From Streptomyces vinaceus (lineage in GTDB: Bacteria; Actinomycetota; Actinomycetes; Streptomycetales; Streptomycetaceae), in the NCBI RefSeq assembly GCF_008704935.1, contig NZ_CP023692.1, positions 6,301,501-6,365,500 on the forward strand: a stretch of 64,000 nucleotides of DNA, written 5' to 3'. Below the pieces are notes generated by a model, which did no database searches, was not told where the DNA came from, and saw nothing but the letters and a program-made list of their open reading frames with translations. Both the position numbers and the translations under genes were made by a program. Shown here one piece after another: positions 1 through 64,000 of this stretch. Position 1 is the stretch's first letter. Every line of letters begins with the position of its first letter.

Positions 1-177
1 AAGGCGATCATCGACCTCGTCGGTTCGGGCCGGATCGATCCCTGCCTGAGCAGCACTCTCCCGTTCCGGGACATCGCCCACGCACACCAACTCGTCTACG
101 AGAACCGCCACCCGGCCGGAAACATGGCCGTCTTCGTCAACGCGCCCGCCGCCGGCCTGACCGGCCTGCCGGCCTGA
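1..177 (+). CDS. Crotonyl-CoA reductase-like zinc-binding dehydrogenase, C-terminal part
   Basis: The reading frame is open from the first base and ends at TGA 175-177, giving the last 58 residues of a medium-chain dehydrogenase. The segment GRIDPCLSSTLPF followed by HQLVYENRHPAGNMAVFV resembles the C-terminus of crotonyl-CoA carboxylase/reductase (CCR) enzymes, which make alkylmalonyl-CoA extender units for polyketides. A quinone oxidoreductase of the same superfamily is the alternative, because the catalytic and NADPH-binding parts lie outside the window. It is followed 42 bases later by an MbtH gene in the same direction, which suggests a shared biosynthetic operon. The MDR fold is fairly sure; the CCR assignment is tentative. 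Confidence 0.6.
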   Translation, partial: KAIIDLVGSGRIDPCLSSTLPFRDIAHAHQLVYENRHPAGNMAVFVNAPAAGLTGLPA

Positions 178-219
178 CACGCGCGCATCCGCCATCCGCT
201 CCCAAGAAGGAGAAATGTC

Positions 220-429
220 ATGAGTAACCCGTTCGAGAACCCCGAGGGCACCTACCTGGTCCTGGTCAATGACGAAGGCCAGCACTCCCTGTGGCCGGAC
301 TTCGCCGAGATCCCCGACGGATGGGACGTGGCCAAGACCGCCGACACGCGCCAGGCCTGCCTCGACCACATTGAGCAGAACTGGACCGACATGCGGCCCA
401 AGAGTCTCATCGCCGCGATGGGAGGCTGA
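220..429 (+). CDS. MbtH-like protein, NRPS adenylation-domain partner
   Basis: A 69-residue protein of typical MbtH length. It has the family signature: [24 protein letters not shown] near the N-terminus (split here as [14 protein letters not shown] then [10 protein letters not shown]), the IPDGW motif, and a C-terminal [10 protein letters not shown]. MbtH proteins bind and activate or stabilise adenylation domains of nonribosomal peptide synthetases and are almost always encoded in NRPS clusters. A strong ribosome binding site (AGAAGGAGAA) precedes ATG 220. Only 5 bases separate its stop from the next gene, so the two are probably cotranscribed. Its presence is the best evidence that an NRPS lies to the left of the window. 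Confidence 0.95.
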
Positions 430-434
430 CAGGG

Positions 435-1709
435 ATGTCGGCCGACATCCTGACGAAGTTCCTCCTGTGCGCCGCCACGATGATCGCCGTGTGCAGGCTG
501 CTCACCGCTGTCATGGCCCGGCTGAACCAGCCGCCCGTGATCGCGGAGATGCTCACGGGCATCGCTCTCGGCCCGTCCTTGTTCGGCCTGCTGCTGTCGG
601 ACGTGCAGAAGTGGATGTTCCCGGACCAGTCGCGACCCGTTCTGTACGCTCTGGGCCAGCTGGGCATCGCCGTCTACATGTTCCTCGTGGGGCTGGAGTT
701 CAGCAGCTCGCTGACCCGGGGCAGTGGACTGCTCCGACGCTGCCTCTCCGTCTCCCTGGCGGGCATCTCCGCGCCCTTCCTCCTCGGAGTCGGCGTCACC
801 GCCTGGCTCTTCAGTAGCCGGCCGGATTTGGTCCCCGACGTCGGCAGCACTTCAGGTGCCCTCTACATCGGCATCGTCGTCTCCATCACGGCGCTGCCCA
901 TGCTGGCCCGCATCATCGAGGAGCGCGGACTGCTCGGCTCCCGGACGGGTACGATCGCACTCGGCGCAGGCGCCCTCGACGATGTCATCGCCTGGCTGGG
1001 CATCGGCCTGATGCTCACCTTCACGGCCACTGGCGAGGTCAGCCCCGTCGTCACCGCCCTCGGCTTCGCGGCTTTCGTGGCGGTCCTGTTCGGTGCGGTC
1101 CGCCCCGGCGTTCGGTGGTACATGGCCCGGACGGACGACGAGCAGGGCACCGGCTTCCTCGCACTCCTCTGCGCCCTGCTGTTCGCGGCGTGCGCGACAA
1201 CGGAGTTCCTCGGACTCCATGTGGTGATCGGTGCCTTCGCCCTGGGGCTGGCGTTCCCCAAGAGCGAGGCGCTGTCCCGGTGGTCGGCGACCGTCCGCCC
1301 CTTCGCCGTGGGCGTGCTTCTGCCCTTCTACTTCGTCTACACCGGCCTGCGGACCGACATCCAACTGCTCGGCTCCGCAGCCATGGTGACCGGAGTGCTC
1401 CTCTTCCTGGCCGCGTCCGTGCTGGGGAAGCTCGGCGCGTGCACGGCCGCCCAGCTGTGGCACGACCGGGACTGGGTGCAGGCCGCCCAGGTCGGGGTGC
1501 TGATGAACACGCGCGGTCTGATCCAGCTCGTCGCCCTGAACATCGGCCTGGAAGCGGGCCTCATAACCAGAACCGTGTTCGCACAGTTGGTCGTCGTGGC
1601 CGTCATCACCACGGTCATGACGAGTCCGGGCCTGAGCCTGCTCGAGAAGTGGCAGCGGAAGCGGCGAGTCAACGCGTCGCCACCCGCGGAGCTCGCCCGC
1701 GTTTCCTGA
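435..1709 (+). CDS. CPA2-family cation/proton antiporter
   Basis: A 424-residue integral membrane protein with about 12 hydrophobic segments that span nearly the whole chain, as in the Na+/H+ exchanger domain of the CPA2 family (KefB/NapA type). The segment GALDDVIAWL near residue 180 matches the acidic pair found in the unwound ion-binding helix of this family. No C-terminal TrkA-N domain is present, so it is the short form. It starts 5 bases after the mbtH stop and is followed closely by the oxygenase gene. Antiporters of this kind are recurrent in antibiotic clusters, where they may support export or self-resistance, but its substrate cannot be read from sequence. Confidence 0.88.
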   Translation: MSADILTKFLLCAATMIAVCRLLTAVMARLNQPPVIAEMLTGIALGPSLFGLLLSDVQKWMFPDQSRPVLYALGQLGIAVYMFLVGLEFSSSLTRGSGLLRRCLSVSLAGISAPFLLGVGVTAWLFSSRPDLVPDVGSTSGALYIGIVVSITALPMLARIIEERGLLGSRTGTIALGAGALDDVIAWLGIGLMLTFTATGEVSPVVTALGFAAFVAVLFGAVRPGVRWYMARTDDEQGTGFLALLCALLFAACATTEFLGLHVVIGAFALGLAFPKSEALSRWSATVRPFAVGVLLPFYFVYTGLRTDIQLLGSAAMVTGVLLFLAASVLGKLGACTAAQLWHDRDWVQAAQVGVLMNTRGLIQLVALNIGLEAGLITRTVFAQLVVVAVITTVMTSPGLSLLEKWQRKRRVNASPPAELARVS

Positions 1710-1747
1710 CCGACTTTCAAGATAGATTCAATGTGAAAGGCATGAGG

Positions 1748-2734
1748 ATGACGACCGAAATGTCCCCCCGCGACGCCCTGGAGAAGAACGGATTCGTGGG
1801 ACCGTTCCCGCGATTCGCCTCGGAGGACACCATCGGGGAACTTCGCGAGTTCTTCCGCGACGTGCTCGACAACCAGCCCGTCCACCCGCTGTACAACCGG
1901 TACTCGGTTCGTGACTGGCACCTGATCAACGAGAAGGTGCGTGAACTCCTGACCGCCCCCGAGCTCATCAAGTCGCTGGAGCAGGCGACCGGCGCGGACT
2001 CGCTGGTCCTCTGGCGCAGCAAGCTCTTCGAGAAGTTCCCCGGCGACGGCGCCATCGACTGGCACCAGGAATACGGGTACTTCGACGGCGAGGAAGTGGG
2101 CGGCCACCGGCCGGCGCTCTTCCCGATGAACCCGTCGAGCCAGTGGAGCTGGACGCTCTGGCTCCCGCTGACGGACGTCTCCGAGGACGACGGCGTGATG
2201 GAGTTCGTCAAGGGGTCGCAGAGGTCGGCGTACCCCAAGCGGATGGTCACGCTCACCGAGTCCGGGGCCTATGTTGATCCGCGGAACCGGATCAAGACCA
2301 AGGAAGAGCTGCTGACCCGGGCGAAGAACAACAGCCTGATCCTCGACATCGACACCCGCCGGGTGTTCGACGGTGTGGACCCCGCCCAGCACTCGCTCGA
2401 CGACCTCTTCGACCTCCTCAGCGAGCGCTGCGCCGGCCTGCTGGCCGTAGTCACGGAGCCCTTCGAACTGGCACCCGGGGCCACCGAGACCATGCCGATG
2501 AACGCGGGTGAGTACATCATCTTCACCGAACGGTGCATGCACCGCTCCCGCGCCTCCAAGCCGGACGCCCGGCTCCGCCTGGCCGTGAACGCGCGCTACA
2601 CGCTCGGCGACACCTGGGTCTACCCGCAGCGCACCACCGGCGACACATTCGACGGCTCGAACCTCGATATCAAGCAGCACAAGTGCATACCGGTGCTGGG
2701 CGACGGCTTCAACCCTGCCAACGCGTACCTCTGA
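1748..2734 (+). CDS. PhyH-type Fe(II)/2-oxoglutarate oxygenase
   Basis: A 328-residue member of the phytanoyl-CoA dioxygenase-like superfamily, closest in layout to the carrier-bound amino-acid hydroxylases and chlorinating enzymes of NRPS pathways. The iron site appears as H106-Q-E108 (WHQEYGYF) with distal H265 in ERCMHRSR; R275 or R277 probably anchors 2-oxoglutarate. A carboxylate is kept at the second position, so hydroxylation is more likely than halogenation, but it is Glu instead of the usual Asp. ATG 1748 is chosen because GAAAGG ends 7 bases upstream; ATG 1742 is an in-frame alternative. The open frame extends much further upstream but only as antisense-type shadow of the antiporter gene. 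It probably tailors the cluster product. Confidence 0.88.
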   Translation: MTTEMSPRDALEKNGFVGPFPRFASEDTIGELREFFRDVLDNQPVHPLYNRYSVRDWHLINEKVRELLTAPELIKSLEQATGADSLVLWRSKLFEKFPGDGAIDWHQEYGYFDGEEVGGHRPALFPMNPSSQWSWTLWLPLTDVSEDDGVMEFVKGSQRSAYPKRMVTLTESGAYVDPRNRIKTKEELLTRAKNNSLILDIDTRRVFDGVDPAQHSLDDLFDLLSERCAGLLAVVTEPFELAPGATETMPMNAGEYIIFTERCMHRSRASKPDARLRLAVNARYTLGDTWVYPQRTTGDTFDGSNLDIKQHKCIPVLGDGFNPANAYL

Positions 2735-2753
2735 CGGAACTCCGTCCCTGCCA

Positions 2754-2793
2754 CGGCCCGTCCCGCCCGGTACAACCGGGACGGGGCGGGCCG
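2754..2793 (+). terminator. Hairpin after the oxygenase gene
   Basis: CGGCCCG (2754-2760) pairs with CGGGCCG (2787-2793). The inner parts TCCCGCCCGG and CCGGGACGGGG also pair with one bulged A. It lies 20 bases after the oxygenase stop, with no T-run, as is usual in Streptomyces. Confidence 0.65.
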
Positions 2794-2830
2794 CAGCCGT
2801 ACCCCGGTGCCGGGAGTCGGGAACACCACG

Positions 2831-2860
2831 AAGGCGTGTCCGAGGTATCGGACACGCCTT
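2831..2860. terminator. Bidirectional terminator between convergent genes
   Basis: A perfect 13-base inverted repeat AAGGCGTGTCCGA / TCGGACACGCCTT with a 4-base loop GGTA. The flanking A and T bases make it work in both directions. It lies between the oxygenase gene on the plus strand and the acyl-CoA dehydrogenase gene on the minus strand. Confidence 0.85.
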
Positions 2861-2875
2861 GTTCAGGAGGGGTGG

Positions 2876-4054
2876 TCAGTACGACTTCGGTAGGCCGAGG
2901 GTGTGGTGCGCCACGAAGTTGAGGATCATCTCGCGGCTGACCGGCGCGATCCGGGTCACCCTGGAGAGGGGCAGCAGCGCGGCGAGGCCGTACTCGGTGG
3001 TGAGCCCGTTGCCGCCCAGCGTCTGGACCGCCTGGTCGACGGCTCGTACCGCAGCTTCGGCTGCGGCGTACTTGGCGATGTTGGCGGCTTCGGCGGCCGC
3101 CTGGTCGTGCTGCTGGTCGTACAGATGGGCGGCCTTGCGCATCATCAGACCCGCGAGTTCCAGTTCGATGTGGATCTGGGCGAGCGGATGGGCGATGGCC
3201 TGATGGGCGCCGATCGGAACCGACCAGACCTGGCGGGTACGGGAGTACTCCACCGCCGTGTTCAGGGCGCGCCGGCCCATGCCGACCGCGAACGCGGCCA
3301 TCATGACCCTCTCGGGGTTCAGGCCGGCGAACAACTGCGGCAGACCCGCGACCTCATTTCCCACCAGGGCTTCGGCGGGCAGCCGAACGTCATCCAGGAA
3401 GAGCTGGAACTGTCGTTCGAGAGCGGAGAGTTCTATCTCCACCTCCCGGTATTCGAATCCCGGTGTGTCGTGCTCCACGATGAACAGGCAGGGCTTCAGC
3501 CTGCCGTCGGTGCCGCCGCTCGCGCGGCCGACGACGAGGGTGGCATCGGCCGTGTCCACGCCGGAGACGAACACCTTGCGGCCGGTCAGGACCCAGCCTG
3601 TGCCGTCCCGGCGCGCGGTCGTCGTGATCCGGTGGCTGTTGGACCCCGCGTCGGGTTCGGTGATCCCGAATGCCATCCGGACCGTTCCGTCGGCCAGACC
3701 GGGCAGCCACCGCCGCTTTTGCTCAGCGGTACCGAACCGGCTGATGATCGTGCCGCAGATGGCCGGTGACACGGCGAGCATCAGCAGGGGGCAGCCCGCC
3801 GCGCTCAGTTCCTCCAGCACGATGGACAGTTCGGTGATACCACCGCCACCGCCGCCGAACTCCTCGGGGAGATTGACGCCGAGGTAGCCGAGCTGCCCGG
3901 CCTCGGCCCACAGCTCCTCGGCCCACAGCCCGTCGGCGGACCGGTCGTGGCGGCCGGCGAGGCCCGCGATGGCTGCGCGCAGTGCCCGTTGTTCGGCGGT
4001 TTCCAGGAACACGCTGCCCACCGGGCCGGTCTGGGTCATCGGGTCGGTGCTCAT
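2876..4054 (-). CDS. Acyl-CoA dehydrogenase (helix-G glutamate type)
   Basis: A 392-residue flavoprotein of standard ACAD length: N-terminal helical domain to about residue 120, middle beta domain with AFGITEPDAGSNS (128-140), and C-terminal helices with QTLGGNGLTTEYGL. The usual catalytic glutamate of the YEGTSEIQ loop is absent; that place reads IAPVSREMI. A glutamate does occur at E248 in GLNPERVMM, the position used as base by isovaleryl-CoA dehydrogenase, so the enzyme is probably active and may prefer a branched or bulky acyl thioester. Its stop is 43 bases from the next gene's end, and the three minus-strand genes form one operon. It probably oxidises an acyl intermediate of the cluster. 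Confidence 0.88.
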   Translation of the reverse strand: MSTDPMTQTGPVGSVFLETAEQRALRAAIAGLAGRHDRSADGLWAEELWAEAGQLGYLGVNLPEEFGGGGGGITELSIVLEELSAAGCPLLMLAVSPAICGTIISRFGTAEQKRRWLPGLADGTVRMAFGITEPDAGSNSHRITTTARRDGTGWVLTGRKVFVSGVDTADATLVVGRASGGTDGRLKPCLFIVEHDTPGFEYREVEIELSALERQFQLFLDDVRLPAEALVGNEVAGLPQLFAGLNPERVMMAAFAVGMGRRALNTAVEYSRTRQVWSVPIGAHQAIAHPLAQIHIELELAGLMMRKAAHLYDQQHDQAAAEAANIAKYAAAEAAVRAVDQAVQTLGGNGLTTEYGLAALLPLSRVTRIAPVSREMILNFVAHHTLGLPKSY

Positions 4055-4097
4055 CTCGTCAGGATCCCTTCGGGGGCCCGGGCGGTAGCCCGCTTCG

Positions 4098-5243
4098 TCA
4101 CAGGTTCAGCTCGGCGAGGACCTCGGCGGTGTGATCACCGTGTCCGGGAGCGGCGCCGCGCAGGGAATGGAGCCCGGATCCGAACAGGACAGGGAAGCGC
4201 ACCTGCTGCCTGGGTCGTTCGGTGGCCGAACCGGGCAGGGTGCCCACCAGCCCGCGGGCGGCGACGTGTTCGTCTGCGAAGACTTCGGCGGAGGTCTCGT
4301 AGACAGGCGCCCACGGCAGGTCCAGTTCGGACAGTGCCGTGGACCACCAGGCGAGATCACGCTGTGCGAAGACCTCTTCGAGCAGCGCCCGCACCTCCCG
4401 CTTGGCGCGCGTCCGGTCCGCGCGGCAGTCGTACCTGCCGTCGGCGAGAACCGGGAACTCCCGGGCGAGGGACAGCCGGAAAGTGAGCCAGAACTTGTCC
4501 TCAAAGGTCGCGAAGGCTATCCGGCGCCCGTCGGCCAGTAGGAACACGTCGTTGTCCCCTGTGACGAGCGGACTGTCGGTCGGGCTCCTGCTTTCCTTCA
4601 ACGGCGGGGCGAGCGCACCCGACCAGGCAGCGGCCGCTTCGTGTAGCGACACGTCCAGGTGCTGACCCTCGCCCGAGAGCCGGGCTGATGAGACCGCCAC
4701 CGAGGTGGCGAGCGCGGCGTACATGGCCCCCGCCATGTCCGCCACCCGGACGCCGACCCGGTCGACGATCGCGTCCACGCGGTGCGGCACCGCGAAGAAG
4801 CCCGCCAGGGCCAGGAAGTTCAGGTCGTGGCCGGGCCGCCCGGCGTAGGGTCCGGTCTGGCCGTAGCCGGTGATCGAACAGAGCACGATGCGGCGATTGG
4901 CGGCGCGCAGCTGCTGGTAGCCGAGTTCCATGCTCTCCAGCACGCCGGGGCGGTGGCTCTCCACGACCGCGTCGCTGCGCTCCACGAGACGCAGCAAGGT
5001 TTCCCGACCGGCTGCCTCGCGTAGGTCCAGCACGACCGACCGCTTGTTGCGGTTCAGCGCAGCGAAGGCATCGGGGTCCACGGCCCTGCCGTAGTCGCCC
5101 CCATTCGGGCTCTCGATCTTGATGACGTCAGCGCCGAGGTCCGCCAACATGAGGGTGGCAAATCCGCCCGGCAGCAGTCGGGAAAGGTCAAGGACGCGCA
5201 GCCCGCGCAGACCCGGCCAACCAGCCGTGGGTTCGACCGGCAT
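4098..5243 (-). CDS. Family III CoA transferase (CaiB/BaiF type)
   Basis: A 381-residue protein with the class III CoA-transferase layout. Signs are GLRVLDLSRLLPGGFATLMLADLGADVIKIE (seen as LDLSRLLPGG and LADLGADVIKIE) at the N-terminus, LNRNKRSVVLDL, and the catalytic aspartate in YGQTGPYAGRPGHD. Family members move CoA between acids or act as alpha-methylacyl-CoA racemases. ATG 5243 is chosen because AGGAGG stands 6 bases upstream; the longer open frame is not supported by homology. It sits between an acyl-CoA dehydrogenase and a sulfotransferase on the same strand. Activation of a carboxylic acid or epimerisation of a methyl branch during precursor supply is a reasonable inference. Confidence 0.88.
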   Translation of the reverse strand: MPVEPTAGWPGLRGLRVLDLSRLLPGGFATLMLADLGADVIKIESPNGGDYGRAVDPDAFAALNRNKRSVVLDLREAAGRETLLRLVERSDAVVESHRPGVLESMELGYQQLRAANRRIVLCSITGYGQTGPYAGRPGHDLNFLALAGFFAVPHRVDAIVDRVGVRVADMAGAMYAALATSVAVSSARLSGEGQHLDVSLHEAAAAWSGALAPPLKESRSPTDSPLVTGDNDVFLLADGRRIAFATFEDKFWLTFRLSLAREFPVLADGRYDCRADRTRAKREVRALLEEVFAQRDLAWWSTALSELDLPWAPVYETSAEVFADEHVAARGLVGTLPGSATERPRQQVRFPVLFGSGLHSLRGAAPGHGDHTAEVLAELNL

Positions 5244-5365
5244 GGGAACCTCCTCGCAAACGCCGCCCTCCCTGCGATTGCGGCCTCCGTGACAGCACCG
5301 TACGGGCGGGACTGTGTAGCAGACTTGATGGTTCCTGCACGGCCGTCTGCCGGTGCTGCCCCGCC

Positions 5366-6169
5366 CTATGCGTAGCCCAAGGCCTTGCATTGGCCGGCCA
5401 GGTCTGCGGGGACCTCATCGATGGCCGGCAGGCGGCGGTGGGGTTGGATGACTCCGGAGGAGATCCTCTCGCGCCAGTCTCCGAGGAACATCCGGAACGA
5501 TCCATGGTCGTGACTTCCGTAATTCAGCATCTCGGCCTCCCACGGAACCCCGAGGTAATCGCAGATGGTCTTCGTGACGACGTCCGGGGAGGTCGTCAGG
5601 TCCTCGTACCGGACGGTGATGCCGTCCAGGTGGGCGCGGGCCTCCGCGACCGCTTCGAGCATCGGGGATATCTGCGCGACGGCGCTGCTCCGCACCTTTG
5701 CCTCCACTTCCTCGGGGGTTTGGGAAAGTGATATGTCGGCCAACTGGTCGCGGAAGATCTCGGAGAGCGATTCCAGGACGTGCACGGGATGGCGGAGCAG
5801 GAATATGTACCTGGCGTGAGGCCAGCACTCGGCCAGCCTCTTCCACATGGCGACGTTCCCCGGCGTCTTCTCCACCAGGACGCTCTTTCCGCTGGCCTTC
5901 AGCTGGTGATCGAGAAGGCGATCCCAGAGCATATGCTCCAGTTCGGTCGCGGTGAGCCCCATTTCATCCGTCGCCGCAGCCGCGGGCTTGGTGTCGATCT
6001 CGACCCGCAGGCCGCCCAGGTGCATCTCGTGGTCGGCGTGCAGCTGGGAATGCGAATTGAGTACGCACCGGAGCAGTGTCGATCCCGACCGCACGGTCGA
6101 AATGACGAAGACCGGAGATTCCACGAGTCTGGAGGAAGGGGCCTTGCGTGCGTCCGCGGGCGTGTTCAC
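5366..6169 (-). CDS. PAPS-dependent sulfotransferase
   Basis: A 267-residue cytosolic protein of the sulfotransferase family. The 5'-phosphosulfate loop is STVRSGSTLL (residues 24-33), a P-loop-like motif. EKTPGN near residue 100 and FLLRHPVHVLESL are typical of bacterial sulfotransferases of the Sulfotransfer_3 or Sulfotransfer_1 type, and ITVRYEDLTTSP matches the 3'-phosphate region. It is the first gene of the minus-strand operon with the CoA transferase (122-base gap) and dehydrogenase. Sulfation of the cluster product or of an intermediate is likely. Stf0-type trehalose transfer seems less likely from the neighbours. Confidence 0.9.
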   Translation of the reverse strand: MNTPADARKAPSSRLVESPVFVISTVRSGSTLLRCVLNSHSQLHADHEMHLGGLRVEIDTKPAAAATDEMGLTATELEHMLWDRLLDHQLKASGKSVLVEKTPGNVAMWKRLAECWPHARYIFLLRHPVHVLESLSEIFRDQLADISLSQTPEEVEAKVRSSAVAQISPMLEAVAEARAHLDGITVRYEDLTTSPDVVTKTICDYLGVPWEAEMLNYGSHDHGSFRMFLGDWRERISSGVIQPHRRLPAIDEVPADLAGQCKALGYA

Positions 6170-6399
6170 AAGAAACTCCTTGGCAATCGATGGCGATCAA
6201 TGAGAGTGAGCAGGACTCGATCCGGACACCGTGATGGAAGGGGACTCTCGGTTGCCCGAAGGACGCTCCAAGACGCTACAAGGGAGGGGCAGGCCATGGC
6301 TGGACCTGCTCTGTACCCGAAGCTGCCTCTTTCGGGAGCGCGTGCCGCATGCGAGAAATACCTGTACTCCTCTGCCGTGCACCGCATCAAGGAGCTCAA

Positions 6400-7464
6400 G
6401 TGCCCTCGACCCTTTCACCGCGCCACACGACCAACGCCCCATCTCGCCGATGGCGTGACCGACTCCTGACTCGAGTGGACGAGCGGATCGAGCAGTTCCT
6501 CGCCACGGAGCGGCAACGGTGGGCAGCATTCGACCCGGACTCGGTCGAAGTACTCGACTGCGTGGTCGGCATGTTCGGCAGCGGGGGGAAACGGCTGCGC
6601 CCCGCGTTCTGCATCGCCGGCTACCTGGCGGCCGGTGGTGACCCGGACGACCCGGCGATCGTCGACGTGGCGGCGGCGCTAGAACTGCTGCACAGCTTTG
6701 CCCTGCTGCACGACGACGTAATGGACGCCTCGGAGCGACGTAGGAACAGGCCCACGGCCCACGTGCTCCACGAGGAGCTGCATGGGCAGCGCGGCTGGCG
6801 AGGCGAGGGCCGCCGGTACGGCGAAGCGGTCGCAGTCCTCGGCGGCGATCTCGCCCTGGTGTACGCGGAGCGCCTGCTGGCGGACTGTCCGCCCGGCGTG
6901 CGCCGGATCTGGGGAGAGCTGTGTACCGAACTCGTGGTCGGGCAGTTCCTCGACCTCCGCAGTGCGGCCCAGTTCGAGGCCGATCCGGAGCGGGCCCGCT
7001 GCATCGCCCTGTTGAAGTCCGGCCACTATACGGTCTCCCGGCCCTTGACACTCGGAGCCGCGCTGGCAGGTGAGGAGAGGCTCCTGGCGCCGTTCGAGGA
7101 GTACGGCATGGCGGTGGGCGAGGCGTTCCAGCTCAGGGACGACCTGCTGGACTTCTTCGGTGACGCGGTGCTGACTGGCAAGCCCGGCCAGCTGGACCTC
7201 CAACAGCACAAAATGACGCTGCTGATGTCACTAGCCCTGCGAGATCAGCCAGTGGTCCAGGCGCTATTCGCCGGTGACGGCACGACCCCAGATCCGGACG
7301 TCCTGCGCCATCTGCTCAACGCCACCGGAGTACGGGATCGAGTGGAGGAGGTGATCGAGGAACGAGTGATCGCGGCCGGCCGTGCCATCGATGGCACTCT
7401 CACCCCTGAATGGGTGGCCGAATTCCTCGCCATGGCTAACGAAGCCGCGTACCGCAACGGCTAG
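6400..7464 (+). CDS. Polyprenyl (geranylgeranyl-type) diphosphate synthase
   Basis: A 354-residue trans-prenyltransferase. It has GGKRLRPAF near the N-terminus, the first aspartate-rich motif in LLHDDVMDASE and the second in LRDDLLDFFGD. A phenylalanine lies five residues before the first motif (FALLHDD), which in type I GGPP synthases stops chain growth at C20; product length is therefore inferred, not shown. GTG 6400 is chosen because AAGGAG lies 5 bases upstream. No terpene cyclase or prenyltransferase is visible in the window. The TAG stop sits in CTAG (7461-7464), which is also the stop of the opposing transposase remnant, so the cluster ends exactly at an insertion scar. Confidence 0.9.
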   Translation: MPSTLSPRHTTNAPSRRWRDRLLTRVDERIEQFLATERQRWAAFDPDSVEVLDCVVGMFGSGGKRLRPAFCIAGYLAAGGDPDDPAIVDVAAALELLHSFALLHDDVMDASERRRNRPTAHVLHEELHGQRGWRGEGRRYGEAVAVLGGDLALVYAERLLADCPPGVRRIWGELCTELVVGQFLDLRSAAQFEADPERARCIALLKSGHYTVSRPLTLGAALAGEERLLAPFEEYGMAVGEAFQLRDDLLDFFGDAVLTGKPGQLDLQQHKMTLLMSLALRDQPVVQALFAGDGTTPDPDVLRHLLNATGVRDRVEEVIEERVIAAGRAIDGTLTPEWVAEFLAMANEAAYRNG

Positions 7465-7619
7465 GTGTGTTGTCCGGAGTGGTTGGTGGCGCGGCTGGCG
7501 GGTGTTTGGCCTGCGACGCCGGTGTGGGGCCGGTGGTAGTTGTGCCAGTCGATCCAGTCGGTGAACGCTTCCTGGCGTTGCCGGTCTGAGGTGTAGGGGC
7601 GCTGGTAGGCCCATTCGTG
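7461..7619 (-). pseudogene. IS481/IS3-type transposase, C-terminal remnant
   Basis: About 52 codons with the integrase-core tail: HEWAYQRPYTSDRQRQ, then WIDWHNYHRPHTGVAGQTP and a final NHSGQHT before TAG. The paired Tyr/His and HYNHHRPH-like pattern is the usual C-terminus of IS481-family transposases. Nothing before HEWAY matches a transposase; the frame upstream is unrelated, so about 80% of the gene is gone. No flanking inverted repeats were found. Confidence 0.8.
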
Positions 7620-8139
7620 CGTGAAAGAAAGGGGGCGCCGACACCAGCCCGTCGCCAGTCGACCGGCGGAAGGCGGGCAGCAAACACCACCTCCAACGCT
7701 CCGGTGCTTGCTTATTGTCCGGGACCTCTCGTACAGCAAGTCGAGATACTCGCGCTCCGCCCGTCCGAGCATGATCAGCAGGGGCATGCCAGGGGTGGCG
7801 AGGCTGGCAGCCTTCGGCCGAAGGAGTTTAGGCCAGTTCTGCACGCCAGCGCGACGCTGGAAGTCCGCGGGGTGCACGCTGCAGGGACGCACGTCGCCGT
7901 GCGGCATGTCCACGCCATCCGCGAGCGGAGGTGTGTCGCGCATCGGGTCCTTGATGTGCCTGCCCGTGGGCGTGTGCGGCCGTTTTCCGGCGGCGCGAGC
8001 TCGCCGCTGGATGGCCAGATTACAACTCTCCCCGCCTATAAGGATGCCGTCACCCGCAGGCTGGGTGTGCCGAGTGAGGAGTGCCGCTGCGCCGATCCCG
8101 CAATGCGCCGCATTTTGAGCGGGGCCCGTCTGCTGTCGG
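7620..8139. other. Gene-poor scar sequence without recognisable gene
   Basis: No reading frame here shows coherent homology or a good ribosome binding site. A short minus-strand piece near 7700-7790 (PLLIMLGRAEREYLDLLYE) has coding-like third-position GC and may be another gene fragment, but I do not recognise it. The block lies between a transposase tail and a truncated sensor kinase and is best read as rearrangement debris. Confidence 0.5.
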
Positions 8140-8352
8140 TAGGGCGTGCCCGATCGAGTCGTGTAGCTTCCGCGCGATGCGGGTGCGCTCCAACGGCTGC
8201 TCGGTGCGGGCTTTGAGGACGGTGAGCAGCTCGGCGGGCGAAGGTCCCGGCCGCCGGCGCGCGATCGCGCTGACCAGCTCTCCCGACAGCACCACTATGA
8301 GGATGAGGGGGACCAACGGCACAGGCACGAGGAAAGCGGCGGCCCGACGGGG
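8140..8352 (-). pseudogene. Sensor histidine kinase fragment (NarL-type HisKA_3)
   Basis: The minus strand encodes a hydrophobic helix (FLVPVPLVPLILIVVLSG) followed by LERTRIARKLHDSIGHAL. The latter is the phospho-acceptor H-box of HisKA_3 kinases, more often written ERTRIARELHD. The sensory N-terminus, the rest of the dimerisation domain and the ATPase domain are missing. After SIGHAL the frame continues as unrelated sequence. The kinase probably belonged to a two-component system next to the ABC transporter whose remains follow. Confidence 0.65.
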
Positions 8353-8400
8353 GGGCCATGAGGTCCGAATTGAGTGGTTCGACCGTGCCGCTGTCGGTCG

Positions 8401-8622
8401 GATCCGGTCCGCCTCCGGGCGGCCCTCGCACGGGACGGATTCGAGCTGGCCGCCGCCGAAGGCGATCGCTGGACCGTGGAGGGCATACGGGCCGAGCGGC
8501 TCGGCGGCATGGCCGCCCGCGAGGGCATCCCCGTGCTGGAGCTCTCCGACGAACGCGCCTCGCTGGAGCAGGCGTACCTCGACCTGACCGCCGACCACGC
8601 CCAGTTCGCCGCCACCCACTGA
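8401..8622 (+). pseudogene. ABC transporter ATP-binding protein, C-terminal remnant
   Basis: About 73 codons ending at TGA 8620-8622 match the end of actinobacterial drug-type ABC ATPases. Signs are RLRAALARDGF, then a short beta region, GIPVLELSDERASLEQAYLDLT and an acidic tail. The Walker A, signature and Walker B parts are absent, so no functional ATPase is made. It lies 27 bases before an intact permease gene, its original partner. Confidence 0.75.
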
Positions 8623-8649
8623 CTTCCGCCTACCCCAAGGAGGCTCGCC

Positions 8650-9399
8650 ATGAGCGCCGCTCTGCCCACCGTCCCCGTCGTGCACTCGGAATGGATCAAG
8701 ATACGGTCCCTGCGCGGCACCTTCGGGGCGTTGATCGCCATTCTCGTGGCCACCGCCGGGATACAGGCACTGGCGGCCGCCGCCATAGGCCGACAGGAGG
8801 CGGGCAGCCTGGGGGAGGACCCACTGCTCGGAGCCTTCTACGGCATCAACTTCGGCCAGATAGCGGCCTTCACCTTCGGGGCGAGCGCGCTGGCCGCCGA
8901 GTTCCACAACGGAGCGCTGCGGACGACGCTGACCGCGGTGCCGAACCGGACCCGCTTCTACCTGTCGAAGGTCGCCGTGGTGGGCGGGCTCGCCTTCCTG
9001 GTGGGCCAGGTCGCCGGACTGCTCACCTTCGTCCTGGGCCAGGCGTTCATGGGGCGGCACGCATTGTCGCTGGGGGACCCGGGCACCTTGCGGGCCGTTT
9101 TCGGCAGCGGCGTGTACCTGACGCTCATGGCCCTGTTCGCGGCCGGACTGACGGCGGTGCTGCGCAGTGCGGCGATCGTGCTGAGCGTGCTCATACCCTT
9201 CGTCGTCATGGTGCCGTTCATCATCGGCCAGGCAGCGGGCGGTGTCGCGGAGTTCCTGCCGGACCAGGCGGGACAGCTCGTGCTGCACGGGGCGTCCACC
9301 GGTCGGCTCGGTCCCTGGAGCGGCCTCGCGGTGCTGGCGCTGTGGGCGGCGGCCGCGCTGGCCGGCGGCTGGCTGGCGGTGCGTCGGCGCGACGCGTGA
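8650..9399 (+). CDS. ABC-2 type transporter permease
   Basis: A 249-residue membrane protein with six hydrophobic segments, the standard half-transporter of the ABC-2 family. It has the N-terminal HSEWIKIRSLRGTF typical of Streptomyces permeases next to drug-efflux ATPases, and AAEFHNGALRTTLTAVPNRTRF, which corresponds to the EF-like coupling region (listed here as AEFHNGALRTTLTA). The start has AAGGAGG 7 bases upstream. Its own ATPase gene is destroyed upstream, so it can work only with an ATPase encoded elsewhere, or not at all. No frameshift is seen inside the gene. Confidence 0.85.
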   Translation: MSAALPTVPVVHSEWIKIRSLRGTFGALIAILVATAGIQALAAAAIGRQEAGSLGEDPLLGAFYGINFGQIAAFTFGASALAAEFHNGALRTTLTAVPNRTRFYLSKVAVVGGLAFLVGQVAGLLTFVLGQAFMGRHALSLGDPGTLRAVFGSGVYLTLMALFAAGLTAVLRSAAIVLSVLIPFVVMVPFIIGQAAGGVAEFLPDQAGQLVLHGASTGRLGPWSGLAVLALWAAAALAGGWLAVRRRDA

Positions 9400-9439
9400 C
9401 GCCGGGCCAGTTGTCAGACCCCGGCGCGATACTGACGGC

Positions 9440-9874
9440 ATGACCACGGCAGAGCATCTCGACACGATCGACCGGCTCCGGGCGCGGGCTTTCCCCGACG
9501 TCCGGGGCAGGTCCGAAGTGGGCACCAGCGGGCCCGGTTACCACCTCGCCGAGCTCGGCGGGAGCCGGTGGTACGGGGACGAGGACGCGGCCGACCGCCT
9601 GGCGCACGAGGACCAGGTGTCCGCCGAGTTCGAGGCTCTGGCCCAGCGGCTGGAGGAACGCTGGGGCGAGCCGGACCGGCTCACGCTCGCCGGTCTGCGG
9701 CTGCGGACGGAGGCCGGGGAGGCGGCGCAGCCGTGGCAGGAGATCGGCGACACCAGCGACCACCTCCACCTCTGGCGGGTCGGGGACCGCTGGGTCGCCG
9801 TCTACGAGGCCCGGTGGGGAGCCGACCACTCGCCGCAGCTGATGGCCGCGGTGACCGTGATCGACCCGCCCTAG
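9440..9874 (+). CDS. Hypothetical protein, small acidic
   Basis: A 144-residue soluble acidic protein with no signal peptide and no membrane segment. I do not recognise a named family. Its C-terminal half alternates short beta-strand-like stretches (HLHLWRVGDRWVAVYEARWG seen as LHLWRVGDRW and VAVYEARWG), as in small proteins of unknown function that are common in Streptomyces. ATG 9440 is the start that begins the coding-like region. The TAG stop overlaps the opposing glycosylase stop in CTAG 9871-9874. Confidence 0.7.
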   Translation: MTTAEHLDTIDRLRARAFPDVRGRSEVGTSGPGYHLAELGGSRWYGDEDAADRLAHEDQVSAEFEALAQRLEERWGEPDRLTLAGLRLRTEAGEAAQPWQEIGDTSDHLHLWRVGDRWVAVYEARWGADHSPQLMAAVTVIDPP

Positions 9875-10386
9875 GGGGTGTCCGGCTCCGCTTCGGGGGT
9901 GTGCTCGGCGGCCGTGCGGAGGCGGGCGTACTCCTGGGCCATGGACTCCGCGGTCCAGTGGGCGTTGAGGCCGCTGGGGTTGGGGAGGGCCCAGATGCGG
10001 GTGGAGCCGATGGTCCGCTCCTGGGGGCCGATCTTGGCCTTCGGCTCCCCGAAGGCCGTGCGGTAGGCGGTGACTCCGACGACCGCCAGCCAGTGCGGGC
10101 GCAGCAGTTCCACCTTGGCGGTCAGGATGCGGCCGCCCTCGCGGAACTCCTCGGCGCTCAGCTCGTCGGCCCGGGCCGTGGCGCGGGCAACGACGTTGGT
10201 GATGCCCAGCCGGTAGGACAGCAGCTCCTCCTGCTCCGCGGGTTGCAGGCGGCGCGGGGTGAAGCCGGACAGATGCAGGACCGGCCAGAAACGGTTGCCG
10301 GGGCGGGCGAAGTGATGGCCCGTCGCGGCGGAGAGGAGACCGGGGTTGATCCCGCAGAACAGCACACGCAGACCGCCCGCGACCAC
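9871..10386 (-). CDS. mug: G/U mismatch-specific DNA glycosylase
   Basis: A uracil-DNA glycosylase-fold enzyme of the Mug/TDG family that removes uracil or thymine opposite guanine. The active-site loop reads LFCGINPGLLSA, where family members have GINPG followed by a short loop. HFARPGNRFWP and the second conserved block LPNPSGLNAHW are also present. The annotated start is GTG 10386 (171 residues). The conserved N-terminus (TPEELDAARDRVLPD) continues in frame upstream to CTG 10434, which overlaps the purB stop as CTGA, and no ATG, GTG or TTG lies between. Translation from CTG by coupling to purB is therefore possible, giving 187 residues. Confidence 0.9.
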   Translation of the reverse strand: MVAGGLRVLFCGINPGLLSAATGHHFARPGNRFWPVLHLSGFTPRRLQPAEQEELLSYRLGITNVVARATARADELSAEEFREGGRILTAKVELLRPHWLAVVGVTAYRTAFGEPKAKIGPQERTIGSTRIWALPNPSGLNAHWTAESMAQEYARLRTAAEHTPEAEPDTP

Positions 10387-10430
10387 GTCCGGGAGGACGC
10401 GGTCACGGGCGGCGTCGAGCTCCTCGGGGG

Positions 10431-11864
10431 TCAGAGGATCGACCCCGGCGCGTACCCGGCGGCCTCCGGGTGCTGCTTGGCGATCGCCTCGATACGAGAG
10501 ATCACCGCGGCGACCTGGTCACCGGCCGCGCCGGTGAAGGACAGCTTGTCGGCCATCAGGGCGTCGAGCTGGGCCCGGTCCAGCGGCATCCGCTCGTCGG
10601 CGGCCAGCTTGTCCAGCAGCTCGTTGCGCTCGGCACCCTGCTCGCGCATGGCGAGCGCGGAGGCCACGGCGTGCTCCTTGATGACCTCGTGGGCGGCCTC
10701 GCGGCCGACACCCGCCCGCACAGCGCCCATCAGGACCTTGGTGGTCGCGAGGAACGGCAGGTAGCGGTCCAGCTCGCGGGCCACGACGGCCGGGAAGGCG
10801 CCGAACTCGTCGAGGACCGTCAGGAAGGTCTCCAGCAGTCCGTCGAACGCGAAGAACGCGTCGGGCAGGGCCACCCGGCGGACCACGGAGCAGGACACGT
10901 CGCCCTCGTTCCACTGGTCGCCGGCCAGCTCGCCGGTCATCGAGGCGTAGCCGCGCAGGATGACCATCAGGCCGTTGACGCGCTCGCAGGAGCGGGTGTT
11001 CATCTTGTGGGGCATCGCGGAGGAGCCGACCTGGCCGGGCTTGAAGCCCTCGGTGACCAGTTCGTGGCCGGCCATCAGGCGGATGGTCTTCGCGATCGAG
11101 GAGGGGGCGGCGGCCAGCTGCACCAGGGCGGTGACCACGTCGTAGTCGAGCGAGCGCGGGTAGACCTGGCCGACGGAGGTGAAGGCCTGGGCGAAGCCGA
11201 GGTGGGCGGCGATCCGCTGCTCCAGGTCGGCCAGCTTGGCGGCGTCGCCGCCCAGCAGGTCGAGCATGTCCTGGGCGGTGCCGACCGGGCCCTTGATCCC
11301 GCGCAGCGGGTAGCGGCCGAGCAGGTCCTCCAGCCGGGCGTAGGCGACCAGCAGCTCGTCGGCCGCCGTCGCGAAGCGCTTGCCCAGGGTGGTCGCCTGC
11401 GCGGCGACGTTGTGGGAGCGGCCGGCCATGACCAGCTCGGCGTGCTCGCCGGCCAGCTTGCCGAGGCGGGCGAGGACGGCGACCGTACGGTCGCGGGCCA
11501 GCTCCAGCGAGAGCCGGATCTGGAGCTGCTCGACGTTCTCGGTGAGGTCGCGCGAGGTCATGCCCTTGTGGACGTGCTCGTGGCCGGCGAGGGCGTTGAA
11601 CTCCTCGATGCGGGCCTTCACGTCGTGCCGGGTGACCTTCTCGCGCTCGGCGATGGAGGCGAGGTCGACGGTCTCCAGGACGCGCTCGTAGTCGGCGAGG
11701 GCGGCGTCCGGGACCTCGATGCCGAGGTCCTTCTGGGCGCGGAGAACGGCGAGCCACAGCCGCCGCTCCAGCGTCACCTTGTACTCGGGGGACCACAGGA
11801 CGGCGAGCTCCGCGGAGGCGTAGCGGCCGGCCAGGACATTGGGGATGCGGGGCTTGGCTGTCAC
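10431..11864 (-). CDS. purB: Adenylosuccinate lyase
   Basis: A 477-residue enzyme of the fumarase/aspartase superfamily. It cleaves adenylosuccinate to AMP and fumarate and also SAICAR to AICAR in purine synthesis. The family signature is GSSAMPHKMNT; the catalytic His region AGRSHNVAAQATTLGKR and the early TSRDLTEN motif are also clear. The GTG start at 11864 (MTAKPRIPNVLAGRY) is placed by comparison with actinobacterial PurB proteins, which begin close to this sequence. The open frame continues upstream without homology. The 3' end overlaps the possible CTG start of mug. Confidence 0.96.
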   Translation of the reverse strand: MTAKPRIPNVLAGRYASAELAVLWSPEYKVTLERRLWLAVLRAQKDLGIEVPDAALADYERVLETVDLASIAEREKVTRHDVKARIEEFNALAGHEHVHKGMTSRDLTENVEQLQIRLSLELARDRTVAVLARLGKLAGEHAELVMAGRSHNVAAQATTLGKRFATAADELLVAYARLEDLLGRYPLRGIKGPVGTAQDMLDLLGGDAAKLADLEQRIAAHLGFAQAFTSVGQVYPRSLDYDVVTALVQLAAAPSSIAKTIRLMAGHELVTEGFKPGQVGSSAMPHKMNTRSCERVNGLMVILRGYASMTGELAGDQWNEGDVSCSVVRRVALPDAFFAFDGLLETFLTVLDEFGAFPAVVARELDRYLPFLATTKVLMGAVRAGVGREAAHEVIKEHAVASALAMREQGAERNELLDKLAADERMPLDRAQLDALMADKLSFTGAAGDQVAAVISRIEAIAKQHPEAAGYAPGSIL

Positions 11865-11935
11865 GTGTAGGGATTCTACTTGGGCCGCAGCTGTGTGTTT
11901 ACGCAGGTGGGGACCCCGCCTCGGATTGTGCCTTG

Positions 11936-12727
11936 CTACGAGAGCCGCTCGGCGGCGACGGCCTCGTACGGCAGCAGTTCCGGGCGCTTGGCCGGGCGGC
12001 CGTCCCCGGAGGAGCGGCCCGTCAGCCGTCGGCCGATCCACGGCAGCAGGTGCTGCCGGGCGAAGCTGAGGTCCTGGGTCCGGCGCACGGCCCAGCCCGG
12101 CGCCACCGCCGGCGCCAGTTCGGCGCGCCAGTCCTGCTCGGGCGGCAGGCCGAGCGTCTGCCAGACCGCCTCGGCCACCCGGCGGTGGCCCTCGGCCGTC
12201 AGGTGCAGCCGGTCCACGTCCCACATCCGGGGGTCGGCCAGCACACCGGCCCCGTACAGGTCGACGACGAGGGCCCCGTGCCGGGCGGCCAGCTCTTCGA
12301 TGATCCCGAAGAGCTCCTCCATGCGCGGACGGAAGCGGTCCATCACCGGCCCGTTGCGCCCCGGTGAGCGCATCAGCACCAGCGTCTTGCAGGTGGGGGC
12401 CAGCAGCCCCACGGCCTCCTCCAGGTGCCCGCGCACCCTGCCCATGTCGACCTTCGGTCGCAGCGCGTCGTTCAGGCCGCCGACCAGCGTCACCACGTCC
12501 GCGCCCATCGCCGCCGCGACCGGGGCCTGGTCCTCGGCGATCTGCCCGATCAGCTTCCCGCGCACCGCGAGGTTGGCGTAGCGGAAACCGGGCTCGCGCG
12601 CCGCGAGCCGGGCGGCCAGCAGATCGGCCCAGCCGCGGTAGGAGCCGTCGGGCAGCAGGTCGGACATGCCCTCGGTGAAGGAGTCGCCGACCGCGACGAA
12701 ACTGGTGTAAGAGGCATTCATCTCCAT
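11936..12727 (-). CDS. SGNH/GDSL-family hydrolase
   Basis: A 263-residue serine esterase with all four SGNH blocks: the nucleophile GDSFTEG near residue 14, the block II glycine in NLAVRGKLIGQ, block III GGLNDAL with the oxyanion Asn, and block V DRLHLTAEGH with catalytic Asp and His. No signal peptide is evident, so the enzyme is probably cytoplasmic. A second ATG two codons in is possible. It is followed on the same strand by purB, 71 bases away. Substrate unknown; lipid or acyl-ester cleavage is typical of the family. Confidence 0.9.
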   Translation of the reverse strand: MEMNASYTSFVAVGDSFTEGMSDLLPDGSYRGWADLLAARLAAREPGFRYANLAVRGKLIGQIAEDQAPVAAAMGADVVTLVGGLNDALRPKVDMGRVRGHLEEAVGLLAPTCKTLVLMRSPGRNGPVMDRFRPRMEELFGIIEELAARHGALVVDLYGAGVLADPRMWDVDRLHLTAEGHRRVAEAVWQTLGLPPEQDWRAELAPAVAPGWAVRRTQDLSFARQHLLPWIGRRLTGRSSGDGRPAKRPELLPYEAVAAERLS

Positions 12728-12796
12728 GGCGCAGCGATGCTACCGCGCGGTACCCCGGCCGTGCGGGGCCGGGGCACCGCCGCGGTGGCGGCCGCG

Positions 12797-13822
12797 TCAG
12801 GCGGAGGCCGGCCTGCCGAACAGCTCCCGCAGTACGTCCTCCATCGTGACCAGGCCCGTCATGGCTCCGCCCGAGCCCATGACCGCCGCCAGGTGCGTCC
12901 GGCTGCGCCGCATCGCGGTCAACACGTCGTCCAGCGGGGTTTCCGCACGTACCTGGGCGATCGGGCGCAGCGCAGACACCGGGAACGGCTGGTCCCGCTC
13001 CGCCCCGTCCGCGTCGAGCGCGTCCTTGACGTGCAGGTATCCGAGGATCCCGGCCTGCGCGTCGATCACGGGGAAGCGGGAGTACCCGGACTCGGCCGAC
13101 AGGCGCTGCAGGGCCGTAGGCGTCACGCCCTCGCGCGCCACGACGACCCGGTCCAGCGGCAGCACCACATCGGTGACCGGCCGCCGGCCCAGCTCCAAGG
13201 CGTCGTGCAGCCGCTCGCTCGCCCGGTCGTCGATCAGACCCGCGTCACTGGAGTCCTTCACGATCCGGGCCAGCTCGTCGTCCGAGAACGTCGCCGCGAC
13301 CTCGTCCTTCACGTCCACCCGCAGCAGCCGCAGCAGGAGGTTGGCGAAGGCGTTGATCGCGAAGATCACCGGCCGCAGCGCCCGGGCCAGGGTCACCAGC
13401 GGCGGACCGAGCAGCAGCGCGGTGCGCACCGGCTCGGACAGCGCCACGTTCTTCGGCAGCATCTCCCCGAAGAGCATGTGCAGGTACGTGGCCAGCGCCA
13501 GCGCCACGACGAACGAGATCGCGTGGGTCAGCCCCGAGGGCACCCCGACGAGGTCGAACAGCGGGGTCAGCAGGTGCGCGATGGCCGGTTCGGCCACCAC
13601 ACCCAGCACCAGGGTGCACAGGGTGATGCCCAGCTGGGCCGCCGCCATCAGCGCCGACACGTGCTCCAGCGCCCACAGCACGGCGCGGGCCCGCCGGTCG
13701 CCCTGCTCGGCGTACGGCTCGATCTGGCTGCGACGCACCGAGATCAGCGCGAACTCCGCGCCGACGAAGAAGGCGTTGACGACCAGGGTCGCCAGGCCGA
13801 TCAGCAGTTGGATGACCGTCAT
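12797..13822 (-). CDS. CNNM/CBS-domain membrane protein, short form
   Basis: A 341-residue protein with the N-terminal CNNM (DUF21) transmembrane domain, about four helices up to residue 150, followed by two CBS domains that end in GLVTMEDVLRELFG. Proteins of this type are linked to Mg2+ or Co2+ efflux. It lacks the C-terminal CorC/HlyC transporter-associated domain that its upstream neighbour has. Its ATG overlaps the stop of that neighbour by 4 bases, so the pair is translationally coupled and probably forms a heteromer. Confidence 0.9.
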   Translation of the reverse strand: MTVIQLLIGLATLVVNAFFVGAEFALISVRRSQIEPYAEQGDRRARAVLWALEHVSALMAAAQLGITLCTLVLGVVAEPAIAHLLTPLFDLVGVPSGLTHAISFVVALALATYLHMLFGEMLPKNVALSEPVRTALLLGPPLVTLARALRPVIFAINAFANLLLRLLRVDVKDEVAATFSDDELARIVKDSSDAGLIDDRASERLHDALELGRRPVTDVVLPLDRVVVAREGVTPTALQRLSAESGYSRFPVIDAQAGILGYLHVKDALDADGAERDQPFPVSALRPIAQVRAETPLDDVLTAMRRSRTHLAAVMGSGGAMTGLVTMEDVLRELFGRPASA

Positions 13823-15168
13823 CGGTCCCCCTCCCCACCCGTGTCGGAGGACTCCTGCGCCGGGTCGGCCGGGGCGTGCAGCAGCACCCGCGCGGCCCGC
13901 CGGCCGCTCGCGTCGACCACGTCGAGCCGCCAGCCGGCCAGCTCCATGCTGTCTCCGACGGCCGGGATCCGGCCGAGCTCGGTCGCTATCAGCCCGGCCA
14001 GGGTTTCGTACGGGCCGTCCGGCACGCGCAGTCCGATCCGTTCCAGCTGGTCGGTGCGCACGGCGCCCTCGGCGGAGTACAGGCGGCGCCCGGAGGCGTC
14101 CGTACCGGCCGGGGCCAGGTCGGAGGTCTCGTGCGGGTCGTGTTCGTCGCGCACCTCGCCGACGACCTCCTCGACGATGTCCTCCAGGGTGACCACGCCG
14201 GCCGTTCCGCCGTACTCGTCGATCACCACGGCCATCGTCTGGCGGCCGGACAGCAGGTCCAGCAGCCGGTCGACCGTCAGCGACTCCGGTACGAGCAGCG
14301 GATCGCGCAGCAGCCGGGAGACGGGGTGGCGGTGGCGTTCCTCGGCGGGCAGCGCGAGCACGTCCTTGATGTGGACGGTGCCGACGACGGTGTCGAGGCT
14401 GCCCCGGTAGACGGGGAAACGGGACAGGCCGGTCGCGAGCGTCGCGTTGGCCACGTCCTCGGCGGTGGTCTGCACGTCGAGGGCCGTGACCTGGACCCGC
14501 GGGGTCATGACGTTCTCCGCGGTCAGGTCGGCCAGGTTCAGGGTCCGTACGAAGAGCTCGGCGGTGTCCTTCTCCAGTGCGCCCGCCTTCGCGGAGTGCC
14601 GGGCCAGCGCCACCAGCTCCTGCGGGGTGCGTGCGGAGGCCAGCTCCTCGGCCGGCTCCATGCCGAGCCGGCGGACCATGTGGTTCGCCGTGGTGTTCAG
14701 GTGGCTGATGAACGGCCGGAAGGCGCGGGTGAAGACCCGCTGCGTGGTGGCCACGCGCTTGGCGATGGCCAGCGGGGAGGAGATCGCCCAGTTCTTGGGC
14801 ACCAGTTCGCCGACGACCATCAGGACGACGGTCGACAGCACGGTGCCCAGGACCAGGGCGGTGGAGGAGGCGGCGCCGGCCGACAGCCCCAGGGCCTCGA
14901 AGGGGCCCTGGAGCAGGGCGGCGATCGAGGGCTTGGAGATCATGCCGATGACCAGGCCGGTCACCGTGATGCCGAGCTGGGCTCCCGAGAGCTGGAACGT
15001 CAGGCTCCGGACGGCTGCGAGGGCGCTCTCGGCTCCGCGTTCGCCGCGCTCGGCGGCCTGTTCGAGCTCACTGCGCTCGACGGTGGTCAGCGAGAACTCG
15101 GCCGCGACGAAGGCCCCGCAGGCGAGGCAGAGCAGCAGCGCCACGAGGAGCAGGAGCACTTCGGTCAT
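13819..15168 (-). CDS. CNNM/CBS/CorC_HlyC membrane protein
   Basis: A 449-residue hemolysin-type (CNNM family) protein. The N-terminal DUF21 domain has about four membrane helices (residues 1-150), a CBS pair follows (about 210-345, with GTVHIKDVLAL and YGGTAGVVTLEDIVEEVVGE seen in part as GGTAGVVTLEDI), and a CorC_HlyC domain closes the chain. The role is most likely divalent cation transport or cobalt/magnesium homeostasis; direct haemolysis is a historical name. It is the first gene of a two-gene operon. Confidence 0.92.
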   Translation of the reverse strand: MTEVLLLLVALLLCLACGAFVAAEFSLTTVERSELEQAAERGERGAESALAAVRSLTFQLSGAQLGITVTGLVIGMISKPSIAALLQGPFEALGLSAGAASSTALVLGTVLSTVVLMVVGELVPKNWAISSPLAIAKRVATTQRVFTRAFRPFISHLNTTANHMVRRLGMEPAEELASARTPQELVALARHSAKAGALEKDTAELFVRTLNLADLTAENVMTPRVQVTALDVQTTAEDVANATLATGLSRFPVYRGSLDTVVGTVHIKDVLALPAEERHRHPVSRLLRDPLLVPESLTVDRLLDLLSGRQTMAVVIDEYGGTAGVVTLEDIVEEVVGEVRDEHDPHETSDLAPAGTDASGRRLYSAEGAVRTDQLERIGLRVPDGPYETLAGLIATELGRIPAVGDSMELAGWRLDVVDASGRRAARVLLHAPADPAQESSDTGGEGDR

Positions 15169-15374
15169 CGGTCGGTCACCTCCGTCCCATGATCAGCCAG
15201 GAGGAGGGGTGTCGCGCGATGTCGGGTACTGGGGGGCTCGCCCATGGGCGGACGCTCACACCTTTCGCTCGGGTCGGCTCTGGAGCGGCCGACTGCTGGT
15301 CACCATGGTAAAGGAAAGGCAAAGCGGTCGGACCGTCCTTTCGGCGGAGCGCGACCGGATGATGGGATCCGGCC

Positions 15375-15797
15375 ATGAGTGATCTTCACATCGGCCCCGC
15401 GTCCGCCGCGGATCTCACCGCCGTGCTCGACTTCTGGAAGACGGCCGCCGAGGGAACGAGTATCAGTGACGACCTCGCCGGGGTCGAGCGCCTCCACGCC
15501 CGCGATCCGCACGCCCTGCTGCTGGCCCGGCGCGAGGGCGAACTCGTGGGCACCGTGATCGCCGGCTTCGACGGCTGGCGCTGCCACCTGTACCGGCTCG
15601 CGGTGCACCCCGGCCACCGCCGCCGGGGCATCGGTTCCGCGCTGCTGGCCGCCGCGGAGGAACGGTTCCGCGAGCTCGGCGGACGCCGCGCCGACGCGAT
15701 GGTGCTGGACCGCAACGAGCGGGCGCAGGGGGCGTGGGCGGCAGGCGGTTACCACCCCGAGGACCACTGGACCCGCTGGGTCAAGCCGCTGGCCTGA
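15375..15797 (+). CDS. GNAT-family N-acetyltransferase
   Basis: A 140-residue acetyltransferase with the acetyl-CoA pyrophosphate loop in VHPGHRRRGIGSALL (R/Q-x-x-G-x-G/A) and the C-terminal NERAQGAWAAGGYHPEDHW, where family members have the tyrosine that protonates CoA thiolate. No signal peptide. It is divergent from the CNNM operon across a 206-base gap and convergent with the methyltransferase. Substrate unknown. Confidence 0.9.
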   Translation: MSDLHIGPASAADLTAVLDFWKTAAEGTSISDDLAGVERLHARDPHALLLARREGELVGTVIAGFDGWRCHLYRLAVHPGHRRRGIGSALLAAAEERFRELGGRRADAMVLDRNERAQGAWAAGGYHPEDHWTRWVKPLA

Positions 15798-15841
15798 ACC
15801 TCCGCCGGAAGGGTCGTGCGAGACCTCCGGGGCTCGTGGGG

Positions 15842-16507
15842 CTACGCGGGACCCCGGCGGGCCGTCCCGATCACGCAGTACGAGGTCGGAAGCGCGGGTC
15901 CGCGCTCCGGAAGGCGGAAGGCGCGGCACGAGGTGATCCGGAAGCCGGCGTCCTCGATCGCGGCGGCGGGCTCACGGGCGGTGTGGCACCCGCCGAAGAG
16001 GCGCGGCCAGACGGTCCGGTCCAGCGTCCGCTGGACGGCGGCCATGCCGGCGGTGGGCGCGCGGCCGTGCTCGAAGAAGCGCAGCTCGGCGTCCGGGCGC
16101 AGCACCCGGTGGAGCTCCGAGAGCGCGCGCGGCAGATCCCGTACGGTGCACAGCACCAGGGAGGCCACGGCGGCGTCGAAGGCCTCGCTCTTGACGGGAA
16201 GGGCCTCGGCGACCCCCGGCACGACATCCACCGGGACCTCGGCGCGGAGCGCGGCGTCGGCCGCCAGCCTGCGCAGGCTGCGCTCCGGTTCGACGGCGAC
16301 GACCTCGGAGACGGCGCGCGGGTAGTGGGCGAAGTTCAGGCCGTTGCCCGCCCCGATCTCGATGACCCGGCCCGACACCCCGTGCAGGAGTTCGCCGCGA
16401 AGATCGCGTACGCCGCCGCGGGCGTCGGCGGTGGTGCTGAGCCGGGCGTAGAACCGGGCGAACAACGGATGGTCGACGGAGTCCGGAACACGGTGCGGTG
16501 AGGGCAT
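15842..16507 (-). CDS. Class I SAM-dependent methyltransferase
   Basis: A 221-residue methyltransferase of the Methyltransf_11 type. Motif I is VIEIGAGNGLNF near residue 50, followed by the acidic VAVEPE at the end of strand 2 and AFDAAVASLVLCTVRDLPRAL with post-motif residues. The C-terminal region with CHTAREPAAAIEDAGF resembles UbiE-like and phospholipid N-methyltransferase-like proteins. ATG 16507 is chosen by homology; the frame runs on upstream without a plausible protein. Substrate unknown. Confidence 0.88.
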   Translation of the reverse strand: MPSPHRVPDSVDHPLFARFYARLSTTADARGGVRDLRGELLHGVSGRVIEIGAGNGLNFAHYPRAVSEVVAVEPERSLRRLAADAALRAEVPVDVVPGVAEALPVKSEAFDAAVASLVLCTVRDLPRALSELHRVLRPDAELRFFEHGRAPTAGMAAVQRTLDRTVWPRLFGGCHTAREPAAAIEDAGFRITSCRAFRLPERGPALPTSYCVIGTARRGPA

Positions 16508-16663
16508 GGCGGACCTCCGGCTTGGGCGGGACGGGCGGGCGGACGGCGGGTCACGACGGGTGGCGGCGGGCTGACGGCGGGTCGCGGCCGGCTTTCCGGG
16601 CGTGTTCCCCGCCCGCACGCCCCGTAATCGGTGCCCACGGGTGACGGGTGTCCGGCCACCCAC

Positions 16664-16679
16664 TGAGTACCCGTACTCA
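16664..16679. promoter_or_regulatory. 16-bp perfect palindrome, candidate operator
   Basis: TGAGTAC-CC-GTACTCA is a perfect palindrome in the 234-base gap between the divergent methyltransferase and lipoprotein genes, 62 bases before the lipoprotein GTG. Perfect symmetry over 16 bases and an A/T content above its surroundings suggest a dimeric repressor site. The regulator is not identifiable. The rest of the gap holds only GC-rich imperfect repeats near 16525-16600. Confidence 0.5.
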
Positions 16680-16741
16680 TGTGCCCCGCCCCGTGCGGTG
16701 ACGACAATCGGCTGATCGCAGGATTCGAGAGCGGAGCCCCC

Positions 16742-17365
16742 GTGACCTCCCGCAGGACCCCCGCCGGTGCGGTGCTGCTCGCCGCAGGACTGCTCGTACT
16801 GACCGCCTGCGGCACCGAGGTGCCCGGGAACGGCAAGGCCGCGGGCCCGTCCCCGCTGCCGTCCCTGAGCCCGACCCCCGACCCCGCCGCCCGGGCGGCC
16901 GCCGCGGTCGCCCGCCACGACAGGCTCTTCCCCGAGGTGGCCGCGGCGTGCGCGGGGAAGCCGACCGCCGTCCCGAGCCGGCCGGCCACGCCGGACGACC
17001 TGCCCACGGACCCCGAGGCGCGCAAGTACGCCGAGAACCACGGGTACAAGCAGCAGGGCACGCTCACGCCCGCGGCCCAGTGCCGGGGCGACGCGCACGC
17101 CGCCCGGATCAGGGCCGCGCTCGGCGGCTCCGACGGGAAGGGCGCACCGCGGACGGCGCAGGAGCTCAGCGCGCTGCTGGCCGGGATGGGCTACGCGGCG
17201 CAGACCGTGGACGTGTACGCGTCGAGCGCCGGCAGCCTCTCGTTCGTCCTGTCCGTCCCGGAGAGCGGGCCGTGCGTGACGGGTCGTCTGACCCCGCCGG
17301 TGAGCGTGCAGGCGCACGCCGTCTACGTGGAGGGCGGGTGCGCCGAGCCCCGCGGCGGCCACTGA
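16742..17365 (+). CDS. Putative secreted lipoprotein
   Basis: A 207-residue protein with a type II signal peptide: SRRTP, a hydrophobic core AGAVLLAAGLLVL and the lipobox LTAC. A Pro/Ser linker (PSPLPSLSPTPDP) leads to a soluble domain with four further cysteines that could pair. I do not recognise the domain. GTG 16742 is chosen because it gives a complete signal peptide and has GGAG upstream; the earlier ATG would spoil it. It lies downstream of a 16-bp palindrome and is convergent with bioD. Confidence 0.8.
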   Translation: MTSRRTPAGAVLLAAGLLVLTACGTEVPGNGKAAGPSPLPSLSPTPDPAARAAAAVARHDRLFPEVAAACAGKPTAVPSRPATPDDLPTDPEARKYAENHGYKQQGTLTPAAQCRGDAHAARIRAALGGSDGKGAPRTAQELSALLAGMGYAAQTVDVYASSAGSLSFVLSVPESGPCVTGRLTPPVSVQAHAVYVEGGCAEPRGGH

Positions 17366-17387
17366 CCCCCACCGCCGGGCCCGGTGC

Positions 17388-18107
17388 TCAGGCCTGCCAG
17401 GCCGTCAGGAAGGCCGCCGGAGACCACGATCCCGCGAGGTCGGCGGAGAGCCACGTCGGGGCGGCCTCGCGGAAGGACTCCGGCGACAGGGATCCCGAGG
17501 ATTCGGGTACGACGCCCACCAGCGGGAGCCCCGAGGACGAGGGGAGGTCGGCCAGGTTGCAGCGGCAGGCCAGGTCCGGCTCCGCCGGCCAGCTGCCGAT
17601 GACCACGCCCGGCGACGACAGGCCCCGCGCCCGGAGGGCCTCCGCAGTCAGGGTCGTGGAGTTGAGGGTGCCGAGGGCCGGCGGGGTGACCACCAGGACC
17701 GGGGCGTCGAGCAGGCGGGCCGCGTCGGCCAGGGTGTGGCCGGCCTCGTCGAAGCGGACCAGCAGCCCGCCCGCCCCCTCCACCAGGACCAGGTCGTGGG
17801 AGCGGGACAGCTCCCGGGCCGCGTCCGCGATCTGCGCGGGGGAGAGCGTCGGCAGCCCGGCCCGCCGGGCCGCCGTGTCCGGGGCCAGCGGTTCCGGATA
17901 GCGGGCCAGTTCCACCGCCGTGACCGAAGGACCGGCGAGGCGGACCACCTCCGCCGCGTCGCCCGGAGCGCCGGGTTCCATACCCGTCTGAGCCGGCTTC
18001 AGGACGGCCACCGAGCGGCCCGCCGCCACCGCGGCGGCCGCGACCGCCGCCGTGACCACCGTCTTTCCGATCTCCGTGCCCGTGCCCGAGACCATCAGTA
18101 CCGTCAT
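17388..18107 (-). CDS. bioD: Dethiobiotin synthetase
   Basis: A 239-residue ATP-dependent carboxylase that closes the ureido ring of dethiobiotin from 7,8-diaminopelargonate and CO2. The N-terminal P-loop is GTGTEIGKT (residues 8-16), followed by the substrate motif LKPAQTG and the carbamate site [10 protein letters not shown]. It lies 1 base after the bioA stop in the minus-strand order bioB, bioA, bioD, so the three genes form one operon. Confidence 0.95.
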
Positions 18108-18108
18108 G

Positions 18109-19422
18109 TCAGCCCTCCTGTGCCGCCGCGCACACCGCGCGGCAGATGCGGGCCACGTCGGCGTCGCCCGTGACGAACGGCGGCATCACGTAGATCAGAT
18201 CCCGGAAGGGGCGCACCCACACGCCCTCGCGGACCGCGGCCCGCGTCGCCGCGGCCACGTCGACCTGGTGCGTCAGCTGGACCACGCCGATCGCGCCCAG
18301 GACCCGAACGTCCCGTACGCCGGGCAGCTCCCGTGCCGGGGCCAGCCCCTCCCACAGGCCCGCCTCGATGCGCTTGACCTCGCGCTGCCAGTCCTGCCCG
18401 AGGAGCAGGTCGATCGAGGCCAGCGCCACGGCCGTGGCGAGCGGATTGCCCATGAACGTCGGCCCGTGGGCGAGGATCGGGACGGCGCCCTGCGAGATCC
18501 CGTTCGCCACCCGCTCCGTGCACAAGGTGGCGGCCAGCGTGAGGTAGCCGCCGGTCAGCGACTTGCCGAGGCACATCACGTCCGGGGTGATCCCGGCGTG
18601 GTCGGCCGCGAACAGGGCGCCGGTGCGGCCGAAGCCCGTCGCGATCTCGTCCAGGACGAGCAGTACGTCGTACTCGTCGCACAGCTCGCGCAGCACCCGC
18701 AGGTACCCCGGGTGGTGGAAGCGCATGCCGCCCGCGCCCTGCACCACCGGTTCCACGATCACCGCGGCCAGCTCGTCCGCGTGGGCGCGGACCAGGGAGC
18801 GCAGGTGGTCGGCGTACGCGGGGTCCACGGGCGCGTCGAACCCGCTCGGCGGGGTGTCGGCGAAGAGCTGCTGCGGGAGGATCCCCGACCAGAGCTCGTG
18901 CATGCCGCCCTCGGGGTCGCAGACGCCCATCGGCGTCCAGGTGTCCCCGTGGTAGCCGCCCCGCCAGGTCAGCAGCCGGGTCTTGCCGGACCGGCCGACG
19001 GAACGCCAGTACTGGAGGCACATCTTCACCGCGACCTCGACCGAGACCGATCCCGAGTCGGCCAGGAAGACGTGCTCCAGGCCGGGCGGGGTGATCTCCA
19101 CCAGCCGGGCGGCGAGGCGGACGGCGGGCTCGTGGGTGAGCCCGCCGAACATCACGTGTGACATCCGGCCGAGTTGGCCGGTCACGGCCTCGTTCAGCAC
19201 CGGGTGGTTGTACCCGTGGATCGCCGACCACCAGGAGGACATGCCGTCGACCAGCTCGTCCTGCCCCTGCGCGGGCTCGGCCAGCCGCAGCCGGACCCCC
19301 GAGGCGGAGGAGACCACCAGCGGTTCCTGCCGCCCGGGCATCGGACCGTACGGGTGCCAGACGTGCTGCCGGTCCAGCGCGAGCAGCTCGGCGGCCGGCA
19401 GCGGGTGGTGCTGATCAGGCAT
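18109..19422 (-). CDS. bioA: Adenosylmethionine-8-amino-7-oxononanoate aminotransferase
   Basis: A 437-residue PLP-dependent class III aminotransferase. It transfers the amino group of S-adenosylmethionine to KAPA to form 7,8-diaminopelargonate. [11 protein letters not shown] near the N-terminus, [16 protein letters not shown] and the PLP-binding Lys in [12 protein letters not shown] are typical of BioA and set it apart from other class III enzymes. Its start overlaps the bioB 3' end by 8 bases. Confidence 0.95.
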
Positions 19423-20668
19423 TGGGGGCGAGGTCCGTTCCCGCGCCCCGGCGGCGGACCGCCACCAGGTCCGAGCGGACCTCCCCGGCCGGAGCCTGGG
19501 CCGGCGCCCCGGCGGGCACGGGCGCCGGCGCTTCGGCCGCGGCCCGGGCGGGAACGGCCTCGTGGCCCGAGCAGCCGCCGCACGCCGAACCGCAGCCCGC
19601 CTCGGCCGCCGAGGAGCCGCACGGGCCCTGGGCCGCCGCCGCCCGGGCCGCGGCCAGCGCGTCCGCGCGGTGCGCCGGCAGGGTCGTCGTACCGGCGCCC
19701 TCCACCTCGAAACCGGCGTCCGCGATCATGTCGAGGTCGGCCTGGCCGGCCTGGCCCTCACTGGTGAGGTAGTCGCCGAGGAAGATCGAGTTGGCGATGT
19801 TCAGCGCGAGCGGCTGCATCGAGCGCAGGTGCACCTCGCGGCCGCCGGCGATCCGGACCTCCACGTCGGGGCAGACGAACCGGACCATCGCCAGGATGCG
19901 CAGGCAGCGCTGCGGGGTGAGGTTCCACTCCTTGGCCAGCGGAGTGCCCTCGAAGGGGATCAGGAAGTTGACCGGCACCGAGTCCGAGTCCAGCTCGCGC
20001 AGCGAGTAGACGACGTCGACCAGGTCCTCGTCGCTCTCGCCCATGCCCGCGATCAGGCCGGAGCAGGCCGACAGGCCCGCCGCATGCGCCTTTTGCACCG
20101 TGTCGACCCGGTCCGCGTAGGTGTGGGTCTTGGTGATCTGGCCGTACGTGGCCTCGGACGTGTTGAGGTTGTGGTTGTAGGCATCGGCACCCGCGTCCTT
20201 CAGACGCTCGGCCTGGCCGTCCGAGAGCAGACCGAGGCAGGCACAGACCTCGACGCCCTCGTTCTGCTCCTTGATGGCCTCGATGGTCTTGCCGACCCGG
20301 TCCACGTCGCGGTCCGTCGGGCCGCGTCCGCTCGCCACCAGGCACACGCGCTTGGCGCCGCCCGCGACGCCCGCCGCGGCCGCCTGGGAGGCCTCCTCTG
20401 GCTTCAGCCACGTGTACTTGAGGATCTCGGCCTTCGAGCCCAGCCGCTGCGAGCAGTACGAGCAGTCCTCGGGGCAGAGGCCCGACTTCAGGTTGACCAG
20501 GTAGTTCAGCTTGACCCGACGCCCGAACCACTGGCGGCGCACCTTGCCGGCCGCGGCCACCACGTCGAGCAGTTCGTCGTCAGAGGTCGCCAGTACGGCG
20601 AGCGCCTCTTCGCGGGTCGGCAGCTCGCGCCGCAGCCCCTTGTCCACCAGGGTGTTCAGCAGGTCCAT
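19415..20668 (-). CDS. bioB: Biotin synthase with Cys-rich C-terminal extension
   Basis: A 417-residue radical SAM enzyme that inserts sulfur into dethiobiotin. The 4Fe-4S ligands are in [10 protein letters not shown]; the further conserved blocks [20 protein letters not shown] and [16 protein letters not shown] fit BioB including the 2Fe-2S ligands. The catalytic part ends near residue 345. About 70 more residues follow: first a Cys-rich piece ([12 protein letters not shown] with one extra Cys before it), then a Pro/Ala linker and a basic end. The start at ATG 20668 ([15 protein letters not shown]) fits homologues; the frame is open further upstream but non-coding in look. Confidence 0.95.
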
Positions 20669-20737
20669 GGTGCCGATCCTGGACCACACCACCACTCCCG
20701 GCCAAGGAGAGATCACACAACATGGCCGGAACGGAGT

Positions 20738-20753
20738 GTGTGGATCGCCACAC
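20738..20753. promoter_or_regulatory. Candidate operator in the bioB/bioF divergent gap
   Basis: GTGTGG-ATCG-CCACAC, a 16-base inverted repeat, lies between the divergent bioB and bioF starts. A possible -10 element TAGGGT follows at 20776-20781 on the bioF side. The site does not match the BirA operator consensus as I know it. A biotin-responsive repressor site is an inference from position only. Confidence 0.4.
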
Positions 20754-20824
20754 CTGGCACTCAAGTGGCGGCCGTTAGGGTCAGGCAGGTCTGTGGACTG
20801 CCGACAAAAAACGAGGACCCGCCG

Positions 20825-21997
20825 ATGAGCCAGCACAGCCCCGAGCCCGATGACGTGTTCGCCTGGATCGACGACGCGGAGCGGGCCCGTGAGCAGGCCG
20901 GACTCGTCCGGACGCTGCGCCCCCGCCCGGCTTCCTCGCCTCTGCTGGACCTCGCGAGCAACGACTACCTCGGCCTGTCCCGGCACCCGGAGACCGTACG
21001 CGGCGCCCGTGAGGCGGCCGAGCGCTGGGGGGCCGGGGCCACCGGATCACGTCTGGTGACCGGTACGACCGAGCTTCATGCGGAGCTTGAGCGGGAGCTC
21101 GCAGCGTTCTGCGGATTCGAGGCCGCGCTCGTCCTGTCCTCGGGGTACGCGGCCAACCTGGCGGCCGTGACCGCGCTCGGCGACCGCGGCACCCTCGTCG
21201 TCTCCGACGCCGGCAACCACGCCTCGATCGTCGACGGCTGCCGGCTCTCGCGCGCCGCGGTCGAAGTCATCCCGCACTCCGATCCGGAGGCCGCGCGCAA
21301 GACGCTGGCCACGCACGGGGGCCGCGCGCTGCTGGTCAGCGACTCGGTCTTCTCCGTGGACGGGGACGCGGCCCCGCTCGCCGCGTACGCCGCCGCCTGC
21401 CGGGAGCGGGGCGCGGCCCTGGTCGTGGACGACGCGCACGGGCTGGGCGTCCTGGGCGAGGGCGGCCGCGGGGCCCTGCACGCCGCCGGGCTCGCGGGCG
21501 CCCCCGGGGTGGTCGCCACCCTCACGCTCTCGAAGTCCCTGGGCAGCCAGGGCGGGGCCGTGCTCGGCCCGGCCAAGGTGATCCGGCACCTGGTCAACAC
21601 GGCGCGGACCTTCATCTTCGACACCGGGCTGGCGCCGGCCGCCGCGGGTGCGGCGCTGGCGAGCCTGCGCCTGCTCCGGCGGGAGCCGGAGCGCGCCGGC
21701 CGGGCCCGCGAGGTGGCCGACCGGCTGTACGGGCGGCTCACCGCGTCCGGCCTGACCGCGGCCCGGCCGGACGCGGCCGTGGTGTCGGTACGGGCCCCGT
21801 CGGCCGCGGCGGCACTGCGCTGGGCCGCCGACTGCCGCGAGGCAGGTCTGTCCGTCGGGTGTTTCCGTCCGCCGTCGGTGCCGGACGGCATCTCCCGGCT
21901 GCGGCTGACCGCGCGGGCCGATCTCACGGGGGACGAGATCGACCGGGCCGTCGAGACGATCCTGGGGACCGCCCCCGCCGGAGCCACGGACCACTAG
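20825..21997 (+). CDS. bioF: 8-amino-7-oxononanoate synthase
   Basis: A 390-residue PLP enzyme of the alpha-oxoamine synthase family that condenses pimeloyl thioester with alanine to give KAPA. Conserved parts are [12 protein letters not shown], the glycine-rich [26 protein letters not shown] and the Schiff-base lysine in [11 protein letters not shown]. It is divergent from bioBAD, so the whole biotin ring pathway is present here; pimeloyl-forming genes (bioC/bioH) are not in the window. The ATG has a GAGGA site 7 bases upstream. The open frame runs upstream through the bioB antisense strand and is not coding there. Confidence 0.95.
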
Positions 21998-22001
21998 GGC
22001 G

Positions 22002-22232
22002 TCACGCGAGCACGTCCACGTCCGCCCGTACGGATGCGAGGAAGCCGTTCCAGGCCGGCCGGGTGAAGAGCACGGCCGGGCCGTCCGTCCGCTTCGAGTC
22101 GCGGACGGCCAGCAGGCCGCCGCCACCGAGCGCGGCGGTTTCCACGCAGTTGTTCATTCCGGTGCTGCGGCTGCTCCGCCGCCACCGCGCGCTGTTCAGA
22201 AGTCCGCTGGTGGAGAGGGGGGTTGCGGACAC
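22002..22232 (-). CDS. DUF397 protein
   Basis: A 76-residue protein with the DUF397 pattern: WRRSSRSTGMNNCVETA, then VAVRDSK-like (LAVRDSKRTDGP) and a final LFTRPAWNGFLASVR. DUF397 proteins are small partners of WhiJ-type HTH regulators in Streptomyces and may modulate their DNA binding. The gene is 12 bases downstream of such a regulator on the same strand. Confidence 0.93.
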   Translation of the reverse strand: MSATPLSTSGLLNSARWRRSSRSTGMNNCVETAALGGGGLLAVRDSKRTDGPAVLFTRPAWNGFLASVRADVDVLA

Positions 22233-22244
22233 GGGGGTGCCTCC

Positions 22245-23132
22245 TTACGCGTCGTCAGCGAGTGAGCTGATGAGATCCGACGAGTCCTGGGGCGGTAGGG
22301 CGTGCGCCTGGATGGTGCGGAATGCGGCGCTGTACGCCTCAAGGTCTTCCTTCCGCTCCAGGTAGAGGCTACTCGTCAAATGGTCGAGTACCACCACATC
22401 CAGATCGGCGATGTTCGGAAATGAGAAAATTACGAACGGTCCTGTAAGGCCGAGATGGCCCCCCACGCTGAACGGCAGTACCTGCAGGCTCACTTGGGGC
22501 AACCGGGCCACCTGTACCAGATGCCGCAATTGCGCCGCCATCACCCCGGGCCCGCCGATCTGCCGCCGCAGCACCGCCTCGTCCAGCACGGCGCTCAGCT
22601 CCAGCGGCGGAGCCGCCCGCAGCACCGACTGACGGGCCAGCCGTACGTCGACCAGCGCGTCCACCTTGGGCTCCGGCAGCCCGCCCAGCGCAGCCCGGGT
22701 CACCGCCCGCGCGTACTCCGGGGTCTGCAACAGCCCCGGCACCACCGAGAGCTCGACCGTACGGGCCGAACGGGCGCTCGCCTCCAGGCTGATGAAGTCC
22801 CGGTACTCCTGGGGCAGCAGGCCCCGGTAGTCGTGCCACCACTGGCGCCCGCGCCCGGCCTCGCCGACGCCCGGCCCGGGCCCCGCCGCCGAGGCCGACA
22901 GGGCCTCCAGCAGCGCCCGCTGCTCGGGGCTGACCACCTCCGCGTACACATCGAGGAGGAGCCGGATGTCCTCCGGTTTCACGCCACTGCGCCCCGTCTC
23001 GATGCGGCTGATTTTCGACTGGTGCCATCCCGCGATCCGGGCGGCCTCACCACTGGTGAGCCCGGTCCGGTCGCGCAGGGCGCGCAGTTCCTCGCCGAGC
23101 TTGCGCCGACGCACCGCGGGACCGTGCTGCAT
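22245..23132 (-). CDS. XRE/WhiJ-type HTH regulator with DUF5753 domain
   Basis: A 295-residue regulator. The N-terminal lambda-repressor-like HTH (residues about 8-65) includes LRDRTGLTSGEAARIAGWHQSKISRIETGRSG, seen as GEAARIAGWHQSKISR. The rest is the DUF5753 domain with LPQEYRDFISLEASA, VVPGLLQTPEYARAV and the FVIFSFP strand. Such proteins control development or antibiotic production with DUF397 and ATPase partners. ATG 23132 fits homologues. Gene order HTH-DUF397 and the divergent ATPase gene form the usual triad. Confidence 0.93.
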   Translation of the reverse strand: MQHGPAVRRRKLGEELRALRDRTGLTSGEAARIAGWHQSKISRIETGRSGVKPEDIRLLLDVYAEVVSPEQRALLEALSASAAGPGPGVGEAGRGRQWWHDYRGLLPQEYRDFISLEASARSARTVELSVVPGLLQTPEYARAVTRAALGGLPEPKVDALVDVRLARQSVLRAAPPLELSAVLDEAVLRRQIGGPGVMAAQLRHLVQVARLPQVSLQVLPFSVGGHLGLTGPFVIFSFPNIADLDVVVLDHLTSSLYLERKEDLEAYSAAFRTIQAHALPPQDSSDLISSLADDA

Positions 23133-23290
23133 ACCCGCCTCCTTCCACCGGCACAGCTCGCACCAGTCTGCCGTCCAAATACGCTCTTCCGTAGCAGAGT
23201 TCACTGCATTGAGCGACAGATATATGCATATCTTGGGGGAACGGCCGCGCCGACGGGACGATGGGTGGCACTCTGGCGTCCAGCACAGAT

Positions 23291-23309
23291 CCGGGGCGGT
23301 TCGCCCCGG
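23291..23309 (+). other. Short hairpin in the 5' region of the ATPase gene
   Basis: CCGGGGCG-GTT-CGCCCCGG is a perfect 8-base inverted repeat with a 3-base loop, ending 19 bases before the ATG at 23329. It could influence translation start or be the end of a leader. No regulator or ligand is suggested by the sequence. Confidence 0.35.
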
Positions 23310-23328
23310 TGGGAAAGGGACCGTCGCC

Positions 23329-23778
23329 ATGGCAGACCACCAGGAAGCATCCGTCACTCTGCCGAGCGATCCCGCCTCGGTCGCCACCGCCCGCCGCTAC
23401 GTCGCGGAGGTGCTCGGTGAATGGGGACTGCCCGACGAGGCCGACACCGCCGACAGCGTCCGGCTGATCGTCTCGGAGCTGGCCACCAATGCCGTCCAGC
23501 ACACCTTCGGCCAGTCGCCCACCTTCACCGTCGACGTCCGCCTGGAGCGCGGGGAGTGGCTGCGCGTCGGGGTGACTGACAGTCACCCGCGCTGGCCCAG
23601 GCGCCTCCCGGCCGCCGTCCAGCAGGACAACGGCCGGGGAATGGTCATCATCCGCTGGCTCACGGCCGAAGCCGGCGGCCGGCTCTCCGTCAGCCCCACC
23701 GAAGACGGCGGCAAGACCGTCTGGATCGCCCTGCCCTGGCCCGTCGGGGCTCCCGCGAAGAGCGTCTCCGGCTGTTGA
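23329..23778 (+). CDS. ATP-binding protein, RsbW/SpoIIAB-like
   Basis: A 149-residue HATPase_c domain protein. The N box is SELATNAVQHTFGQSP and the glycine-rich lid is DNGRGMVIIRWL, both typical of the single-domain anti-sigma-factor-like kinases that are numerous in Streptomyces. It lacks a membrane segment. It is divergent from the HTH/DUF397 pair and completes the whiJ-type triad. Which sigma or anti-anti-sigma factor it may bind is unknown. Its 3' end runs into four tandem GACGCG units. Confidence 0.92.
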   Translation: MADHQEASVTLPSDPASVATARRYVAEVLGEWGLPDEADTADSVRLIVSELATNAVQHTFGQSPTFTVDVRLERGEWLRVGVTDSHPRWPRRLPAAVQQDNGRGMVIIRWLTAEAGGRLSVSPTEDGGKTVWIALPWPVGAPAKSVSGC

Positions 23779-23800
23779 CGCGGACGCGGACGCGGACGCG
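23777..23800. repeat. Tandem GACGCG hexamers, four copies
   Basis: Four exact GACGCG copies start within the ATPase stop codon and run into the gap before the opposing VOC-family gene. It is a simple sequence repeat; no function is suggested. Confidence 0.85.
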
Positions 23801-23803
23801 GGC

Positions 23804-24193
23804 TCAGCCCTCCCCGCGCTCCGCGGCGCCGCGCTCGATGCACAGCTCGTTGCCCTCCGGGTCGGCGAGGACCACCCAGCCGAGGCCGTCCTCCCGGCGC
23901 CGGTCGTCCACCAGCTTCGCCCCGAGCCCGATCAGCCGCTCGACCATCTCGTCCCGCGTGCCGCTCGGCGGCTGGATGTCCAGGTGGACGCGGTTCTTCA
24001 GGGACTTGGCGTCCGGTACCCGGATGAACAGCAGGCCCGGAACCCCGGGCTGCCCCGGGTCGAGCAGGATCTCCTCGTCCCCCTCCACGTCGTTCGGATG
24101 GATCGGGAAGCCGGTCACCTCGGACCAGAACCCGGCCGTCCTGTACGGGTCGAGGGCGTCGAAGGTGATGTGCCGTACGGGATTGGCGAACAT
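23804..24193 (-). CDS. VOC-family (glyoxalase-like) protein
   Basis: A 129-residue protein of the vicinal-oxygen-chelate fold, glyoxalase_6 type. It has FANPVRHITFDALDP, TAGFWSEVTGFPI, the middle VHLDIQPPSGTRDEMVERLIGLGA (HLDIQPPSG and VERLIGLGAKLVDD) and a final VVLADPEGNELCI, where metal ligands usually lie. ATG 24193 is chosen because AGGAG lies 4 bases upstream; ATG 24205 would add four residues. Substrate unknown; resistance or detoxification is typical. Confidence 0.9.
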   Translation of the reverse strand: MFANPVRHITFDALDPYRTAGFWSEVTGFPIHPNDVEGDEEILLDPGQPGVPGLLFIRVPDAKSLKNRVHLDIQPPSGTRDEMVERLIGLGAKLVDDRRREDGLGWVVLADPEGNELCIERGAAERGEG

Positions 24194-24205
24194 GCGTCTC
24201 CTCAT

Positions 24206-24508
24206 GGGTGGCCGTATACGGAACCGCGCCCGGGCGGCCCGCGGGTCGACGCCCCGGAGTTGAACCGGGTGCCTCCCCGAAACGTGGGTTAACGCGGCGG
24301 AAAAGCGCGGCGCCTAGCGTGGCGGGCACGACCTTCCGTCAATGATCACCCATCCTTCGGCAAAGAGGCGGTGGTCGGGGCGGAAAGCCTTCCCCTGCAT
24401 TGGGCAAGAGACGCTTGGCTCGGATATGTGCAGGTCAACAAAGTGTTGAAGGCCGTTAGGGTCGGCCCGGCGCGACGCTGATCTGGTCCCGGAAACTTGG
24501 TGATACGA
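24206..24508. other. Intergenic region upstream of urease, possible promoter
   Basis: No gene was found in these 303 bases. On the plus strand GTCAAC (24434-24439) and TAGGGT (24457-24462) lie 17 bases apart, a spacing that fits a promoter of the main sigma factor type, about 47 bases before ureA. The -35 match is poor. No Nur-type TTGC repeat was found here, although the enzyme needs nickel. Confidence 0.35.
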
Positions 24509-24811
24509 GTGCAACTGACACCGCACGAGCAGGAACGGCTGCTCATCCACGTGGCCGCGGACGTGGCCGAGAAGCGCAAGGCGCGCGGCGTCCTGCTCAA
24601 CCACCCCGAGGCGGTCGCCCTGATCACCTCGCACATCCTCGAAGGAGCCCGCGACGGGCGGACCGTGGCCGAACTCATGGCTTCGGGCCGCACCGTGCTC
24701 CGCCGCGCCGACGTGATGGACGGGATCCCGGAGATGATCCACGACGTCCAGGTCGAGGCGACCTTCCCGGACGGAACCAAGCTCGTCACCGTCCACGACC
24801 CGATCGTCTGA
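24509..24811 (+). CDS. ureA: Urease gamma subunit
   Basis: A 100-residue protein of exact UreA length. It has [22 protein letters not shown] (seen as [17 protein letters not shown]), [22 protein letters not shown] and the end [20 protein letters not shown] 24509 is chosen because UreA normally begins MQLTPHE; an in-frame TTG at 24497 would add four residues without homology. It is the first gene of the operon ureA-ureB-ureC-ureF-ureG-ureD. UreA is a structural subunit of the urea amidohydrolase. Confidence 0.95.
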
Positions 24812-24825
24812 AGGGGGGAACCCGC

Positions 24826-25137
24826 ATGATCCCCGGCGAAATCGTCCACGGGGACGGCCCGGTGCGCCTCAACGAGGGCCGGCCCGTCACCCGCCTCACC
24901 GTGCTCAACGCCGCCGACCGGCCCGTCCAGGTCGGCTCCCACTACCACTTCGCCGAGGCCAACCCCGGCCTCGACTTCGACCGCGCGGCCGCCCGCGGGC
25001 TGCGGCTGAACATCGCCGCCGGCACCGCCGTGCGCTTCGAGCCGGGCATCCCGGTCGCGGTGGAACTCGTACCGCTGGGCGGGCTGCGCACCGTACCGGG
25101 CCTGCGCGGGGAGACCGGGGGGCCGCTCGATGGCTGA
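24826..25137 (+). CDS. ureB: Urease beta subunit
   Basis: A 103-residue structural subunit of urease. MIPGEI at the start, [18 protein letters not shown] and GTAVRFEPG are the conserved UreB blocks. A GGGGG ribosome site precedes ATG 24826, and its last 8 bases overlap the ureC start, so translation is coupled. Confidence 0.96.
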
Positions 25138-26851
25138 GCTCGACCGGCGCGCGTACGCCGACCTCTTCGGGCCGACCGCGGGCGACCGCATCCGGCTCGC
25201 CGACACCGACCTCTTCGTCGAGATCGAGCAGGACCTCAGCGGTGGACCCGGACGCTCCGGCGACGAGGCCGTGTTCGGCGGCGGCAAGGTGATCCGCGAA
25301 TCGATGGGCCAGGCCCGCACCACGCGCGCGGAGGGCGCTCCCGACACCGTGATCACCGGGGTCGTCGTCCTCGACCACTGGGGCATCGTCAAGGCCGACC
25401 TCGGCATCCGCGACGGCCGCATCTGCGGCATCGGGAAGGCCGGCAACCCCGACACCATGGACGGGGTGGATCCCGCGCTCGTGATCGGCCCCGAGACCGA
25501 GATCATCGCGGGCAACGGGAAGATCGTCACGGCGGGCGCCATCGACGCCCACGTGCACTTCATCTCGCCGACCGTCATCGACGAGGCCCTCGCCTCCGGC
25601 ATCACCACCCTCGTGGGAGGCGGCACCGGTCCCGCCGAGGGCACCAAGGCCACCACCGTCACCCCCGGACCCTGGCACCTCGCCCGGATGTTCGCGGCCC
25701 TGGAGTCCTACCCCGTCAACATCGGCCTGCTGGGCAAGGGCAACACCATGTCCCGCGAGGCCATGTACTCACAGCTGCGCGGCGGCGCCCTCGGTTTCAA
25801 GATCCACGAGGACTGGGGGGCCACCCCCGCCGTCATCGACGCCTGTCTCGGCGTCTGCGAGGAGACCGGCGCCCAGGTGGCCATCCACACCGACACCCTC
25901 AACGAGGCCGGATTCGTCGACGACACCCTCGCCGCCATCGCCGGGCGGACGATCCACTCGTACCACACCGAGGGCGCGGGCGGCGGGCACGCACCCGACA
26001 TCATCACCGTGGTCTCCGAGCCGAACATCCTGCCCAGCTCCACCAACCCGACCCGGCCGCACACCGTCAACACCATCGAGGAACACCTCGACATGCTGAT
26101 GGTCTGCCACCACCTGAACCCGGCCGTCCCCGAGGACCTGGCCTTCGCCGAATCCCGGATCAGGCCCTCGACCATCGCCGCCGAGGACGTCCTGCACGAC
26201 CTCGGCGCGATCTCCATCATCTCCTCCGACTCCCAGGCCATGGGCCGCGTGGGCGAGGTCGTGATGCGCACCTGGCAGACGGCCCACGTGATGAAGAAGC
26301 GGCGCGGCTTCCTGCCCGGCGACGGACCGGCCGACAACCAGCGCGCCCGCCGCTACGTCGCCAAGTACACGATCAACCCCGCCGTGGCCCAGGGCCTCGC
26401 GCGGGAGATCGGCTCGGTGGAGACCGGGAAGCTGGCCGACCTCGTGCTCTGGACGCCCGCCTTCTTCGGGGTCAAGCCTGAAGTGGTCATCAAGGGCGGC
26501 CAGATCGCCTACGCGCAGATGGGCGACGCGAACGCCTCCATCCCGACCCCGCAACCGGTGCTGCCCCGCCCGATGTTCGGCAGCCACGGCCGGGCGCCCG
26601 CACTGAACTCGGTCAACTTCACGGCGCAGGCGGCGCTCGACGACGCGCTGCCCGAACGGCTCGGCCTCGGCAAGCAGTTCGTCGCGATCGAGAGCACCCG
26701 CAAGGTGACCAAGGACGACATGCGCAACAACGACGCCATGCCAAGGGTCAAGGTCGACGCCGACACCTTCACCGTCACCATCGACGGCGAGGTGGTGGAG
26801 CCCGCGCCCGCCGCGGAGCTGCCCATGGCCCAGAGATACTTCCTCTTCTGA
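25130..26851 (+). CDS. ureC: Urease alpha subunit
   Basis: A 573-residue catalytic subunit that hydrolyses urea at a di-nickel centre. Nickel ligands visible are H141 and H143 (DAHVHF), the lysine that becomes carbamylated, K224 in [10 protein letters not shown]253 (AIHTD) and H279 (SYHTEG), plus the aspartate in SSDSQAMGR. The flap cysteine and catalytic histidine are C326-H327 (MVCHHLN). All key residues are present and the length is normal, so it should be active. It needs the accessory proteins encoded next in the operon. Confidence 0.98.
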
Positions 26852-26881
26852 CATGGGGTCGCCGACGACGGGCGTAGCCCC

Positions 26882-27556
26882 GTGAGCCTCGCCGCCCTGC
26901 TCGTACTCGCCGACGGGCGCTTCCCCGCCGGGGGGCACGCCCACTCCGGCGGGGCCGAGGCCGCCTGCAAGGCCGGCCGCATCCACGACGCCTCCACCCT
27001 GGAGGAGTTCTGCCGCGGCCGCCTCCACACCGCCGGACTCACCGCCGCCGCCCTGGCCGCCGCCGCTGCCCTCGGGCTGGACCCGGCGGTCCTCGACGCC
27101 GCGGCCGACGCCCGCACGCCGTCGCCCGCGCTGCGAGCCGCGGCCCGGAGGCTGGGCCGGCAGCTGCTGCGCGCCGCCCGGGCCACCTGGCCCGCCGCCG
27201 AACTCGACGCGCTCGCCGCGGCCTTCCCGCGCGGCGCGCACCAGCCGGTGGTGCTCGGGCTCACCGCCCGGGCGGCCGGGCTCGGGCCGCTGGAGGCCGC
27301 GCACGTGGCGGCGTACGAGAGCGTGAGCGGACCGGCGACGGCGACGGTACGCCTCCTCGGCCTGGACCCCTTCGAGGCCAGCGGGGTCCTGGCCCGCCTC
27401 GGCCCCGAGCTCGACGCCCTCTCGGCCCGGGCCGCGCGGGCGGCGGACCGGGCCCGCCGGGACGGCCCGGACGCCCTGCCCGCGGCCTCCTCACCGCTGC
27501 TCGACATCACGGCGGAGATCCATGCCGACTGGCCGGTACGGCTGTTCGCCTCCTGA
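26882..27556 (+). CDS. ureF: Urease accessory protein UreF
   Basis: A 224-residue all-alpha protein that gates UreG during nickel insertion. It has LLVLADGRFPAGGHAHSGG, the typical UreF start (DxxFPxGxxxHSxG), and SGPATATVRLLGLDPF. The GTG start lies 30 bases after ureC. The middle is very Ala-rich, as in other actinobacterial forms. No ureE is present between ureC and ureF, which is normal for this group. Confidence 0.92.
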   Translation: MSLAALLVLADGRFPAGGHAHSGGAEAACKAGRIHDASTLEEFCRGRLHTAGLTAAALAAAAALGLDPAVLDAAADARTPSPALRAAARRLGRQLLRAARATWPAAELDALAAAFPRGAHQPVVLGLTARAAGLGPLEAAHVAAYESVSGPATATVRLLGLDPFEASGVLARLGPELDALSARAARAADRARRDGPDALPAASSPLLDITAEIHADWPVRLFAS

Positions 27557-27604
27557 CCGGCCCTCCCACGGCCCTTCGACCACCTCCACGACTTGGAGAT
27601 CCCC

Positions 27605-28287
<683 letters not shown>

Positions 28288-28291
<4 letters not shown>

Positions 28292-29139
28292 GTCCTACGG
28301 TGGCCGCCGCGCCCCCCGCCGCCCTGCCGGCCCCGGCTCCGCCCGGCCCGGTTCCGCCGGCTCCGCCCGGCCCCGCCACGACGCCGGCCGGGGTCCGGGC
28401 CACCGCCCGGATCGCCGCCGTCGCCGACGGCCGCGGCGGCACCGCCCTGCCCCTGCTGGCCGGGGAGGGACCGCTCGCGCTGCGCCGCACCCGGGGCGCG
28501 GGAGCCGAGGCCGGCGTGATGCTGGTCGGCGCGATGAGCGCCCCGCTCGGCGGGGACCACCTCACGGTGGAGGCCGCCGCCGGGCCCGGGGCCCGGCTCG
28601 CCCTGGGCTCCGCGGCCGCCACCCTCGCGCTGCCCGGCCGCGGCGGGGAGCCCGCGCGGTACGACGTACGGCTGACCCTGGCTGAGGACTCGGCGCTGCG
28701 GTGGCTGCCGGAGCCGCTGGTCTCCGTAAGCGGCAGCGACCTGCGGGTCCGCACGCGCGCCGAACTCGCGCCCACGGCCCGGCTGCTGCTGCGCGAGGAG
28801 CAGGTGCTGGGCCGTTGGGGGGAGGAGCCGGGACTGCTGCGCAGCCGGCTCACCGTGACCCGGGGCGGGGGCCCGCTGCTGGACCAGGAGCTGGCCTGCG
28901 GGCCGGGGGCGCCCGGTGGCTGGGACGGTCCGGCGGGGCTCGCGGGCCACCGGGCGCTCGGTCAGCTCCTGGTCGTCGACCCGGCGTTCGCCGGATCGGC
29001 GCCGGCCGCCGCCGTACTCGGGGAGTTCGCGGCCGTCACCCCGCTGGCCGGTCCCGCCGTCCTGGTGACGGCTCTTGCGCCGGACGCCCTGCGGCTGCGC
29101 GAGGTACTCGACGCGGCGTGTCGCACCTATGGCTGGTAA
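28288..29139 (+). CDS. ureD: Urease accessory protein UreD
   Basis: A 283-residue scaffold (UreD/UreH) that holds the apo-urease with UreF and UreG. The recognisable fold starts at [23 protein letters not shown] (seen as [16 protein letters not shown]) and includes [14 protein letters not shown] and [15 protein letters not shown]. About 33 Pro/Ala-rich residues precede it and have no counterpart in typical UreD proteins; there is no other start codon closer to the conserved part. GTG 28288 overlaps the ureG stop, so it is coupled and the last gene of the operon. Confidence 0.92.
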
Positions 29140-29290
29140 CGGCTGCGCGAACCTGGGACGAATGGGACACCGCTCAGCGGTACACGCCTCCCCGGTTATC
29201 GGGTTGGCAAAGAACAGGACCTCGCTCTGTTGTCAGGTGTAGGTCAGGCGAAAGGATCGCCCCTGTTCGACCGACCGACCGACCCGACCA

Positions 29291-29312
29291 ACCCGGCCCT
29301 CTCCGGCCGGGT
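29291..29312 (+). terminator. Hairpin between ureD and the peptidase gene
   Basis: ACCCGGCC and GGCCGGGT form 8 pairs around a 6-base loop. It lies about 150 bases after ureD and 22 before the next gene's GTG. It may end urease transcription or lie in the leader of the next gene. Confidence 0.4.
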
Positions 29313-29334
29313 CTGACGCAGGGGGAACAACCAC

Positions 29335-30999
29335 GTGATACGTACTGCGGCGCTGGGGAGCGCTGCCACTCTGATCACCGGAGCACTGGCCGCGGGCCTG
29401 CTGCTGGCCACGCCGGCCGCCGCCGCCCCGACCGGCCAGAACAGCGGGTTCCCGGAGGCGCTGGGTGTCCAGCTCGCCGCCGCCCGCGCCGCCGCCACCG
29501 GAGTCGAGTGGAAGGACTGCCCCGCCGACTGGGGCTTCGAGGCCCCGATCCAGTGCGGCTGGGTCAAGGTCCCGCTGGACTACTCCAAGCCGTTCGGCAA
29601 GACCATCGACCTCGCCGTCGACCGGATCGGCAGCACCGGCACCAAGGAGGAGCGCCAGGGCGCGCTCGTCTACAACCCGGGCGGCCCCGGCGGCTCCGGC
29701 ATGCGCTTCCCGCGCCGGGTCACCACCAAGAGCCCGCTGTGGGTCAACACCTCCAAGGCCTACGACTTCGTGGGCTTCGACCCCCGCGGTGTCGGCCACT
29801 CCGCCCCGATCTCCTGCATCGACCCGCAGGAGTTCGTCAAGGCGCCCAAGGCCGACCCGGTCCCGTCGGGCGAGGCGGACAAGCGCGCCCAGCGCAAGCT
29901 GGCCGCCGAGTACGCGGACGGCTGCAAGGAGCGCAGCGGCGAGATGCTGCCGCACATGACCACGCCGAACACCGCGCGCGACCTGGACGTCATCCGGGCC
30001 GCCCTCGGTGAGAAGAAGCTGAACTACCTCGGCGTCTCCTACGGCACCTACCTGGGCGGCGTCTACGCGACGCTCTTCCCGACCCACGTGCGCCGCATGA
30101 TCGTCGACAGCGTGGTCAACCCGGACACGGACAACATCTGGTACCAGGCCAACCTGGACCAGGACGTCGCCTTCCAGACGCGCTGGAACGACTGGCAGGA
30201 CTGGGTCGCCAAGTACGACTCCGTCTTCCACCTCGGCGACACCCGCGCCAAGGTCGAGGCCAAGTACCAGCAGCTGCGCGCTCAGGCCAAGGCCAACCCG
30301 CTCGGCGGCGTCGTCGGCCCGAACGAGCTCATCGGCTTCTTCCAGGGCGCCCCGTACTACGACTCCTCGTGGGTCCCGGTCGCGCAGGCGTTCAGCGCCT
30401 GGGCCGCCGGTGACGAGAAGCCGCTGATCGAGGCCATCGCCCCGGACATGTCGGACACCAAGGGCAACGCGGCGTCCGAGAACAGCAACGCCGTCTACAC
30501 CGCGGTCGAGTGCGCCGATGCCAAGTGGCCCACCAGCTGGGCCAAGTGGGACCGGGACAACACGAAGCTGAACGAGAAGTACCCCTTCCTCACCTGGTCC
30601 AACGCGTGGATGAACCTGCCCTGCGCGACCTGGAAGTCCAAGCAGAGCAACCCGATCGAGGTCGGTGCCAAGCGCGGTCTGCCGCCGGTCCTGATCGTCC
30701 AGTCCGAGCGTGACGCCGCCACGCCGTACGAGGGTGGCGTCGAGCTGCACCGCCGCCTCGCCGGTTCGCGTCTGATCACCGAGCAGAACGCCGGCTCGCA
30801 CGGTGTCACCAGCCTGGTGAACCCCTGCATCAACACCCGGGTGGACGCCTACCTGCTGACCGGCAAGGTCGACGCCAAGGACGTGAAGTGCGGCCCGCAC
30901 GCCACACCGGTTCCCCCGGCCCCGGCCGCGGCCCGCTCGCTGGAGAAGGCTCCGGCCTCGGCGCTCCCGGCGCTGGAGGAGCTGCCGGCCGTCCGCTAG
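29335..30999 (+). CDS. Secreted alpha/beta-hydrolase, tripeptidyl aminopeptidase type
   Basis: A 554-residue protein with a Sec signal peptide (hydrophobic core LITGALAAGLLLATP, cut after AAA about residue 31). The mature part has the S33-family layout: the oxyanion region YNPGGPGGSG, nucleophile Ser in GVSYGTYLGG, Asp in QSERDAATPYEGG and His in AGSHGVTS. This fits the Streptomyces tripeptidyl aminopeptidases (Tap/SlpD type) that release N-terminal peptides outside the cell. The start is GTG with AGGGGG upstream. Confidence 0.9.
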   Translation: MIRTAALGSAATLITGALAAGLLLATPAAAAPTGQNSGFPEALGVQLAAARAAATGVEWKDCPADWGFEAPIQCGWVKVPLDYSKPFGKTIDLAVDRIGSTGTKEERQGALVYNPGGPGGSGMRFPRRVTTKSPLWVNTSKAYDFVGFDPRGVGHSAPISCIDPQEFVKAPKADPVPSGEADKRAQRKLAAEYADGCKERSGEMLPHMTTPNTARDLDVIRAALGEKKLNYLGVSYGTYLGGVYATLFPTHVRRMIVDSVVNPDTDNIWYQANLDQDVAFQTRWNDWQDWVAKYDSVFHLGDTRAKVEAKYQQLRAQAKANPLGGVVGPNELIGFFQGAPYYDSSWVPVAQAFSAWAAGDEKPLIEAIAPDMSDTKGNAASENSNAVYTAVECADAKWPTSWAKWDRDNTKLNEKYPFLTWSNAWMNLPCATWKSKQSNPIEVGAKRGLPPVLIVQSERDAATPYEGGVELHRRLAGSRLITEQNAGSHGVTSLVNPCINTRVDAYLLTGKVDAKDVKCGPHATPVPPAPAAARSLEKAPASALPALEELPAVR

Positions 31000-31007
31000 C
31001 GGACGGC
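30988..31007. terminator. Hairpin with the peptidase stop codon in its loop
   Basis: GCCGTCCGC-TA-GCGGACGGC, a perfect palindrome whose centre CTAG holds the TAG stop at 30997-30999. It separates the peptidase from the convergent acyltransferase gene. Confidence 0.6.
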
Positions 31008-31050
31008 GCCGGCGGAGCGGCACCGTAGGAGAATCAGCACGGGAGAAGGC

Positions 31051-31761
31051 TCAGCGCGTCCTGCGCCGGGCCTTCTTCCGCGCTTCCTCCTCCTCCGCCT
31101 TGACCTCGGCGGCGTACCGGTCGACGTACTCCTGGCCGGACAGGCCGAGGACCGCGTACATGATCTCGTCGGTCACGGCCCGCAGAACGGCCCGCTCGCC
31201 CTCCAGCCCGGCGTACCGGGAGAAGTCCAGCGGCTCGCCGAAGCGGATGGTGACGCGCCGGATGTTCGGGATCTTCTGCCCGGGCGGCTGGATCTCGAAG
31301 GTCCCGACCATCGCGCACGGTACGACGGGCACCCCGGCCCCGAGCGCCATCGCGGCCACGCCCACCTTGCCCTTGTAGAGCCGCCCGTCGTGGGAGCGGG
31401 TGCCCTCCGGGTAGATGCCGAGCAGCTCGCCCCTGGCCAGCACGCCGAGCCCCTCGCGCAGCGCGGCCTGCCCGGCGTCCTTGCCCGAGCGGTCCACCGG
31501 GATCTGCCCGGCGCTGCGGAAGAAGAACGCGGTCAGCTTCCCCTTCACGCCGGGTCCGGTGAAGTACTCGGCCTTCGCGAGGAAGGTGATCCGGCGTTTC
31601 AGGATGGCGGGCATCAGGAAGTGGTCGGAGAACGACAGGTGGTTGCCCGCGACGATCGCGGCCCCCTCCTCGGGGATGTTCTCCAGTCCCTCGATGCGCG
31701 GCCGGAACAGCAGCCGGAGCAGCGGACCGAGCAGCACGTGCTTGAGCAAGCTGTAGAACAC
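31051..31761 (-). CDS. 1-acylglycerol-3-phosphate O-acyltransferase-like protein
   Basis: A 236-residue PlsC-family acyltransferase. The catalytic motif is NHLSFSD (NHxxxxD) near residue 41, followed by GQIPVDR and YPEGTRSHDG, the glycerophosphate-binding block. An N-terminal hydrophobic helix anchors it at the membrane. The C-terminus is a charged, Lys/Arg/Glu-rich tail (VKAEEEEARKKARRRTR). It probably makes phosphatidic acid, but the exact acceptor is not shown. Confidence 0.92.
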   Translation of the reverse strand: MFYSLLKHVLLGPLLRLLFRPRIEGLENIPEEGAAIVAGNHLSFSDHFLMPAILKRRITFLAKAEYFTGPGVKGKLTAFFFRSAGQIPVDRSGKDAGQAALREGLGVLARGELLGIYPEGTRSHDGRLYKGKVGVAAMALGAGVPVVPCAMVGTFEIQPPGQKIPNIRRVTIRFGEPLDFSRYAGLEGERAVLRAVTDEIMYAVLGLSGQEYVDRYAAEVKAEEEEARKKARRRTR

Positions 31762-32054
31762 CGGGGCGTTTTCCCTTCACCTGGGGTCAGGTCAGTGTGC
31801 CGGACACGGTGCCGGATGGGCATGGCGAACCAGAATCCCACCGGCCGGCACAGGACGACCGCGGTCGGCGGACCGGCCCGGGGCGGGCTCAGGACCAGCC
31901 GGGGAGCCTGACTTCCTTCGCCTCATAGCACGGACGGCGTCGCCGGGGGTTCATGTGAGGACCGATCGGAATCGGCCGAAGGAGCCGGGCCTGGCAAGGG
32001 GGGCGCCCGCGGCGGGAGGGGCGGAGGGATCGGACGGGGCGCGCAGGCGCCGGT

Positions 32055-32213
32055 TCAGGTCTTGCGGGAGGCTGCCATGCCGGCGGTCAGCAGGCCGAGG
32101 ACGACCCAGCCGAACCACAGCCAGCCATTGCTGCCGAGGGCCACGGAGTACGTGGCGACGGCCACCAGAGCGGCGAAGGTCATGACGGCCATCGCCTTAA
32201 CGGATCCGGTCAT
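32055..32213 (-). CDS. Small two-helix membrane protein
   Basis: A 52-residue protein: start MTGSVKAMAVMTF, first hydrophobic helix AALVAVATYSVAL, a GSNGWLWFGW turn, second helix VVLGLLTAGMAA and end SRKT. Codon use is G/C-biased at third positions, which supports coding. It lies 32 bases downstream of the CtaG-like gene on the same strand and is probably cotranscribed. No function can be named; the neighbour suggests a membrane role near copper or cytochrome oxidase assembly. Confidence 0.7.
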   Translation of the reverse strand: MTGSVKAMAVMTFAALVAVATYSVALGSNGWLWFGWVVLGLLTAGMAASRKT

Positions 32214-32245
32214 GCCCCATGGTCGCGCGCGAAGGTGCCGGCGCG

Positions 32246-33208
32246 CTACTGGCCACGCGCTTGGAGCGAGGCGAGATAGGAGTTGTACGCCTCCAGCTCC
32301 TGGTCGCCGTCACGGTCCGCGGCCCGGTCCGCGCGCTTCGCGGCCCGCTGCTCGGAGTGGTACCACTGGTAGACCAGCGCGATCAGGACCAGCACGGACG
32401 GGATCTCGCTGAAGGCCCAGGCGATGCCGCCGCCCCACTGCTGGTCGAGCAGCGGGTCGATGCCGAGGGAGGCCGGCGGGTTCGCGTACGTCTTGATCAT
32501 CGGCTCGCTCGCCATCATCAGGGCGATGCCGAAGAAGGCGTGGAACGGCATGCCGGCGAAGAGCTCCAGCATCCGCATCACGTAGCCGGGACGGTGCGGG
32601 CCCGGGTCCACGCCCATGATCGGCCAGAAGAAGACCAGGCCGACGGCCAGGAAGTGCACCATCATGCCGATGTGCCCGGCCTTGCTCTCCATCAGGAAGT
32701 CGAAGATCGGGGTGAAGTAGAGGGCGTAGAGGCTGGCGATGAACAGGGGGATCGTGAACACCGGGTGGGTGATCACCTTCATGTACCGGCTGTGCAGCAG
32801 CATCAGCAGCAGCTCACGGGGGCCCTTGTGGCCGCGGGCGGCGGGCGGCAGCGCGCGCAGCGCCAGGGTCACCGGCGCGCCCAGCAGGAGCAGGATCGGG
32901 GAGAGCATGCTGATGACCATGTGCTGGACCATGTGCACGCTGAACATGACCATGCCGTAGTCGTTCAGCTTGGTGCACATCACCAGGGCGACGCTCAGCA
33001 CTCCGGCGGTGAAGGCGATGGTCCGGCCCGGCGGCCAGGCGTCCCCGCGGCGGCGCAGCCGCACCACGCCCCACAGGTACAGGCCGAGGCCGACCAGCGA
33101 GCCGATCAGGAAGAACGCGTCGAAGGAGAACTCCAGCCCGCGCCCGAGAGTGAACGGCGGCAGGTCCATGTTCATGTCCATGTCCATGCCGTGACCGCTG
33201 TGATCCAT
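32246..33208 (-). CDS. CtaG/caa3-type cytochrome c oxidase assembly factor
   Basis: A 320-residue polytopic membrane protein of the caa3_CtaG family with about seven helices. The N-terminus is very rich in Met and His (MDHSGHGMDMDMNMD), a likely copper-binding tail facing outside. Conserved HMVQHMVISMLSP and MVHFLAVGLVFFWP helices carry further His and Met. The family helps to insert copper into cytochrome oxidase or takes part in copper transport. The C-terminus is charged and cytoplasmic. Confidence 0.9.
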   Translation of the reverse strand: MDHSGHGMDMDMNMDLPPFTLGRGLEFSFDAFFLIGSLVGLGLYLWGVVRLRRRGDAWPPGRTIAFTAGVLSVALVMCTKLNDYGMVMFSVHMVQHMVISMLSPILLLLGAPVTLALRALPPAARGHKGPRELLLMLLHSRYMKVITHPVFTIPLFIASLYALYFTPIFDFLMESKAGHIGMMVHFLAVGLVFFWPIMGVDPGPHRPGYVMRMLELFAGMPFHAFFGIALMMASEPMIKTYANPPASLGIDPLLDQQWGGGIAWAFSEIPSVLVLIALVYQWYHSEQRAAKRADRAADRDGDQELEAYNSYLASLQARGQ

Positions 33209-33244
33209 CTGTTCACTCCCTTGACCTGTGGTGCCCCACCACAG

Positions 33245-33286
33245 TAGTGCCGCCCCCGGGCGCGAACGCGTCCGGGGGCGGCACTA
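33245..33286 (-). terminator. Strong terminator after pfkA
   Basis: TAGTGCCGCCCCCGG and CCGGGGGCGGCACTA form 15 perfect pairs around a 12-base loop. It follows the minus-strand pfkA stop by 29 bases and precedes ctaG. Confidence 0.85.
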
Positions 33287-33315
33287 CGGGATATCGCAGC
33301 AGAAGGGGGGAAACA

Positions 33316-34341
33316 TCACAGAACGTTCTGCGCCTCGGAGTAGCGCTCCGCCGGGACCGTCTTCAGGGTCTGCACGGCGTCGGCGAGCGGGACCATCTCG
33401 ATGTCGGTGCCGCGCAGCGCGGTCAGCATCCCGAACTCACCGCGGTGCGCCGCCTCGACCGCATGCCAGCCGAAGCGGGTGGCCAGGACCCGGTCGTACG
33501 CGGTCGGCGTACCGCCGCGCTGGACGTGGCCCAGGATGACCGGACGGGCCTCCTTGCCCAGGCGCCGCTCCAGCTCGACGGCGAGCAGGTTGCCGATGCC
33601 GGCGAAGCGCTCGTGCCCGTACTGGTCGGTGCCGCCCTCCTGGAAGTCCATGGAGCCGGCGCGCGGCTTGGCGCCCTCGGCGACCACGACGATCGCGAAC
33701 CGCTTGCCCGCCGAGAAGCGCTCGCCGACGATCGCCGTCAGCTCGTCGATGTCGAAGGGGCGCTCCGGGACGATGATGGCGTGTGCGCCGGCGGCCATGC
33801 CCGAGTGCAGTGCGATCCAGCCGGTGTGGCGGCCCATGACCTCGACGACCATCACGCGCTGGTGGGACTCGGCGGTGGTCTTCAGCCGGTCCAGGGCCTC
33901 GGTGGCGACCCCGACGGCGGTGTCGAAGCCGAACGTGACGTCCGTCGAGGCGATGTCGTTGTCGATGGTCTTCGGGACGCCCACGATCGGCAGACCGGCC
34001 TGCGAGAGCAGGTTGGCCGCCTTCAGGGTGCCCTCGCCGCCGATCGGGATGATGGCGTCCAGGCCGAGGTCGGCGACGTGCCCGCGGGCCCGCTCCACGC
34101 CGTCGCGCAGGTGCGCGGGCTGCACCCGCGAGGAACCCAGGATGGTGCCGCCGCGGGCCAGGATGCCGGCCACGGCGTCGAGGTCCAGCTTGCGGTAGTC
34201 GCACTCCAGCAGGCCGCGCCAGCCGTCGTGGAAGCCGATGACCTCGTCGCCGTGGTCGACGACGGCGCGGTGGACGACGGAACGGATGACGGCATTGAGG
34301 CCGGGGCAGTCGCCGCCGGAAGTGAGCACACCAATGCGCAT
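33316..34341 (-). CDS. pfkA: 6-phosphofructokinase
   Basis: A 341-residue enzyme that phosphorylates fructose 6-phosphate in glycolysis. It has the N-terminal GVLTSGGDCPGLNAVIR, GGEGTLKAA, PKTIDNDI, EVMGRHTGWIAL and the C-terminal HVQRGGTPTAYDR. The Gly in GGEGT points to ATP as donor, while Lys in PKTIDND is usual in pyrophosphate enzymes; this mix is typical of actinobacterial ATP-dependent group III forms. ATG 34341 fits homologues; upstream frame is non-coding. It stands alone between hairpins. Confidence 0.95.
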   Translation of the reverse strand: MRIGVLTSGGDCPGLNAVIRSVVHRAVVDHGDEVIGFHDGWRGLLECDYRKLDLDAVAGILARGGTILGSSRVQPAHLRDGVERARGHVADLGLDAIIPIGGEGTLKAANLLSQAGLPIVGVPKTIDNDIASTDVTFGFDTAVGVATEALDRLKTTAESHQRVMVVEVMGRHTGWIALHSGMAAGAHAIIVPERPFDIDELTAIVGERFSAGKRFAIVVVAEGAKPRAGSMDFQEGGTDQYGHERFAGIGNLLAVELERRLGKEARPVILGHVQRGGTPTAYDRVLATRFGWHAVEAAHRGEFGMLTALRGTDIEMVPLADAVQTLKTVPAERYSEAQNVL

Positions 34342-34478
34342 GGCAGGAAGACCTTTGCAACGTGGGCCGACGACCGGACCACGTCGTCCGGTTGGAACTA
34401 CGGCCACCCTACAAGTGGTGGAGAGGTGGGCTGAACCATCCTCCACATGCTGGTCGTACTCGTCGTACGAAACCACGT

Positions 34479-34510
34479 CGGCCCGGTTCCCCCAAGGGAA
34501 AACCGGGCCG
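34479..34510 (-). terminator. Terminator after murT-gatD
   Basis: CGGCCCGG pairs with CCGGGCCG and, after an AA bulge, TTCCC with GGGAA around a CCAA loop. It lies about 45 bases after the gatD stop and upstream of pfkA on the same strand. Confidence 0.75.
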
Positions 34511-34554
34511 AACACATGATGGCGGGGCCGCCCCGATGAGCGGTCCGCGCGGTG

Positions 34555-35283
34555 CTACGCGGGCTGGGTCGCCGCCGCGATGCGCTCGGCGCGCAGCGCC
34601 TCGTACCAGCGGTCGTCGATGGGCGGCAGCGCGTTCACGTCGAGGGCCAGCTTCAGCAGCAGGTCCGCGATCTGCGGGTTGCGGGCCATCACGGGACCGT
34701 GCATGTAGGTGCCGAAGACCGTGTCGTTGTACGCGCCCTCGGTGCCGTCGCCGGTGCCGTTGCCCCGGCCCATCGTGACCCGGGCGAACGGGCGGGCCGT
34801 CGGGCCGAGCTGGGTGACGCCCTGGTGGTTCTCGAAGCCCGTCAGCTGCGGCAGGTTCAGGCGCGGGTCGATGTCCGCGAGGACGTCGCCGACGCACCGC
34901 TCGCCCGTGCCGCGCACGGTGACCACGTCCAGCAGGCCGAGGCCCTCCTGGCGTTCGCCCATGTCGTTGACGAACTCGTTGCCGAGGATCTGGTAGCCGG
35001 CGCAGACGGAGAAGACGATCGCCCCGTTCGAGACGGCCCGCTCCAGACCGCCGTCGCGCAGCAGGCGCTCCGCGGCGAGCCGCTGCGGGCGGTCCTCACC
35101 GCCGCCGATCAGGTAGATGTCGCCCGACGTGGGGATGGGCTGGTCGCTGCGCACGTCCACGCGCTGCACGTCCAAGCCGCGCTGGCGGGCCCGGCGCTCC
35201 ACCACGAGGGCGTTGCCCTGGTCTCCGTACGTGCTCAGCAGGTCCGGGTAGACCCACACCAGACGCAGGCTGTTGTCGCTCAT
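34555..35283 (-). CDS. gatD: Lipid II isoglutaminyl synthase, glutamine amidotransferase subunit
   Basis: A 242-residue class I glutamine amidotransferase of the CobB/CobQ-like type. The nucleophile is Cys in FSVCAGYQILG and the paired His is in GTYMHGPVMARNP. With MurT it amidates the D-glutamate of peptidoglycan lipid II, using ammonia released from glutamine. GatD follows murT by 31 bases on the same strand. A cobyric acid synthase role is unlikely with this neighbour and length. Confidence 0.94.
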   Translation of the reverse strand: MSDNSLRLVWVYPDLLSTYGDQGNALVVERRARQRGLDVQRVDVRSDQPIPTSGDIYLIGGGEDRPQRLAAERLLRDGGLERAVSNGAIVFSVCAGYQILGNEFVNDMGERQEGLGLLDVVTVRGTGERCVGDVLADIDPRLNLPQLTGFENHQGVTQLGPTARPFARVTMGRGNGTGDGTEGAYNDTVFGTYMHGPVMARNPQIADLLLKLALDVNALPPIDDRWYEALRAERIAAATQPA

Positions 35284-35314
35284 GCTCTTTTCCTCTGCGG
35301 TTCAGGTGAGAGTT

Positions 35315-36553
35315 CTAGTTGCCGACGCGGCGGCGCACGTCCTGGAAGGCGGTGTAGTTGGCGATCAGCTCGATCTGCCCGGGCGGCGCCAGCTGCACGG
35401 CCTCGTCGAGGGTCTCGCACACGCGGAAGTCCAGGCCCGCGACCTCCAGGCGGACCGCGAGGTCCAGCTTGCGGTCGCCGATCACGAAGATCGGGTGCCC
35501 GGCCAGCCGCGGGTAGTCCACGTCCCACAGCCAGGAGGTGTCCGTGCCGTCGGCGCCGCGCGCGTTCACCGAGAGGATCACCGGGGTCGGCGGCGGGTCG
35601 ATCAGCGAAAACGTTTCGAGCCAGCCCGCCGGGTTCTTCGCGAGCAGCAGGCGCAGCTCACGGCCCTGGAAGGTGATCACGTCGTAGCGGCCGGCGACGG
35701 CCTGCACCTGGTACATGCGCTCCAGCGCCACCTGCGGCGGGACGCCGAAGACGGCGGCCACGGCGGCCGAGGTGGCGGCGTTCGCCTTGTTGGCGCGGCC
35801 GGGCAGCTGGAGGTGGATCGGCCAGGCCGAGCCGTGCGGGTCCAGTACGTGGTCCCCGGACAGCACCCAGCTCGGGGTGGGGCGCCGGAACCCGCACTCG
35901 CCGCAGAACCAGTCGTCCCCGGGGCGCTGCATGACGCCACCGCAGGAGGGGCACGACCAGGCGTCGTCCTTCCACTCCTGGCCGGCGGCGACCCACACCA
36001 CGTTCTGCGAGGAGGAGGCCGACCACACGATGAGCGGGTCGTCGCAGTTGGCGACGATGACGGCCTTGGAGCCCTGGAGGCCCTCGCGCCACTTCTCCGC
36101 GAGCATGCGGGTCTCGGCGGCGCGGTCCAGCTGGTCGCGGGAGAGGTTCAGCAGGGCGATCACCTTGGGGGTGACGTCCCGGGCCACTCCGGCGAGGTAC
36201 TTCTCGTCCACCTCGATGACGCCGTACTTGGCGTCCGAGCCGCCCGCGAGGGCGGAGGTGATGCCGGCCGGCATGTTCGCGCCGAGGGCGTTGGAGACGA
36301 CCGGACCGCTGGCCCGCAGGGCCTCGGCGATCAGCCGGGTCGTCGTGGTCTTGCCGTTCGTCGCGGAGACGAGGACGACGTCGAGATGCTGCGCGAGCGC
36401 TCCGAGGAGATCGGGGTCGAGTTTGAGTGCGACCTTCCCGCCGATCACCGATCCGCTTCCGCGTCCCGCGGCCCGCGACACCGCCGCCGCGGCCTTGCCC
36501 GCCGTCACGGCCAGCTTGGCCCGCGGCGAAAGCGGCTCTGTGTTGCCTGCCAT
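35315..36553 (-). CDS. murT: Lipid II isoglutaminyl synthase, Mur ligase subunit
   Basis: A 412-residue Mur-ligase-like ATPase. The P-loop is SATNGKTTTTRL, followed by NLSRDQLDR and the internal zinc ribbon CPSCGG...CGECGF that is specific to MurT. The C-terminal DUF1727 region (PTPVILSVNARGADGTDTSWLWDVD, seen as NARGADGTDTSWLWD) holds the catalytic aspartate. Together with GatD it makes D-isoglutamine in the peptidoglycan stem. It is the first gene of the operon. Confidence 0.95.
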   Translation of the reverse strand: MAGNTEPLSPRAKLAVTAGKAAAAVSRAAGRGSGSVIGGKVALKLDPDLLGALAQHLDVVLVSATNGKTTTTRLIAEALRASGPVVSNALGANMPAGITSALAGGSDAKYGVIEVDEKYLAGVARDVTPKVIALLNLSRDQLDRAAETRMLAEKWREGLQGSKAVIVANCDDPLIVWSASSSQNVVWVAAGQEWKDDAWSCPSCGGVMQRPGDDWFCGECGFRRPTPSWVLSGDHVLDPHGSAWPIHLQLPGRANKANAATSAAVAAVFGVPPQVALERMYQVQAVAGRYDVITFQGRELRLLLAKNPAGWLETFSLIDPPPTPVILSVNARGADGTDTSWLWDVDYPRLAGHPIFVIGDRKLDLAVRLEVAGLDFRVCETLDEAVQLAPPGQIELIANYTAFQDVRRRVGN

Positions 36554-36675
36554 CGTCCCTTGTCCTCCTTGCGTCGGTCGGCCCCAGCCTATCCAGTACC
36601 GGCCGGGGCCTTGACCGCGGCGCCCCAGGGCGCCGCAGATCTCCTCATATATTCGCCCGTCGTACCCTTACGGCC

Positions 36676-37239
36676 ATGCGACAGCGCCCCATCCCCGGTA
36701 CCACCGGCCTCGTCCGCACCATGAGCCTGCTGGGCGACCCGGTGCTCCACTCGCCGTGCGAGGAGGTCACCGCGTTCGGTCCGGCCCTCGGCCGGCTCGT
36801 CGAGGACATGTTCGCGACGATGTACGCCGCCGAGGGCGTCGGCCTCGCCGCGAACCAGATCGGCGTCGGGCAGCGGGTGTTCGTGTACGACTGCCCCGAC
36901 GACGAGGACGTGCGCCACGTCGGGCACATCGTCAACCCCCGCCTCGTGGCGGCCGACGGGGACGAGTTCCGCGGCCCCGAGGGGTGCCTGTCGCTGCCCG
37001 GTCTGGAGGCGGGCACCGTCCGGTTCGACCGCGCGGTCGTCGAGGGGGTCACCTCCGACGGCGCGCCCGTACGGATCGAGGGGACCGGCTTCTTCGCGCG
37101 CTGCCTCCAGCACGAGTGCGACCACCTCGACGGCACGGTCTACGCGGACCGGGTCACGGGTCTGCGTGCCCGGCGGCTGCGGCGGGCGATCCGCAAGACG
37201 CCGTGGGGCGCGCGGGCCGCGGCGGCCGCTCGGAGCTGA
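36676..37239 (+). CDS. def: Peptide deformylase
   Basis: A 187-residue metalloenzyme that removes the formyl group from nascent proteins. All three motifs are present: GVGLAANQIG, EGCLS (metal Cys) and HECDHLDG (two metal His and catalytic Glu). The length fits a standard bacterial enzyme. Because most genomes have a housekeeping copy next to fmt, this isolated copy, divergent from murT, is probably a paralogue. The ATG 36676 start lies in the 121-base gap after murT. Confidence 0.95.
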   Translation: MRQRPIPGTTGLVRTMSLLGDPVLHSPCEEVTAFGPALGRLVEDMFATMYAAEGVGLAANQIGVGQRVFVYDCPDDEDVRHVGHIVNPRLVAADGDEFRGPEGCLSLPGLEAGTVRFDRAVVEGVTSDGAPVRIEGTGFFARCLQHECDHLDGTVYADRVTGLRARRLRRAIRKTPWGARAAAAARS

Positions 37240-37263
37240 GCGGCGGTTCCCGCCCGGGAGCCC

Positions 37264-37908
37264 CTAGAACCCCGGGCCGTCCACGCGGTTGCCGGCCGTG
37301 GCCAGCCGGCCCCACAGCAGGTCGGTGAGTCCGGTGACCAACTCCGCGCGCTCGCAGGGGCGCTCGCCGAGCCACCAGTCGCCGGCGGCGTGCATCATGC
37401 CGACGATCCCGTGGCCCCAGATCCGGGCCAGGCGCTCGCCGCCGGGGCCGAGGTCCACCCGCTCGCCGATGACGTCGGCGAGCTCCTCGCCGAGCCGGCG
37501 CAGCAGCGGGGCCGAGTGCACGCCCACGTCGAAGCCCTTCTCGGCGGCCTGGGAGTCCTCGGCGGGATGCATGAGGAACCGGTAGACCTGCGGCCGGGCC
37601 TCGATGGCCGCGAGGTAGGTGTCGAGGGTGGACTCCACGCGGCTGCGGCGCTCGGCGGGGGCGTCGAGCGCGGCCCGCAGCGAGTCGAGCAGCGCGTCGG
37701 TGTGCCGGACGGCGAGGGCCTGGTAGAGCCCGGCCTTGTCGCCGAAGTGCCGGTAGAGGATCGGCTTGGTGATGCCGGCCTCCGCCGCGATGGCGTTCAT
37801 GGACGCCTTGGGCCCGTCCCTGAGGACGACCCGGTCGGCCGCTTCGAGCAGCTCCCGCCTGCGGCGCTCGGCCGTTCCCGGTTCGCCGGCCTGCTGAGTG
37901 GTCTCCAT
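37264..37908 (-). CDS. TetR-family transcriptional regulator
   Basis: A 214-residue regulator. The N-terminal HTH (residues 16-62) reads RRRELLEAADRVVLRDGPKASMNAIAAEAGITKPILYRHFGDKAGLY (key parts MNAIAAEAGITKPILYRHFGDK). The C-terminal helical part is the TetR_C type found near fatty-acid degradation genes. It is divergent from an acyl-CoA dehydrogenase gene with repeated GTTAC/GTAAC sites between, so it most likely represses both, responding to an acyl-CoA. Confidence 0.93.
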   Translation of the reverse strand: METTQQAGEPGTAERRRRELLEAADRVVLRDGPKASMNAIAAEAGITKPILYRHFGDKAGLYQALAVRHTDALLDSLRAALDAPAERRSRVESTLDTYLAAIEARPQVYRFLMHPAEDSQAAEKGFDVGVHSAPLLRRLGEELADVIGERVDLGPGGERLARIWGHGIVGMMHAAGDWWLGERPCERAELVTGLTDLLWGRLATAGNRVDGPGF

Positions 37909-38032
37909 GACGTGTTTCTCTCCCCGCCCTTGCGATGGTGCGTGACGCCCACGCAACGTAACACCCCGCACACCCTCGCGATCGAATCGGCCGCCGCGCC
38001 CCCGGCTCGGCCGTGACGCTGCTTGACAGTGG

Positions 38033-38088
38033 CTACTCACCGGTAACACACTGTGGCCACCGTATGGGTTACCGCTAGTAACACACTG
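38033..38088. promoter_or_regulatory. Paired operator sites for the TetR regulator
   Basis: GTTAC-CGCTA-GTAAC (38068-38082) is an inverted repeat. The reverse of 38033-38047 (GTTACCGGTGAGTAG) is a related copy. An 11-base direct repeat GTAACACACTG occurs at 38043-38053 and 38078-38088, 35 bases apart. TTGACA at 38023-38028 could be a -35 element for the dehydrogenase gene. The layout suggests cooperative binding by the adjacent TetR protein. Confidence 0.6.
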
Positions 38089-38112
38089 GTGGACGCACAG
38101 CTGGAGGGGAAC

Positions 38113-39345
38113 ATGGCGGAGTTCACCATGGAGCTCAATGACGACCAGAAGCAGGTACGCGACTGGATCCACGGCTTCGCGGCCGAGGTGATCCGGCCCG
38201 CCGCCGCGGAATGGGACGAGCGCGAAGAGACTCCGTGGCCCGTCATCCAGGAGGCCGCGAAGGTCGGGATCTACTCGCTCGACTTCTACGCCCAGCAGTT
38301 CTTCGACCCTACCGGCCTGGGCATCCCGATGGCCATGGAGGAGCTGTTCTGGGGCGACGCGGGCATCGCCCTGTCGATCGTCGGTACCGGGCTCGCGGCC
38401 ATCGGCGTCGTCGCCAACGGCACCGAGGAGCAGATCGGGACCTGGATCCCGCAGATGTACGGCACCCCCGACGACGTGAAGGTCGCCGCCTTCTGCTCCT
38501 CCGAGCCGGACGCCGGATCCGACGTCGGCTCGATGCGCACCCGCGCCGTCTACGACCAGGCCAAGGACGAGTGGGTGCTCAACGGCACCAAGACCTGGGC
38601 GACCAACGGCGGCATCGCCAACGTCCACATCGTCGTCGCCGTGGTCGACCCCGACCTCGGCACCAAGGGCCACGCCTCCTTCATCGTGCCGCCGAACACC
38701 CCGGGCCTGTCCCAGGGCCAGAAGTTCAAGAAGCACGGCATCCGCGCCTCGCACACCGCCGAGGTGGTCCTGGAGGACGTCCGCGTCCCCGGCTCCTGCC
38801 TGCTCGGCGGCAAGGAGAAGCTGGACGAGCGGCTCGCGCGGGCCCACGAACGGGCCAGGGCCGGCGGCGCCGGCGAGCGTGTGAAGAACGCGGCCATGGC
38901 CACCTTCGAGGCCTCCCGCCCGGCCGTCGGCGCCATGGCCGTCGGCACGGCGCGCGCCGCGTACGAGGTCGCCCTCGACTACGCCAAGACCCGTACGCAG
39001 TTCGGCCGTCCGATCATCGACAACCAGGGGGTGGCCTTCCAGCTCGCCGACATGCGGACCTCCATCGACGCGGCGCGGCTGCTCGTGTGGCGGGCCTCCT
39101 GGATGGCCGTCGCGGGCAAGCCCTTCACCTCCGCCGAGGGCTCCATGTCGAAGCTGTTCGCGAGCGAGGTCGCCAAGAAGGTGACCGCGCAGGCGGTCCA
39201 GATCCTCGGCGGCAACGGCTTCACCCGCGAGTACCCGGTGGAGCGCATGCACCGCGACAGCGCCATTTACACCATCTTCGAGGGCACCAGCGAGATCCAG
39301 CGCCTCGTGATCGCCCGCACGATCTCGCAGATGCCGATCCGCTAG
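38113..39345 (+). CDS. Acyl-CoA dehydrogenase
   Basis: A 410-residue flavoenzyme of fatty-acid beta-oxidation type. It has CSSEPDAGSDVGSMRT, KFKKHGIRASHTAEVVLEDV, the QILGGNGFTREYPVERM block and the catalytic glutamate in IFEGTSEIQRL. An insertion rich in charged residues (LDERLARAHERARAGGAGERV) after LLGG is also seen in actinobacterial relatives. ATG 38113 is chosen by homology and GGAGGGGAAC upstream. It is under probable control of the divergent TetR regulator. Substrate chain length unknown. Confidence 0.94.
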   Translation: MAEFTMELNDDQKQVRDWIHGFAAEVIRPAAAEWDEREETPWPVIQEAAKVGIYSLDFYAQQFFDPTGLGIPMAMEELFWGDAGIALSIVGTGLAAIGVVANGTEEQIGTWIPQMYGTPDDVKVAAFCSSEPDAGSDVGSMRTRAVYDQAKDEWVLNGTKTWATNGGIANVHIVVAVVDPDLGTKGHASFIVPPNTPGLSQGQKFKKHGIRASHTAEVVLEDVRVPGSCLLGGKEKLDERLARAHERARAGGAGERVKNAAMATFEASRPAVGAMAVGTARAAYEVALDYAKTRTQFGRPIIDNQGVAFQLADMRTSIDAARLLVWRASWMAVAGKPFTSAEGSMSKLFASEVAKKVTAQAVQILGGNGFTREYPVERMHRDSAIYTIFEGTSEIQRLVIARTISQMPIR

Positions 39346-39365
39346 CGGCCCGGCGCCGACCCGCC

Positions 39366-39407
39366 GTGCCTCACGACCGGGTCCGCCCGTGCACGGGCGT
39401 GAGGCAC
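39366..39407. terminator. Terminator overlapping the 3' end of the membrane protein gene
   Basis: GTGCCTCACG and CGTGAGGCAC pair over 10 bases, with the palindrome CCCGTGCACGGG in the loop. The stop codon of the minus-strand gene (39371-39373) lies in the first arm. It separates convergent genes. Confidence 0.65.
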
Positions 39408-40138
39408 AGCGAGTGCGGGTCCTCGACCCACTGGTCGGGGACGCTGATCAGGTCGCCGTCGGCGCAGTCCGCGCCGCCGGTGCCGCGCTCCTTGGTGACC
39501 AGGTACGCGGCCAGCGGGGAACCGCAGGGCTCCGGAATCAGCTTCTCGTTGCGCAGTTGGTCCGCGTCGCGCACGCACGTCCCGATGGCCGGCCCGGTCG
39601 GCGGCCCGTCGTCCCCGGCCGCCAGGCCCAGCAGTACGAGGAGGGGCGGCGCCAAGGCGATCAGCACGGCCGCCGTCAGGAAGACCAGCGCCGGCGGCCG
39701 GCGCCACAGCGGCCTGCCGGGGCTCAGTGAGGGCACGATGGCGCCGGCGGGGGGAGCGAGCCTGAGGAACCGCGACCGTGCGCCGAGGTTCATCAGCAGG
39801 GTGACGGGCGTGATGAACACGGAGAGCGGGCCCCACCAGCCCTGCCACAGCGTGTCCGCGGACATCTTCCGGTAGGTGGCGAGCCCGCAGTCGCGGCAGA
39901 ACGGCCCCTCCTGGCGCAGGAACCGCATCAGCACCAGCATGCCCTGATGCCCGCGCACGGTGGCCCGCGCGGCCGGCTGGGCCCCGCACACGCGGCAGCC
40001 GTACGGGGCCTGCGGCACCGGCCCGTGGCCGTACGGGACCGCCTGCGGCGGCACCCCGTACGGGAGGTGGGGGCCGCCCTGCTGCGGGCCGTACGGGTGG
40101 TAGGGGCCGGCGCCGTGCTGCGGTGGCGGAGTGGCCAC
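39371..40138 (-). CDS. Putative membrane protein with N-terminal Pro/Gly region and zinc-binding cysteines
   Basis: A 255-residue protein. Residues 1-45 are Pro, Gly, Tyr and His rich (YHPYGPQQGGPHLPYG). Then CRVCGAQP and, 38 residues later, FCRDCGLATYRKM form a likely zinc ribbon. Two hydrophobic helices follow (LSVFITPVTLLMNL and the LVFLTAAVLIALAPPLLVLLGL stretch, seen as LTAAVLIALAPPLLVLLGL). The outside C-terminal domain has four cysteines and a CLTPV end. GTG 40138 has AGGAGA 5 bases upstream; ATG 40186 is less likely. I do not know the function. Confidence 0.8.
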   Translation of the reverse strand: MATPPPQHGAGPYHPYGPQQGGPHLPYGVPPQAVPYGHGPVPQAPYGCRVCGAQPAARATVRGHQGMLVLMRFLRQEGPFCRDCGLATYRKMSADTLWQGWWGPLSVFITPVTLLMNLGARSRFLRLAPPAGAIVPSLSPGRPLWRRPPALVFLTAAVLIALAPPLLVLLGLAAGDDGPPTGPAIGTCVRDADQLRNEKLIPEPCGSPLAAYLVTKERGTGGADCADGDLISVPDQWVEDPHSLCLTPVHGRTRS

Positions 40139-40205
40139 GGATCTCTCCTCGGGTCTCGCGGTGATCAAAGGGTGCTCGGTGATCACGGCACCCTAGCCCG
40201 CGCCG

Positions 40206-40664
40206 TCATGCCCGCAGCAGCCGGGCGAGGGCCCGTGAGAAGAGCAGCCGGCCGGCCGCCGCGACCAGGGGGTCGAAGCGGCGGCCCAGGCCGCGTACGC
40301 GCAGCTCCTCGCGCCACTCCACCACCGATCCGCCGGCCGGACCGGGGCGGACCTCGATCTCCGCCCAGCCCGTGACCGCGCGGCCGCGCTTCTCCAGCCG
40401 GACCAGTCCCGGCGAGGCGTCGGCCGGGGGCCGCCAGAGCACGACTTCCATGGGGTCGTCGAACGTGATCCTGCCCACTCCCGTGCGCGCCGTGAAGCGC
40501 GTTCCGGCGCGCGTGGGCGGCGCCGTCCCGATGATCGTCCGCGTGAGCGGAACCTGGGCGCCGTGGCGTTCCCAGTCCGTGACCCGCAGCCACGCGGCGG
40601 CGGGCCGGAGAGGGGTTCGGTGAACGATCCGAATACCGGGCATGAGCGCATGGTAAGCGGGCAT
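40206..40664 (-). CDS. SRPBCC-family (START-like) protein
   Basis: A 152-residue protein of the polyketide-cyclase/dehydrase fold. Signs are IRIVHRTPLRPAAAWLRVTDWERHG, TRTIIGTAPPTRAGTRFTARTGVGRITFDDPMEVV (parts RAGTRFTARTG and DDPMEVVLW) and the long C-terminal helix FDPLVAAAGRLLFSRALARLLRA. Such proteins bind lipids or other hydrophobic molecules. ATG 40664 is used; ATG 40643 is an alternative without a ribosome site. Confidence 0.85.
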   Translation of the reverse strand: MPAYHALMPGIRIVHRTPLRPAAAWLRVTDWERHGAQVPLTRTIIGTAPPTRAGTRFTARTGVGRITFDDPMEVVLWRPPADASPGLVRLEKRGRAVTGWAEIEVRPGPAGGSVVEWREELRVRGLGRRFDPLVAAAGRLLFSRALARLLRA

Positions 40665-40798
40665 ACACACCCTGAACTGGATCCCCGATATGGGTTCCGT
40701 CCGGGGGCGGCGATCAGCAATACTCACCGCCACCGTGGATCGCGGATTCGACCGGGTGACCACCGGCCCTCCCGCCCCACACTGCGAGGAGGTGCGCC

Positions 40799-40984
40799 AT
40801 GTGCTCCCACCAGCCCCCCTGCCCGTCCGCCGACAGCGCCGACCACGACGCCGCCCGCACCGTGGCCTTCCGCCCAGAACAGGGCTGGAGCCTGCTCTGC
40901 AACGGCCTGGTGGTCTTCGACGACACCGGTGAGCTGCTCCCCGACGGCCGTGCGGTGGAACCCCGCCGCCCGGCCCTGGTCTGA
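40799..40984 (+). CDS. DUF5999-family small protein
   Basis: A 61-residue protein with the pattern MCSHQPPCPSADSADHDAAR, then AFRPEQGWSLLCNGLVVFDDTGELLPDGR (parts PEQGWSLLCNGLV and DTGELLPDG). This is a well-conserved Streptomyces family of unknown function. The Cys-x-His and following Cys near the start could bind a metal. GAGGAGG lies 7 bases upstream of ATG. Confidence 0.92.
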   Translation: MCSHQPPCPSADSADHDAARTVAFRPEQGWSLLCNGLVVFDDTGELLPDGRAVEPRRPALV

Positions 40985-40997
40985 GCGAGGAGGCCGC

Positions 40998-41090
40998 ATG
41001 CGCCAGCAGCTGATCCGCAAGCCCGTCCCCAAGCCCGCCCCACGAGACCTGGACCTGCGCACACCGTCGGGCAGACCCCTCCCGTACTGA
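40998..41090 (+). CDS. Putative 30-residue basic Pro-rich peptide
   Basis: ATG 40998 follows the DUF5999 gene by 13 bases and has a strong GAGGAGG site 5 bases upstream. The peptide starts MRQQLIRKPVPKPAPRD, contains KPVPKPAP and ends RPLPY before TGA. No homologue is known to me and there are no modification genes nearby. It may be a real small protein translated with the gene before it; the good ribosome site is the main support. Confidence 0.5.
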   Translation: MRQQLIRKPVPKPAPRDLDLRTPSGRPLPY

Positions 41091-41114
41091 CGGGAGCCCC
41101 GGCGTTACGCGGCC

Positions 41115-41139
41115 CCACCGGCTGGAGTTCAGCCGGTGG
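41115..41139. terminator. Terminator with the regulator stop codon in its hairpin
   Basis: CCACCGGCTG and CAGCCGGTGG form 10 perfect pairs around GAGTT. The regulator stop (41129-41131) lies at the loop border. It serves the small plus-strand genes and the opposing regulator. Confidence 0.75.
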
Positions 41140-43318
41140 ACGCCGCCGCGCCCCCCAGGAACGCGGCCTCGAAGGCCTCGTCGCCGATCGCCGCGCGGGC
41201 CTGCCGCTCGCCCAGGTCCCGCAGGGCCGTCAGCGAGGGTGACCCCATCTGCGGCCGGCCGACCGTGCGCCACCAGGCGTGTCCGGTGCCCAGCAGCCGC
41301 GCCGCGAGTTCCCCGTCGCCCAGGGCCGCCACCGCCGCCGCGAGCACGTCCAGGCCGAGCGCGATGCCGAAGCGGTCGCCGAGCAGCCGCTTCCCCGAGA
41401 GCATCGCCCGTACGTGGCGCGCCGCCTCCCCGTGGCGGCCGAGCCCGAGCGCGGCGACCGCCAGGATGTAGTCCGCGTACGCCCGCAGCCAGCGCTCGCC
41501 CAGCTCCGCGCAGGCCTCGCGCAGCCCCCGGGCCTCCTCGGCGGCCTCCTCGAAGCGCTCCAGGTCGCACAGGGCGTAGCCGGTGGCCAGCCGGCACAGC
41601 AGCCAGCCCGGGCCGCTGGTCCGCCCGCCGTGGCCGGCCCGCGCCCGCGGCCCCGCCAGCTCCAGCGCCCGTACGGGGTCACCGGGCATCAGCACCGAGA
41701 CCCCGTGCAAGTAGGCGGCGCGCAGCTCCGGCTCGGGATCCGCCAGCCGGCCCGCCGCGCGGGTGCACTCCGCGCCCAGCTGCCGGGCCGCCTCCATGTC
41801 CCCTTGGAGCAGGGCGGTCAGTCCGAGGGCCCACACGGCCTGGGCGTAGGCGGCTCCCGTGCCGGGGGCCGTGCGCAGCGCCCGCTCCAGGAAGCCGCGG
41901 CCCTCGTGGACGTGCCCGCACGAGAACCAGAAGAACCACAGGGCTCCGGCCATCTCCAGCGCCGCCGCCGGATCCGCGCCGAGGAGGTGCTCCAGCGCCG
42001 TGCGCAGCTGTGCGTGCTCGGCCGTCATCCTGCGGTACCAGTCGACCTGTTCGGGGCTCATCCAGCCCCGGTCGGCGGCCTGGCAGAGCGCCGCGTACCA
42101 GTGGGCGTGCCGGTCGGCGACGGTCTGCACCTCGCCGAGCTCGGCCAGCCAGTCGTGCCCGTACTCGCGGATGGTGTCCAGCATCCGGTAGCGGGCGCCC
42201 GCCCCCCGCTCCCGGGTGCGCCGTACGACGGACTTGGCGACCAGGCCCGCCAGGACCTGCTCCACCCGGGAGGCCGGCAGCGGTCCGCCCGAGCACACGG
42301 CCCGGGCGGCGGCGATGTCGAAGTCCCCGCTGAAGACGGACAGCCGGGCCCACAAGAGCCGTTCGACCGGCTCGCACAGTTCGTGGCTCCAGCCGATCGC
42401 GGTCCGCATCGTGCGGTGCCGGGGCTGGAGCACGCGCCCGCTGTCGGAGAGCACGGCGAAGCGGGTGCCGAGGCGCTGAGCCATCTGCTCCAGGGTCCAC
42501 AGCCGCAGCCGGGCGCCCGCGAGTTCGAGGGCGAGCGGGATCCCGTCGAGGCGGCGGCACACCTCGGCCGCGAGCCGCGCCCGTTCGGGGTCGTCGAAGG
42601 CCGCGGCGGCTTCCGGGGTCGCGGCCACGGCCCGGGCGCGGAACAGGGCGAGGGCGTCGCTGTCGGGGCCCTCGCAGGGCAGCGGGCAGACTTCGAGGAC
42701 CTGCTCGCACGGGCTGTCGAGGGGTTCGCGGGAGGTGACCAGGATCGTCAGCCCCGGGGCGGACTGCAGGAGTTCACCCACGAGGTGACGGCATTCGGCG
42801 ACCATGTGCTCGCAGGTGTCGAGGACGAGGAGCAGGTCCTTGTCGGCCATCCACGCGCACAGCTCCTCGTCGAGGGGGCGGGCGGAGTGGTCGGCCAGGC
42901 CCACCGCGTGGGCGACGGTCATGGTGAGCAGGGCGGGGTCGCGCAGCGGCGAGAGCTCCACCCACCAGACCCCGTCGGGACGGGCCTGTACGCGATCGCT
43001 GACGGCGCGCAGGGCGAGGCGGGACTTGCCGACGCCGCCGACGCCGGTGAGGGTGGTCAGCCTGCGGGAGCGCAACAGGCCGTGGAGCTCGGCGAGTTCG
43101 CTCTCCCGGCCGACGAAGCCCGGGGGGTCGGGCGGCAGGTTTCCCGGCGAGGGGCACGGAGCCGACTCGGGATCGCCGTCGGCCTCCGGGGAATCCGGCC
43201 GTTTTCTGTTGAACGCGCACTCACCGAACACGGGTGTATTGTGCGCGATCTTATGGCCCGGCCGTGCCGTTCCGTCCGGATTGCCGTCACCTCGCCGACG
43301 GGCTGCCGCGTGGCTCAC
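41129..43318 (-). CDS. AfsR/LuxR-like ATPase-TPR regulator lacking a DNA-binding domain
   Basis: A 729-residue STAND-type ATPase. PGFVGRESELAEL begins the NB-ARC-like domain near residue 65; Walker A is TLTGVGGVGKSRLA, Walker B is DLLLVLDTCEHMV, sensor region VTSREPL and GxP-type CRRLDGIPLALELAG. TPR-like helices fill the C-terminal half. Relatives have an N-terminal winged helix or a C-terminal LuxR HTH; here the chain stops at GDEAFEAAFLGGAAASTG, just where the HTH would begin. GTG 43318 overlaps the upstream gene's stop (GTGA); a shorter form from GTG near 43247 is possible. It may act by protein contact. Confidence 0.82.
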   Translation of the reverse strand: MSHAAARRRGDGNPDGTARPGHKIAHNTPVFGECAFNRKRPDSPEADGDPESAPCPSPGNLPPDPPGFVGRESELAELHGLLRSRRLTTLTGVGGVGKSRLALRAVSDRVQARPDGVWWVELSPLRDPALLTMTVAHAVGLADHSARPLDEELCAWMADKDLLLVLDTCEHMVAECRHLVGELLQSAPGLTILVTSREPLDSPCEQVLEVCPLPCEGPDSDALALFRARAVAATPEAAAAFDDPERARLAAEVCRRLDGIPLALELAGARLRLWTLEQMAQRLGTRFAVLSDSGRVLQPRHRTMRTAIGWSHELCEPVERLLWARLSVFSGDFDIAAARAVCSGGPLPASRVEQVLAGLVAKSVVRRTRERGAGARYRMLDTIREYGHDWLAELGEVQTVADRHAHWYAALCQAADRGWMSPEQVDWYRRMTAEHAQLRTALEHLLGADPAAALEMAGALWFFWFSCGHVHEGRGFLERALRTAPGTGAAYAQAVWALGLTALLQGDMEAARQLGAECTRAAGRLADPEPELRAAYLHGVSVLMPGDPVRALELAGPRARAGHGGRTSGPGWLLCRLATGYALCDLERFEEAAEEARGLREACAELGERWLRAYADYILAVAALGLGRHGEAARHVRAMLSGKRLLGDRFGIALGLDVLAAAVAALGDGELAARLLGTGHAWWRTVGRPQMGSPSLTALRDLGERQARAAIGDEAFEAAFLGGAAASTG

Positions 43319-44271
43319 GCCACGAGTACGATGCTCCGCTCCGCCGAGAAGGCGCCCCAGTTGCCGTCGGGCAGGCGGGCGCGCAGTTTGAGCGTCCACC
43401 GGGTGCCGGCCGGTTCGGTCACGGTGAGCCGGTGCTCCACCCCTGCGGCTCCTGAGGCGGGCACGGCGCCGGCGCCGAACTGGATGACGGTGACGGGCTT
43501 TCCGTTGACGTGGAGTTCGTACGCGGTGGTCGGGCGGCCGGTGTCCGGGGCGGTCCACGTCAGCGTGACGGCGCCGGGGGAGGCGGTCGCGGTGAACTCG
43601 GCGGGCGCGGTGCCCGGGCCCTGCCCGGCGGAGGGCGTGGTGGTCACGTCCACCGGCGGTCCGTCGGGGGAGGAGTTGTCCGCTCCGTCGCGGGCCCGGA
43701 CGGTGAAGGTGTAGGCGGTGTCGGGCTGGAGGCCGGTCAGGGTGGTGGAGGTCTCGCCGGGGCCGGTCGTGTGGATCCGGACGCCGCCCTGGTAGACGTC
43801 GTACGCGGTCACGCCGGTGTCGTCGCTCGCCGGGGCCCAGGAGAGCGTGGCGGACCGGGGCCCGTCGGCCCGGCCCGTGGTGCGGGCGGGGGCGGTGGGG
43901 GCCTGGCGGTCCTCGGGCTTGTCGGCCGGGGTGGTGGCCCGGGCGGAGGCGCTGGGGGCGGAGGTGTTCCCGGCGGCGTCGCGGGCCCGGACCGTGAAGG
44001 CGTAGGCGGTCTGCGGGGTCAGGCCGGTGACGTCCACCATCGTCTTGTCGGCCGGGAGTTCGCGCACCAGCCGGTCCGCCTGGAAGACCTGGTAGTTGGT
44101 CACGGCGTCGGCCGGGTCCGCCGCCTGCCACATGACGTGGACGGAGGTGGCGCTGCCGGCCTGGGCGGTGATCCCGGCGGGGGCCGCCGGGGGCGTCGTG
44201 TCGGCGGAGGAGCAGGAGGTGAGCCCGGTGGCGGCCAGGCAGAGGGCGAGCAGGGGCGCGGTGCGTCGCAC
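43315..44271 (-). CDS. Lipoprotein with three fibronectin type III domains
   Basis: A 318-residue exported protein. The signal peptide (RRTAPLLALCLAATGLTSC) ends in a lipobox LTSC. Three FN3 domains follow at about 30-120, 130-215 and 225-318, each with the Trp of strand B and the LxPxTxYxF pattern (LTPQTAYAFTVRARD, LQPDTAYTFTVRARD). No catalytic domain is attached. GTG 44271 has AGGAAGG 6 bases upstream. The stop overlaps the ATPase regulator's GTG, so both proteins are made together, which suggests a surface-to-cytoplasm pair. Confidence 0.87.
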   Translation of the reverse strand: MRRTAPLLALCLAATGLTSCSSADTTPPAAPAGITAQAGSATSVHVMWQAADPADAVTNYQVFQADRLVRELPADKTMVDVTGLTPQTAYAFTVRARDAAGNTSAPSASARATTPADKPEDRQAPTAPARTTGRADGPRSATLSWAPASDDTGVTAYDVYQGGVRIHTTGPGETSTTLTGLQPDTAYTFTVRARDGADNSSPDGPPVDVTTTPSAGQGPGTAPAEFTATASPGAVTLTWTAPDTGRPTTAYELHVNGKPVTVIQFGAGAVPASGAAGVEHRLTVTEPAGTRWTLKLRARLPDGNWGAFSAERSIVLVA

Positions 44272-44419
44272 GGGGGGCCTTCCTCGGCTTCCGCTTCCTG
44301 GTAAAGGTCTAGACATATATGGCACGGGTGCGGGTGGCGCGGCAAGCCCCGTGCGCGGCGGACCCCGGCCGCGGGCCGATGTGACCGGGTTCGTGTTCTT
44401 CTGATCCCGTCTGGCATTA

Positions 44420-44436
44420 TTGCGATCTCTTTGCAA
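44420..44436. promoter_or_regulatory. Nur box (nickel-responsive operator) upstream of nikA
   Basis: TTGCGA-TCTCT-TTGCAA matches the consensus tTGCaa-N5-ttGCAA known for Nur, the Fur-family nickel uptake regulator of Streptomyces coelicolor that represses nikABCDE with bound nickel. It lies 66 bases before the nikA ATG in an AT-richer stretch, a good position for promoter overlap. Confidence 0.75.
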
Positions 44437-44462
44437 TAGCGGTCGATCACGAACTGCTCGAA

Positions 44463-44487
44463 AACGGCAATACGAGAACGGCAATAC
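44463..44487 (+). repeat. Direct repeat AACGGCAATAC, 14-base period
   Basis: Two exact copies of AACGGCAATAC at 44463-44473 and 44477-44487, between the Nur box and the nikA start. Each contains GCAATA, also present in the Nur box right arm. They may be extra half-sites or a duplication by slippage. Confidence 0.6.
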
Positions 44488-44501
44488 AGGATGTGCACAG
44501 C

Positions 44502-46094
44502 ATGACGGCCCGGACAGCACGGGGAGGGGCCAGGGCGACGCTGGCCGCCGCACTCATCACGGGCGTGGCGGCCTGCTCCGCCCCCGGCTCCGCTGCCGGC
44601 GGGGGCGCCGACGCGGCCGTGGTCGGCATCGCGAACGAGCCCGAGACCCTCAGCCCGTTGCTGGGCTACGGCAAGGACGGCAACTCCAAGATCTTCGACG
44701 GGCTGCTCACGCACGACGCGGACATGAAGCTGAAGCCCGCGCTGGCCGAAGCCCTGCCCGAGGTCTCCGCCGACGGGCTCACGTACACGTACAGGCTGCG
44801 CCGGGGCGTGAAGTTCAGCGACGGGGCGCCCTTCACGGCCAAGGACGTCGTCTTCACGTACCGCACGATCCTCGACGCGAAGACGAACAACGCCTCGAAG
44901 ACCGAGCTCGACGCGATCGCCGAGGTCGAGGAACAGGGCCCCGACGCCGTCGTCTTCACGCTGAAGTACCCGTACGCGCCGTTCGCCGAGCGCACCGTGC
45001 TGCCGATCGCTCCCGAGCACATCGCGGGCCGCCAGGACGTCAACAGCGGCGAGTTCACCGCCAAACCGGTCGGTACCGGACCGTACGTGCTCGCCGCCTG
45101 GTCAAGGGGCGAGAAGCTCAGCTTCACGGCGAATCCGGCGTACTGGGGCGGCGAGCCCGCGGTGAAGAAGTTCACCATGGCCGTCATCAAGGACGACGAC
45201 GTACGCGCCACCCGGCTGCGCTCCGGCGAGCTCGACGCGGCGATCCTGCCGCCGGACCTCGCCAAGGGCTTCAAGGACGACAAGGCGCGCACCACGTACG
45301 CCGCGAAGTCCTTCGACTACCGCAACGTGACCCTGCCGACCCACCACCCGGTCACCGGCGACCCGGCCGTCCGCCAGGCGCTGGACATCGCCGTGGACCG
45401 GACCACCATGGTCGACAAGCTGCTGGCGGGCGCGGGCAAGCCCGCCTACGGGCCCGTCCCCACCGGCAGCCCCTGGTTCACCGCCGGCACCGAGCGCGCG
45501 TACGACCTCGACCGGGCGAAGAGGATCCTCGACGACGCCGGCTGGAAGGCGGGCGAGGACGGCATCCGCGCCAGGGACGGGGTCCGCGCCTCCTTCCCCC
45601 TCTGGTACACCTCCGGCGACAAGATCCGCCAGGACCACGCGCTGGCCTTCGCCTCCGACGCCAAGAAGGCCGGCATCGAGGTCAAGACCGAGTCCGGGAC
45701 CTGGGAGGTCATCGAGCCCCGGATGAAGACCGACGCCGTCCTCGCGGGCGGCGGCTCCCCGGCCGACCCCGACTTCGACCAGTACCTGCTGCTCCAGTCC
45801 TCCCTCGGCGGCGACGGCTTCAACAACATGGCCCGGTACGACAACCGGACCGTCGACCGCGCCCTGGACGACGCCCGCCGCAGCGGCGACCCGGCCGTCC
45901 GCAAGGCCGCGTACGACACCGTCCAGCGCGAGCTGGTCAAGAACCCCGGCTACGTCTTCCTCACCCACATCGACCACCTGTACGTCGTGAACGACAAGTG
46001 GGTCGGGCTCACCACCCAGGTCGAACCGCACGACCACGGCCTGGGCGCCGGCCCCTGGTGGAACGTCGAGTCCTGGAAGCCCGAGCAGAAGTGA
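44502..46094 (+). CDS. nikA: Nickel/peptide-type ABC transporter substrate-binding lipoprotein
   Basis: A 530-residue SBP_bac_5 family protein. The signal peptide ends at a lipobox (TGVAAC). The body has IFDGLLTHDADMKLKPALAE, RRGVKFSDGAPFTAKDV, GTGPYVLAAW and DPAVRQALDIAVDR, the usual family blocks. Members bind peptides, nickel or opines; the Nur box upstream makes nickel (perhaps as a metallophore complex) the best guess. It is the first of five genes of one transporter. ATG 44502 is chosen; GTG 44493 would add three residues. Confidence 0.85.
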   Translation: MTARTARGGARATLAAALITGVAACSAPGSAAGGGADAAVVGIANEPETLSPLLGYGKDGNSKIFDGLLTHDADMKLKPALAEALPEVSADGLTYTYRLRRGVKFSDGAPFTAKDVVFTYRTILDAKTNNASKTELDAIAEVEEQGPDAVVFTLKYPYAPFAERTVLPIAPEHIAGRQDVNSGEFTAKPVGTGPYVLAAWSRGEKLSFTANPAYWGGEPAVKKFTMAVIKDDDVRATRLRSGELDAAILPPDLAKGFKDDKARTTYAAKSFDYRNVTLPTHHPVTGDPAVRQALDIAVDRTTMVDKLLAGAGKPAYGPVPTGSPWFTAGTERAYDLDRAKRILDDAGWKAGEDGIRARDGVRASFPLWYTSGDKIRQDHALAFASDAKKAGIEVKTESGTWEVIEPRMKTDAVLAGGGSPADPDFDQYLLLQSSLGGDGFNNMARYDNRTVDRALDDARRSGDPAVRKAAYDTVQRELVKNPGYVFLTHIDHLYVVNDKWVGLTTQVEPHDHGLGAGPWWNVESWKPEQK

Positions 46095-46104
46095 GCCGCC
46101 CCCG

Positions 46105-47115
46105 ATGAACACCCGGCCCGCGCGCTCCCCGCGGCTGCCCTGGGGGCCGATGGCGCGGATGGCCGGGCGGCGCACCCTGCTCGCCCTCCCGGTCCTGCTC
46201 GCCGTGACCTTCGGGGTCTTCGCCGTCGCCGAGCTGTCCCCCTTCGATCCGGTCAAGGCGTACGCCGGCACGGCGGGCCTCACGGCCTCGCAGGCCGAAC
46301 TCGACCAGCTGCGGGCCAACCTGGGCGTGGACCGGCCGCTCTCGGGGCGCTGGTGGGACTGGCTGACCTCGGCGCTGACCGGCGACCTCGGGACCTCCTC
46401 CGTCATGCGCCGTCCGGTGGCCGAGGTCATCGCCGAGCGGCTCGGCTGGTCGGCGCTGCTCGCCGCCACTGCATTCGCGGTTGCGGTGCTCGCCGGGACG
46501 GCGCTCGGCGTCCTCGCGGCCCGGCGCCGCGGGGGCCCGCTGGACCGGGTGGTGTCCTCGCTCGCCTACACGCTGGAGGCGGCCCCCGCCTTCTGGCTCG
46601 GCCTGCTCGCCATCTGGTTCTTCTCCGTACACCTCGGCGTGCTGCCGTCGGGCGGGCTGAGCGACGCGGGCAGTGACGCGGTCACCGCGGACCAGGTGGT
46701 CCGCCACCTGGTCCTGCCCGCCCTGGTGCTGGGCCTCTCCCAACTGCCCTGGTTCTTCCTGTACGTCCGCCAAGGCGTGGCAGACGCCCTGGACGAGGAC
46801 CCCGTACGGGGGGCCCGGGCGCGGGGCATCGGCGAGCGGAGGGTGCTGCTGGGCCACGGGCTGCGCGCCGGCATGCTCCCGATGCTGACGCTGATCGGCT
46901 CGCGCGTGCCCGAGCTGATCACCGGCGCGCTGCTCGTGGAGACCGTGTTCAGCTGGCCCGGCATCGCGGCGGCCACCGTGCAGGCGGCGACCTCGGTGGA
47001 CTTCCCGCTGCTGGCGGCGCTGACCGTACTGGCGACGGCCGCCGTCCTCGCCGGGAACCTCCTCTCCGACCTGCTGTACGGCCTTGCGGACCCGCGGGTG
47101 GGCTTCGATGGCTGA
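46105..47115 (+). CDS. nikB: Nickel ABC transporter permease
   Basis: A 336-residue permease of the DppB/NikB type with six helices. ELSPFDPVKAYAG follows the first helix (usual place of the DPV motif). The EAA loop reads QGVADALDEDPVRGARARGIGERRVL, where DPVRGARARGIG contacts the ATPase, and the typical end LLSDLLYGLADPRV is present. It starts 10 bases after nikA and overlaps nikC by 8 bases. Confidence 0.88.
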   Translation: MNTRPARSPRLPWGPMARMAGRRTLLALPVLLAVTFGVFAVAELSPFDPVKAYAGTAGLTASQAELDQLRANLGVDRPLSGRWWDWLTSALTGDLGTSSVMRRPVAEVIAERLGWSALLAATAFAVAVLAGTALGVLAARRRGGPLDRVVSSLAYTLEAAPAFWLGLLAIWFFSVHLGVLPSGGLSDAGSDAVTADQVVRHLVLPALVLGLSQLPWFFLYVRQGVADALDEDPVRGARARGIGERRVLLGHGLRAGMLPMLTLIGSRVPELITGALLVETVFSWPGIAAATVQAATSVDFPLLAALTVLATAAVLAGNLLSDLLYGLADPRVGFDG

Positions 47116-47974
47116 GCTCGTGTGGAAGTCCGCCGGCCGGGCGGGGCGTTCGACGCGGACCCTGCGGGTGCGCACCTCGGCGGTGGCGGTGGCCGTGATC
47201 GCCCTGGCGGTGCTGCTGGTTCCGCCCCTCGCGCAGCTGGACCAGCAGGCGGTCGATTTGTCGATGAAACTCCAACCACCTTCGTGGGCGCACCCCTTCG
47301 GCACCGACGACGTGGGCCGCGACCTGCTCCTGCGCTGCGTCTACGGACTGCGGGTCTCGCTCCTGGTCGGCCTCGTCGCCGCGCTGGTCGCCACCGTGAT
47401 CGGCACGGCCGTGGGCGCGGCCGCGGGGGTGCTCGGCGGGTGGACGGACCGGCTGGTGATGCGGGCCGTCGATACCCTGGCGTCCATACCGCACCTGCTG
47501 CTGGGCGTCTTCATCGTGGCGATGTTCCGGCCGGGGGTGTGGCCGGTCGTCGTGTCCGTGGCGCTCACCCACTGGCTGTCGACGGCGCGGATCGTCCGGG
47601 CCGAGGTGCTGTCGCTGCGCTCCCGTCCGTATCTCGACGCGGCGATCTCGGGCGGGGCCTCGCGCCTGCGCGTGACCCTGCGCCACCTGGTCCCGGCCGT
47701 GCTGCCGCAGGCGGGGCTGGCCGCGGTGCTGATGATCCCGCACGCGATGTGGCACGAGTCGGCGCTCTCCTTCCTCGGCCTCGGGCTCCCCGCCCACCAG
47801 GCCAGCCTGGGCAACCTCGTCCAGACGGCGCGCGGCTCGCTGCTCGCCGGGGACTGGTGGCCCACCCTTTTCCCCGGCCTCCTCCTGGTCCTCCCGACCC
47901 TGGCCGTCGCCGGACTCGCGGGCGCCTGGCGCGACCACCTGAACCCCCGCCGCCGCTCGGAGCCGACCCTGTGA
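47108..47974 (+). CDS. nikC: Nickel ABC transporter permease
   Basis: A 288-residue DppC/NikC-type permease with six helices. It has the family start of the second region, HPFGTDDVGRDLLLRCVYG, the EAA loop RSRPYLDAAISGGASRLRVTLRHLVP (seen as YLDAAISGGASRLRV) and ESALSFLGLGLP. ATG 47108 overlaps the nikB stop; GTGA joins its stop to nikD. It pairs with NikB in the membrane. Confidence 0.88.
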   Translation: MAELVWKSAGRAGRSTRTLRVRTSAVAVAVIALAVLLVPPLAQLDQQAVDLSMKLQPPSWAHPFGTDDVGRDLLLRCVYGLRVSLLVGLVAALVATVIGTAVGAAAGVLGGWTDRLVMRAVDTLASIPHLLLGVFIVAMFRPGVWPVVVSVALTHWLSTARIVRAEVLSLRSRPYLDAAISGGASRLRVTLRHLVPAVLPQAGLAAVLMIPHAMWHESALSFLGLGLPAHQASLGNLVQTARGSLLAGDWWPTLFPGLLLVLPTLAVAGLAGAWRDHLNPRRRSEPTL

Positions 47975-48954
47975 CCACCGCTCTGCCGACACCGCCCGTC
48001 CTCGGCGTGGACCGGCTGTCCGTGCGCTTCCGGATGGAGGGCGGGCGGTACGTCGAGGCCGTCAGCGACGCCACCTTCACGCTCGCCGCCGGCGAGTGCC
48101 TCGCCCTCGTCGGGGAGAGCGGCTGCGGCAAGTCCGTCCTCGCCTCCGCCCTGCTCGGCCTGCTCCCCGCCAACGCCGAGACCGCCGGATCGGCCCGCCT
48201 CGCCGACGGTCTGGACGTGCTCGCCGCCGACGAGCGCACGCTCGCCCGCACCGTACGGGGCCGCCGCGTCGGCCTGGTCCCGCAGAGCCCCGCCGCGCAC
48301 CTCACCCCGGTCCGCACGATCCGCTCCCACCTGGAGGAGACCGTCCGGGAGCTGGCCGGCCGGACGCGGGCGCGGACGCGGGCCCGGACGCGGGGCGGGG
48401 CCGCGCTGCGCGACGCTGCCCGGGCCGCGGCCGAGCGGGCCGCGTTTCCCGCCACCCACCTCGACCGGTACCCCCACGAACTCTCCGGCGGACTCGCCCA
48501 GCGGGCCGCCACCGCCCTCGCGCTCGTCGGCGACGCCCCGCTGTTGCTCGCCGACGAGCCGACCACCGGCCTCGACCGGGACCTCGTCCACCGCACCGTG
48601 GACGAACTGCGCTCCCACACCCGGGAGGCCGGGCGCGCGCTGCTGATGATCACGCACGATCTGGCGGCCGCCGAACGGATCGCCGACACCGTCGCCGTCA
48701 TGTACGCCGGCCGGATCGTGGAGATCACCCCCGCCGCCGCCTTCTTCGGCGCGTCCGGCCCCCGCCACCCCTACGCGCGCGGCCTCCTCGACGCCCTGCC
48801 CGAGCGGGCCTTCACCCCCGTCCCCGGCGCCCCGCCCGAGCTCGGCGCGCTCCCGCCCGGCTGCGCCTTCGCCGCCCGCTGCGCCCGCGCCGACGCGACC
48901 TGCCGCGCGCAGCGGCCCCCGCTCCTCGAAGGGGTGGCCTGTCACCATGCTTGA
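47971..48954 (+). CDS. nikD: Nickel ABC transporter ATP-binding protein
   Basis: A 327-residue oligopeptide/nickel-type ATPase. Walker A is GESGCGKSVLA, the signature is LSGGLAQRAA, Walker B LLLADEPTTGLD and the H-loop MITHDLAAAERIAD. The C-terminal oligo_HPY-like region has RHPYARGLLDALP and a Cys cluster (CAFAARCARADATC). A short Arg/Thr repeat (RTRARTRARTRGG) lies in the helical domain, coded by tandem GC repeats. GTG 47971 overlaps the nikC stop. Confidence 0.9.
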   Translation: MTTALPTPPVLGVDRLSVRFRMEGGRYVEAVSDATFTLAAGECLALVGESGCGKSVLASALLGLLPANAETAGSARLADGLDVLAADERTLARTVRGRRVGLVPQSPAAHLTPVRTIRSHLEETVRELAGRTRARTRARTRGGAALRDAARAAAERAAFPATHLDRYPHELSGGLAQRAATALALVGDAPLLLADEPTTGLDRDLVHRTVDELRSHTREAGRALLMITHDLAAAERIADTVAVMYAGRIVEITPAAAFFGASGPRHPYARGLLDALPERAFTPVPGAPPELGALPPGCAFAARCARADATCRAQRPPLLEGVACHHA

Positions 48955-49606
48955 GCTCCACCACATCACCGCCGGCTACGACCACCGCCGCCCCGTCGTG
49001 CGCGACGCGCACCTCACGCTCCGGCCCGGCGAATCCGTCGGCCTCCTCGGGCCCAGCGGCTGCGGCAAGTCCACCCTCGCCCGGGTCGCCGCCCTGCTGC
49101 ACCGCCCCGACCGGGGGACCGTGACCTTCGACGGCGCACCCGTGACCGGCTTCCGGCACCGGGCCCCGCGCTCCCTGCGCGCCCAGGTCGGCGTCGTCTT
49201 CCAGCAGCCCCGGCTCTCCGCCGACCCCCGCCTGCGGCTGCGCGACCTCGTCGCGGAACCGCTCCGGGCGACGGGCCGGCGCGGGGAAGTGGACCGGGCG
49301 GTCCCCGAGTTGGCCGCGCGTGTCGGACTGGGCGCCGATCTGCTCGGCCGGCGCCCCCACGAGGTCAGCGACGGCCAGCTGCAACGGGCCTGTCTGGCCC
49401 GCGCCCTGGTGCTGCGTCCGCGCTGGCTCGTCTGCGACGAGATGACCGCGATGCTGGACGCCTCCACCACGGCCGCCCTGGTGGGAGTGGTCGAGGAGTA
49501 CCGCGCCGATACCGGGGCCGGACTCCTGGCGGTGGGCCACGATCCGGTCCTGCTCGACCGCTGGTGCGACCGTACGACCCTCTGGAACGAGATCGTCAAG
49601 CACTGA
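48947..49606 (+). CDS. nikE: Nickel ABC transporter ATP-binding protein
   Basis: A 219-residue ATPase, shorter than most OppF/NikE proteins because the C-terminal HPY region is missing. Walker A is GPSGCGKSTLA, the signature reads VSDGQLQRACLA in place of LSGGQ, and Walker B is WLVCDEMTAMLD, with M in place of the usual P. The H-loop is VGHDP. These changes also occur in NikE relatives. It overlaps nikD by 8 bases and ends the operon. Confidence 0.87.
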   Translation: MLELHHITAGYDHRRPVVRDAHLTLRPGESVGLLGPSGCGKSTLARVAALLHRPDRGTVTFDGAPVTGFRHRAPRSLRAQVGVVFQQPRLSADPRLRLRDLVAEPLRATGRRGEVDRAVPELAARVGLGADLLGRRPHEVSDGQLQRACLARALVLRPRWLVCDEMTAMLDASTTAALVGVVEEYRADTGAGLLAVGHDPVLLDRWCDRTTLWNEIVKH

Positions 49607-49706
49607 TCGCCCGTCACGGACGGTCAACACCCGTACGGCGGACACGGGTTTCGCCCGAAGGCACCCCCTGCTGCGCCACGATGGGCGCCGCTCTCAGGAG
49701 GTAACG

Positions 49707-49901
49707 ATGGTGATCTCGCTCTCCGTGGTCGTGCTGCTCCTCGTCCTCGCGTGGATCTTCATGCGCAGCGGCGGCCTCAAGTTCTCCCACGCCCTCGTCT
49801 GCGCCCTGCTCGGCTTCTACCTGGCGAGCAGCAGCATGGCGGCGACCATCCACGACGGCCTGTCGGCCACCGCCGAGGTGGTCTCCGGCCTGCGCCCGTA
49901 A
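49707..49901 (+). CDS. Small membrane protein
   Basis: A 64-residue protein with an N-terminal hydrophobic helix (ISLSVVVLLLVLAWIFM) and a second one (HALVCALLGFYLASSSMAA). AGGAGG lies 6 bases before the ATG. Similar short proteins are common in Streptomyces and of unknown function. It lies 100 bases after nikE behind weak hairpins and is probably separate. Confidence 0.82.
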   Translation: MVISLSVVVLLLVLAWIFMRSGGLKFSHALVCALLGFYLASSSMAATIHDGLSATAEVVSGLRP

Positions 49902-50054
49902 GCCGCTCCGTCCGGCGCGAAACGATCAACTGTTGCGCCTTCATGAATCATCCGACACCTCCATGGACTCCTCAGGCCGGGCGATCTAGCGTCTGGCGGC
50001 GGCGCGATGTCATACGCACTGTCAATAACACTGAAGAGAACGGAGGAGGTTCGG

Positions 50055-51623
50055 ATGTTCCGAAGAGCGCTGAACTGCGCCGTGGTCCCGGCCCTCATCG
50101 TGTTCACCGCGATGTACGGGATCTCCCCGGCGCAGGCCGCGGAGATACCCCAGGCCCCCGGCCACCGCCTGGTCAGCCACTACGACGGCGCCCCCGCGGG
50201 CGCCGTCCCGCTGCCGGGCGAGGCCCCGCCCCAGCACCCCTTCCTCGCGCCCAACGGCCGCAGCGGCATGCATTCCGACGCGGCCGGCAGCGCCACCTCG
50301 CCGTGGTCCGGCCCGCTCGGCAGGAACCCGCAGGTCACCAGCGAGAAGATCGCGGCCCTCGGCGGCGAGTGCGCCACCGCCACCTTCGACGCGGGCGGCC
50401 GCCTGGTCACCGTCTGCGGCACCTTCACCGGGTTCAAGGTCAAGCTCCTGGAGCCCCGTACGCTCGCCACGCTCGCGGAGTACCAGCTCCCGCAGCGTTC
50501 CTCGACGGTCGAGGCGATCACCTCGCTCGACTTCTCGAAGATGTTCAAGGACACCTCGGGCGGCGCCTACTTCTACCTGGACAACCAGGACCGGGCCGTG
50601 CTGGCCGACTCCCGCCAGCACATCCTGCGCCTCTCGCACACGCAGCGGCCGGACGGCGGCTGGACGTTCGCCGTCGACGACGACTGGGACCTCACCGGCC
50701 AGGTCCCCCACGACTGCGTCAGCTGGACCAACCTGTGGCCCAGCGGCACCTGCGACCCCGTCACCTCCGTGATGCCCGACTGGAACGGCCGCATCTGGTG
50801 GGTCACCCGCCAGGGCCGCGTGGGCACCGTGGACCCGGCGACCTCACAGATCCGCTCGATCCGGCTCCAGGGGGAGGAGATCCAGAACTCCTTCTCCGTC
50901 GCCGAGGACGGCGTCTCCATCGTCTCCGACCACGCGCTCTACAGCTTCCGCGCCGCCGCCGACGGCACCCCCGAGGTGCAGTGGCGCCAGACCTACGACC
51001 GCGGCACGGGAACCAAGCCCGGCTCCGTGAACCAGGGTTCGGGCACCACCCCCGACCTCTTCGGCAACGGCTACGTCGCCATCACCGACAACGCCGACGA
51101 CCGGATGAACGTCCTCGTCTACCGGCGGGGCGCGGACGTCCCGGCCGGCCGGCGGCTCGTCTGCACGGTGCCGGTGTTCGGCAGCGGCGCCTCGACCACC
51201 GACAACTCCCTCATCACCTGGGGCAACAGCATCGTCGTCGAGAACAACTACGGCTACGAGAACGTCACCAGCCTGCTCCTCGGCAAGTCCGTCGTCGGCG
51301 GCGTCAGCCGGATCGACGTGCGCGCCGACGGCAGCGGCTGCGACACCGTGTGGCAGAGCGCGATCCGCTCACCCTCCGTGGTCCCCAAGCTCTCCACCGG
51401 GAACGGGCTGCTCTACTTCTACGAGAAGGAGCCCAACGCCTGGGGGATCGACGCCTGGTACCTGACGGCGGTGGACTTCCGCACCGGTGAGCGCCGCTGG
51501 CGGCAGCTGACCGGCACCGGGCCGCTGTACGACAACAACTGGGCGCCGATCACGCTCGGGCCCGACGGCACCGCGTACGTGGGCGTCTTCAACGGCATCG
51601 TCGCGGTGCGCGACGGCGGCTGA
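50055..51623 (+). CDS. Secreted beta-propeller-like protein of unknown function
   Basis: A 522-residue exported protein. The signal peptide (FRRALNCAVVPALIVFTAMYG, cut after AQA near residue 28) is clear. The mature part has repeated WD/PQQ-like blade patterns such as GRIWWVTRQGRVGTVDP and DGTAYVGVFNGIVAV, with several Trp and paired Cys. No catalytic motif was found. ATG 50055 has GGAGGAGG 7 bases upstream. The 153-base gap before it is AT-richer and probably holds the promoter. It may bind a ligand or act as an enzyme; a name would be guesswork. Confidence 0.8.
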   Translation: MFRRALNCAVVPALIVFTAMYGISPAQAAEIPQAPGHRLVSHYDGAPAGAVPLPGEAPPQHPFLAPNGRSGMHSDAAGSATSPWSGPLGRNPQVTSEKIAALGGECATATFDAGGRLVTVCGTFTGFKVKLLEPRTLATLAEYQLPQRSSTVEAITSLDFSKMFKDTSGGAYFYLDNQDRAVLADSRQHILRLSHTQRPDGGWTFAVDDDWDLTGQVPHDCVSWTNLWPSGTCDPVTSVMPDWNGRIWWVTRQGRVGTVDPATSQIRSIRLQGEEIQNSFSVAEDGVSIVSDHALYSFRAAADGTPEVQWRQTYDRGTGTKPGSVNQGSGTTPDLFGNGYVAITDNADDRMNVLVYRRGADVPAGRRLVCTVPVFGSGASTTDNSLITWGNSIVVENNYGYENVTSLLLGKSVVGGVSRIDVRADGSGCDTVWQSAIRSPSVVPKLSTGNGLLYFYEKEPNAWGIDAWYLTAVDFRTGERRWRQLTGTGPLYDNNWAPITLGPDGTAYVGVFNGIVAVRDGG

Positions 51624-51634
51624 CGTCGACCGGA

Positions 51635-51675
51635 GCGGGGCCGGCCGGCGCGCGATCCGCGTCGGCCGGCCCCGC
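51635..51675. terminator. Bidirectional terminator
   Basis: GCGGGGCCGGCCG and CGGCCGGCCCCGC form 13 perfect pairs around a 15-base loop, exactly between the convergent secreted protein and cytochrome b genes. Confidence 0.85.
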
Positions 51676-51682
51676 GCCCCGC

Positions 51683-52420
51683 TCACTCCTCGCCCCGCTC
51701 GTCCCGCTGGTGCCGCTGGTGCCGCTGGTGCCGTTCGTGCCGCCACAGCGGATGCTCGCGCTCGGCCCAGGCGCGAGCGACCGAGCCGGTACGCAGGCCC
51801 CGGCGCGCCTCGGGGTCGGCGAGCGCCTTGCCCACGTGCGCGGCGAGCACGACGGCGACGGCCAGGGCCAGCCAGTCGTGGACGAAGGTGGCGGCCGTGC
51901 GCCGGGCCAGCGGGACGAGGCCGGTCCACCACATGAGCGCCCCGGTGCCCGCCATCACCAGCACCGCCCCGGCCAGCCAGCCCGCGTACACCTTCTGCCC
52001 GGCGTTGAACTTCCCGGCGGGCCGCCGGGTCACCCGGTCGCGCCGCAGGGCGGCCCGCAGCCAGACCCCGTCGTGCGGGCCGAACCGGCCCAGGCGCCGC
52101 AGATCGGCGCGGAACGCCCGTGAGGCGAGCCCCAGGACGAACGGCACGACGAGCAGCAGCCCGGACCAGACGTGGACGGTGACGACGAGGTGGCGGCGGC
52201 CGACGAGTTCGGCGAGCGCGGGCAGGTACAGGCAGGCGGCGGAGGCGACGCAGAGGCCCATCAGCGCGGCCGTGGAGCGGTGGATCCACCGCTCGGCGCC
52301 ACTGAACCGGCGGATGCGGTCGGTGGCCGCTGCGCCCGCTGTGCCCGCTGTGCGCTCTGTGCGTTCTGTGCCCCCGGTGTGCGCGGCACTCCGCGGCACC
52401 GGATCAGACGGTCGGGGCAT
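51683..52420 (-). CDS. Cytochrome b-type membrane subunit
   Basis: A 245-residue protein with four helices of the cytochrome b561/Ni-hydrogenase b-type fold. Likely haem ligands are His in RWIHRSTAALMG, VTVHVWSGLLL, FVHDWLALAVA and AAHVGKAL. The N-terminus has TERTERTAGTAG and the C-terminus HQRHQRHQRHQRDERGEE, both made by short DNA repeats. It overlaps the molybdoenzyme gene by 17 bases and should pass electrons to or from it, as YedZ does for YedY. Confidence 0.87.
   Translation of the reverse strand: MPRPSDPVPRSAAHTGGTERTERTAGTAGAAATDRIRRFSGAERWIHRSTAALMGLCVASAACLYLPALAELVGRRHLVVTVHVWSGLLLVVPFVLGLASRAFRADLRRLGRFGPHDGVWLRAALRRDRVTRRPAGKFNAGQKVYAGWLAGAVLVMAGTGALMWWTGLVPLARRTAATFVHDWLALAVAVVLAAHVGKALADPEARRGLRTGSVARAWAEREHPLWRHERHQRHQRHQRDERGEE
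51704..51738. repeat. Nine-base tandem repeat in the cytochrome b 3' end
   Basis: About three and a half units of a 9-base GCTGGTGCC-type repeat code the HQR repeats of the cytochrome b tail. Copy number may vary between strains. Confidence 0.7.
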
Positions 52421-53168
52421 CGTCGCGTCCGTTCGACCGGCCGACCCAGGCGTCGACCTCGTACCCGAGGTCCTCCCAGTAGCCGGGCTCCACGTCACGG
52501 GTGAGGGTGATGCCGGAGAGCCACTTCGCGGACTTGTAGAAGTACATCGGGGCGACGTAGAGGCGGACGGGACCGCCGTGCGAGTGGCTCAGCGGCTTGT
52601 CCTGCATGCGCATCGCCACCAGGACGTCGTCCCGGCGGGCCTGGGGGAGGGTGAGCGACTCCGTATAGGTGCCGTCGAAGCAGCTGAAGCGGACGGCCCG
52701 CGCCTCGGGGCGGACCCCGGCCGCGTCGAGCAGCCGCGCCAGCGGGACCCCCTCGAAGGGCGTGCCGGGAACCCGCCAGCCGGTGACGCACTGCACGTCC
52801 CGTACGACCCGGGTCTGCGGGAGGGCCCGGAGCGCGTCGAGGGTGTACGTCGCGGGGCGGTCGACCAGGCCGTCGACGGTGAGCCGGTAGTCGCCGGGGC
52901 CGCGCTCGGGTACGGAGGAGGCCACCGAGTAGTAGCGGAACCCGCCTCCGTTCGGCAGCAGGCCGGTCAGGCCCGTGGGGTCTTTGGTGGACGCCGCGCC
53001 GAGGAGGGCCTCGAAGCCGCCCTGGAGGTACGGGGCGGTGGCCAGCCCGGCGGCGCCGAGCCCGAGCATGCCGAGGACCAGGCGGCGCCCGATCGGCGCG
53101 CCCTGGGCGTCGGGGTCGGGCTCGGGCGGCGGCTGTGGTGCGGGTACGGCTGCGGGTGCTGGGCTCAC
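52404..53168 (-). CDS. YedY/sulfite-oxidase-like molybdopterin enzyme
   Basis: A 254-residue protein of the oxidoreductase molybdopterin-binding family. The Mo-ligating cysteine is in DVQCVTGWRVPG, followed by FEGVPLARLL, FSCFDGTYTESL and HSHGGPVRLYVAP, the usual cofactor contacts. The N-terminus has a Pro-rich part and a hydrophobic helix after RR (GRRLVLGMLGLGAAGLA), which suggests Tat export or membrane anchoring. GTG 53168 is used; GTG 53201 is an alternative. Its partner is the overlapping cytochrome b. Substrate unknown; methionine sulfoxide repair is one option. Confidence 0.87.
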   Translation of the reverse strand: MSPAPAAVPAPQPPPEPDPDAQGAPIGRRLVLGMLGLGAAGLATAPYLQGGFEALLGAASTKDPTGLTGLLPNGGGFRYYSVASSVPERGPGDYRLTVDGLVDRPATYTLDALRALPQTRVVRDVQCVTGWRVPGTPFEGVPLARLLDAAGVRPEARAVRFSCFDGTYTESLTLPQARRDDVLVAMRMQDKPLSHSHGGPVRLYVAPMYFYKSAKWLSGITLTRDVEPGYWEDLGYEVDAWVGRSNGRDDAPTV

Positions 53169-53338
53169 GGCCCGATTCGACCACCGCCGCCGCGTCCGCA
53201 CCAGGCCCGGGGGCGGTCCGTCAGACTTCCGTCACACCTCGTCCGGCGGGCAGGGGTGGTCGTCCGAGGTGCCCGGTAGGGTGCCGGTTGATCAAATCCG
53301 TTCATCGGACAGTCATCCAGGGAAGCGGCAGCCACGGT

Positions 53339-54523
53339 ATGAGCGCGTCGAGAGCCATCGGACACCCAGGGCCGGGGGCCGTGCCGGGCGGCGGCGCCCG
53401 TCTGGCCGCCCTGGACGGCGTCCGGATCCTCGCCGCGCTGGCCGTCCTGTGCTACCACTACCTGGCGCTCGACAGCGGCTGGGGAGAGCCGGCCGCCTCC
53501 GTCTTCCCCGTCGCGAGCGCCTGCGCCGCCTACGGCTGGCTGGGCGTCGAGATCTTCTTCGTCGTCAGCGGGTTCGTCATCTGCATGAGTGCCTGGGGCC
53601 GTGGCGTGGGCGAGTTCGCCGCCTCGCGCATCTCCCGCCTCTTCCCGGCCTACTGGGCGGCCGTCCTGTTCACGGCCGGCGTCCTGTTCGCCTGGCCGGA
53701 GGTGCGCGGGGTCAAGGCGTTCAGCGACGTCGTGGTGAACCTGTCCATGCTCCAGGGCGGCATGAAGGTGCCGCACATCGACGACGCGTACTGGACCCTC
53801 TTCGTCGAGCTGAAGTTCTACGCCCTGTTCGCGCTGGTCGTCGTGCGCGGGGTCACCTACCGCAACTGCGTGGTGTTCTGCACGGTGTGGACCGTGGCCG
53901 GCGTGGTGGCGCCCACCGCCGACAGCGGAGTGCTGTCCTTCTTCGCGATCCCGACGTTCTCGCCGTACTTCATCGCGGGGATCGCCTTCTACCTCATGCG
54001 CCGGTTCGGGCCCAATGCCGTGCTGTGGGGGATCGCCGGCCTCCAGTTCGTCCTCGCGCAGAGCTACGTCCAGGGCCGCATGATCAGCAACCTGGGGCGC
54101 GGCGTGGCCGCCCACACGCCGGTCTGGCCGGCCCACGCCGTCATCGCCTGCGGGTTCCTCGTCATGGCGGGGATCGCCCTCGGCGCCTTCGACCGCGTCC
54201 GGTGGCGCTGGCTGGGGCACGCGGGAGCGGTCACCTATCCGCTGTACCTCATTCACATGATGGCCGGGCTGACGTTCATCCACCACTTCCGCCGCGAGGT
54301 GCGGCCCGTCCCCCTCGTCCTGGGCGTGACCGCCTTCATGGTGGTGCTCGCCTGGATCGTCCACCGGCTGATAGAGCGCCCCCTGGGCCGCCGCCTGCGC
54401 GCCGGACTGCGGCGCGCCGTGCACGACATCCGCCGGATGTCCGCGCAGCCGCCGGCGGTCCCCGCGGTCCCCGCCCAGGCGCCGTCGCCCGGGGCGGAGC
54501 GCGTCCGTACGGTCCGGCGCTGA
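53339..54523 (+). CDS. OafA-type acyltransferase (acyltransferase 3 family)
   Basis: A 394-residue membrane protein with about ten helices. The family start LDGVRILAALAVLCYHY contains the conserved His, and LGVEIFFVVSGFVI and RISRLFPAYW (R-x-x-R) are typical. The end is a basic cytoplasmic tail with Pro/Ala. It O-acetylates or O-acylates sugars of polysaccharides or natural products across the membrane. ATG 53339 is chosen by homology; a GGAAG site is 14 bases upstream, so the start is a little uncertain. Confidence 0.9.
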   Translation: MSASRAIGHPGPGAVPGGGARLAALDGVRILAALAVLCYHYLALDSGWGEPAASVFPVASACAAYGWLGVEIFFVVSGFVICMSAWGRGVGEFAASRISRLFPAYWAAVLFTAGVLFAWPEVRGVKAFSDVVVNLSMLQGGMKVPHIDDAYWTLFVELKFYALFALVVVRGVTYRNCVVFCTVWTVAGVVAPTADSGVLSFFAIPTFSPYFIAGIAFYLMRRFGPNAVLWGIAGLQFVLAQSYVQGRMISNLGRGVAAHTPVWPAHAVIACGFLVMAGIALGAFDRVRWRWLGHAGAVTYPLYLIHMMAGLTFIHHFRREVRPVPLVLGVTAFMVVLAWIVHRLIERPLGRRLRAGLRRAVHDIRRMSAQPPAVPAVPAQAPSPGAERVRTVRR

Positions 54524-54551
54524 ACCGTCCGCCCCGGGGCCCGGCGCGGCG

Positions 54552-55220
54552 TTACGCCTTCCAGAAGAAGACGGCCGTCATCCGCTTCTCCTCCAGAGTG
54601 CTGCCCCAGTAGCCGGTGGCGCTGTGGATCAGGTTCGCGTGGTAGAGCAGCAGGCGGTTGGCGCGGTGGGGGACCCGTACGTCCTCGGTGAAGGAGTCCG
54701 GGGAGACGAAGCGGGTGCCCAGCGCGTCGACCAGGTTGTTGTGCGGTGCGATCACCTGGTTGCCGCCCAGGGCGCCGCCGGGCAGGCTCTGCCGGTAGAA
54801 GCTGGTCCCGCAGTCCTTGGGCACCTTCGGGTTGAGGTAGAGCACGGCGGCGTAGCGGCACAGGCTCCGCGAGTCGGTGTGCGGGCGCGACTCGGACTCA
54901 CCTTCGCCGACCACCTGGACGCAGTTGTGGTTGAACGTCCCGCCGCCCGCGGGCCGTTCGGCCCAGATCTTCGGCGCGCCGGTCACCTTGCGCACCAGCC
55001 GTTCCACCAGGGCCAGTTCATCGGGCTCCAGACCCGGCATCGCGCGCAGCCCCGGCCAGCTCTCGGGCTTGTGCGGGTAGCCCTCGGTCCAGTCGTCCTT
55101 GGCCAGGCAGCGCTCCCGTACCGCGTCCGGGTCGGGCAGTACGTCGTCCAGGACCCAGTAGTCGCGCCCGCGGGTCGGCTTGCGGTACGGGAGGACCGGG
55201 AGGGGAGGAGGAAGGGGCAT
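54552..55220 (-). CDS. Fe(II)/2-oxoglutarate-like oxygenase, DUF6445 type
   Basis: A 222-residue protein. The likely iron site is H-T-D in SRPHTDSRSL, with a distal His in NLIHSATGYWG and a basic residue later, plus PKDCGTSFYRQ in between. This is the pattern of a small family of 2OG-type oxygenases (DUF6445). It is convergent with the acyltransferase gene and divergent from the DUF2278 gene. ATG 55220 is used; GTG 55238 is also possible. Substrate unknown. Confidence 0.75.
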   Translation of the reverse strand: MPLPPPLPVLPYRKPTRGRDYWVLDDVLPDPDAVRERCLAKDDWTEGYPHKPESWPGLRAMPGLEPDELALVERLVRKVTGAPKIWAERPAGGGTFNHNCVQVVGEGESESRPHTDSRSLCRYAAVLYLNPKVPKDCGTSFYRQSLPGGALGGNQVIAPHNNLVDALGTRFVSPDSFTEDVRVPHRANRLLLYHANLIHSATGYWGSTLEEKRMTAVFFWKA

Positions 55221-55384
55221 GGCAGGGACGGTAGCCACCGGGCCCGCCGCGGCTCGCTCCGCAAGGAGTCAACGTTGCGTCAAGTGTTCGCCATGGGGCG
55301 GGAGATCGCGGGACGCGGCCGGGGATCGCCGGGACACGCCCGAGGGCGGCCGCCGCCGGGCGGCCCGGGTGGTTCACTGGCGCC

Positions 55385-56044
55385 ATGCCGCTCGAAAACT
55401 ACGGAGTGCTGTCCGGAACCCTGCACCGCCACTTCCGTGACCGGCCCGATGACCAGGGCCGCTGGTTCCACGTCCACCTGGAGGTCGACGCGCCCGCCGG
55501 GCGCTACGCATGCGCCATCGACGTGGACAGCAAACACTCCGCCGTCGGCGTGCAGTGGAAGGTGTTCACCCTGCACGCCTCGGTGCTCGATCCCGTCGCG
55601 TCACCCGCGCCCGGATACCACGACCTCGCCCGGACCTCCGGATCCGGCGCGCTCGACTACCTGCGCCACCCGGCGCTCGCGGACCGCCCCGGCTGTCTCC
55701 TCGGCGGCCACCCGCCGCGGTGGTTCCAGCGGATCCTGGACCGGCTCCACCCGCCCCGGCCCTGGGTCTCGGGCTCCTACCTGGAGGCCTCGGCCGCGCT
55801 GGAGCCGATCCTCGTCGCCGGCCGGCCCGTCCTGGTCTTCGGCGAGCCCTTCGACGAGGGGCTCGGCATGCACAACGTCCATCAGAACCAGGGCGATCCG
55901 TACGGCAGCCAGTGGTGGCCGGACAACGGCATCTGGCAGGACGGGGCCACGCTCACCCGGCGCCCGGACGGACTCTTCGACGTGTTCGTCTCCAGGTTCT
56001 CCACGCAGAAGGAACCCACCGACGAGAACGGCCACCCGGTCTGA
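55385..56044 (+). CDS. DUF2278-family protein
   Basis: A 219-residue protein with the DUF2278 pattern: LENYGVLSGTL at the start, then ALDYLRHPAL, and the highly conserved GLGMHNVHQNQGDPYGSQWWPDNGIWQDG (seen as MHNVHQNQGDP and NGIWQDGA). The fold is unknown; conserved His, Asn and Asp suggest metal binding or hydrolysis. No signal peptide. The ATG is close behind GC-rich leader sequence. Confidence 0.9.
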   Translation: MPLENYGVLSGTLHRHFRDRPDDQGRWFHVHLEVDAPAGRYACAIDVDSKHSAVGVQWKVFTLHASVLDPVASPAPGYHDLARTSGSGALDYLRHPALADRPGCLLGGHPPRWFQRILDRLHPPRPWVSGSYLEASAALEPILVAGRPVLVFGEPFDEGLGMHNVHQNQGDPYGSQWWPDNGIWQDGATLTRRPDGLFDVFVSRFSTQKEPTDENGHPV

Positions 56045-56059
56045 TCCGCGGGGCCGCTC

Positions 56060-56335
56060 CTAATGGGCAGCGCGGCAGGCCCCGGACGCGACGTCCGAGG
56101 AGAAGCCGATGGCCTTCAGGCTCGCGGCGCAGCTGGTCTGGTTGCCGATCTGGCCCTCGTAGCAGGCCTGCCCCACGCCGTCCTTGAGCTGCTTGCCGTG
56201 CTGCGTGATGTACTGCTCGCACTGCTGGACGCTGGTGGGGGCGGCCGCGCCGGCGGCCGGGGCGGCGAAGAAGGCACCACCGGCGACGAGGACGAAACCG
56301 GCGAGGACGCTGGGGATACGGGCCGACGGACGCAT
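56060..56335 (-). CDS. Small secreted cysteine-containing protein
   Basis: A 91-residue protein with a signal peptide (ARIPSVLAGFVLVAGGAFFAAP, cut after AGA near residue 32). The mature part of about 60 residues has four cysteines (VQQCEQYI, GQACYEG, TSCAASL, SGACRAAH) that could form two disulfides. I know no named family. ATG 56335 has AGGTG upstream. It is convergent with the DUF2278 gene. Confidence 0.8.
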   Translation of the reverse strand: MRPSARIPSVLAGFVLVAGGAFFAAPAAGAAAPTSVQQCEQYITQHGKQLKDGVGQACYEGQIGNQTSCAASLKAIGFSSDVASGACRAAH

Positions 56336-56458
56336 ACGGACGCACCTGCTCTCTCGGTCGCTCACGCGGCCCGCGGGTGCGCCGGGCCACGGACGGGGGC
56401 GGCGCGGCGGGCACTCGGGCGGAACGGCCGCCGCGGCGGGCACCCCGCCCTTTCGACG

Positions 56459-56863
56459 CTAGAACACCGGGCGGCGGGCCGCCACCGCCGCGCAGAGCGC
56501 CGCCAGGGGCAGCTCCGCGCACACCGCCAGGGCCACCGCCGTCGCCCGGGCGCCGCCGGAGGCCGCGGTCGTCACGTCGAACCAGGCGTCCATCACCAGC
56601 AGCGCGGCCGTCGCGGCGGCCAGGGGCGCCGCACGGGGATCGTGGCGGCCCAGCAGCAGACCGGTACCGCCCAGGCCGGCCGCCAGCATGGCGTCCAGCC
56701 CGATCCAGGCCGTCGACCAGTTGGAGACCTCCGCCGTGTGCGGCAGCGTCTTGGCGAGCACCACCATCCACGGCACCAGCGCCACGCCGGCGCCGGTCAG
56801 CAGCGTGGCGAGCCGGGGCCGGGGCGTGCGGCGGGTCTGGAAGCGCGGGGCGACGAGGGTCAT
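56459..56863 (-). CDS. Four-helix membrane protein of unknown function
   Basis: A 134-residue protein with four hydrophobic segments: ATLLTGAGVALVPWMVVLA, AWIGLDAMLAAGLGGTGLLL, APLAAATAALLVMDAWFDVT and ALAVCAELPLAALCAAVAA. This is the layout of small actinobacterial membrane proteins often near two-component genes. ATG 56863 has GGAG upstream. It is divergent from the sensor kinase gene across 178 bases. Confidence 0.78.
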   Translation of the reverse strand: MTLVAPRFQTRRTPRPRLATLLTGAGVALVPWMVVLAKTLPHTAEVSNWSTAWIGLDAMLAAGLGGTGLLLGRHDPRAAPLAAATAALLVMDAWFDVTTAASGGARATAVALAVCAELPLAALCAAVAARRPVF

Positions 56864-57041
56864 GGCGCGGGAGCTCCTTCCGGCCCCGGCGGTCGGTCCC
56901 CCGGGCACGAAGATCACTCTGGCCGCGCGGGGGAGCGGAATCAGTAGCGGCACCGTCCGAACCGGGGGTGGCACTGGCTACACCCCCGGCCGGGCACCAG
57001 GGTGATGGAGCGGCCCTGACCAGTGCGATTACCGTACGGGT

Positions 57042-58277
57042 ATGGGAGTTTCCGGGGCGCTGAGGCGTACCACACGCTGGACCGCCGACCACGCGCCCTG
57101 GTCGTCGTGGGCCTGGCGCAGTACCGCGTTCACCGCCGCCGGGGTCCCGATGGCCCTGCCCGCCGTGGCCGCGTTCGTGTTCTTCAAGGCCGCCCCGTTC
57201 ACACTGCTCGTACTGCTGGGCCTGACCCCGCTGCTCACCCGGCTCCAGCGCAGCCGCTTCCGGGAGCTGCTGGAGCAGGAGATCCCGGCCGTCTCGTACG
57301 GGGACCGGCCCCTGCGCCCGGGGGCGCTGCTCGCACGGCTGCGCTCCGAGTCGACCTGGCGCCAGTACGGCTACCACCTGCTGCTCAGCCCGCTCGCCGC
57401 CATCGGCGGGGCGCTGACCGTCCTCGCCTGGGCCTGCGGGTTCGCCGCTGCCACCGTCTACGGCTGGCTCTGGCTGCTGCCCCTCGACACCGGCGGCACG
57501 GGCTGGACCCGGCGCTACGACACCGTCACCGTGCTGGGCTGCCTGCTGCTGCTCGCCACCCCCTGGCTCGCCGCCGCCCTCGCGCGGCTCGACTCCTTCG
57601 CCGCGGCCGCCCTCCTCGGCCCGAGCCGGGCCAAGGAGTTGGCACGCCGCGTCGAGGACCTCGCCGTGAGCCGGGCCGGCGTCCTGGACGCCGCCGACCT
57701 CGAACGCAGGCGGATCGAAAGGGACTTGCACGACGGAGCCCAGCAGCGGCTGGTCGCGCTCGCCATGAACCTCGGGATCGCCCGCGCCACGCTCACGGAC
57801 CTGCCGCCCGAGGCCAAGGCCGTGATCGACGAGGCCCACCGGGAGGCCAAGGAGGCCATCGAGGAGCTCAACAGCCTCGTGCGCGGGCTGCACCCGGCGG
57901 TCCTGGAGGACCGGGGACTCGACGCGGCCCTCTCCGGCATCGCGGCCCGGGCGCCCCTGCCCGTCGAACTGACCGTGGAGCTGGAGCGCCGCCCCGGCCC
58001 CACCGTCGAGGCCGTCGCCTACTTCGTCGTCTCCGAGGCCCTCGCCAACGTGGCCAAACACGCCAAGGCCTCGCGCTGTCACGTGGATGCCCGCCGGGAC
58101 GGCGACCTGCTGCGCATCACCGTCACCGACGACGGGGTGGGCGGCGCGGATCCGGCCGGCGGTACCGGACTGGTGGGCCTGCGCAAACGCGTAGGGTCGG
58201 TCGACGGAACCATCTTGATCAACAGCCCCTCCGGGGGCCCGACCGTCGTGACTGTGGAGCTGCCGTGCGGGCTGTGA
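57042..58277 (+). CDS. Two-component sensor histidine kinase
   Basis: A 411-residue kinase of the NarL/HisKA_3 class. Four to five helices fill residues 25-190 (a putative sensor domain). The H-box is ERRRIERDLHDGAQQRLVAL with H230, then HATPase_c with VVSEALANVAKHAKAS (N box) and DDGVGGADPAGGTGLVGLRKRV. It is followed with a 13-base overlap by its response regulator. The signal is unknown; the similar DesK-like kinases sense membrane state. Confidence 0.95.
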   Translation: MGVSGALRRTTRWTADHAPWSSWAWRSTAFTAAGVPMALPAVAAFVFFKAAPFTLLVLLGLTPLLTRLQRSRFRELLEQEIPAVSYGDRPLRPGALLARLRSESTWRQYGYHLLLSPLAAIGGALTVLAWACGFAAATVYGWLWLLPLDTGGTGWTRRYDTVTVLGCLLLLATPWLAAALARLDSFAAAALLGPSRAKELARRVEDLAVSRAGVLDAADLERRRIERDLHDGAQQRLVALAMNLGIARATLTDLPPEAKAVIDEAHREAKEAIEELNSLVRGLHPAVLEDRGLDAALSGIAARAPLPVELTVELERRPGPTVEAVAYFVVSEALANVAKHAKASRCHVDARRDGDLLRITVTDDGVGGADPAGGTGLVGLRKRVGSVDGTILINSPSGGPTVVTVELPCGL

Positions 58278-58915
58278 TCGCCGAGGACTCGGTGCTGCTG
58301 CGAATAGGGCTCGTCAAGGTCCTCGAAATGGCGGGATTCGAGGTGGCCGCGGAGACCGGGGACGCCGAGGGGCTGCTCGCCGCCGTCGCCGAGCACGAAC
58401 CCGACCTCGCCCTGGTCGACGTCCGCATGCCGCCCGGATTCACCGACGAGGGCGTACGGGCGGCCCTGATGATCCGCAGGCAGTGGCCCGGCACCTCGGT
58501 CCTGCTCCTGTCGCAGTACGTGGAGGAGCGCTACGCCGCCGATCTGCTGGCCGGTCAGGACGGGGGCATCGGGTACCTGCTCAAGCAACGGGTCGCCGAC
58601 GTGGAGGAGTTCATCGACGCCGTCCGCAGGGTCGCGGCCGGCGGTACCGCACTCGACCCGCAGGTCGTCTCGCAGCTGCTGCTGCGCCGCGGGGGCATCG
58701 ACCCCCTGGAGCGGCTCACCCCGCGCGAGCGGGAGGTGCTCGCGCTGATGGCGGAGGGGCGCTCCAACGCGGGCATCGCGGCGCAGCTCGTGGTCGGCGA
58801 GAGCGCGGTCGCCAAACACATCAACAACATCCTCGCCAAGCTGGACCTGCCGCAGGCGGACGGCGACCACCGGCGGGTGCTGGCGGTCCTGCGCTTCCTG
58901 GACGGAGCCTCGTGA
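58265..58915 (+). CDS. NarL-type response regulator
   Basis: A 216-residue regulator. The receiver has AEDSVLL, phospho-acceptor D52 (LALVDVRMPP), Ser in LLSQY and Lys in LLKQRV. The C-terminal LuxR HTH is LTPREREVLALMAEGRSNAGIAAQLVVGESAVAKHI (seen as LTPREREVLALMAEG and VVGESAVAKHINNIL). GTG 58265 is chosen so that the first strand is complete (MRAVIAEDS); GTG 58274 is an alternative. Confidence 0.95.
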   Translation: MRAVIAEDSVLLRIGLVKVLEMAGFEVAAETGDAEGLLAAVAEHEPDLALVDVRMPPGFTDEGVRAALMIRRQWPGTSVLLLSQYVEERYAADLLAGQDGGIGYLLKQRVADVEEFIDAVRRVAAGGTALDPQVVSQLLLRRGGIDPLERLTPREREVLALMAEGRSNAGIAAQLVVGESAVAKHINNILAKLDLPQADGDHRRVLAVLRFLDGAS

Positions 58916-59748
58916 AGGGCGGCGGGGACGGCGGGGACGGCGGGGACGGTGGGGGCGCCGGGCGCGGGCGGCGCCCGCGGCGCACGGCCTGGATCGTGGT
59001 CGCCGCCCTGAGCGCCGTGCTCGTCGTCGCCCCGGCCGCCCGGCAGGTCTGGGCGTACGCCTCCACCGAGAGCGGGACGCTGAGCGGCGGCAGCGGCGAA
59101 CGGCCCGTCTCCGCCGTGGAGATCGACGCCGGCGGCGCCGATGTGCGCCTCACCCCCCGGTCCGACGGGCGGGTGGCCTACGAGGCGCGGGTGCGCTGGT
59201 CGGCGGCGGCCCCGGAGATCGAGGAGAGCTGGCTCGGAGACACGCTGCGGCTGACCCCGCGCTGCCCGGCGGTCGCCGACCTCGTGGCCTCCGGATTCGG
59301 CTGCTCGGTCGACCTGGGCGTCACCGTGCCCGCCGGGATCCCGGTGAAGGTGACGGCGGGTTCGGGCACGGTGGCGATCAGCGGGCTCGGCGGCTCCGTC
59401 GACGCCGAGGTCGGCGCCGGGACGCTGCTGCTGAGCGCGCTGCGCGGGCCGCTGCGGGCGAGCGTCGGCTCGGGCTCGCTCGACGCCTCGGGGCTCAGCT
59501 CGGCGCAGGCCGAGATCCGGGCCGGGGCGGGCTCGGCCGTCGCGCGCTTCGCCGCGCCGCCGGATCGGGTCACCGCCCGGGCGGGAACGGGCCGGGTCCG
59601 GCTCACGGTGCCCGCGGCCACCCGGTTCCGGGTCACGGCCCGGGTCGGGGCGGGGCGCCTGGACATCGCGCCGGGGATGGACGACCCGGCCGCGCCGGGA
59701 CGCCTCGACATCTCGGCGGACGCGGGCCGGGCGGAGGCGGGCTACTGA
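58912..59748 (+). CDS. DUF4097-type adhesin-like membrane-anchored protein
   Basis: A 278-residue protein. A Gly/Asp repeat (GGDGGDGGDGG) and a basic stretch come before one hydrophobic helix (AWIVVAALSAVLVVAPAA). The outside part is a right-handed beta-helix-like repeat domain of the DUF4097 type (VKVTAGSGTVAISGLGGSVDAEVGAGTL seen as GSGTVAISGLGGSVDAEVG). GTG 58912 overlaps the regulator stop (GTGA), so kinase, regulator and this protein are one coupled unit. It may be a target or an accessory sensor. Confidence 0.87.
   Translation: MKGGGDGGDGGDGGGAGRGRRPRRTAWIVVAALSAVLVVAPAARQVWAYASTESGTLSGGSGERPVSAVEIDAGGADVRLTPRSDGRVAYEARVRWSAAAPEIEESWLGDTLRLTPRCPAVADLVASGFGCSVDLGVTVPAGIPVKVTAGSGTVAISGLGGSVDAEVGAGTLLLSALRGPLRASVGSGSLDASGLSSAQAEIRAGAGSAVARFAAPPDRVTARAGTGRVRLTVPAATRFRVTARVGAGRLDIAPGMDDPAAPGRLDISADAGRAEAGY
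58921..58947. repeat. Three tandem GGCGGGGAC units
   Basis: Three exact 9-base units encode the GGDGGDGGD part of the N-terminal tail of the DUF4097 protein. It is a simple repeat that may vary in number. Confidence 0.85.
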
Positions 59749-59770
59749 GCGTCCTGGGACGGACCGCGGC

Positions 59771-59805
59771 CCCGGCGGCCACGGCGGGGTGCCGTGGCCG
59801 CCGGG
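59771..59805. terminator. Bidirectional terminator
   Basis: CCCGGCGGCCACGGC and GCCGTGGCCGCCGGG form 15 perfect pairs around GGGGT, between the DUF4097 gene and the opposing gene. Confidence 0.88.
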
Positions 59806-59809
59806 CCGG

Positions 59810-60634
59810 TCAGCCGCGGGGCGGGACCCCGGAGGGCCGGCCCCTGCCGCGGGTGAGGGAGTAGCCGAAGATGCCGGCGAGGGCGCCGAGGATCCCGCCC
59901 GCCGCCGTCCAGATCCAGCGGTCGGACCACCGGCCACCGGACCAGCCGTCGGCCGGTTCGCCGACCGCCGCCGGCTGCGCCGCATTCGCGGAGCCCGCCT
60001 GGGCGGCCTTGCCGATGCCGGGCACGAGCGGCTTGGCGAGGGCGCCGTCCACCGCGAAGGCGCCTCCCGTGTCCCGGGTGGAGGCCTCGACCTCGGCCCG
60101 TACGGGAAGACCCAGGTCCTCCTCGGCCACGCCGACCACCGTCAGGCGGACGTAGTAGCTGCCCGGCAGCGGGTCGTTGGCCCAGGGCTCCGCCCCCGGG
60201 CGCACGGTGCGCAGGGTGCAGGACAGCTCGACCGAGGCGGCCTCCTTGGCCGCCGCTGCCTGCTGCGTGCCGTACGTACAGGCCTGGCGGCGGCGCAGGC
60301 CGTCGTAGACGTCGAGCTGCCAGGTCGAGGCGGAGTGCCGGTTCGCCGCCGGAGGCAGCTTCACCGTGGCCTTGACCGTGGCCCGCTGCCCCGAATCCAG
60401 GGGGACCACCCAGTACAGGTAGTCACCGGTGGAGGCGTCGGCCGTGGCCCGCTGGCCCGGCCGGATCGCCGTGGCGGTCCGGAAGGCCGTGCCCGCCTCG
60501 GTCGGCCCCGAGGCCTTGGCGCCCGGGCTCGCGCTCGCGCTCGGCGACGGGGTGTCCGCGAGGGCGGCGCCCGCCGGGCCGAGGATCCCGACCGCGGCGA
60601 GGGCGGCGGCGGTCAGTACGCGTACGGTACGCAT
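59810..60634 (-). CDS. Secreted, C-terminally membrane-anchored protein
   Basis: A 274-residue protein. The signal peptide (RTVRVLTAAALAAVGILGPAGAALA) is followed by a Ser/Pro/Ala linker and a beta-rich domain (GDYLYWVVPLDSGQRATVKATVKLPP, seen as DYLYWVVPLDSGQ). A C-terminal helix (WIWTAAGGILGALAGIFGYSL) and basic end anchor it. Its ATG overlaps the VWA gene's stop (TGATG), so both are cotranslated. The domain resembles the beta region that follows VWA in its partner, so the two may act together. Confidence 0.82.
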   Translation of the reverse strand: MRTVRVLTAAALAAVGILGPAGAALADTPSPSASASPGAKASGPTEAGTAFRTATAIRPGQRATADASTGDYLYWVVPLDSGQRATVKATVKLPPAANRHSASTWQLDVYDGLRRRQACTYGTQQAAAAKEAASVELSCTLRTVRPGAEPWANDPLPGSYYVRLTVVGVAEEDLGLPVRAEVEASTRDTGGAFAVDGALAKPLVPGIGKAAQAGSANAAQPAAVGEPADGWSGGRWSDRWIWTAAGGILGALAGIFGYSLTRGRGRPSGVPPRG

Positions 60635-61914
60635 CAGTTGGTCCTCCAGACCGAGATACGCCAGCGGGAGATCCAGCCCCAGAGCAGACCGGCGACGAGG
60701 CCGGCGAGGACCAGCACGCCGATCAGCCACCAGCCGCGGCCGAGCCCGAACGCCGCCGCGTCGGAGGCGTCGTCGGGCCCGTCCACCACGTCGATGGTGA
60801 GCTCGACGGGCAGTCCCGGCGTGGTCTTCACCGAGGCGGGGGCCGAGAAGGAGTTGCTGACCTGGAGGCAGACGGTCTCCACCGCCCCCTTCCCGTCGCC
60901 GTCCCCCTCGGAGTCCTCGACCTCGGCCTTCGGGTACCGAAGACCGGTCGAGATCATGTCGGTGCGCCCGTCGCCCGCCTCCGAGCCCCGGACGATCTCA
61001 CGGCCGTGCACGGTCGTCGCCCGCAGCATGACCCCGTAGTCGTTGTTGACGGCGCGGTCGGCGGCGACGCTCACCGAAGCGCGCAGCTCCTGGCCGGGCT
61101 TGACGTCGACCCGGTACCAGCGGTGCTCGCCGAAGGTCTCGCGGTCGGTGTAGAGGCCCGCGCCGAGCTGCGGGGCGCCGGCGCACTGCTTGGCTCCCTC
61201 GGTGGCGACCGGCGTGACGACGGGCGTGGCCGCCCGGTCCACCAACTGCTTCACGCGGCCGGAGAGTTCGGCGGTGTGCTGTACCGAGGTGTAGGTGCCG
61301 CCGGTGGCCTCGGCGATGCAGACGAGCTCGTTGCGCGTCTTGGCGTCGGGGACGAGCCCGAGCGTGTCGATGACGAGGTGGATGCCCTGCGCCGCGATGT
61401 CACGGGCCACCTCGCAGGGGTCGAGCGGGGCGCAGGTGTCCTCGCCGTCGGTGATGAGCACGATCCGCCGGGTGGCGTCGCCGCCCTTGAGGTCCTCGGC
61501 CGCGCCCAGCAGGGCCGGCCCGATCGGGGTCCAGCCGGTGGGGGCCAGGGTGGCCACCGCCGTCTTGGCCTCGGTCCGGTCGAGCTTGCCGACCGGGTAG
61601 AGCTGCTTGGTGTCCTTGCAGCCGAGCTGGCGGTCGTCACCGGGATAGGTGGCCCCGAGGGTCCGTATCCCGAGCCGCACCTCGTCCGGCGTGGCGTCCA
61701 GTACCTCGTTGAACGCCTGCTTCGCCGCGGCCATCCGGGATTTGCCGTCGATGTCGGTCGCCCGCATCGAGCCGCTGACGTCGAGGACCAGCTCGACCTT
61801 GGGGGACTCCTTCGCCACCGGTTCGCCGGCGGCTGCATTCGCCGGGAAGAGCCCGACCGCCAGAGTGGCCAACAGGCCGCAGGCCCCGGCCGCCACCCAT
61901 TTTCTTGTGATCAT
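60634..61914 (-). CDS. VWA-domain membrane-anchored protein
   Basis: A 426-residue exported protein. After the signal peptide (GACGLLATLAVGLFPANAAA) comes a von Willebrand A domain with the MIDAS motif DVSGSM (about residue 46), TGWTPIG and ITDGEDTC. A beta-rich domain and a C-terminal helix (WLIGVLVLAGLVAGLLWGWI) with short basic end follow. The MIDAS is complete, so metal-dependent ligand binding is likely. ATG 61914 is chosen for a complete signal peptide. Confidence 0.9.
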   Translation of the reverse strand: MITRKWVAAGACGLLATLAVGLFPANAAAGEPVAKESPKVELVLDVSGSMRATDIDGKSRMAAAKQAFNEVLDATPDEVRLGIRTLGATYPGDDRQLGCKDTKQLYPVGKLDRTEAKTAVATLAPTGWTPIGPALLGAAEDLKGGDATRRIVLITDGEDTCAPLDPCEVARDIAAQGIHLVIDTLGLVPDAKTRNELVCIAEATGGTYTSVQHTAELSGRVKQLVDRAATPVVTPVATEGAKQCAGAPQLGAGLYTDRETFGEHRWYRVDVKPGQELRASVSVAADRAVNNDYGVMLRATTVHGREIVRGSEAGDGRTDMISTGLRYPKAEVEDSEGDGDGKGAVETVCLQVSNSFSAPASVKTTPGLPVELTIDVVDGPDDASDAAAFGLGRGWWLIGVLVLAGLVAGLLWGWISRWRISVWRTN

Positions 61915-62033
61915 CGCCGGATCGTATTGAGGATCCGCCCCCGAGGCCAAAACGCTCCCGACCTGCCGTCCCCGGCGGGCCCGGCTACGCTGGACGGGGG
62001 GAGGCTCAGCAGTGCCCCGACGGAGGCGACCTC

Positions 62034-62312
62034 ATGAGACGACGCCATCACTTCCACATCGATCACGCGGGGCACTCCGTCAGCGCCACCGTCGAGACCG
62101 GCCGCCGCGTCGACGTGGAGATCCTGGTCGACGGCAAGGAGACCGGGCACGGCACCACGCACCACGACCGGCCCGTCACCGTGCAGGTGGAACTGCCGAC
62201 CGATCCGCCGACCGCGGTGTCCGTACGGGCGACCCCGGGACCCGGCGTCCCGCGCTGCGTCCTGGAGGGCCCGGACGCCGTACCCCAGGTGATGTCCCCG
62301 CGCCGGTACTGA
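62034..62312 (+). CDS. Hypothetical small protein, His-rich start
   Basis: A 92-residue soluble protein. It starts MRRRHHFHIDHAGHS, with five His in 12 residues, followed by beta-strand-like repeats (VSATVETGRRVDVEILVDG) and a C-terminal PQVMSPRRY. The His cluster may bind a metal. I know no family name. Its TGA lies in the arm of a 7-base inverted repeat (62309-62337). Confidence 0.75.
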   Translation: MRRRHHFHIDHAGHSVSATVETGRRVDVEILVDGKETGHGTTHHDRPVTVQVELPTDPPTAVSVRATPGPGVPRCVLEGPDAVPQVMSPRRY

Positions 62313-62337
62313 CGCGGGGACACCGGGCGGGCGTCAG
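62309..62337. terminator. Hairpin spanning both convergent stop codons
   Basis: CTGACGC and GCGTCAG pair over 7 bases around 15 bases. The stop of the small gene and that of the aminopeptidase each lie in one arm. Confidence 0.45.
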
Positions 62338-64000
62338 CTCGCCTGGAGGGTGACGTCGTCCACGACGAAGGAGGTCTGGAGGGACTGGTCCTCCACGCCC
62401 TGGAACGTCAGGGTGACGGTCTGGCCGGCGAACCGGGACACGTCATAGCTCTTGAGCACGTAGCCCGGGGCCGCGTCCAGGTTGGACAGGGTCTCCAGGG
62501 TCTGGCCGCCCACCGAGACGGTGAACCGGTCGTAGACCACGCTCTCGTTCTCGTCGGTGTCGATGTGGAGGTAGAACGCGAGCCGGGCCGTGGCGCAGCC
62601 GGCCGGCAGCGCCAGCGACTGCGAGGCGCTGTCGGTGTGGGAGGCGCCGTACCCGTTCAGCCACGCCATGTACGCGCCGCCGTGCGAGACCTGGCCGGAC
62701 TGGTTGGTGACGACCCCGGCGGTGGCGGTCCACGGGCTGCTGCCGCTCTCGAAGCCGCCGTTGACCACGACCTGCTGCGGGGTGCACGTGCCCCCGCCGC
62801 CCACGGTCAGGGTGTAGGTGGTGCTGTGGGCGACCGTGCCGGTGCCGGTGATGGTCAGGGTGTAGGTGCCCGCCGTGGTGGCCGCGCCGACCTGTACGGT
62901 GAGCGTCGAGGAGCCGCCGGACTGCACGGAGGCCGGGCTGAGCGAGGCGGTCACCCCGGACGGGGCGCCGGAGACCGACAGGGCGAGCGTCTGCGGGTTG
63001 CCGCTCACGGTGGTGGTGTTCACCGTGGAGGTGACGCTGGTGCCCGGAGCGGCGGAGCCGGCGGACGGGGAGGTGCCGATCGAGAAGTCCTGCGCCGGGG
63101 TGTCCCCGCCGACCGCCTGCTTCCAGATCGCGTAGGCGACCCCGTCGGCGCTGCGGTCCAGCACCGTCGCGTTGATGTTGTTCGTCGTATCGCAGGAGCT
63201 GTGGTAGCAGGAGTCGTACGCCGCGTTCGCGGTGCCGCCCCACTTGGCCGCCTGCGCCGAGGTCTTGCGGGCGCTGGCACCGGCGGCGTAGCCGGAGGTG
63301 GGGATGCCGCCCTGCTGGAAGGAGTAGTCGTCACTGCGGCCCTGGCCCTCGGTGTTCTCCTCGGGGGCGAGGTTCAGCGAGGCCCAGTACGCCTTCAGCG
63401 GTGCGGCCGTGGTGGAGTTGACGTTGTTGATGAAGTAGCCGCCGTTGGGCGAGCCGACCATGTCGAAGTTGTAGTAGCCCTTGATGGCCGCCTTCTCGGC
63501 GCTGCTGAGCCGGCCCACGTAGAACTCCGAGCCGTTCAGGCCCTGCTCCTCGTCGGTCCACCAGGCGAAGCGCACGTGCTTGGTCAGGGTGGGGTTCTTC
63601 TGCGCGAGGACGAGCGCGTTCTCCAGCAGGGTCGCCGAGCCCGAGCCGTTGTCGTTGATCCCCGGACCCGCCGAGACGCTGTCGAGGTGGGCGCCGAACA
63701 TGACGGTCTGGTCGGCGGGGCCGCCGGGCCAGTCCGCGATCAGGTTGTTGGACGGGTAGGTGCAGGAGGTGCAGTTCTGCTCGGTGACGGTGTAGCCGGC
63801 CGCCTGCAGCTTGCCCTTGATGTACGCGACGGACTGGGTGTAACCGGCGCTGCCCGCCCGGCGGTTGCCGCCGTTCTGCGAGGCGATCGTGTTCAGCTGG
63901 GCCAGGTGGGCCTGCACGTTCGCCACGTTGACGTTCGGCGGGTCGTTCCCCGGCTGCGTGCTGCCGACGCTCAGCGCGTAGTCGACGGTGTGCGCGAGGC
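62334..64000 (-). CDS. Secreted M28 aminopeptidase with C-terminal beta domains, 5' part missing
   Basis: The frame is open to the window edge, so the start and signal peptide are outside. The M28 zinc site is visible in [21 protein letters not shown] (seen as GAHLDSV and GINDNGSG), [14 protein letters not shown] with catalytic Glu, and [12 protein letters not shown]. His in CYHSSCDT is the last ligand. An Ig-like domain ([18 protein letters not shown]) and a C-terminal jelly-roll, carbohydrate-binding-like domain ([11 protein letters not shown]) follow. It resembles the Streptomyces griseus aminopeptidase with added binding domains. Confidence 0.93.

What the first reader, a model, noticed from the sequence alone, without database searches (positions are those of the whole stretch)
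1..7464. Right end of a hybrid metabolite cluster with NRPS, acyl-CoA, sulfation and isoprenoid genes
MbtH, a CCR-like reductase, a carrier-type oxygenase, an acyl-CoA dehydrogenase, a CaiB-type transferase, a sulfotransferase and a GGPP-type synthase stand side by side. I do not know a cluster with this set. It could make a sulfated, perhaps prenylated, lipopeptide or meroterpenoid. The core enzymes lie to the left.
Basis: partly seen in the sequence, partly recalled or inferred. Interest (0 to 1): 0.62.

Follow-up and report, generated by a model that had tools for sequence, protein, structure and literature searches.

The report
Terpene-linked lipopeptide gene cluster
A Streptomyces gene cluster, whose right end lies in this window, carries an assembly line for a nine-part peptide together with genes that look able to make a terpene, cut it open and turn it into the peptide's fatty tail; related clusters occur in a few other Streptomyces, and I found no described product for any of them.

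Summary
The genes are real and form the right end of a ~56 kb NRPS cluster (window about -48.7 kb to +7.5 kb). Two giant NRPS genes to the left encode nine modules (starter-type first C domain, two E domains, one TE); no ketosynthase motif was seen. The window holds the end of a CCR gene, MbtH, a CPA2 antiporter, a PhyH-type oxygenase, an acyl-CoA dehydrogenase, a CaiB-type transferase, a sulfotransferase and a polyprenyl diphosphate synthase. Orthologous clusters occur in S. atratus, S. huasconensis and five of 391 other sampled genomes of the genus. Their shared core includes a terpene synthase and g046, a protein whose predicted fold and Arg/Thr/His motif match trans-anethole oxygenase and latex-clearing protein (alkene-cleaving heme enzymes). 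The same six of 392 genomes carry orthologues of terpene synthase, g046 and the NRPS starter domain. Best reading: a terpene is cleaved, oxidised to an acid, CoA-activated, trimmed and used as N-terminal acyl group of a nonapeptide. The terpene-NRPS linkage is strong; the acyl-starter role is inferred. Within the family, sulfotransferase and tryptophan halogenase were found only here: strain-specific decoration. No described product found; MIBiG was not searchable.

The parts
1..177 (+). 3' end of crotonyl-CoA carboxylase/reductase (g052); gene starts at window -1088 and overlaps the end of NRPS g051 by 4 bases
   Evidence: TIGR01751 560.7 bits; gene; 75-78% identical in 5 of 7 relative genomes
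220..429 (+). MbtH-like protein
   Evidence: Pfam MbtH 96.5 bits; 70-77% identical in 5 of 7 relative genomes
435..1709 (+). CPA2-type cation/proton antiporter, possible export or self-protection role
   Evidence: Pfam Na_H_Exchanger; 65-66% in S. atratus and S. huasconensis, 73% in Streptomyces sp. ISL-100
1760..2734 (+). PhyH-type Fe/2-oxoglutarate oxygenase with HQE where SyrB2 has HQA; predicted hydroxylase, probably linked to the residue of module 5
   Evidence: co-occurs with the module-5 code in 3 of 3 clusters of the family that have it
2876..4054 (-). Acyl-CoA dehydrogenase
   Evidence: Pfam; 72-77% identical in 4 of 7 relative genomes
4098..5243 (-). CaiB-type (class III) CoA-transferase; start uncertain (ORF open to 5390)
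   Evidence: Pfam CoA_transf_3 295.8 bits; 73-75% in 6 of 7 relative genomes and an 82% partial match in S. huasconensis
5366..6169 (-). PAPS-type sulfotransferase, found only in this member of the cluster family
   Evidence: Pfam Sulfotransfer_3 98.2 bits; weak match to CurM sulfotransferase; no match in 12 related stretches
6349..7464 (+). Short-chain polyprenyl diphosphate synthase (FPP or GGPP); start 6349 or 6475
   Evidence: Pfam polyprenyl_synt 154.4 bits; both Asp-rich motifs; 65-67% in 4 of 7 relative genomes
8377..8613 (+). Remnant: C-terminal end of an ABC transporter ATPase
   Evidence: 42% to residues 258-338 of the S. atratus ORF at this place; the G269 counterpart of that ORF hits Pfam ABC_tran
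8650..9399 (+). ABC-2 type membrane protein, possible edge of the cluster
   Evidence: 53% in S. atratus, 37-39% in four others; the G269 counterpart hits Pfam ABC2_membrane_4; this protein itself was not scanned

Best explanation
The window holds the right end of a terpene-NRPS hybrid cluster for a cyclic nonapeptide whose N-terminal acyl group is made from a terpene. Proposed path: a polyprenyl diphosphate synthase (g059, or the housekeeping one) feeds a class I terpene synthase (g047); the heme oxygenase g046 cleaves a C=C bond of the terpene to an aldehyde; an aldehyde dehydrogenase (clustered in relatives; not found in this strain's cluster, so it would have to come from elsewhere in the genome, which I did not search) makes the acid; the acyl-CoA ligase g042 activates it; CaiB g057, acyl-CoA dehydrogenase g056, enoyl-CoA hydratase g049, F420-type oxidoreductase g041 and perhaps the CCR trim or reduce the acyl-CoA; the starter C domain of NRPS g039 joins it to residue 1. 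Nine modules (g039: 4, ending in E; g051: 5, with E in module 8 and a final TE) then build the peptide, with a diaminopropionate-like residue at position 2 whose side amine probably closes the ring. TauD (g050) and PhyH (g055) hydroxylate residues; halogenase g037, glycosyltransferase g040 and sulfotransferase g058 decorate this strain's version. Shown by computation: gene content, NRPS layout, conservation, co-occurrence, g046 fold and motif. Inferred: every reaction, every substrate and the acyl-starter role.
For: NRPS layout C-A-T x4 + E, and C-A-T x5 with E in module 8 and TE. First C domain: best PDB matches are 7c1k and CDA synthetase I 5du9 (that both are starter C domains is recalled); the module-2 C domain matches 5u89 and 7kvw instead. 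Terpene synthase with DDxxD and NDxxSxxKE motifs, invariant in 7 sequences. g046: AlphaFold model (pLDDT 82.4) matches trans-anethole oxygenase 8s1j (Foldseek E 1.4e-5; Z 25.6, 272 residues) and Lcp 5o1l (Z 18.3); next rows are globins at Z 8.7. Profile match to 8s1j E 3.4e-9. R70, T74 and H102 in 12 of 12 sequences, like Arg164, Thr168, His198 named as active-site residues of LcpK30 (PMC5522427). Of 15 plasmid records listed with a homologue, 12 annotate it 'oxygenase MpaB family protein'. The same 6 of 392 genomes, own included, hold orthologues of terpene synthase, g046 and starter C domain. Aldehyde dehydrogenase beside the terpene synthase in 3 of 3 relatives tested by Pfam. A 45%-identical g046 homologue elsewhere (G246) again lies beside a polyprenyl synthase and an aldehyde dehydrogenase. 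Terpene synthase, g046, SbnA-like and SbnB-like genes run in one direction with gaps of 20, 98 and -4 bases.
Against: No enzyme or product was tested. g046 matches no Pfam model (E up to 10) and no NCBIfam model. The polyprenyl synthase is in 4 of 7 relatives and dehydrogenase g056 in 4 of 7. The aldehyde dehydrogenase of the relatives has no match in this strain's 120 kb around the cluster, nor among the called proteins of the S. atratus stretches and S. huasconensis C22, so the path needs outside genes. Five relatives carry a second set (ACP, PALP enzyme, dehydrogenase, AMP ligase, esterase; in S. huasconensis no ligase ORF was readable) that could supply an ordinary acyl starter. SbnA/SbnB-like proteins are below their curated cut-offs (250.5 of 349.95; 185.6 of 326.9 bits). 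The CCR has no PKS to serve. Co-occurrence ignores kinship, and only 4-6 candidates per genome were scored in the three searches, so absences in NRPS-rich genomes are not certain. Three further g046 homologues (40-42%) showed no polyprenyl or terpene synthase neighbour.
Confidence: 0.5

Rival explanations
1. Ordinary cyclic lipopeptide with a fatty acyl tail; the terpene synthase, g046 and polyprenyl synthase make a separate small terpenoid (for example a helper or signal) that is merely co-inherited and co-regulated.
For: Stand-alone terpene synthases are common in Streptomyces (general knowledge); g042 belongs to the general acyl-CoA ligase families and starter C domains usually take fatty acyl groups (recalled); five relatives have an additional acyl-activating set.
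Against: The same 6 of 392 genomes hold all three orthologues; terpene synthase and g046 sit in one run with the SbnA/SbnB-like genes; acyl-CoA enzymes that could process a cleaved terpene acid are conserved too.
Confidence: 0.22
2. The terpenoid acid or aldehyde is attached elsewhere on the peptide: on the side amine of diaminopropionate or on a hydroxyl, not at the N-terminus.
For: Terpene synthase, g046 and the SbnA-like gene are neighbours in 7 of 7 relatives, with the SbnB-like gene next in 6 of 7 (not in the S. atratus stretch).
Against: No acyltransferase or prenyltransferase was recognised among the cluster proteins scanned with Pfam; a starter-type C domain needs an acyl donor.
Confidence: 0.15
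3. g046 and the CoA enzymes make an unusual amino acid or a hydroxylated terpene rather than a cleaved acid; the CCR supplies an alkylmalonyl or 2-alkyl acid for it.
For: CCR is conserved and overlaps NRPS2 by 4 bases without any PKS; several A domains have codes that fit no amino acid I can recall.
Against: The two solved structures that g046 resembles are C=C-cleaving oxygenases (for Lcp from the paper, for trans-anethole oxygenase recalled).
Confidence: 0.13

Closest known systems
Amphomycin/friulimicin/laspartomycin-type cyclic lipopeptides (recalled)
   Same: Acyl starter, exocyclic residue 1, diamino acid at position 2 as likely ring closer, Asp residues and D-residues, TE release
   Different: Nine modules instead of eleven; no Asp-X-Asp-Gly run in the predicted sequence; terpene synthase and alkene-cleaving-type oxygenase in the cluster
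Mycophenolic acid pathway, MpaB step (PMC11934065, passages read)
   Same: Oxidative cleavage of an isoprenoid chain to an aldehyde by an MpaB oxygenase, later CoA ligation and beta-oxidation
   Different: Fungal, membrane-bound, acts on a farnesylated phthalide; no NRPS
Latex-clearing protein LcpK30 (PMC5522427, abstract start and passages read) and trans-anethole oxygenase 8s1j
   Same: Fold and Arg-x3-Thr...His motif of g046
   Different: 11-18% identity; Lcp acts outside the cell on rubber
Krisynomycin (prenylated, chlorinated depsipeptide; PMC9655573 and PMC13171985, passages read)
   Same: Streptomyces NRPS product with chlorotryptophan and isoprenoid parts
   Different: There the isoprenoid is a prenyl group on tryptophan; no prenyltransferase recognised here, and the halogenase is closest to a 6-halogenase while krisynomycin has 7-chlorotryptophans
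Syringomycin (recalled)
   Same: Lipo-nonapeptide with hydroxy-Asp and a PhyH-family modifying enzyme
   Different: Pseudomonas; SyrB2 has HQA, the protein here has HQE

Membership tests
Nonribosomal lipopeptide synthetase | Starter-type first C domain | tested here: met
   Best PDB matches 7c1k (336.4 bits) and 5du9 (270.4 bits), known to me as starter domains; control module-2 C domain matches other chains
Nonribosomal lipopeptide synthetase | Final thioesterase and acyl-activating enzyme | tested here: met
   TE serine motif at the end of g051 (motif only); acyl-CoA ligase g042
NRPS-PKS hybrid | Ketosynthase domain | tested here: not met
   No ketosynthase motif in six frames of 6,245-6,312 kb
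Calcium-dependent lipopeptides | Asp-X-Asp-Gly run | tested here: not met
   Read from A-domain codes: Asp at 3 and Asp/Asn-like at 6 only (code meanings recalled)
DUF2236 / Lcp / MpaB-type heme oxygenases (g046) | Globin-like fold of Lcp and trans-anethole oxygenase | tested here: met
   Z 25.6 and 18.3 against next rows at 8.7
DUF2236 / Lcp / MpaB-type heme oxygenases (g046) | Active-site Arg, Thr and proximal His | tested here: met
   R70, T74, H102 in 12 of 12 sequences; aligned with trans-anethole oxygenase; Lcp residues from PMC5522427
DUF2236 / Lcp / MpaB-type heme oxygenases (g046) | Match to a curated Pfam or NCBIfam family | tested here: not met
   No Pfam family at E up to 10 and no NCBIfam family at E up to 0.001
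DUF2236 / Lcp / MpaB-type heme oxygenases (g046) | Heme binding and alkene cleavage | not testable with these tools
   Needs purified protein
Class I terpene synthase (g047) | DDxxD and NDxxSxxKE metal-binding motifs | tested here: met
   Invariant in 7 sequences; Pfam Terpene_syn_C_2 141.4 bits
Fe/2OG halogenase (SyrB2 type) for PhyH 1760-2734 | Ala or Gly in place of the iron-binding carboxylate | tested here: not met
   HQE in all 6 sequences against HQA in SyrB2; chlorinating-enzyme model below its cut-off, 98 of 226.3 bits
Tryptophan halogenase (g037) | Close match to characterised tryptophan halogenases | tested here: met
   1091.4 bits to 5hy5, tryptophan 6-halogenase; position of chlorination not testable here
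2,3-diaminopropionate synthases SbnA/SbnB | Score above curated cut-off | tested here: not met
   250.5 of 349.95 and 185.6 of 326.9 bits, yet the best NCBIfam matches of both proteins
Crotonyl-CoA carboxylase/reductase (g052) | Score above curated cut-off | tested here: met
   560.7 against 378.55 bits

The most novel reading that the evidence does not exclude
A family of bacterial NRPS clusters that prime peptide synthesis with a terpene-derived acid made by oxidative cleavage of a terpene: 'terpeno-lipopeptides', with this member also chlorinated, glycosylated and sulfated.
Probability: 0.45. Interest if true: 0.82.

Novelty: new variant of a known kind. Interest (0 to 1): 0.6.

Why it matters
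If right, bacteria feed a terpene through a heme oxygenase and acyl-CoA chemistry into the starter C domain of an NRPS. That would join two large natural-product classes by a route I do not know from bacteria, give a clear genomic signature (terpene synthase + MpaB-like oxygenase + CoA ligase beside a starter-C NRPS) for finding more, and give a role to one branch of the MpaB-like oxygenases; homologues of g046 at E 1e-10 or better occur in 230 of 392 sampled genomes of the genus.

Tried and rejected
Krisynomycin as the product: rejected, it has prenylated tryptophan and 7-chlorotryptophans (one search is a bare mention). PhyH protein as a halogenase: rejected on the HQE motif. PKS-NRPS hybrid: no ketosynthase motif. 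Sulfotransferase as a core feature: rejected, no match in 12 related stretches, while 83 of 392 genomes, own included, hold homologues, best 54% apart from its own. Calcium-binding Asp-X-Asp-Gly motif: not seen. A-domain codes in print: no paper in the library holds any of six codes. Papers on terpene-NRPS lipopeptides, on S. atratus lipopeptides or on sulfated or chlorinated diaminopropionate lipopeptides: searches (15 of 17 listed) listed nothing that, by title and opening of the abstract, describes this cluster. Plasmid records: g046 has matches in 21, all under 60% identity. VIA-align rows below rank 3 for g046 are mainly globins and phycobiliproteins at Z 8.7 or less, read as a shared globin arrangement. 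G248:C3 was fetched in search of the rest of that cluster and not used.

The named scan used only the PhyH protein and found 5 loci. Relative clusters in S. atratus and S. huasconensis are split over contigs and G248 ends at a contig edge, so absences there are weak. Gene calls are from my own GC-frame script, starts uncertain. Meanings of A-domain codes are recalled, not looked up; the first two letters of the module-5 code depend on the alignment (a reading by eye gave other letters).
Full report
What is there. The window is bases 6,301,501-6,365,500 of a single 7.67 Mb contig. The NRPS core lies at once to the left: g051 (6,079 aa, + strand) ends 1,085 bases before the window and g039 (4,725 aa, - strand) lies at window -47,057 to -32,880. 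Of 18 Condensation-family hits in the genome, 11 fall in these two genes, as expected from nine C and two E domains.

The full cluster, left to right: tryptophan halogenase g037 (1091.4 bits to the 6-halogenase 5hy5), NRPS g039, glycosyltransferase g040, F420-type LLM oxidoreductase g041, acyl-CoA ligase g042, SARP-like regulator g043, SbnB-like g044, SbnA-like g045, g046 (no family), terpene synthase g047 (all - strand), then type II thioesterase g048, enoyl-CoA hydratase g049, TauD oxygenase g050, NRPS g051, CCR g052, MbtH, antiporter, PhyH (+), acyl-CoA dehydrogenase, CaiB, sulfotransferase (-), polyprenyl synthase (+). G+C is 70.5% in the cluster, 74.3% left of it and 72.6% right of it; the first 8 kb of the window are 66.5-68.3%. 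The response regulator and partner g034/g035 on the left (63-80% and 47-63% in five relatives, none found in two) and the ABC membrane protein at 8650-9399 may belong too. The two NRPS genes were located by the Condensation family and by sequence motifs, not scanned whole with Pfam.

Relatives. The PhyH protein is rare (2 of 392 genus genomes, own included); a scan of named genomes gave five loci. Two of these, S. atratus JCM 3386 and S. huasconensis HST28, carry an orthologous cluster split over contigs; ISL-100, NRRL WC-3742 and cf386 have the PhyH gene in other NRPS surroundings. A genus search with g046 gave five more genomes at 72-75% identity, the next at 45%; all five lie in the same cluster type (G248 reaches a contig end, its starter C domain lies on another contig). 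Matches in the fetched stretches of these 7 relative genomes: terpene synthase 7, g046 7, SbnA-like 7, ligase 7, LLM 7, CaiB 7, SbnB-like 6, TauD 6, hydratase 6, thioesterase 6, CCR 5, MbtH 5, polyprenyl synthase 4, acyl-CoA dehydrogenase 4 (72-77%), PhyH and antiporter 2, g040-type glycosyltransferase 2, halogenase 0, sulfotransferase 0. Outside the family, cf386 has the halogenase at 76%. Misses in S. atratus, S. huasconensis and G248 can be gaps.

Linkage. In one fixed sample of 392 genomes the set with a g046 orthologue (72% or more), the set with a g047 orthologue (64% or more) and the set with the g039 starter C domain (71% or more) are the same six, own genome included.

g046. No Pfam or NCBIfam model fits, but 12 of 15 listed plasmid records with a homologue annotate it as an MpaB-family oxygenase. 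Its AlphaFold model (mean pLDDT 82.4) matches trans-anethole oxygenase (Z 25.6) and latex-clearing protein (Z 18.3), with globins next at 8.7; a profile search also finds the former (E 3.4e-9). Arg, Thr and proximal His named as active-site residues of LcpK30 (PMC5522427, passages read) have counterparts R70, T74 and H102, invariant in 12 of 12 sequences; the match to Lcp numbering is by motif spacing, the match to trans-anethole oxygenase by alignment. Lcp cleaves polyisoprene to products with aldehyde and ketone ends (same paper, start of abstract); that trans-anethole oxygenase cleaves a C=C bond is recalled. MpaB cleaves a farnesyl chain to an aldehyde, and CoA ligation and beta-oxidation follow (PMC11934065, passages read). 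Beside the terpene synthase of three relatives tested, Pfam finds an aldehyde dehydrogenase; a fourth, G298, has an ORF of the same size and place, not tested. In G246, outside this cluster family, a 45% homologue again stands beside a polyprenyl synthase and an aldehyde dehydrogenase; in G299 a homologue of 44-45% lies three genes from a polyprenyl synthase; three other homologues (40-42%; G240, G189, G088) have no neighbour that matches the polyprenyl or terpene synthase of this cluster.

The peptide. A-domain codes (meanings recalled): position 1 DAALFGAVCK, 2 DVWEVTADDK, 3 DLTKMGHIGK (Asp), 4 DAYPTGSLAK with E, 5 DAWDMGFVDK, 6 DMTKLAVVSK (Asp/Asn-like), 7 DVWEVTADDK, 8 DVWHFSLVDK (Ser) with E, 9 DAMWRGGVLK (Val-like at best). 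Position 2 reads the same in G269, G298 and G362, one letter differs in S. atratus, it is unresolved in G364, and the S. huasconensis stretch has frame breaks and reads differently. Since the SbnA-like gene is in all seven relatives, position 2 is best read as diaminopropionate, the likely ring closer; the Sbn-like proteins are below their cut-offs, so this is inference. Position 5 is DAWDMGFVDK in the three clusters with PhyH and Gly-like in the four without it that could be read, so PhyH probably makes or modifies residue 5. Against a fixed partnership, PhyH also sits in ISL-100, WC-3742 and cf386, where the A domains read showed no such code (fragments only). Which module takes chlorotryptophan is open (1 or 4).

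How it most likely works. Terpene synthase, cleavage by g046, oxidation to the acid, CoA activation and trimming, transfer to residue 1 by the starter C domain, nine-residue assembly, TE release as a ring, tailoring. Gene content, layout, linkage and the g046 fold are shown; each chemical step is inferred. The main rival is an ordinary fatty acyl tail with a separate terpenoid from co-inherited genes.

Novelty. I made ten full-text searches of an open-access library, of which those on terpene-NRPS peptides, on S. atratus and on the predicted peptide features gave no description of this cluster by title and abstract opening; subscription papers and MIBiG were not available, so a described product cannot be excluded.

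Noticed in passing
window 8377-8613 and 8650-9399: Only the C-terminal end of an ABC ATPase was found beside an ABC-2 membrane gene; S. atratus and G269 have a longer ORF (344 and 321 aa) there.
   Followed up: partly
window 435-2734; L059, L083, L084, L076: PhyH oxygenase and CPA2 antiporter genes stand side by side in 5 of 6 loci, also in otherwise different NRPS clusters (ISL-100, cf386); in WC-3742 they are about 27 kb apart.
   Followed up: partly
window -1088 to 177: A CCR above its curated cut-off overlaps NRPS2 by 4 bases and is conserved, although no PKS was seen that could use alkylmalonyl-CoA.
   Followed up: no
L107 10910-16656 and relatives: Five relatives carry an extra set (ACP, PALP enzyme, acyl-CoA dehydrogenase, AMP ligase, esterase; no readable ligase ORF in S. 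huasconensis) between thioesterase and hydratase, missing here and in G364.
   Followed up: partly
L140/L141, G364 7227478-7241693: The first NRPS gene of G364 is read as two ORFs split inside module 2, either a sequencing error or a broken gene.
   Followed up: no
G000:C1:6402498-6407018: Another NRPS gene (2,444 aa frame) lies about 37 kb right of the window end.
   Followed up: no
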